Source of the DNA: Acidimicrobiia bacterium
GTDB lineage: Bacteria; Actinomycetota; Acidimicrobiia; IMCC26256
Reading direction: 5' to 3'
Length of the DNA: 19,980 nt
Assembly (NCBI GenBank): GCA_023262065.1
Contig: JALRDW010000024.1
Location: 1 to 19,980, forward strand
Both the position numbers and the translations under genes were made by a program. This document shows positions 1 to 19,980 of this stretch, piece by piece. The notes under the pieces are model-generated. The model was not told the origin of the DNA and ran no database searches. It worked only from the letters and a program-made list of their open reading frames with translations. The first letter of the stretch is position 1. Each line of letters begins with the position of its first letter.

Positions 1-5
1 GCCGT

Positions 6-175
6 CACGATGCTCACGACCTGGCGCCCCGATGGGCCGGCTCCGCCGACCGGGCCAGGTCAGCCCCCCGCCACCGCCGGCACGATGCTCACGACCTGGC
101 GCCCCGATGGGCCGGCTCCGCCGACCGGGCCAGGTCAGCCCCCCGCCACCGCCGGCACGATGCTCACGACCTGGC
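6..175. repeat. 75-bp tandem repeat (about 2.3 copies) over the 3' end of the sulfur-carrier gene
   Basis: Copies begin at 6, 81 and 156. The first two are complete and identical, and the third matches through 175. The period is 75 bp (25 codons). Read on the minus strand, each unit holds the last 12 codons plus TGA of the neighbouring carrier gene (tail QVVSIVPAVAGG), followed by 36 bp of downstream sequence. The frame stays open between the successive stops. The leftmost copy diverges at position 5, so its Gly-Gly tail is not seen. The lack of any mismatch points to a recent duplication or an assembly artefact. Confidence 0.95.
110..131 (-). terminator. Possible terminator hairpin after the sulfur-carrier gene
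   Basis: Plus-strand arms GGCCGG (110-115) and CCGGGCC (125-131) pair with one bulged base around a 9-nt loop. The hairpin starts 4 nt after the carrier stop codon. No T-tract follows. An identical copy lies at 35-56 in the next repeat unit. Function is inferred from position and stem only. Confidence 0.35.
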
Positions 176-407
176 CGGGCGCCACGACCGAGTCGACGCC
201 GTCGAGGAACCGGATGTCCTCCTCGGCGACGAAGATGTTCACGAACCGGCGCAGCGACCCGTCGGGCTCGGCGATGCGCTCGCCGAACCCGGGGTGGGCC
301 GCGTCGAGCGCGGCGAGGAGCTCGCGGACCGTCGAGCCCTCGAGGTCCACCTCGGCGGCCCCGCCGGTGAGCTCGCGCAGCTGGGTGGGGATGCGGACGA
401 CGGTCAT
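135..407 (-). CDS. CysO/MoaD/ThiS-type ubiquitin-like sulfur-carrier protein
   Basis: This 90-residue protein has the length of small sulfur carriers. It ends in the Gly-Gly tail (PAVAGG) that an E1-like enzyme would adenylate and convert to a thiocarboxylate. The block RFVNIFVAEEDIRF followed by the tail VSIVPAVAGG resembles, from memory, Mycobacterium tuberculosis CysO more than E. coli MoaD. CysO supplies sulfur to the PLP enzyme CysM. The start ATG overlaps the stop of the upstream threonine-synthase-like gene (ATGA, 404-407), which implies translational coupling and suggests that enzyme is its partner. The pair lies under a SAM riboswitch, which points to sulfur amino acid metabolism rather than molybdopterin. 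Its 3' end is part of the 75-bp tandem repeat. No E1-like or JAB-peptidase partner lies in the window. Confidence 0.9.
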   Translation of the reverse strand: MTVVRIPTQLRELTGGAAEVDLEGSTVRELLAALDAAHPGFGERIAEPDGSLRRFVNIFVAEEDIRFLDGVDSVVAPGQVVSIVPAVAGG

Positions 408-1648
408 CGGGTGCTCTCCTGGAGTGCGGGGAAGGCGTCGTGGAACGCCTCGATGGTCGGACGGATGGTGGCGGTCGGGCCGACGACCTCGGCGACCGCG
501 TCGAGCGTCTTGAGGCCGTGGCCCGTGATGTACACGACGACGCGCTCGTCGGGACGGATCACGCCGGACGCTGCGAGCCGCTGGAGCGTCGCGATGGTCA
601 CACCCCCCGCGGTCTCGGCGAAGATCCCCTCCGTGCGCGCGAGCAGCCGGATGCCCTCGACGATCTCGTCGTCGGTGACCGCGGCCATGCCACCACCGGT
701 CGACCGCACTGCGTCGATCGCGAAGTAGCCATCGGCCGGGTTCCCGATGGCGAGCGACTTGGCGATCGTGTCCGGCTTCACCGGCTTGATGACGTCACGC
801 CCCTCGAGGAACGCGCTCGCCACCGGTGAGCACCCGAGGGCCTGGGCCCCCGAGACGCGCACCTCGGGCGCCTCGTCGAGGAGACCGACCCGGTGCAGCT
901 CGTGGAAGCCCTTATGGATCTTGGTCAACTGGGATCCGCTCGCGATCGGCACGACCACGTGGTCCGGCGTCGTCCAGCCGAGTTGCTCGGCCGTCTCGAA
1001 GGCGAGGGTCTTGGAGCCCTCGGCGTAGTACGGCCGCACGTTCACGTTCACGAACGCCCACGGGTAGGTGCCGGCCAGTTCGGCGCACAGGCGGTTGACG
1101 TCGTCGTAGTTGCCGTCGACCGCGACGAGGTTCCCGCCGTAGACCGCCGTGGTGACGATCTTGCCCGCCTCCAGGTTCGCCGGGACGAACACGTAGGACT
1201 GGAGTCCGGCCCGTGCGGCGTGCGCGGCGACCGAGTTCGCGAGGTTGCCGGTCGATGCGCACGCCGCGACCTCGAACCCGAACTCGAGCGCCTTGGCCAG
1301 CGCGACGTTCACGACGCGGTCCTTGAACGAGTTCGTCGGGTTGAGGGTGTCGTTCTTGACCCACACCTCGCCGAGACCGAGTTCGGCGGCGAGCCGTTCC
1401 GCCCGCACGAGCGGCGTGAACCCGGCACCGAGGTCGATGTCGGGGTGGTGGTCCGAGGGCAGGAGGTCCGCGTACCGCCAGATGTTGGCGGGACCGTGCG
1501 CGATGCGCTCCCGGGAGGTCGCAGCACGGATCGCGTCGTAGTCGTACGCGACCTCGAGCGGACCGAAGCACCACGAGCAGGTGTACGAGGGCTCGATCGG
1601 GTACTCCCGACCGCACTCCCGACACTTGAGTGCCGACACGAACGCCAC
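404..1648 (-). CDS. thrC: Threonine-synthase-like PLP enzyme (fold type II) with N-terminal zinc ribbon
   Basis: A 414-residue enzyme. Start GTG at 1648 is chosen because GAGGAG lies 6 nt upstream and the protein then begins just before the zinc-ribbon cysteines C9, C12, C24 and C27. The likely PLP lysine is K109 in NPTNSFKDR. CASTGNLANS follows, and a Ser/Gly-rich segment (IASGSQLTKIHKGF) stands where typical ThrC proteins have a GNAGN-type phosphate loop. The C-terminal VYITGHGLK block is typical of the family. Threonine synthase converts O-phosphohomoserine to threonine. This one departs from the usual NPTGSFKDR and GNAGN motifs. A SAM riboswitch precedes it and it is coupled to a CysO-like carrier, so thiocarboxylate-dependent homocysteine synthesis from the same substrate is a real alternative. 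Family assignment is secure; the acceptor (water or sulfur) is not. Confidence 0.88.
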   Translation of the reverse strand: MAFVSALKCRECGREYPIEPSYTCSWCFGPLEVAYDYDAIRAATSRERIAHGPANIWRYADLLPSDHHPDIDLGAGFTPLVRAERLAAELGLGEVWVKNDTLNPTNSFKDRVVNVALAKALEFGFEVAACASTGNLANSVAAHAARAGLQSYVFVPANLEAGKIVTTAVYGGNLVAVDGNYDDVNRLCAELAGTYPWAFVNVNVRPYYAEGSKTLAFETAEQLGWTTPDHVVVPIASGSQLTKIHKGFHELHRVGLLDEAPEVRVSGAQALGCSPVASAFLEGRDVIKPVKPDTIAKSLAIGNPADGYFAIDAVRSTGGGMAAVTDDEIVEGIRLLARTEGIFAETAGGVTIATLQRLAASGVIRPDERVVVYITGHGLKTLDAVAEVVGPTATIRPTIEAFHDAFPALQESTR

Positions 1649-1653
1649 GGATC

Positions 1654-1726
1654 TCTCCTCATCCTCCGTCGGTCGCCGGACCTCGGCGGCCTGTCTCGAC
1701 GCGCTCGTGAGCGCCTCGAGCGGAGG
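1654..1726 (-). promoter_or_regulatory. Candidate riboswitch expression platform (Shine-Dalgarno sequestration)
   Basis: On the minus strand CCTCCG (plus 1721-1726), just downstream of the aptamer, is exactly complementary to CGGAGG (plus 1663-1668). That segment directly precedes GAGGAG (plus 1655-1660), the ribosome binding site of the thrC-like gene. A competing GGGG-TT-CCCC hairpin overlaps the first arm. No T-tract terminator is seen, so control at translation initiation is more likely than attenuation. This is inferred from base pairing alone. Confidence 0.4.
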
Positions 1727-1750
1727 GGGGAACCCCGTCGCTCTCGGGCT

Positions 1751-1861
1751 GCTCATCGTTCGGGCATTGGCACCTGGCGCTCCGGGCGGTCCGATGGACC
1801 ACTCCGGGGTGCTGGTTGCCGCGGCGTCACAGGGCCCGTCCCTCGGCCGCTCTCGATGAGC
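1751..1861 (-). promoter_or_regulatory. SAM-I-clan (S-box) riboswitch aptamer lacking P4
   Basis: The minus-strand RNA shows the S-box core in order: P1 5' strand GCTCATCG (1861-1854), AGAG, the P2/kink-turn block GAGGGAC...GGCCC...TGA, GGCAACC, a P3 hairpin (GGTCC-ATC-GGACC inside CCGG...CCGG), GGTGCCAAT, and GAACGATGAGC closing P1 (CGATGAGC, 1758-1751). P1 is 8 perfect base pairs. In standard SAM-I RNAs a P4 hairpin lies between the CC of J3/4 and the GAAAGAT segment. Here only a few bases remain. A CCCG...CGGG hairpin lies about 2 nt after P1. It controls the thrC-like/sulfur-carrier operon, normally by switching off when SAM is high. Confidence 0.9.
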
Positions 1862-1879
1862 GCGTGTGGTGCGGGAGAG

Positions 1880-1909
1880 ATTCTGGCAGGCCCCGCCCCG
1901 CCGCTGCAA
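1880..1909 (-). promoter_or_regulatory. Promoter of the riboswitch-thrC-carrier transcript
   Basis: On the minus strand there is an extended -10 (TGC then CAGAAT, plus 1880-1885) with a weak -35, TTGCAG (plus 1904-1909), 18 bp upstream. The predicted start near 1873 lies about 12 nt before the aptamer P1 helix and gives a leader of roughly 225 nt. Confidence 0.55.
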
Positions 1910-1928
1910 TCCGTCGACGCCGGACCCG

Positions 1929-1934
1929 TAGACT
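1929..1934 (+). promoter_or_regulatory. -10 box of gpgS, probable leaderless start
   Basis: TAGACT ends 9 nt before the GTG of gpgS. No Shine-Dalgarno sequence lies between, so transcription probably begins at or very close to the start codon. It is divergent from the riboswitch promoter, about 45 bp away. Confidence 0.5.
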
Positions 1935-1943
1935 GCGATCCCT

Positions 1944-2876
1944 GTGACCGTCCTCCCGCTCCCGCGGCACCACGGCGACTACCCGATCGAGGCCCTCGTC
2001 GAGGCCCGGGCGGCCACCGGCCTCACCGTCTCCGTCTGCCTCCCCGCGCGCAACGAGGCGGCCACGGTCGGACAGATCGTCGCGACGGTCCGGCGGCGCC
2101 TCGTGGAGCGTCACGCCCTCGTCGACGAGGTGGTCGTCATCGACGACGGCTCCACCGACCTCACCGCCGAGGCCGCGGCGTGGGAGGGGGCCCGGGTGGT
2201 GCCCGAGGCCTCGATCCTCCCCGAGACCGGACCCGGAACGGGCAAGGGCAACGCGATGTGGAAGTCGCTCCACGTGTGCCGCGGCGACATCATCTGCTGG
2301 GTCGACGCCGACATCAGGAACTTCGAGGAGCACTTCGTCACCGGCCTCATCGGCCCGCTGCTGACCCAGCCCGAGACCGGGTTCGTCAAGGGCTTCTACC
2401 GGCGACCGCTGCACGGGGAGCCCTCGGGCGGGGGCCGGGTCACCGAACTCGTCGCCCGCCCGCTGATCTCGCTGTTGTTCCCGGCGATCGCGCGCTTCGT
2501 GCAGCCGCTGGCCGGCGAGTACGCAGGGCGGCGCGAGATCCTGGAGTCCATCCCGTTCGTGGAGGGGTGGGGGGTCGAGTTCGGCATGCTCGTGGACATC
2601 CTCGAGCGCTACGGCGCCGGATCCATCGCCCAGGTCGACCTCGGCGTGCGCGAGCACCGCAACCGTCCACTCGACCAGCTCGCGCTCCAGGCGACCGCGA
2701 TCATGGCGACCGCGCTGCGTCGGGCCGGGGTCGACCGCGAGACGGTCACCGCCCCCGAGCTCATCCGGTACACGGAGGGCTACGACCTCGAGCGCATCGC
2801 CGTCGAGTCCCGGGAGCGTCCGCCGATGGTGGACGTCACCGCCTACCGCACCGCTCGCGGGCGCGACATCGCCTGA
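1944..2876 (+). CDS. gpgS: Glucosyl-3-phosphoglycerate synthase
   Basis: This 310-residue GT-A, GT81-family glycosyltransferase transfers glucose from NDP-glucose to 3-phosphoglycerate. That is the first step to glucosylglycerate and, in mycobacteria, to methylglucose lipopolysaccharides. Visible motifs: PARNE (34-38) and DDGSTD (67-72) of the nucleotide-binding half, GTGKGNAMWKS (98-108), the metal-binding DAD (121-123), GGGRVTEL (162-169), GEYAGRRE (191-198) and VREHRN (235-240). The GTG start follows a -10 box by 9 nt and has no ribosome binding site, as in leaderless mRNAs. The next gene, convergent, is a glycerate kinase, which fits glycerate or glucosylglycerate turnover. No dedicated GpgP phosphatase is adjacent. 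Confidence 0.93.
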   Translation: MTVLPLPRHHGDYPIEALVEARAATGLTVSVCLPARNEAATVGQIVATVRRRLVERHALVDEVVVIDDGSTDLTAEAAAWEGARVVPEASILPETGPGTGKGNAMWKSLHVCRGDIICWVDADIRNFEEHFVTGLIGPLLTQPETGFVKGFYRRPLHGEPSGGGRVTELVARPLISLLFPAIARFVQPLAGEYAGRREILESIPFVEGWGVEFGMLVDILERYGAGSIAQVDLGVREHRNRPLDQLALQATAIMATALRRAGVDRETVTAPELIRYTEGYDLERIAVESRERPPMVDVTAYRTARGRDIA

Positions 2877-2877
2877 T

Positions 2878-2903
2878 CGGGCCGGGGGTCAAGCCCCGGC
2901 CCG
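2878..2903. terminator. Bidirectional terminator hairpin between gpgS and glycerate kinase
   Basis: A perfect 10-bp GC stem (CGGGCCGGGG, 2878-2887, with CCCCGGCCCG, 2894-2903) encloses a 6-nt loop. The loop contains the glycerate kinase stop codon (2889-2891). The gpgS stop (2874-2876) lies just before the stem. There is no T-tract on either strand. The convergent position supports termination both ways. Confidence 0.65.
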
Positions 2904-3932
2904 GGCGTGCCGGCCCGCCTCGACCGCAGCCTCCTCGACGAGCAGCGCGGTCCGGACGAAGGTCTCCGCCGGCGTCCAGACCCGATCCGTGAGGGCGAGC
3001 ACCTCGGTGGCCGGGAACACCGCGCACTCCTCCCGGGCCTCGTCGGTGACCTGACCGGCGATGACGGCGCGGTGCGGCACACCCTCCTCGACCGACCACG
3101 CGAGCACCCCGCCCGCGACCTTGCCGAGGAAGCTCGTCGCATCGAGTCGGCCCTCACCGGTCACCACGAGGTCGGCCTCCTCGAGCGCGCGGTCGAGGCC
3201 GGTGACCCGGGCGACGACCTCGAAACCGGGTTCGAGCCGGGCCCCGAGCGCGGCGAGACCGCCGGCCAGACCACCGGCCGCGCCGGCCCCCTCGAGATCG
3301 GTGACGTCGACGCCCGTACGCTCGCGCAGGGTGCCCGCAAGGCTCGCGAGTCGCCGGGTGAGGAGGTCGACCTGGGCCGGGGTGGCGCCCTTCTGCGGCG
3401 CGAACACCCGCGCCGCGTCCACGAAGGCGGTCGATACGTCGCAGGCCACGGTGACCTCGAGCCCGCGCAGGCTCCAGCCGAGGGCCTCGATGGCACCGAG
3501 TCCTCCGTCGGTCGTCGCGCTCCCCCCGACGCATACGACCACCCGCCGGACACCCCCGGCCCGCGCGGCTGCGATGAGTTCCCCGGTCCCGCGGGTGGTC
3601 GCGCCGAGCGGATCGCTCCGTCGGGTGGCGAGCGCCCGACCACTCGCGCGCGCCATCTCGATCACCGCCGTGCCGTCGGGCAGCACGAGCCACTCGGCGT
3701 CGACCGGATCCCCGAGCGGACCCGTGACCGTCGTGACCCGACGGGATCCGCCGCGGGCCTCGTGCAACGTCTCGAGCGACCCCTCGCCACCGTCGGCCAT
3801 CGGGATCTCGCGCACGTCCTCGTAGCCGGCGCGGCGCAATCCGGACCCGATGGCCCTCGCCGCCTCACCGGCGGACAACGTGGACCGGAACTTGTCCGGG
3901 CACGCGACGGCACAACCTCGGCGATCGGTCAC
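2889..3932 (-). CDS. Type-2 glycerate kinase (GckA/GarK family)
   Basis: This 347-residue protein phosphorylates D-glycerate with ATP, usually to 2-phosphoglycerate. Evidence: the N-terminal CPDKFRSTLSA block (family APDKFKGTLSA), MADGGEGSLETL, VCVGGSATTDGG for nucleotide binding, and the C-terminal VVTGEGRLDATSFLGKV. Length is close to the family norm of about 370-380, slightly short. Start GTG at 3932 is preferred because it gives the family N-terminus and lies 7 nt after a -10-like CAATCT on the minus strand. It is divergent from treT and convergent with gpgS. Glycerate released from glucosylglycerate, or photorespiratory-type glycerate, would be plausible substrates. That link is inferred from the neighbours. 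Confidence 0.9.
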   Translation of the reverse strand: MTDRRGCAVACPDKFRSTLSAGEAARAIGSGLRRAGYEDVREIPMADGGEGSLETLHEARGGSRRVTTVTGPLGDPVDAEWLVLPDGTAVIEMARASGRALATRRSDPLGATTRGTGELIAAARAGGVRRVVVCVGGSATTDGGLGAIEALGWSLRGLEVTVACDVSTAFVDAARVFAPQKGATPAQVDLLTRRLASLAGTLRERTGVDVTDLEGAGAAGGLAGGLAALGARLEPGFEVVARVTGLDRALEEADLVVTGEGRLDATSFLGKVAGGVLAWSVEEGVPHRAVIAGQVTDEAREECAVFPATEVLALTDRVWTPAETFVRTALLVEEAAVEAGRHARAGA

Positions 3933-3938
3933 GCCGCA

Positions 3939-3945
3939 TAGATTG
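3939..3945. promoter_or_regulatory. Overlapping divergent -10 boxes for treT and glycerate kinase
   Basis: TAGATTG reads as TAGATT on plus (3939-3944) toward treT and as CAATCT on minus (3945-3940) toward the glycerate kinase, whose GTG is 7 nt further. The two polymerases cannot occupy both at once. The treT transcript would have a leader of about 75 nt. The kinase transcript would be leaderless. Confidence 0.45.
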
Positions 3946-4025
3946 ACCCACACCACCACCGGACGGCGAGTGCGGATCCACCGGCCCGCCGTCGACGTGG
4001 CCCGCTGCCGATTCGGAGGTCGAGC

Positions 4026-5273
4026 GTGCTCGAACGGGTCCCCCTCCTCGACAAGGAACTCGCCGACTACGCCACGATCATCGGCGACGAGGCGGTCGAG
4101 CGCATCCGCGACGCCGCCCGCGTGGTCGACGGCGCACGCGTCCTGCACGTGAGCGCCACCCCCTACGGGGGCGGGGTGGCCGAGCTCCTCGCGACGCACG
4201 TGCCGCTGCTCCGGAGTGTCGGGGTCGACGCGGACTGGCAGGTCATTCACGGGAGCGACGAGTTCTTCGGCGTCACCAAGAACGTGCACAACGCGTTGCA
4301 GGGCGCGGGTGAACCGTTCGACGACCGATCCCGGCACGTGTACCTCGAGAAGGTGCTCGAGAACACGCTCCTGCTCGAGGGGGACTACGACTTCGTGGTC
4401 ATCCACGACCCGCAGCCCGCGGCGATGCGGACCTTCCGGGACCAGGCCCCGTCGCCGAACGCCGGGGCGAAGTGGATCTGGCGCTGCCACATCGACCTCA
4501 CCGACGCCCGCCCGGACGTGTGGGACTTCTTCCTCCCGCACGTCGCCCAGTACGACGCGTCGGTGTGGACGATGCCCGGCTTCGTCCCCGCCTCGATGCC
4601 GGCCGGCGGGGTGCACATCGCACCGCCCTGCATCGATCCGCTCTCGGTGAAGAACCTCGAGCTGCCGGACCCGTTCGTCACCGAGATCTGCCGGCAGTAC
4701 GGCATCGACACGGATCGCCCGATGCTCGTGCAGGTGAGCCGGTTCGACCCGTGGAAGGACCCGCTCGGCGTCCTCGAGGCCTACCGGATCGTGCGGGAGG
4801 AGATCCCCGACCTCCAGCTCGTGCTCGCAGGCTCGATGGCGACCGACGACCCTGAGGGCTTCCACGTGTGGGAGACCGTCGATGCCGCCCGGGCCGGTGA
4901 GCGGGACGTCCACCTGCTGTCGAACATCCAGCAGGTGGGGAACGTCCAGATCAACGCGTTCCAACGGGCGGCCGACGTCGTCGTGCAGAAGTCGCTGCGC
5001 GAGGGGTTCGGCCTCACGGTCGCCGAGGCCCTCTGGAAGGGCCGCCCGGTGCTCGGCGGGAACGTCGGCGGGATCGTGCTGCAGATCCGTGACGGCGTCG
5101 ACGGCCACCTCGTCTCCTCGGTCGAGGAGACCGCCGCCCGGGCCCTCGAACTGCTGCGGGCCCCGGATCACGCCGACGCCCTCGGGGCGAACGGTCGGGA
5201 GCACGTCCGCTCCAACTTCCTGTCGACCCGCGAGCTCGAGGACTGGCTCACTCTGTTCGGCTCACTCGGCTGA
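4026..5273 (+). CDS. treT: Trehalose glycosyltransferring synthase TreT (GT4)
   Basis: This 415-residue GT-B enzyme resembles TreT of Thermococcales and Rubrobacter, which joins NDP-glucose and glucose directly to trehalose. Motifs along the protein: HVSATPYGGGVAELL (41-55), DEFFGVTKNVHNALQG (78-93), VIHDPQPAAM (125-134), RCHIDL (153-158), QVSRFDPWKD (236-245), HLLSN (296-300), and the GT4 EX7E segment EGFGLTVAE (326-334). The GTG start is supported by GGAGG at 4015-4019, 6 nt upstream, one of the clearest ribosome binding sites in the window. Only 4 bp separate its stop from the GT20 gene, so the two are one operon. It offers a phosphate-independent, potentially reversible trehalose route beside OtsA/OtsB. 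Confidence 0.9.
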   Translation: MLERVPLLDKELADYATIIGDEAVERIRDAARVVDGARVLHVSATPYGGGVAELLATHVPLLRSVGVDADWQVIHGSDEFFGVTKNVHNALQGAGEPFDDRSRHVYLEKVLENTLLLEGDYDFVVIHDPQPAAMRTFRDQAPSPNAGAKWIWRCHIDLTDARPDVWDFFLPHVAQYDASVWTMPGFVPASMPAGGVHIAPPCIDPLSVKNLELPDPFVTEICRQYGIDTDRPMLVQVSRFDPWKDPLGVLEAYRIVREEIPDLQLVLAGSMATDDPEGFHVWETVDAARAGERDVHLLSNIQQVGNVQINAFQRAADVVVQKSLREGFGLTVAEALWKGRPVLGGNVGGIVLQIRDGVDGHLVSSVEETAARALELLRAPDHADALGANGREHVRSNFLSTRELEDWLTLFGSLG

Positions 5274-5277
5274 CCGC

Positions 5278-6636
5278 ATGATCGTCGTCTCCCACCGAGG
5301 CCCGAACTCCTTCCGACGCGAGGGTGATGGCTTCGTCGCCCGGCGCGGGGCCGGGGGCCTCGTGTCCGTCCTGCGCCCGCTGCTGGCCCGGGACCGATCG
5401 ACCACCTGGGTGGCGGCGGCGATCGGCGACGACGACCGGGCCGCGGTCGCGGCGGGAGCGGCGCACGTGCCCGACTTCCGGCTGCGTCTCCTCGCCCTGG
5501 ACCCCGAGCTGCACCGGTTGCACTACGACACGTTCTCGAACGAGATCCTGTGGTTCCTGCACCACGGACTGTTCGACCTCGCGCGCCAGCCGCGCTTCGA
5601 CCGAGCAGCCCACGGCGCGTGGGACGCCTACGTCGCGATCAACGAGGCCTTCGCCGACGAGGTCGCCGATCTCGCCCCCGACGGGGACACCGTCCTCGTG
5701 CAGGACTACCAACTCGCACTCGTCGGGGGCCTGCTGCGCGAGCGTCGACCCGACCTGCGCATCTCGACGTTCACCCACATCCCGTTCTGCGGGCCGAACT
5801 CCATCCGGGTGCTCCCGGAACCGGTCGCCAGCGCCATGCTGCGGACGATGGGGGCCACGAGCGTGGGGTTCCACACCGAACGGTGGGCGCGGGCCTACCG
5901 GGCCTGCGCGGTCGAGGTCCTCGGGGGCGCGCCGCCGGCTGCGTACGGCGACGCCTTCTGCCCGGACCTCGACGCACTGCGGGCCGAGGCGGCCCGGCCC
6001 GAGGTGCGGGCGGCGGCCGCCGGGTTCGACGACCTCGCAGCCGGCCGATCGCTCATCGTGCGCAGCGACCGGATCGAGCCCTCGAAGAACATCGTGCGGG
6101 GACTGCTGGCGTTCGAGGCACTGCTCGAGGAGCGGCCCACGTGGCGGGACCGCGCGGTGATGGCGGTGCTCGTGAACCCGTCCCGGGAGACCATCGACGC
6201 CTACCGGGCCCTGCGGGTCGAGATCGAGCGGACCGCCGAGCGGATCAACGAGCGCTGGGGACGCGGCGACCGGTCGCCGGTCGTCCTCGATGCCCGGGAC
6301 GATTTCGCCCGGTCACTCGGCGGACTGGTCCGGGCCGATGTGCTCTTCGTCAACCCGATCAAGGACGGACTCAACCTCGTGGCCAAGGAGGGTCCGGCGG
6401 TGAACGAACGGGACGCGCCCCTGTGCCTGTCCCGCGACGCCGGCGCGTTCGACGAACTCGGCGACGACTGCGTCCCGGTCCAGCCCTACGACATCGTGCA
6501 GACCGCGGGGGCGCTCGCGCTCGCGCTCGAGATGCCGGCGGACGAACGTCGGCTCCGGGCCGCGCGGCTGCGGGACCGCATCGGTGCTCGCCGCCCGGCC
6601 GACTGGCTCGCGACCCAGATCGACCACGCGTCCTGA
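5278..6636 (+). CDS. otsA: OtsA-like GT20 glycosyltransferase (probable trehalose-6-phosphate synthase)
   Basis: This 452-residue GT20 enzyme is close to the usual OtsA length. OtsA joins UDP- or GDP-glucose and glucose-6-phosphate to trehalose-6-phosphate. Seen: N-terminal RGAGGLVSVL (23-32) for the donor loop, VQDYQLALV (141-149), FTHIPFCGPNSIRVLP (165-180), GFHTERWARAY (197-207), RSDRIEPSKNIVRG (262-275), and the C-terminal NPIKDGLNLVAKEG (359-372) plus the LSRDAGAFDEL block. Two sites differ from E. coli OtsA: the second His of HDYHL is Gln, and RLDYTKG is RIEPSKN. The acceptor is therefore not certain; other GT20 members make glucosylglycerol phosphate or pseudoglycosides. It lacks its own ribosome binding site and is probably translated by coupling to treT. 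Confidence 0.85.
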   Translation: MIVVSHRGPNSFRREGDGFVARRGAGGLVSVLRPLLARDRSTTWVAAAIGDDDRAAVAAGAAHVPDFRLRLLALDPELHRLHYDTFSNEILWFLHHGLFDLARQPRFDRAAHGAWDAYVAINEAFADEVADLAPDGDTVLVQDYQLALVGGLLRERRPDLRISTFTHIPFCGPNSIRVLPEPVASAMLRTMGATSVGFHTERWARAYRACAVEVLGGAPPAAYGDAFCPDLDALRAEAARPEVRAAAAGFDDLAAGRSLIVRSDRIEPSKNIVRGLLAFEALLEERPTWRDRAVMAVLVNPSRETIDAYRALRVEIERTAERINERWGRGDRSPVVLDARDDFARSLGGLVRADVLFVNPIKDGLNLVAKEGPAVNERDAPLCLSRDAGAFDELGDDCVPVQPYDIVQTAGALALALEMPADERRLRAARLRDRIGARRPADWLATQIDHAS

Positions 6637-6647
6637 GGTCGCCTCAG
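6633..6647. terminator. Short bidirectional hairpin containing both stop codons (otsA/otsB)
   Basis: CTGAGG (6633-6638) pairs with CCTCAG (6642-6647) around a 3-nt loop. The otsA TGA (6634-6636) and the otsB stop (6644-6646 on plus) both lie inside the stem arms. The hairpin is small and has no T-tract, so termination is uncertain. Confidence 0.4.
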
Positions 6648-7495
6648 CGGCCGAGTGCGCGAGCGAGGACGCCGAGCGCCTGCGACAACCCGTGGGGGCC
6701 GGCCACCACGAGGTCGACGCGCTCCGCGAGGTCATCGGGAGCCTCGGCCGAGCGCACGCCGATGCGCACCGCGGCCTCGAGGTAGCCCTCGGACACGAGC
6801 GCGGCCGCCGCGTCGAACGCCGGGAGATCGCCGAGGTCGTCACCGGCGACGACGACCGCCCGGAGCGCCGAGCCCGGGTCGCGCACCGCGCCGGGTGCTC
6901 CCAGCACGAGCTCGCGCACCGCGCTGCCCTTGTCCACCGGGACGTCGGGGCGCAGCTCGATCGCCATGCGCCCGGCCACGGTGGCCAGACCGTGGCGCGC
7001 CGCGGCGGCGCGGGCCCACTCGGTCGCCGCCTCGCCGACCGCCGGGTCCTCCCGCCAGTGGAGCGTCACCGCGACCCCGCCCTTCTCCTCCACCCGCAGG
7101 GTCGGGAACTCGGACCGGGCACCGGCCGCGAACGCGGCCAGATCCGTCCTCGCGAGCGCGTCGGCGGCGCGGGGGTCGAGGACCGTCGACCTCCCGGGTC
7201 CCTCGCGTTCGAGGCCGTACTGGCCGAGCAGCACCGCACCGGGCACCGGCACCGCACGGCGGAGGAACTCCACGGGACGCCCGCTCACCACCGCGATCGG
7301 GCGCACCCGGCCGACGAGCCGTCGCAGCGCCTCGATCGACTCGGGGAGGGCCCGGGCCGTCGCCGGATCATCGACGATCGGCGCGAGCGACCCGTCGAAA
7401 TCGAGGACGACGCCGATCGCCGGCGCACACGCGACGACCGGGGCGAACGCGGCACGGACGCGCCGACGGGTCAGGTGCCGATGATGACGAGGCAA
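6644..7495 (-). CDS. otsB: Trehalose-6-phosphate phosphatase (HAD superfamily)
   Basis: HAD phosphatase of about 283 residues. The nucleophile motif is LDFDGSLAPI (D32 and D34 in this numbering), followed by VVSGRP, the GQYGLE segment found in trehalose phosphatases, VEEKGGVAVTLHWR, the ELRPDVPVDKGSAV lysine block, and VVAGDDLGDLPAF as motif IV. It removes phosphate from trehalose-6-phosphate and would complete the OtsA route; the two genes are convergent with 7 bp between them. The start is weakly determined. TTG at 7495 is taken; CTG at the preceding stop codon, or GTG at 7582, would also fit the frame. It overlaps the end of the LytR_C-domain gene, so it is probably co-transcribed with it. 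A role as the missing glucosyl-3-phosphoglycerate phosphatase is possible but less likely. Confidence 0.85.
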   Translation of the reverse strand: MPRHHRHLTRRRVRAAFAPVVACAPAIGVVLDFDGSLAPIVDDPATARALPESIEALRRLVGRVRPIAVVSGRPVEFLRRAVPVPGAVLLGQYGLEREGPGRSTVLDPRAADALARTDLAAFAAGARSEFPTLRVEEKGGVAVTLHWREDPAVGEAATEWARAAAARHGLATVAGRMAIELRPDVPVDKGSAVRELVLGAPGAVRDPGSALRAVVVAGDDLGDLPAFDAAAALVSEGYLEAAVRIGVRSAEAPDDLAERVDLVVAGPHGLSQALGVLARALGR

Positions 7496-8025
7496 CTCGC
7501 GCGCTCGGCGCCCGCCGGCACGGGCGACGGCATCGGCTTCACCACCGCGGTGGAGCTCACCACCGTCGCGACCGTGGTGCACTCCCGCTGGTACCCGGAG
7601 GTGAAGTACACGGTGGTGCCGGCCTGCGCGGGCGCATCGCCGGGGGTGAGGGTCTGGTAGCCGAGCGAACGCAACTGGTTGGTGAGGGTGGCCGCCGCCC
7701 CGCTCCGGCCCGAACCGTTGAGCACGAGCACCGTCACCTGCTGCGGCGGACGCGCCGTCCCCCCGCCCCTGCGGGTGGTGGAGGTCGACGGCGCCGTGGT
7801 CGTGGTCGCCGGCGTCGTGGTGGTCGTGGCGACCGCCGCCGTCGTCGTCGTGGACCCGTCGCCGATCGGGCCCGATCCATCGTCGATGGCCTGGAGCAGC
7901 ACGATGCCGATGATGATGGCGACCGCGATCAGCAGGCCGCCGCGCACCGCCGGGTTCGCGAGCAGCCCACCGCCGGACTGCGGGGTCCGGGTCCGGCCGC
8001 CACCGGGATTCGTCGGGTCGGTCAC
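7471..8025 (-). CDS. Membrane-anchored LytR_C-domain protein
   Basis: This 184-residue protein has a short Gly/Arg/Pro-rich cytoplasmic N-terminus, one hydrophobic segment (LLIAVAIIIGIVLLQAI, about residues 29-45), a Thr-rich low-complexity linker (TTTTA and TTTTTPATTTT), and a C-terminal domain beginning VTVLVLNGSGRSGAAATLTNQL. That last block is characteristic of LytR cell-envelope attenuator C-terminal (LytR_C) domains, which are extracytoplasmic and linked to cell-wall metabolism. The catalytic LCP domain is absent, so it is not a ligase itself. GTG at 8025 is chosen because a TAGGGT -10 box ends 7 nt before it, giving a leaderless mRNA. Its 3' end overlaps the presumed start of otsB, an unusual partnership. 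Confidence 0.8.
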   Translation of the reverse strand: MTDPTNPGGGRTRTPQSGGGLLANPAVRGGLLIAVAIIIGIVLLQAIDDGSGPIGDGSTTTTAAVATTTTTPATTTTAPSTSTTRRGGGTARPPQQVTVLVLNGSGRSGAAATLTNQLRSLGYQTLTPGDAPAQAGTTVYFTSGYQRECTTVATVVSSTAVVKPMPSPVPAGAERASCLVIIGT

Positions 8026-8032
8026 GACTGCG

Positions 8033-8038
8033 ACCCTA
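8033..8038 (-). promoter_or_regulatory. -10 box of the LytR_C-domain gene
   Basis: TAGGGT on the minus strand ends 7 nt upstream of the GTG at 8025. No ribosome binding site separates them, consistent with leaderless initiation. Confidence 0.45.
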
Positions 8039-8103
8039 TCCGGCGGGCCCGGCCGACCGGCGGCACACCCGACCCGCGCCCGGGGCGCGACGACCGAGGA
8101 CGG

Positions 8104-8180
8104 TGGAGCCGGAGGTCGGCTTCGAACCGACGACCTGCCGCTTACAAGGCGGCTGCTCTGGCCAACTGAGCTACTCCGGC
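8104..8180 (-). tRNA. tRNA-Thr (UGU anticodon), CCA encoded
   Basis: Cloverleaf on the minus strand: acceptor GCCGGAG/CTCCGGC, D arm GCTC...GAGC, anticodon stem GCCGC/GCGGC with loop CTTGTAA (anticodon TGT, reads ACA), 5-nt variable loop, T arm GTCGG/CCGAC with loop TTCGAAG, discriminator T, then CCA in the DNA. All stems pair fully. It lies 47 nt after the rlmB stop on the same strand and may be processed from that transcript or have its own promoter. Confidence 0.97.
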
Positions 8181-8227
8181 GGCGCACGACCGGGGACGGA
8201 CGCGTGGGCCACGGTAGCGGCCGCGCC

Positions 8228-9118
8228 TCACCCCGCGGCGCGGCGACGAGCGACCGCGAAGCAGGCGACCGCGGCCGCCGCCGACACGTTGAGGCTGTCG
8301 AGGTGCCCGACGAGGTCGATGCGGGCGACGAGTTCGCACCGGTCCCGCGTGAGGCGGGCCAGACCACGGCCCTCGGCCCCGAGCACGAGGACGACGGGCG
8401 CGTCGGCCACCGGCAGGTCGTGGACGTCGGTCTCACCATCGGCGTCGAGTCCGACCGACCAGACACCGGCCCGCCGGGCCCGGTCGAGGAACGCCGGGAG
8501 TCCCGCGGCCTGGGCGACGGGGAGCCACTCGGCAGCACCGGCGGCCGCCTTCATCGCGGCCGGGCTCAGGCGCGCGCTCCGGTGCTTGGGGATGACGATC
8601 CCCGTCGCGCCCGCGAGTTCAGCCGTGCGCATCACCGCCCCGAGGTTGCCGGGATCCGTCACGCCGTCGAGTGCCACGATGAACGCACGCGGGTCGGCGA
8701 GGAGCGTGTCGGGGTCGACCGGTTCGATCGCGGCCGCCCGCGCCAGCACGCCCTGGGGTGCCTCCGACTTCGCCATCGCGGCCAACTGGGCCGGCGCGAC
8801 CTCCCGCACCCGCACCCCGCCCTCGAACGCGAGGTCGACGATCTCGTCGATCCCCTCGCGCTCCTCCCGCCCGGTGGCGATGAGCACCTCCCGGATCGGC
8901 CGGCGGTGGGCACGCAGCAGTTCGCGCACCGCGTTGATGCCCTCGACCTGGTCGCCACCGAGCCCCCGCTCGCCGCTCGAGGCGCGCCGCTCGCCGTACT
9001 CCTCACGCCCGCCGTCGCGACGGCCGCTCCGGGCACCGCGATCCGTGCCGCGCTCGCCCCCGCGCCGGGCGCCGCCCCCGGCGCGGTTGCGGCCACCGCC
9101 CCGTCGTTCGGCGCTCAT
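8228..9118 (-). CDS. rlmB: 23S rRNA (guanosine-2'-O-)-methyltransferase, RlmB/SpoU family
   Basis: A 296-residue SPOUT enzyme that methylates a guanosine ribose in 23S rRNA using SAM. The trefoil-knot motifs are all present: LDGVTDPGNLGAVMRTAE (motif 1), VLVLGAEGRGLARL (motif 2) and DSLNVSAAAAVACF (motif 3). The substrate-binding domain (VEGINAVRELL onward) precedes them. About 55 N-terminal residues are a disordered Arg/Gly-rich extension absent from E. coli RlmB. The ATG overlaps the cysS stop (ATGA, 9115-9118), so the two are translationally coupled. The cysS-rlmB order is conserved in Bacillus and Mycobacterium. Confidence 0.93.
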   Translation of the reverse strand: MSAERRGGGRNRAGGGARRGGERGTDRGARSGRRDGGREEYGERRASSGERGLGGDQVEGINAVRELLRAHRRPIREVLIATGREEREGIDEIVDLAFEGGVRVREVAPAQLAAMAKSEAPQGVLARAAAIEPVDPDTLLADPRAFIVALDGVTDPGNLGAVMRTAELAGATGIVIPKHRSARLSPAAMKAAAGAAEWLPVAQAAGLPAFLDRARRAGVWSVGLDADGETDVHDLPVADAPVVLVLGAEGRGLARLTRDRCELVARIDLVGHLDSLNVSAAAAVACFAVARRRAAG

Positions 9119-10494
9119 CGGTGCCAGCGCGTGCCGCCGGGGGCGTCCTCGAGGACGATCCCGCGGGTCGCGAGCTCGTCGCGGAGGCGGTCCGCCGTCG
9201 CGAAGTCCCGGGCCGCCCGCGCCGCGTCGCGTTCGGCGACGAGGGCGTCGATCTCCGCATCGTCCTCGCCCGCGGCGGTCTCGCCCACGCCGACCCCGAG
9301 CACCCCGGCGAGGGTCACGACGGTCGCGAGCAGCGTCGCCGCCCCCTCGGTGTCGCCCGCGTCGATGGCGGAGTTGGCCCGGCCGACGGCATCGAACACC
9401 GCGGCGAGTGCCGCCGGCGTCCCGAAGTCGTCGTCCATCGCCCGGCGGAACGCGTCCACCGTGGTCGGGTCGGAACCGGCGGCGGCCACGACCCCTGCCC
9501 CGTCGGCCCGGCGGGCCAGCGCGTCGAGCCGATCGACCGCGCGCGCCGCGGCGGCGATCTCCTCGGGTCCGAGCTCGGTCTGCGACCGGTAGTGGGTCTG
9601 GAGCACGGCGACGCGCAGCGCGCGTCCCCCGTGCGCGTCGATCGCCTCGCCGAGGGTCGTGAAGTTGCCGAGGGACTTCGACATCTTCTCGCCGCCGACC
9701 ATCACCATCCCCGAGTGGATCCAGTGCCGGGCGAAGGCGTACCCGGCCGCCTCGGCCTGGGCCCGCTCGTTCTCGTGGTGCGGGACCGCGAGGTCGTCCC
9801 CGCCGCCGTGGATGTCGAACCCCTCACCGAGCAGGTCGAGCGACATCGCCGAGCACTCGATGTGCCAGCCGGGTCGGCCACGACCCCACGGGGAGTCCCA
9901 GTCGGGCTCCCCCGGCTTGGCCGCCTTCCACAGCGCGAAGTCGACCGGGCTGCGCTTGGCCTCGTCGACCTCGACCCGAGCCCCTGCGCCCTCGAGGAGA
10001 TCGTCGAGGCGCCGGTGCGAGAGTTCGCCGTAGCCCGGGTAGGTCGGCACGGCGAAGTAGACGCCCTGGCCCTCGATGACGTAGGCGTGTCCGCCGGCCA
10101 CGAGCTCACCGATGAGTTCGAGCATGCGCTCGATGTACTCGGTCGCGTGCGGCACGGCATCGGGTCGGCGGACCGCGAGGCGGTCCATCTCGGCCCAGTA
10201 GGCCGCCTCGTACCGGGACGCGACCTCGGGCTCGGTGCTGCCCTCGCGGGCCGCCCGTCCGATGATCTTGTCCTCGATGTCCGTGATGTTGCTGACGAAG
10301 GTGACCTCGAACCCCCGCCACTCCAGGTACCGCCGGATCGTGTCGAACGCGATCGCGGTGCGGCCGTGGCCGAGGTGCGGGACGTCGTAGACCGTCGGAC
10401 CGCACACGTAGAACGACACCCGCCCGGGCGTCCGGGGCTCGAGCGCGACCCGACGTCCGACCAGCGTGTCGTGGAGGCGGACGCCGTCGCTCAT
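9115..10494 (-). CDS. cysS: Cysteine--tRNA ligase
   Basis: Class I aminoacyl-tRNA synthetase of 459 residues, the normal CysRS length. It has the zinc ligands C31, C214 (HIECSAM) and the HHENE cluster (239-243), the HIGH motif as HLGH (40-43), VSNITDIEDKII (68-78), and KMSKS (270-274). The C-terminal anticodon and helical domain is intact. It is cytoplasmic and charges tRNA-Cys. ATG at 10494 is preferred over the ATG six codons earlier because a TAGCCT -10 box ends 7 nt before it, which the longer form would bury. It lies 54 bp after ispF and is coupled to rlmB by an ATGA overlap. Confidence 0.97.
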   Translation of the reverse strand: MSDGVRLHDTLVGRRVALEPRTPGRVSFYVCGPTVYDVPHLGHGRTAIAFDTIRRYLEWRGFEVTFVSNITDIEDKIIGRAAREGSTEPEVASRYEAAYWAEMDRLAVRRPDAVPHATEYIERMLELIGELVAGGHAYVIEGQGVYFAVPTYPGYGELSHRRLDDLLEGAGARVEVDEAKRSPVDFALWKAAKPGEPDWDSPWGRGRPGWHIECSAMSLDLLGEGFDIHGGGDDLAVPHHENERAQAEAAGYAFARHWIHSGMVMVGGEKMSKSLGNFTTLGEAIDAHGGRALRVAVLQTHYRSQTELGPEEIAAAARAVDRLDALARRADGAGVVAAAGSDPTTVDAFRRAMDDDFGTPAALAAVFDAVGRANSAIDAGDTEGAATLLATVVTLAGVLGVGVGETAAGEDDAEIDALVAERDAARAARDFATADRLRDELATRGIVLEDAPGGTRWHR

Positions 10495-10501
10495 CCCGGC
10501 G

Positions 10502-10507
10502 AGGCTA
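10502..10507 (-). promoter_or_regulatory. -10 box of cysS (internal operon promoter)
   Basis: TAGCCT on the minus strand ends 7 nt before the cysS ATG with no Shine-Dalgarno sequence between. It suggests a leaderless cysS-rlmB transcript in addition to read-through from ispF. Confidence 0.45.
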
Positions 10508-10548
10508 GCCAACCGATCCGGCGACCCGGAGCGGCGGATGCGACACCG

Positions 10549-11043
10549 TCACCCGCGGCAGAGCATCGCGACGGCCCAGCACGCGATGCCCTCGACCCGG
10601 CCCACGAAGCCGAGACCCTCGCCCCGCTTCGGCGTGATCGATACGTGCATCGGGACGCCGAGGGGCTCCTGCAGCGGCGCGAGCGCGGCCCGCACACCGT
10701 CCGCCATCGCCGTGAGGTGCGGTGCGAGGCGCGGCTGCTCGGCTGCGACCGTCACGTCGACGTTCTGGACCCACCACTGCTCGCGGGCGACCCGGGACGC
10801 CACGTCGGCGAGCAGCCCCATCGAGGACACTCCGGCGTACGCGGGATCGCTCGCCGGGAACAACGTGCCGAGGTCGGGCAGGCCCGCCGGACCCAGCAGC
10901 GCATCGGCCACCGCGTGCGCGACCACATCGGCGTCCGAGTGGCCGACGAGTCCCGGACCGTCGATCGTGACGCCGCCCATCACGAGCGGACCGTCGCCGC
11001 CGAACGGGTGCACGTCGAAGCCGAGTCCGACCCGCAGGATCAT
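10549..11043 (-). CDS. ispF: 2-C-methyl-D-erythritol 2,4-cyclodiphosphate synthase
   Basis: A 164-residue MEP-pathway enzyme that cyclises CDP-methylerythritol 2-phosphate to MEcPP with release of CMP. It has the metal-binding GFDVHPF (8-14), LVGHSDADVVAHAVADALLG, LPDLGTLFPASDP, and the C-terminal ITPKRGEGLGFVGR. Length is at the family norm of about 160. It assembles as a trimer with active sites between subunits. The ATG overlaps the stop of ispD (ATGA, 11040-11043), so the pair is translationally coupled and supplies isoprenoid precursors in sequence. Confidence 0.97.
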   Translation of the reverse strand: MILRVGLGFDVHPFGGDGPLVMGGVTIDGPGLVGHSDADVVAHAVADALLGPAGLPDLGTLFPASDPAYAGVSSMGLLADVASRVAREQWWVQNVDVTVAAEQPRLAPHLTAMADGVRAALAPLQEPLGVPMHVSITPKRGEGLGFVGRVEGIACWAVAMLCRG

Positions 11044-11681
11044 CCCTCCACCCCCGTCCCGAGCCAGGCCTCGAGCACGACGAGGTCGTCGCGATCGGTG
11101 ACCTTGCGGTTGCGCGCCTCACCCGGCACCACCACGACCGTACCGCCCGCCCGTTCGACGAGGCCCGCGTCGTCGGTCGCGTCCCCTCCGGCCTCATGGG
11201 CCCGGCGCAGCACCGCGGCTCGGAACGCCTGCGGCGTCTGCACCGCGACGAGGTCGCGGCGTTCGATCGTCTCGACCACCCGGCCCGCATCCACCCGCTT
11301 GACGGTGTCGGCGACGGGTACGCCCGGGATCGCGGCGTCGGCGCCCGCCTGCACCGCCTCGATGACGGCGCGCCAGAGATCACGGCTCGCGAGCGGCCGC
11401 GCCGCGTCGTGCACCACGATCACCTCGGCGTCCTCCGGGATCGCAGCGAGCCCCGCTCGCACCGAGTCGGAACGCTCCGCCCCGCCGACCACGACCGCGT
11501 GGACGGGCGGGCCGTCCCAGCGTTCACCCTCGGGCAGGACGAGCACGACGGCGTCCACGACGTCGTGGGCCCCGTGCACCGATCGGTCGACGACCCGCGT
11601 CCCCGCCACCTCGAGGAACTGCTTCCGGGCGCCGAAACGCGCACCGCGGCCGGCTGCGAGGAGGATCGCCCAGGTGGTCAC
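11040..11681 (-). CDS. ispD: 2-C-methyl-D-erythritol 4-phosphate cytidylyltransferase
   Basis: A 213-residue nucleotidyltransferase that activates MEP with CTP, two steps before IspF. It shows the N-terminal LLAAGRGARFGARKQF with the CTP-binding Gly/Arg loop and catalytic Arg/Lys, VVVGGAERSDSVRAGL, VIVVHDAARPL, the VADTVKR lysine region, VQTPQAFR, and TDDAGLVE. Length is slightly below E. coli IspD (236). The GTG start overlaps the stop of the PIN/TRAM gene (GTGA, 11678-11681) and its end overlaps ispF, so three genes are chained by overlaps. Confidence 0.97.
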   Translation of the reverse strand: MTTWAILLAAGRGARFGARKQFLEVAGTRVVDRSVHGAHDVVDAVVLVLPEGERWDGPPVHAVVVGGAERSDSVRAGLAAIPEDAEVIVVHDAARPLASRDLWRAVIEAVQAGADAAIPGVPVADTVKRVDAGRVVETIERRDLVAVQTPQAFRAAVLRRAHEAGGDATDDAGLVERAGGTVVVVPGEARNRKVTDRDDLVVLEAWLGTGVEG

Positions 11682-12766
11682 GCCTCCATGATGCCCGAGG
11701 GCATCGCCTCGGGATGCACCTCGCCGACCGGGCGGGCGAAGATGATCCGACCTGCGGCGTTCGGCACGACGGAGGAGACCACGACCTCGATCCCGGGACC
11801 GCCGACCGCAGTGGCTCCGCCGTTCACCACGACCATCGAGCCGTCCTCGAGGTACCCGACCCCCTGACCCGGCTCCCGACCCGGCTTCACGAGCCGGACG
11901 GTGAGCAGCTCGCCGCCGAGGACCGGCGCGGTGAGGTCGGCCGCGAGTCTCCGCAGGTCCAGCGCCGGGACGCCGCGGAGCTCGGCGACCCGGGCCAGTG
12001 GCGCGTCGGCGGTCAGGAGCCGCAGTTCGAGCCGCTGCGCGAGCGCCACGAGCTTGGCGTCGACCTCGGTGGCCTCGGGGACCTCGTCGTCGAGCACGCT
12101 CACCCGGACCCGGGCCTCGCGCTGCATCGACTGGATCGACTCGAGGCCGCGGCGTGCACGTCGACCGCGCGCATCCTCCGCCCCCCGGTCCGCGAACCCC
12201 TGCAGTTCGTCGAGCACGAACCGGGCGATGAACAGATCGTCGTGGATGACGCCGGCGGTGACGAGGCTCGCGAACCGACCGTCCATGATCGCCGAGGTGT
12301 CGACGAGGTACCCGTCGCGCGCATCGAAGGCCTGCGCACGCACGAGGGGGCGGGTCGACAGGCCGGCCGCGGCGAACAGGTCGTCGCTGCGCGCCGCGCC
12401 CAGACGGAACCCGAGCACCCCGAGGACCCAGGTCACGATGCCGGCGATCGGGATCGACAGCGCCGGGTGCACGTGGACGAGCACGGGCAGGGTCGCGATG
12501 CCGCCGAGGAGTGCACCTCCGATGCCGACGGCGAGGCCGGCGAACAGCCGCGGCCCGGCCACCGGGGCCACACGGCGCTCGACCGCACCCATCGCGCGGT
12601 CGATCGACCGACCGAGGAGGCCACCCGACACGAACCCGATGAGGACGCCGAGCATCGCCCCGAGACCCCCCGCGGTCGGCGAGTCGGGTGCGAGGTCGCG
12701 CGCCAGCCAGTAGCCCGCGGCCGTTCCGAGCAGGACGACGAACCCCCGCATCACCTCGACGAACAC
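11678..12766 (-). CDS. PIN/TRAM-domain membrane protein (YacL type)
   Basis: This 362-residue protein has four hydrophobic segments in its first 125 residues. A PIN nuclease-like domain follows, with acidic residues in VDTSAIMDGR (D156), LDELQGFAD (E187), DAKLVALA (D236) and LTADAPLA (D254). The C-terminus is a TRAM RNA-binding domain (about 285-345, with GQGVGYLEDGSMVVV). It matches Bacillus YacL, which also lies beside ispD and disA. A metal-dependent RNase activity is likely but the substrate is unknown. GTG at 12766 is chosen for GGAGG about 8 nt upstream and for a start just before the first membrane segment. Its stop overlaps ispD. Confidence 0.9.
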   Translation of the reverse strand: MFVEVMRGFVVLLGTAAGYWLARDLAPDSPTAGGLGAMLGVLIGFVSGGLLGRSIDRAMGAVERRVAPVAGPRLFAGLAVGIGGALLGGIATLPVLVHVHPALSIPIAGIVTWVLGVLGFRLGAARSDDLFAAAGLSTRPLVRAQAFDARDGYLVDTSAIMDGRFASLVTAGVIHDDLFIARFVLDELQGFADRGAEDARGRRARRGLESIQSMQREARVRVSVLDDEVPEATEVDAKLVALAQRLELRLLTADAPLARVAELRGVPALDLRRLAADLTAPVLGGELLTVRLVKPGREPGQGVGYLEDGSMVVVNGGATAVGGPGIEVVVSSVVPNAAGRIIFARPVGEVHPEAMPSGIMEA

Positions 12767-12866
12767 CTGACCACCTCCCGGATCACGACGACTCGACCGC
12801 TCGGCGCGATCGGAGCCGGAGCACGCCGGCGGACCGGTGGGCACGTGGGAGCATCGGCAGGTCGGC

Positions 12867-12899
12867 GGCGCCGCTTGACCCCCTGGCGGGGTCGGCGCC
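12867..12899 (-). terminator. GC-rich hairpin after carD
   Basis: GGCGCC (12867-12872) and GACCCC (12877-12882) pair with GGGGTC (12888-12893) and GGCGCC (12894-12899), giving 12 bp with a 4-nt bulge and a 5-nt loop. It starts 16 nt after the carD stop. No T-tract is present, so it may be a U-less terminator or may only slow read-through into the PIN/TRAM operon. Confidence 0.45.
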
Positions 12900-12914
12900 C
12901 GATCGGCCGGGGTG

Positions 12915-13661
12915 CTAGTCGGCGGCCTTCTTCGCGGCCGCCTTCTTCGCGGCCGCCTTCTTGGCCGGAGCCTTGGTGGCCGCCGCCTTCGTCACTGCCT
13001 TCTTGGCCGGAGCCTTGGTGGCCGCCGCCTTCGTCGCCGCCTTCTTGGCCGGAGCCTTGGCGGCCTTGGCCGGTGCCGTCTCCGTGGCCTTCTTGGCCGG
13101 AGCCTTCGCCTTCTTCGGGATCGTCGGGTCGACCATCGGCTTGCGGTCCGGGATCGGCTTCGGCGCCGGGGTGCCCCCGGTCTTGCCGAGCACCTCGTCG
13201 AGGGTGATCTCGGCCTGGTCCTCGTCGACGTCGAGTGCGAAGGTCAACTCGCTCACGAGGATCTGGCGCGCCTTGCCGAGCATCCGCTTCTCCCCGGCCG
13301 ACAGCCCCTTGTCACGCTCTCGGATCGTGAGGTTCCGGACGACCTCGGCGACCTGGTAGATGTCGCCGCTCTTCAACTTCTCGACGTGGTTCTTGAACCG
13401 CCGCGACCAGTTCGTCGGCATCCGGGCCTCACGCTTGCGGAGGACCGCGAAGACCTCCTCGACCTCCTCGTCGTTGATGACGTCGCGGAGGCCGATCTCG
13501 GCCGCGTTGTCGGCCGGGACCTTGAGGGTGAGCTCGCCGTAGGCGAGGCGGAGCACGAGGTAGTCCCGCTTCTCGCCGAACGCGACGACCTTCTCCCGGC
13601 GCTCGATGGTGGCGGCGCCGTGGTGGGGATAGACGACCTTGTCGCCGACCTCGAAGGGCAT
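12915..13661 (-). CDS. carD: CarD-family RNA polymerase-binding regulator with a histone-H1-like tail
   Basis: A 248-residue protein. Residues 1-162 are a complete CarD: the RNA-polymerase-interacting Tudor-like domain (FEVGDKVVYPHHGAATIE) and the helical DNA-binding domain with W85 in NWSRR, the residue that in mycobacterial CarD wedges into the -10 bubble. CarD stabilises open promoter complexes, especially at rRNA genes. Residues 183-248 are an added Lys/Ala/Pro/Thr tail of KAPAKKA and KAAAKKA units resembling histone H1 and the HupB tail. Mycobacterial CarD ends near residue 162, so this tail is extra. AAGGAG lies 4 nt before the ATG. It is divergent from crp. Confidence 0.95.
   Translation of the reverse strand: MPFEVGDKVVYPHHGAATIERREKVVAFGEKRDYLVLRLAYGELTLKVPADNAAEIGLRDVINDEEVEEVFAVLRKREARMPTNWSRRFKNHVEKLKSGDIYQVAEVVRNLTIRERDKGLSAGEKRMLGKARQILVSELTFALDVDEDQAEITLDEVLGKTGGTPAPKPIPDRKPMVDPTIPKKAKAPAKKATETAPAKAAKAPAKKAATKAAATKAPAKKAVTKAAATKAPAKKAAAKKAAAKKAAD
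12918..13110. repeat. Coding repeats of the CarD Lys/Ala tail (42-bp and 15-bp units)
   Basis: The plus-strand core TTCTTGGCCGGAGCCTT recurs at 12958, 13000, 13042 and 13090. The first three are exactly 42 bp apart and encode a 14-residue unit. Between 12919 and 12960 a 15-bp GCGGCCGCCTTCTTC-type unit encodes AAAKK repeats. Such a tract can change length by slippage or recombination. Confidence 0.85.
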
Positions 13662-13704
13662 GGGGCTCCTTGGGGAGTTGCGAGACCCGACGCGGCGGCG
13701 GCGG

Positions 13705-13742
13705 GGGACCCGAGATTGTACTCCGATCCGGTTCCGGGTCCC
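13705..13742. promoter_or_regulatory. Inverted repeat spanning the carD promoter (possible operator)
   Basis: GGGACCCG (13705-13712) and CGGGTCCC (13735-13742) are perfect 8-bp inverted arms with a 22-bp spacer and centres 30 bp apart. One arm covers the predicted carD transcription start, the other overlaps its -35, and the -10 lies between them. It sits in the 120-bp space shared with crp. No binding protein can be named. Confidence 0.35.
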
Positions 13743-13744
13743 AA
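13715..13744 (-). promoter_or_regulatory. carD promoter
   Basis: The minus strand has -10 TACAAT (plus 13715-13720) and -35 TTGGGA (plus 13739-13744) with an 18-bp spacer. This is the best sigma-70-type promoter in the window. The predicted start near 13708 gives a leader of about 47 nt ending in the AAGGAG ribosome binding site. Confidence 0.65.
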
Positions 13745-13769
13745 CGGCCGGATCGCCCGGTCGCGTGGG

Positions 13770-13775
13770 TAAGGT
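13770..13775 (+). promoter_or_regulatory. -10 box of the Crp/Fnr-family gene
   Basis: TAAGGT ends 6 nt before the GTG at 13782 with no ribosome binding site, consistent with a leaderless mRNA divergent from carD. Confidence 0.45.
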
Positions 13776-13781
13776 GCCGCC

Positions 13782-14447
13782 GTGCCCCGCCGACGTCTCC
13801 TCGACTCCACGGAACTCTTCAACGCCATGCCGGTCGAGGTCCTCGACGGGCTCCGGGACCGCGCCGTCGTGGAGCGCGTCGCCAAGGGGCAGGCCGTGTT
13901 CAGCGAGGGGGACGCGGCCGACCGCCTCTTCGTCGTGACCGAGGGCCGCATCGCCATCGCGAGCCGGGCCTCGGACGGCCGGGAGACCCTCGTGGCGGTC
14001 ATGGAGGCGGGCGGGCTGTTCGGCGAGCTCGGGCTGTTCGACGGTGAGCCCCGGTCGGCCGACGCCCGGGCCCTCACGGATGCGGAGGTCCTCGCGGTCG
14101 ACTACGCCGCGGTGCGCGCCGCCTTCGAGGCGCGTCCGGACCTGCTGTGGCTGGTCGTCCGCCTGCTCGCCCAGCGCCTGCGCGCGACCGACGAGGCGCT
14201 CGCCGACGCGGTCTTCCTCGACGTCCCGGCCCGCACCGCCAAGCGTCTGCTCGAACTGGCCGGCGATCGGGACGACTTCCAGCTGCCGATGACCCAGGAG
14301 GACCTCGCCGGTCTGGTCGGTGCCTCACGCGAGCGGGTCAACAAGGCGATCGCCATGTTCACCCGGCTCGGCTGGGTCGAGACCACGGGTCGCGGCCACT
14401 ACCACATCCTCGATCGCGAGAGCCTCGCCCAGCGCGCCGAGCAGTGA
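13782..14447 (+). CDS. Crp/Fnr-family transcriptional regulator (GlxR-like)
   Basis: This 221-residue regulator has an N-terminal cyclic-nucleotide-binding beta-roll with the phosphate cassette GELGLFDGEPRS (81-92). It retains the Arg and Ser that bind cAMP phosphate in E. coli CRP. A central dimer helix follows, then a winged helix-turn-helix (about 170-196, MTQEDLAGLVGASRERVNKAI). No cysteine cluster is present, so it is not an FNR oxygen sensor. cAMP is the likely ligand. It is divergent from carD and convergent with the dienelactone-hydrolase-like gene. A global carbon or stress role, as for actinobacterial GlxR/Crp, is inferred. Confidence 0.92.
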   Translation: MPRRRLLDSTELFNAMPVEVLDGLRDRAVVERVAKGQAVFSEGDAADRLFVVTEGRIAIASRASDGRETLVAVMEAGGLFGELGLFDGEPRSADARALTDAEVLAVDYAAVRAAFEARPDLLWLVVRLLAQRLRATDEALADAVFLDVPARTAKRLLELAGDRDDFQLPMTQEDLAGLVGASRERVNKAIAMFTRLGWVETTGRGHYHILDRESLAQRAEQ

Positions 14448-14470
14448 CGCCGGCGGCGCCGCGGCGTCAC
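14444..14470. terminator. Bidirectional hairpin containing both stop codons (crp/dienelactone hydrolase)
   Basis: GTGACGCCG (14444-14452) pairs perfectly with CGGCGTCAC (14462-14470) around a 9-nt loop. The crp TGA (14445-14447) lies in the left arm and the stop of the opposing gene (14467-14469) in the right arm. No T-tract is present. Confidence 0.55.
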
Positions 14471-15201
14471 CCGAGGAAGGCCAGGATCCGTCGCCACGCG
14501 TCGGCGGCGTCGTCAGGCCGGTGGGCCGGGCGCGACGGATCGTGGAGGAAGCCGTGGTCGGCGTCCGGGTACACGACGACCTCCGAACCCGGCACCGCAC
14601 CGAGCGCAGCACGCAGCGCGTCGACGTCGGCCGACGGCGTCCAGTGGTCGACACCGCCGAGGATGGCGAGGGTCGGACACGCGTCGACGAGCCCGGGGAG
14701 CGGTTCGGCGACGGCCGGTCCGCGCCAGGCCTCGGGGACGCGGATCATCCCGTAGCAGGAGACCGCGCGGTCGAACCGGTCGGTCCCGGCGGCCTTGAGG
14801 GCGTAGAGGCCACCCATGCAGAAGCCGAGGATCGCGACCTCGGCGACCCCGTCCTCGACCACGAGCAGGTCCGCGGCCGCGGCGAGCGTGCCGAGCGCCC
14901 GGTCGTCGTCGAGACCGGGCACGAGCGCGAATCGATCCTCGACCGTCAGGCCGTCACGCTCGTCCGCCGGCACACCGGGGAACGGTTCGACCACCACGAC
15001 GGCGTGGCCGTGGGTCGCGAGCCGGCGGGCGAGATCGTCGAAGAGCGGCCGGAGTCCGAAGATGTCCGGGTGCACGACGATCCCCCGACGCGGCATGCCG
15101 AGTGGTCGCGCGTGGATCACGTCGACCGCCGTGTCGTCGGGCGCGCGCACCGCGGTGCGCCCGACCTCGACCTCCTCGGAACCCTCGATGAGTTCGGCCA
15201 T
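14467..15201 (-). CDS. Dienelactone hydrolase-family alpha/beta hydrolase
   Basis: A 244-residue alpha/beta hydrolase. The nucleophile is a cysteine (C128 in GFCMGG) as in dienelactone hydrolases. The other triad members are D185 (GGVDHW) and H216 (DADHGF). PDIFGL (45-50) matches the family block near the active site. Length is at the family norm of about 235-245. Family members hydrolyse dienelactone in chlorocatechol breakdown, but most genomic copies have unknown substrates and no aromatic-degradation gene lies nearby. The ATG has GGAGG 6 nt upstream. It lies 40 bp after disA on the same strand, with a possible TACCCT -10 box at 15230-15235, so it may be partly co-transcribed with disA. 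Confidence 0.9.
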   Translation of the reverse strand: MAELIEGSEEVEVGRTAVRAPDDTAVDVIHARPLGMPRRGIVVHPDIFGLRPLFDDLARRLATHGHAVVVVEPFPGVPADERDGLTVEDRFALVPGLDDDRALGTLAAAADLLVVEDGVAEVAILGFCMGGLYALKAAGTDRFDRAVSCYGMIRVPEAWRGPAVAEPLPGLVDACPTLAILGGVDHWTPSADVDALRAALGAVPGSEVVVYPDADHGFLHDPSRPAHRPDDAADAWRRILAFLG

Positions 15202-15241
15202 GCGTGCCCTCCGTCCGATCCGCGCCGTGAGGGTACGCGGC

Positions 15242-16312
15242 TCAGCTGTAGCGCTCGAGGATCGACGCCTCGGCCAGGCGCGCCAGGCCGTCCTTGATCG
15301 CCTGGGCCCGCACGTCACCCACCCCCTCGACCTCGGTGAGGTCGTCGAGGCTCGCCCGCAGGATCCTCGGCAGCGATCCGAACCGCTCGACGACCGCCTG
15401 CGCGATCGCGTCCGGCAGCCTCGGGATCTTCGCGAGCAGCCGGTGCCCGCGCGGTCGGACCGCGTCCTCGAGCACCGGGTCGCCGTCGTGGCCGAGGACC
15501 CGGGCCACCTCGACGATGTCGACGATCGCCTCGGTGTCGAGGAGCGCGAGCGCGTCGACGATCCGGTCGGTACCGGCCGCGTTCGCGGTGCGGTAGTCCT
15601 CGATGAGGAGCCGGTGGTCCTCATCCACCCCGACCATGAGCTCCTCGAGTTGGAGGAGCACCAACCGGCCGTCGGTGCCGAGCTCGACGACGTACTCCTC
15701 GATCTCGTCCGCGATGCGCCGGACCATCTCGGCCCGCTGCAGCGCGGTGGCGACGTCCCGCCAGGTCACGAGGTCCTCGATCTCGACCGCGGACAGGCTC
15801 GTCGACACCGCATCGAGCCGCTGCCGGTAGCGCTCGAGGATCTGCATCGCCTGATCCGCCCGGGCCAGGACGCGGGCGACGGGCTCGAGCTGCCGCTTCT
15901 CGCCGCCGCGGTGGATCGCGACGACGCTCATGTCCTCGGACACGGTGATCGTGGGGACGGCCACCTGACGCCCCACCCGTTCCGCGGTGCGGTGCCGGGT
16001 GCCGGTCTCCGAGGTCGGGATGTCGGGATCGGGCACGAGGTGGACGTTGGCCCGGGCGATGCGCGTCGCGTCGGCCGAGAGGATGATCGCGCCGTCCATC
16101 TTCGCGAGTTCCGAGAGTCGTTGCGGCGAGAACTCGGCGTCGAGGAGGAACCCGCCGGAGCAGATCGACAGGACCTCGGGGCCGTCACCGACCACGACGA
16201 GCGCACCCATGCGGGCCTGGAGGATGCGATCGAGGCCCTCCCGCAGCGGTTGTCCGGGCGCGACGAGCCGCAGGGCGGCGAGCATCGCGTCGGATCGGCT
16301 GGGCGTCGGCAC
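15242..16312 (-). CDS. disA: DNA-integrity scanning diadenylate cyclase DisA
   Basis: A 356-residue protein, matching family length. The N-terminal DAC domain has the catalytic DGA (73-75) and RHRTAER (106-112) that bind two ATP to make c-di-AMP. A helical linker follows, and then C-terminal helix-hairpin-helix domains (LTEVEGVGDVRAQAIKDGL) that bind branched DNA such as stalled forks and Holliday junctions. It forms an octamer in characterised homologues. GTG at 16312 is chosen for GGAGG 6 nt upstream and for the correct family length. It follows radA by 108 bp; RadA is known to bind and restrain DisA in Bacillus and mycobacteria. Confidence 0.97.
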   Translation of the reverse strand: MPTPSRSDAMLAALRLVAPGQPLREGLDRILQARMGALVVVGDGPEVLSICSGGFLLDAEFSPQRLSELAKMDGAIILSADATRIARANVHLVPDPDIPTSETGTRHRTAERVGRQVAVPTITVSEDMSVVAIHRGGEKRQLEPVARVLARADQAMQILERYRQRLDAVSTSLSAVEIEDLVTWRDVATALQRAEMVRRIADEIEEYVVELGTDGRLVLLQLEELMVGVDEDHRLLIEDYRTANAAGTDRIVDALALLDTEAIVDIVEVARVLGHDGDPVLEDAVRPRGHRLLAKIPRLPDAIAQAVVERFGSLPRILRASLDDLTEVEGVGDVRAQAIKDGLARLAEASILERYS

Positions 16313-16420
16313 CGTGGTCCTCCCGGCGTCAGGTGGGCGGAAGGGTAATCGGGACCGCGCCGATCCGGCTCGGGTCCCCGCCACCGGGACGCGAAGGGGA
16401 CACGCGCCCCCGGACCGGAC

Positions 16421-17779
16421 TCAGTCGGCCCCGGCGCGCACCCCGGCGGCGTGCAGTGCCTCGACCACGCTCCCGACGCGCAGCAGCGTGATGCCATCGA
16501 CGTCGGGGGTGGAGACCGGGACCACGGCTCGTCGGAACCCGAGTCGGGCGGCCTCGCCGAGCCGCCGCGGGGTCTGTGCGGCCTGCCGCAGTTCGCCGCC
16601 GAGTCCGATCTCCCCGATCGCCACGAGGTCGTCGGGCACCGCGACACCGAGGCGCGCGCCGGCCACCGCGAGCACGAGCGCGAGGTCGGCCCCGGCCTCG
16701 GCGACCCGTACCCCGCCGGCGACGCTCGTGTACACGTCGGCGTCGCCGAGGGGCAGACCCGCCCGCGCGTCCAGCACCGCGAGCAGCATCGCGAGGCGCG
16801 AGGACTCGAGCCCCTGTGCGCTGCGGCGCGGCATCGGCGCGGTCGTCGTGCTCACGAGCGCCTGGACCTCGACGAGCAGCGGACGCGCCCCCTCGAGGAC
16901 GGGCACCACGATGGAGCCCGGGGAACCGGGGCGGCGGTCCGAGAGGAAGAGTGCACTCGGGTCCGGCACGTCGACGAGGCCGGTCTCCCCCATCTCGAAC
17001 AGACCGAGCTCGTGGGTCGCGCCGAACCGGTGCTTGAGCGCGTGGAGCATGCGGAGTGCGTGGTGGCGATCGCCCTCGAACTGCAGGACGGTGTCGACCA
17101 CGTGCTCGAGGGCGCGCGGACCCGCGAGGTTGCCGTCCTTCGTGACGTGGCCGACGAGCACGACCGCGAGGTTCCGCTCCTTGGCCAGTCGCACGAGGCG
17201 GTGCGCGCACTCGCGGACCTGCGCGACCGAACCGGGTGCGCCCGGGAGATCCGGATCGACGACGGTCTGGATCGAGTCGATGGCGAGGACGTCGGGCTGG
17301 GTCGCCTCGACCTGGGCGACGACGTGCGCGAGCGACGTGTCGGACACGAGCAGGAGGTTCGACTCGAGGGCCCCGAGCCGCCCGGCGCGCAGACGGACCT
17401 GCTCGCAGGACTCCTCGGCCGAGACCAGCAGGCACCGGGCCCCGCCCGCGGCCATGCGACCGAGCGCCTGGAGCAGGAGCGTCGACTTGCCCATCCCCGG
17501 TTCTCCGCCGAGGAGCGTGACCGACCCGGCGACGAGTCCCCCACCGAGGACCCGGTCGAGCTCGGCGACCCCGGTCGGTCGCCGTGCCGCGCCGAGTGGG
17601 TCCACCTCGTCGATCGGGACGGCGGCGGCCAGGGTGCCGACGATCGCGCCCCGACCGGTCGGGTCGTCGACCTCCTCGACGAGGGTGTTCCACTCCCCGC
17701 ACTCCGGGCACCGGCCCAGCCATCGGGGGGACTGGGCACCGCAGTCGGTGCAACGGTGGCGAACACGTGTTCGGGTCAT
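16421..17779 (-). CDS. radA: DNA repair ATPase RadA (Sms)
   Basis: A 452-residue RecA-like branch-migration helicase with all domains: zinc finger C10, C13, C24, C27 (CTDCG, CPECG); Walker A GGEPGMGKST (K98); Walker B LAIDSIQTVV; the RadA signature KHRFG, where most homologues have KNRFG; and a C-terminal Lon-like domain (SSRLAMLLAVLDARAGLPL, DVYTSVAGG). It processes recombination intermediates. ATG at 17779 places the zinc finger at the N-terminus as in the family. A TACGCT -10 box ends 6 nt upstream, so the mRNA is probably leaderless. The opposing promoter of the HAD gene overlaps it. It is followed by disA. Confidence 0.97.
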   Translation of the reverse strand: MTRTRVRHRCTDCGAQSPRWLGRCPECGEWNTLVEEVDDPTGRGAIVGTLAAAVPIDEVDPLGAARRPTGVAELDRVLGGGLVAGSVTLLGGEPGMGKSTLLLQALGRMAAGGARCLLVSAEESCEQVRLRAGRLGALESNLLLVSDTSLAHVVAQVEATQPDVLAIDSIQTVVDPDLPGAPGSVAQVRECAHRLVRLAKERNLAVVLVGHVTKDGNLAGPRALEHVVDTVLQFEGDRHHALRMLHALKHRFGATHELGLFEMGETGLVDVPDPSALFLSDRRPGSPGSIVVPVLEGARPLLVEVQALVSTTTAPMPRRSAQGLESSRLAMLLAVLDARAGLPLGDADVYTSVAGGVRVAEAGADLALVLAVAGARLGVAVPDDLVAIGEIGLGGELRQAAQTPRRLGEAARLGFRRAVVPVSTPDVDGITLLRVGSVVEALHAAGVRAGAD

Positions 17780-17785
17780 GGGCGC

Positions 17786-17795
17786 AGCGTAGCGT
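17786..17795. promoter_or_regulatory. Overlapping divergent -10 boxes of radA and the HAD phosphatase gene
   Basis: AGCGTAGCGT reads TACGCT on minus (plus 17786-17791), 6 nt from the radA ATG, and TAGCGT on plus (17790-17795), 6 nt from the HAD GTG. The two hexamers share the central TA. The whole intergenic space is only 22 bp, so both mRNAs should be leaderless and the promoters mutually exclusive. Confidence 0.6.
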
Positions 17796-17801
17796 GGGGC
17801 T

Positions 17802-18422
17802 GTGACGGCATCGGCGGACCTGGTCGTGGGCTTCGACCTCGACATGACCCTCATCGACTCCCGGCCCGGGGTCGCCGCCACCTTCGCCGAGCTGAACCGG
17901 GTGCTCGGCACGGCCATCCCCGGGGACGAGCTGGCCGAACGGCTCGGGCCGACCCTCGAGATGGAGATGGCGGCCTTCTTCCCGCCCGAGGAGATCCCGG
18001 CGGTCTGTGACCGGTTCCGGGAGATCTACGCCACCATCGGGGTCGCCGGGTGCAGCCGGCTCCCGGGGGCCGAGGCCGCGCTCGGGACGGTGGCCGCGCT
18101 CGGCGGCCGGACCCTCGTGGTGACCGCGAAGTACGAGCCGAACGCCCACCGCTGTCTGCGGGCCGTGGACCTCCGCGTCGACCACGTGGTCGGCTGGAAG
18201 CACGGTCCGCAGAAGGGTGCCGCACTGCTCGAGCACGGCGCGCTCGCGTACATCGGCGACACTCCCCCGGACATCGAGGCGGCCCGGGCCGCCGACGCGA
18301 TCGCCGTGGCCGTCGCGTCGGGGCCGTGGTCCGCGGAGCAGCTCGCCGCGCACGGCGCCGACGTCGTGCTCGGGTCCCTGCTCGAATTCCCCGCCTGGTT
18401 GGCCGCCGCGCTCGACGCCTGA
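17802..18422 (+). CDS. HAD-superfamily hydrolase, phosphoglycolate phosphatase-like
   Basis: A 206-residue HAD phosphatase with motif I FDLDMTLIDS (D12, D14), a small helical cap (about residues 20-85), motif II VVTAK (T108), motif III lysine K138 (GPQKGAALL) and motif IV YIGDTPPDIEA (D153, D157). Gph-type enzymes clear 2-phosphoglycolate, including that formed from 3'-phosphoglycolate ends during DNA repair, so its place beside radA is suggestive. Substrate cannot be set from sequence. It is leaderless from the shared divergent promoter. Its stop directly abuts the stop of the convergent lipoprotein gene. Confidence 0.85.
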   Translation: MTASADLVVGFDLDMTLIDSRPGVAATFAELNRVLGTAIPGDELAERLGPTLEMEMAAFFPPEEIPAVCDRFREIYATIGVAGCSRLPGAEAALGTVAALGGRTLVVTAKYEPNAHRCLRAVDLRVDHVVGWKHGPQKGAALLEHGALAYIGDTPPDIEAARAADAIAVAVASGPWSAEQLAAHGADVVLGSLLEFPAWLAAALDA

Positions 18423-19280
18423 TCAGCGGGGCGGCGCGTGCCGCCCGTGGCGGCGGCGCGGCGCGTGCGCCCCGTGAGCACCCTTCGGGAGTCGGAGCGT
18501 CGGATCCTCGTCGACCTCGTGCGGGAGGTGGCGCCGAGCGCCCGGGGAGTGTCGACCGCGGGGTCGACGCCGTTGCACCCGGATGCTCGCGACCACGATC
18601 GCCACCGCTCCGAGCAGGGCGAGGACGCCGAGCAGCGCGAGCAGCACCGAACCCCAGTGCCAGACCGTGCTGCTCGCGTCGAGGTCGATCCGTCCGTCCA
18701 CCGGGGTGGCCCGCTGGGGGGACGAGCCCGGGAGCCGGGCCTCGGCCGCGAGGCGCAGGTCGGCGGCGACGGTCCGGTCGAGGGCCGCGGCCACGGCGGC
18801 CGGATCGACCCCGGCCGCGCGCACCCGGGCCACGAGCGCGGGGTCCTCGGCGAGCCCGCTGCGCACCGCGCCGGCATCGAGGTCGATGCGGACGCGGTAC
18901 GTGTCACGCAGGCCGCCGTCGCGGTGCTCGAGTTCGAAGGTGCGCACGATCGGTGCGTCCCCGGTGATCTCCCGCACGATCCGGGTGGCCTCGGCCGGAT
19001 CCGCGAAGGGCTTGGAGACCGTGAGGGTCGCACCGCCGCCGGATCGACGCCACCCGCGCACCCGCCACCCGGCGGCCGCGAGGTCCTCGACGCGCACGGC
19101 GTCGGCGAGGCGGCGTCCGTCGACCTCGGCCGCCCGTCGGGCCGCCGGGTCCAGGTGGACCCGCACCGCGACCTCGCCGGCGCCGGAGGCGTGCATCCGG
19201 ACGACGAGGGTCGTGTCGACGCGGCAGGCGGCGAGCAGGATGCTCGCCGCCGCCACCAGGATGAGTGCGCGCCCGCGCAC
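18423..19280 (-). CDS. LppM-like lipoprotein
   Basis: A 285-residue protein with a lipoprotein signal: MRGR, a hydrophobic stretch, then the lipobox LAAC with C19 as lipidation site. The extracytoplasmic part has VDTTLVVRMHASGAGEVAVRV and repeated alpha/beta segments like mycobacterial LppM (Rv2171, DUF3153). A C-terminal membrane segment follows (about 210-232, LLALLGVLALLGAVAIVVA). The last 50 residues are a His/Arg-rich tail. LppM is implicated in phagocytosis in M. tuberculosis; its biochemical role is unclear. The GTG lies 18 nt after the clpC stop and lacks an obvious ribosome binding site, so coupling to clpC is plausible. Confidence 0.78.
   Translation of the reverse strand: MRGRALILVAAASILLAACRVDTTLVVRMHASGAGEVAVRVHLDPAARRAAEVDGRRLADAVRVEDLAAAGWRVRGWRRSGGGATLTVSKPFADPAEATRIVREITGDAPIVRTFELEHRDGGLRDTYRVRIDLDAGAVRSGLAEDPALVARVRAAGVDPAAVAAALDRTVAADLRLAAEARLPGSSPQRATPVDGRIDLDASSTVWHWGSVLLALLGVLALLGAVAIVVASIRVQRRRPRGRHSPGARRHLPHEVDEDPTLRLPKGAHGAHAPRRRHGRHAPPR
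18429..18446 (+). terminator. Hairpin downstream of the HAD gene
   Basis: GGGCGGC (18429-18435) pairs with GCCGCCC (18440-18446) around a GCGT loop, 6 nt after the HAD stop and inside the 3' coding end of the opposing lipoprotein gene. No T-tract follows. Confidence 0.4.
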
Positions 19281-19297
19281 GGTGCACGCGGAGGGTG

Positions 19298-19980
19298 TCA
19301 GCCCTCCGAACCGCTTCCGGCCAGTTCGACCGGGGGCGGCTCGATGCCCTCGATCGTGCGGAACACGATCTCCTCGCCCTCGGCGTCGACGAGGATCGAC
19401 TCGCCCGTGTGCAACTCCTTCCAGAGCAGCTTCTCGGAGAGCGGGTCCTCGACCAGACGCTGGATGGCACGCCGCAGCGGACGGGCGCCCAGCGTGGGGT
19501 CGTACCCCTTGGCCGTGAGGAGGTCCCGGGCCGCGTCGGTGAGGTCGAGGCTGATGCCCTGACCCTGCAACTGGTCCTGCACCCGCTTGATGAGCAGGTC
19601 CACGATCGAGTGCACCTCGTCGCGGGTCAGCTCGCCGAACACGATGACCTCGTCGATGCGGTTGAGGAACTCGGGCCGGAAGTGCCGCTTGAGCTCCTCG
19701 GTCACCTTGTCCTTCATGCGCTCGTACGTGACCGCGTCGTCGGCCTTCGCGAACCCCACGCCGGTCTTGCGCAGGTCGGAGGTGCCGAGGTTCGAGGTCA
19801 TGATGATCACGGTGTTCTTGAAGTCGACCGTGCGACCCTGCGAGTCGGTCAGGCGGCCGTCCTCGAGGATCTGGAGCAGCGAGTTGAAGACGTCCGGGTG
19901 GGCCTTCTCGATCTCGTCGAACAGGACCACCGAGAACGGCTTGCGCCGCACGGCCTCGGTGAGCTGCCCGCCCTCGTCGT
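19298..19980 (-). CDS. clpC: ATP-dependent Clp protease ATPase subunit ClpC (C-terminal part)
   Basis: Partial gene entering from the right edge; about 227 C-terminal residues are visible, and a full ClpC has about 820-850. Present are the end of the second AAA+ domain: EGGQLTEAVRRKP, Walker B VVLFDEIEKAHPDVFN, LTDSQGRTVDF, sensor 1 IIMTSNLG, the arginine-finger region FRPEFLNRIDE, and the C-terminal D2-small domain with sensor 2 GARPLRRAIQRLVEDPL. ClpC unfolds substrates and feeds them to ClpP. The frame is open to position 19980. The lipoprotein gene follows 18 nt after its stop. Confidence 0.97.
   Translation of the reverse strand, partial: DEGGQLTEAVRRKPFSVVLFDEIEKAHPDVFNSLLQILEDGRLTDSQGRTVDFKNTVIIMTSNLGTSDLRKTGVGFAKADDAVTYERMKDKVTEELKRHFRPEFLNRIDEVIVFGELTRDEVHSIVDLLIKRVQDQLQGQGISLDLTDAARDLLTAKGYDPTLGARPLRRAIQRLVEDPLSEKLLWKELHTGESILVDAEGEEIVFRTIEGIEPPPVELAGSGSEG

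What the first reader, a model, noticed from the sequence alone, without database searches (positions are those of the whole stretch)
135..1861. SAM riboswitch controlling a divergent ThrC coupled to a CysO-like carrier: possible thiocarboxylate route to homocysteine
Seen: a SAM aptamer, then a threonine-synthase-like enzyme whose stop overlaps the start of a carrier ending in PAVAGG. Known: CysM of M. tuberculosis, a fold-type-II PLP enzyme, uses thiocarboxylated CysO with O-phosphoserine to make cysteine; Wolinella uses a protein thiocarboxylate for homocysteine; plants make homocysteine precursors from O-phosphohomoserine. Inference: this enzyme uses O-phosphohomoserine plus thiocarboxylated carrier to give homocysteine. 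Switching off true threonine synthesis when SAM is plentiful would be counter-productive, whereas switching off homocysteine synthesis makes sense. The NPTNSFKDR and ASGSQL motifs depart from typical ThrC (NPTGSFKDR, GNAGN).
Basis: partly seen in the sequence, partly recalled or inferred. Interest (0 to 1): 0.8.

Follow-up and report, generated by a model that had tools for sequence, protein, structure and literature searches.

The report
SAM-switched homocysteine synthase with sulfur carrier
A gene that databases call threonine synthase, paired with a small sulfur-carrying protein and switched by a SAM-sensing RNA, is most probably a recently described homocysteine (methionine precursor) synthase, and it may explain how bacteria such as Acidimicrobium ferrooxidans make methionine without the textbook genes.

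Summary
A SAM-I riboswitch (1862-1750, 63 bits) precedes a ThrC-family gene (1648-404) whose stop overlaps (ATGA) the start of a ThiS/MoaD-type carrier (407-135) ending in AVAGG. The set is conserved: riboswitch in 50 of 50 related loci examined (0 of 20 canonical thrC loci), carrier in 47 of 50 (the other 3 cut by contig ends). The enzyme forms a clade apart from canonical ThrC; 47 of 51 genomes with it have a second ThrC-family match. It is enriched in genomes without a full-strength PF01053 hit (MetB/MetY/MetZ): 17 of 51 versus 3 of 97; none of those 17 has MetX, MetA or DUF39.

The window is a new member of that kind, named threonine synthase by NCBIfam. Going further: the set occurs in a genome whose length equals that of A. 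ferrooxidans, which Price et al. (2018) listed as lacking every known homocysteine route; an Aquificota genome (they listed Aquifex) carries the enzyme too. No catalysis was tested, and threonine synthesis as a second activity remains open.

The parts
1750..1862 (-). SAM-I (S-box) riboswitch aptamer in the leader of the enzyme gene
   Evidence: Rfam RF00162, 63.0 bits, gathering score 44.4; 88.8 bits with a model of 27 sequences that includes this one
404..1648 (-). MetM-type enzyme: ThrC-family PLP fold-type II protein with an N-terminal CxxC...CxxC ribbon; predicted O-phosphohomoserine-dependent homocysteine synthase
   Evidence: NF006050 304.0 and TIGR00260 295.9 bits; PF00291 249.8 bits; clade separate from canonical ThrC; loop and neighbouring motifs unlike canonical ThrC
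135..407 (-). MetO-type sulfur carrier (ThiS/MoaD family) ending in AVAGG, start overlapping the enzyme's stop (ATGA)
   Evidence: PF02597 59 bits; nearest solved chain 3dwg_C, E 1.7e-18; overlap
1649..1749 (-). leader between aptamer and start codon; expression platform not resolved
   Evidence: predicted to fold into a long hairpin covering the ribosome-binding region, but such pairing is not higher than in 7 canonical thrC leaders

Best explanation
This is a SAM-repressed metM-metO operon. The carrier (MetO type) is adenylated and thiocarboxylated at its C-terminal Gly-Gly by a MoeB-type E1 encoded elsewhere. The ThrC-derived enzyme (MetM type) binds O-phosphohomoserine, eliminates its phosphate on PLP, and instead of letting water add at C-beta (threonine) lets the thiocarboxylate sulfur attack C-gamma, giving homocysteine. 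High SAM closes the riboswitch and shuts the operon, as expected for methionine supply. Shown here: the genes, the riboswitch, their conservation, the separate clade, the paralogy with canonical ThrC, and the pattern of missing standard genes. Inferred: thiocarboxylation, substrate, site of attack, direction of the switch.
For: Riboswitch in 50 of 50 related loci (20/20, 18/18, 12/12) and in none of 20 canonical thrC loci (13 by Rfam; 7 by model R1). Carrier hit in 47 of 50 loci; the 3 without end with the contig. 17 of 51 enzyme-bearing relatives have no PF01053 hit better than 1e-20, against 3 of 97 others (Fisher p 8.5e-7; first genome of each genus 11/34 vs 1/64, p 2.3e-5, data). All 17 lack MetX, MetA and DUF39. 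Strong E1 in 19 of 20 genomes tested; the own E1 is a MoeB with rhodanese. Motifs differ from 20 canonical ThrC. Literature: MetM is a homocysteine synthase in Streptomyces with an upstream SAM riboswitch and a metO gene for a carrier (PMC12172450 passages). Window protein is 59% identical to a Microcystis novacekii homologue; that paper gives M. aeruginosa ThrC 51.6% to S. albulus MetM.
Against: Same-genus G001 also has MetX beside a MetY-length PF01053 protein, and the own MAG has MetX, so the route may be auxiliary here. 34 of 51 enzyme-bearing genomes do have a strong PF01053 protein, and 21 of 51 have MetX. The 1e-20 line is mine: by Pfam's own low cut-off (27 bits) 142 of 149 genomes pass. 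Four of the 51 (G002, G004, G079, G139) show one protein over the thrC cut-off; G079 is 99% complete. G069, one of the 17, has no strong E1 hit; G009, another, was seen only as an enzyme fragment. A cyanobacterial family member made threonine in vitro and its authors doubt that it acts fully as MetM in cells. S. albulus MetM itself was not compared. Related genomes make the p-values optimistic.
Confidence: 0.88

Rival explanations
1. Bifunctional enzyme: makes threonine from O-phosphohomoserine and water, and homocysteine when charged carrier is present.
For: Microcystis ThrC is reported to make threonine from O-phosphohomoserine in vitro (PMC12172450); the window protein is 59% identical to a Microcystis counterpart. 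G002, G004, G079 (99% complete) and G139 have only one protein over the TIGR00260 cut-off, and the own MAG shows no second ThrC.
Against: 47 of 51 enzyme-bearing relatives have at least two ThrC-family matches, and all 12 of the genomes G040 and G149-G159 have two over the thrC cut-off, so the enzyme is rarely needed for threonine. The riboswitch would cut threonine supply when SAM is high.
Confidence: 0.2
2. Cysteine synthase of the CysM/CysO kind: O-phosphoserine plus thiocarboxylated carrier gives cysteine.
For: Carrier is nearest in the PDB to 3dwg_C, recalled as CysO; S-box control of cysteine genes is known in Bacillus (recalled).
Against: Enzyme belongs to the thrC family, TIGR00260 295.9 bits; cysKM 47.2 bits against a cut-off of 344.15. 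The own MAG has a separate, contig-truncated CysM/CysK-type protein. It would leave the 17 genomes without MetX, MetA, DUF39 and full-strength PF01053 no known homocysteine source.
Confidence: 0.04
3. An ordinary threonine synthase with an unrelated carrier next door.
For: NCBIfam names it threonine synthase.
Against: Riboswitch 50/50 and carrier 47/50; separate clade; loop GNAGN replaced; second ThrC-family protein in 47 of 51 relatives with it.
Confidence: 0.03

Closest known systems
MetM/MetO route of Streptomyces (Hasebe et al. 2024, AEM 90:e01247-24; not held, known here through passages of PMC12172450 and recall)
   Same: ThrC-like PLP enzyme, adjacent sulfur carrier, SAM riboswitch upstream, O-phosphohomoserine as proposed substrate
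   Different: Locus of another class of Actinomycetota; MetX present in the same genome; no biochemistry; direct sequence comparison with S. albulus MetM not made
CysM/CysO of Mycobacterium tuberculosis (recalled)
   Same: PLP fold-type II enzyme using a thiocarboxylated carrier; the carrier's nearest solved relative is 3dwg_C, recalled as CysO
   Different: Enzyme is ThrC-like, not CysM-like; predicted product homocysteine, not cysteine
Wolinella protein-thiocarboxylate route to homocysteine (Krishnamoorthy and Begley 2011; seen only as a reference in PMC5764234)
   Same: Protein thiocarboxylate as sulfur source for homocysteine
   Different: That route uses a MetY-type (PF01053) enzyme (recalled); here a ThrC-type enzyme
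Canonical threonine synthase (e.g. PDB 1uim, Thermus by recall)
   Same: Fold and PLP-lysine motif; 217.4 bits
   Different: In 18 of 20 canonical relatives no N-terminal ribbon at all; GNAGN loop and STGNT instead of ASGS-type loops and STGNL

Membership tests
MetM/MetO homocysteine synthase system | ThrC-homologous PLP fold-II enzyme forming a clade apart from canonical ThrC | tested here: met
   SH-aLRT 97 branch separates 97 rows including the window from 8 canonical or 39%-group rows (quick tree, 105 of 158 sequences)
MetM/MetO homocysteine synthase system | Downstream sulfur carrier with Gly-Gly tail | tested here: met
   407-135, AVAGG end
MetM/MetO homocysteine synthase system | SAM riboswitch upstream (as reported for S. 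albulus) | tested here: met
   RF00162 63.0 bits
MetM/MetO homocysteine synthase system | Activating E1 available in the genome | tested here: met
   NF006444 572.8 bits, cut-off 449, in G000:C246
MetM/MetO homocysteine synthase system | Separate canonical ThrC in the same genome | tested here: inconclusive
   Not found in the 79% complete MAG; present in same-genus G001
MetM/MetO homocysteine synthase system | Direct similarity to S. albulus MetM and MetO | not tested
   Sequences not in hand; a Microcystis homologue used as a bridge
MetM/MetO homocysteine synthase system | Converts O-phosphohomoserine and thiocarboxylated carrier to homocysteine | not testable with these tools
   needs an enzyme assay
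Canonical threonine synthase | GNAGN loop | tested here: not met
   ASGSQLT in window; 20 of 20 canonical relatives have GNAGN
CysM/CysO | CysM-family enzyme | tested here: not met
   TIGR01136 cysKM 47.2 bits, cut-off 344.15
CysM/CysO | CysO-like carrier | tested here: met
   3dwg_C E 1.7e-18
SAM-I riboswitch RF00162 | score over the Rfam gathering score | tested here: met
   63.0 vs 44.4 bits

The most novel reading that the evidence does not exclude
The metM-metO set is the missing homocysteine pathway that Price et al. (2018) said remained to be discovered in Acidimicrobium ferrooxidans and, with a carrier acting from elsewhere, in Aquificota. More broadly it is a phylum-spanning methionine route (Actinomycetota, Nitrospirota, Verrucomicrobiota, Planctomycetota, Chloroflexota, perhaps Cyanobacteriota) hidden under the name threonine synthase, with lineage-specific variants: carrier not adjacent (Micromonosporaceae), carrier fused to a NIL domain, or carrier with extra residues after Gly-Gly that would have to be trimmed.
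Probability: 0.72. Interest if true: 0.6.

Novelty: new member of a known kind. Interest (0 to 1): 0.5.

Why it matters
NCBIfam names this enzyme threonine synthase, so genomes that rely on it can look like methionine auxotrophs. Recognising it would correct pathway predictions in several phyla and offers a directly testable answer to a stated gap: how A. ferrooxidans makes homocysteine. It also gives a natural pair of paralogues (ThrC and MetM type) acting, if the reading is right, on one substrate, for studying how water addition at C-beta is exchanged for sulfur addition at C-gamma.

Tried and rejected
Expression platform: the leader folds with the ribosome-binding region paired, but the mean pairing probability in 42 metM-type leaders (0.63) was lower than in 7 canonical thrC leaders (0.80), so the test does not support translational control (9 of 51 metM-type and 13 of 20 canonical leaders gave no start site with a Shine-Dalgarno of 4 bases or more and were dropped).

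NPTNSFKDR as a marker: rejected. Strict absence of the standard route in the window's own genome: rejected, MetX is present. Lack of PF01053 in the own MAG was not used as evidence, because same-genus G001 has the gene. MetX was judged by E-value: the family's 500-bit cut-off is met by 0 of 149 genomes and by none of the 14 controls. A riboswitch at metX-metY of G001: none found with model R1. Papers: PMC12172450, PMC5764234 and PMC3035218 were seen as passages only; Hasebe 2024 was not held, and its content is taken from PMC12172450 and from recall. The ten literature searches were made; none listed a paper that I saw linking MetM to A. ferrooxidans, in a library that lacks most subscription papers. 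No structure was predicted.

Full report
The window is one whole contig (G000:C53, 19,980 bases) of a draft genome of 2.10 Mb in 300 contigs, 79.28% complete. Near its left end, reading on the minus strand, lie a SAM-I riboswitch aptamer at 1862-1750 (63.0 bits, gathering score 44.4), a 414-residue ThrC-family gene at 1648-404, and a 90-residue ThiS-family carrier at 407-135 ending in AVAGG. The stop of the enzyme and the start of the carrier overlap as ATGA. The carrier's closest solved relative is 3dwg_C (E 1.7e-18), listed as a 9.5 kDa culture filtrate antigen, which I recall as CysO; next is a ThiS/MoaD family protein, 4n6e_B. The enzyme's closest solved relatives are threonine synthases, best 217.4 bits.

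Conservation. I searched 148 relatives at least 90% complete, plus the own genome, with the enzyme sequence. 51 of the 148 have a close counterpart (58% identity or more). I fetched the neighbourhoods of 50 of these 51 (L049-L098); the remaining one, G009, showed only a 147-residue piece. A carrier HMM found the carrier beside the enzyme in 47 of 50; in the other three (L086, L096, L098) the contig ends at the enzyme, and in L097 the carrier frame looks broken. Rfam found the SAM riboswitch in 50 of 50 (20/20, 18/18, 12/12). None of 20 canonical thrC neighbourhoods had it: 13 by Rfam and 7 by a model built from 27 riboswitches. None of these 20 had the carrier.

The enzyme is not canonical ThrC. 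Same-genus G001, one contig and 99% complete, has both the close counterpart (88% identity) and a shorter 40% one; 47 of the 51 have at least two ThrC-family matches at E 1e-25 or better, and G002, G004, G079 and G139 have one. A second look with TIGR00260 left those four with one protein over the cut-off each; G079 is 99% complete. In a quick tree of 105 of 158 sequences the window's family is set apart from canonical ThrC and from another 39%-identity group by a branch with SH-aLRT 97 (the long-branched L099 joins at its base and its place is unsure). Over alignment columns, 20 of 20 canonical proteins have the loop GNAGN and STGNT, whereas 0 of 48 riboswitch-linked proteins have GNAGN and 48 of 48 have STGNL. 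By recall these columns lie around the cofactor and the substrate phosphate in threonine synthase, so a rewiring of the step after phosphate loss is a reasonable but untested reading.

Genome-wide pattern. In 20 of the 148 relatives PF01053 (MetB, MetY, MetZ and kin) gives no hit better than 1e-20; their best E-values run from 8.1e-15 to 7.7e-4, while the other genomes' best hits are 4.8e-74 or better. This line is mine: by Pfam's own 27-bit cut-off 142 of 149 genomes pass. Of the 20, 17 carry the enzyme: 17 of 51 against 3 of 97 (p 8.5e-7; first genome of each genus, 11 of 34 against 1 of 64, p 2.3e-5). The 17 fall in 9 families. Relatedness makes these p-values optimistic. The three without the enzyme are G013 and G017, which have MetA, and G104, which has MetX. 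MetX is missing in 30 of 51 enzyme-bearing and 23 of 97 other genomes (p 3.2e-5; first of each genus 18 of 34 against 17 of 64, p 0.014, data), including all 17. MetA is found in 1 of those 30 (G138) and in none of the 17. DUF39 is found in 0 of 32 genomes tested, which include all 30. A MoeB/ThiF-type E1 with E below 1e-80 is in 19 of 20 genomes tested, G069 being the exception; the own E1 is a rhodanese-fused MoeB, 572.8 bits. Against this, 34 of 51 enzyme-bearing genomes do have a strong PF01053 protein and 21 have MetX, and the window's own genome has MetX (G000:C114).

Known already. A 2025 paper on Microcystis ThrC (PMC12172450; passages read) reports that Hasebe and colleagues (2024) identified a homocysteine synthase, MetM, in Streptomyces, with an upstream SAM riboswitch and homologues in cyanobacteria, and compares the carrier gene beside Microcystis thrC with metO. 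The original was not held. From recall its abstract states that thiocarboxylated MetO and MetM convert O-phosphohomoserine to homocysteine. The 2025 paper also reports threonine synthase activity for the Microcystis protein, notes that its gene lacks the riboswitch, and doubts that it works fully as MetM in cells, which keeps a bifunctional enzyme possible. The window protein is 59% identical to a Microcystis novacekii counterpart and 60% to one from Nocardioides that has both riboswitch and carrier.

Spread. The 80 include Actinomycetota, Cyanobacteriota, Nitrospirota, Chloroflexota, Verrucomicrobiota, Planctomycetota and Aquificota. They are not fully independent of the relatives above: L161 has the contig length and riboswitch place of L082 (G031). 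A carrier lies within 800 bases in 62 of 80 and elsewhere in the locus in 6 more; 12 show none, of which L202 is cut by the contig end. The riboswitch model hits 40 of 80 at E below 1e-7; a few of the others, such as L192 and L203, hold almost no upstream DNA. Rfam confirmed 15 of the 16 loci I gave it, the miss being the Aquificota locus L151. None of the 21 cyanobacterial loci was hit. In 11 genomes behind named loci plus G040, 12 of 12 have two proteins over the thrC cut-off, and 6 of 12 have no PF01053 hit at 1e-15. For cyanobacteria the DUF39 route is another possible source: Synechococcus elongatus rings for it as a control, and I did not test the named cyanobacteria.

The open gap. Price and colleagues (PMC5764234, passages) wrote that at least one more homocysteine pathway remained to be discovered, naming Aquifex aeolicus, Pyrolobus fumarii and Acidimicrobium ferrooxidans. 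The contig of G040 that holds the enzyme is 2,158,157 bases long, exactly the published genome length of A. ferrooxidans (PMC3035218); I take G040 to be that organism. It has the enzyme, the carrier ending AVAGG, the riboswitch at 60.0 bits, a second thrC-family protein and an E1. It has no MetX (best 1.3e-5), no MetA, no DUF39, and one PF01053 protein at E 4.8e-74 whose best match, below that model's cut-off, is cystathionine gamma-lyase; that protein's activity is unknown. A Hydrogenobacter draft genome, in the Aquificota, has the enzyme, a second ThrC and no PF01053 hit at 1e-15, though no carrier beside the enzyme. So the metM-metO set is a strong candidate for the missing route in A. ferrooxidans and a partial one for Aquificota. 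Searches listed no paper that appeared to say so.

Verdict. The mechanism is published, so the window holds a new member of a known kind. It is useful because it places the system in a class with a documented gap, shows near-complete co-conservation of riboswitch, enzyme and carrier there, and shows that NCBIfam release 20 still calls the enzyme threonine synthase.

Noticed in passing
window 1-175: A 75-base unit repeated 2.3 times at 99% duplicates the 3' end of the carrier gene at the very end of the contig; probably an assembly artefact.
   Followed up: partly
G000:C276:2382-2473 (L018): A second SAM riboswitch in the same genome (58 bits); no methionine-related NCBIfam match in the frames tested around it, so its target is unknown.
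   Followed up: partly
L170 5261-5782, L172 5256-5780, L179 5140-5769: Carriers beside the enzyme are fused to a NIL domain after the Gly-Gly, so the tail would have to be cut before thiocarboxylation.
   Followed up: partly
L164 5292-6332: Carrier fused to a carboxymuconolactone decarboxylase domain in a Chloroflexi MAG.
   Followed up: no
L066, L052, L053, L056, L060, L064, L072, L076, L077, L090, L094: 11 of 49 carriers have 1 to 7 residues after Gly-Gly, recalling Wolinella HcyS, which by recall needs a peptidase; JAB peptidase not searched.
   Followed up: no
L190, L197, L199, L200, L201; also L180, L191: Micromonosporaceae loci, and two other Actinomycetota loci, have riboswitch and enzyme but no carrier found next door.
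   Followed up: partly
L099 (G142): A 44% identical ThrC-family gene with the carrier but without the riboswitch; a very long branch in the tree.
   Followed up: no
G000:C28:1015-1179 and C13:13428-13658: Two further ThiS-family carriers, one beside a TtuA-like gene and one MoaD-like (both by eye); several carriers may share one strong E1.
   Followed up: no
G079: A 99% complete genome in which the riboswitch-linked enzyme is the only protein over the thrC cut-off; a place to test whether it also makes threonine.
   Followed up: no
window 1944-2876 and 4026-5273: Neighbouring genes match glucosyl-3-phosphoglycerate synthase (376.6 bits, over cut-off) and, below cut-off, TreT trehalose synthase.
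   Followed up: no
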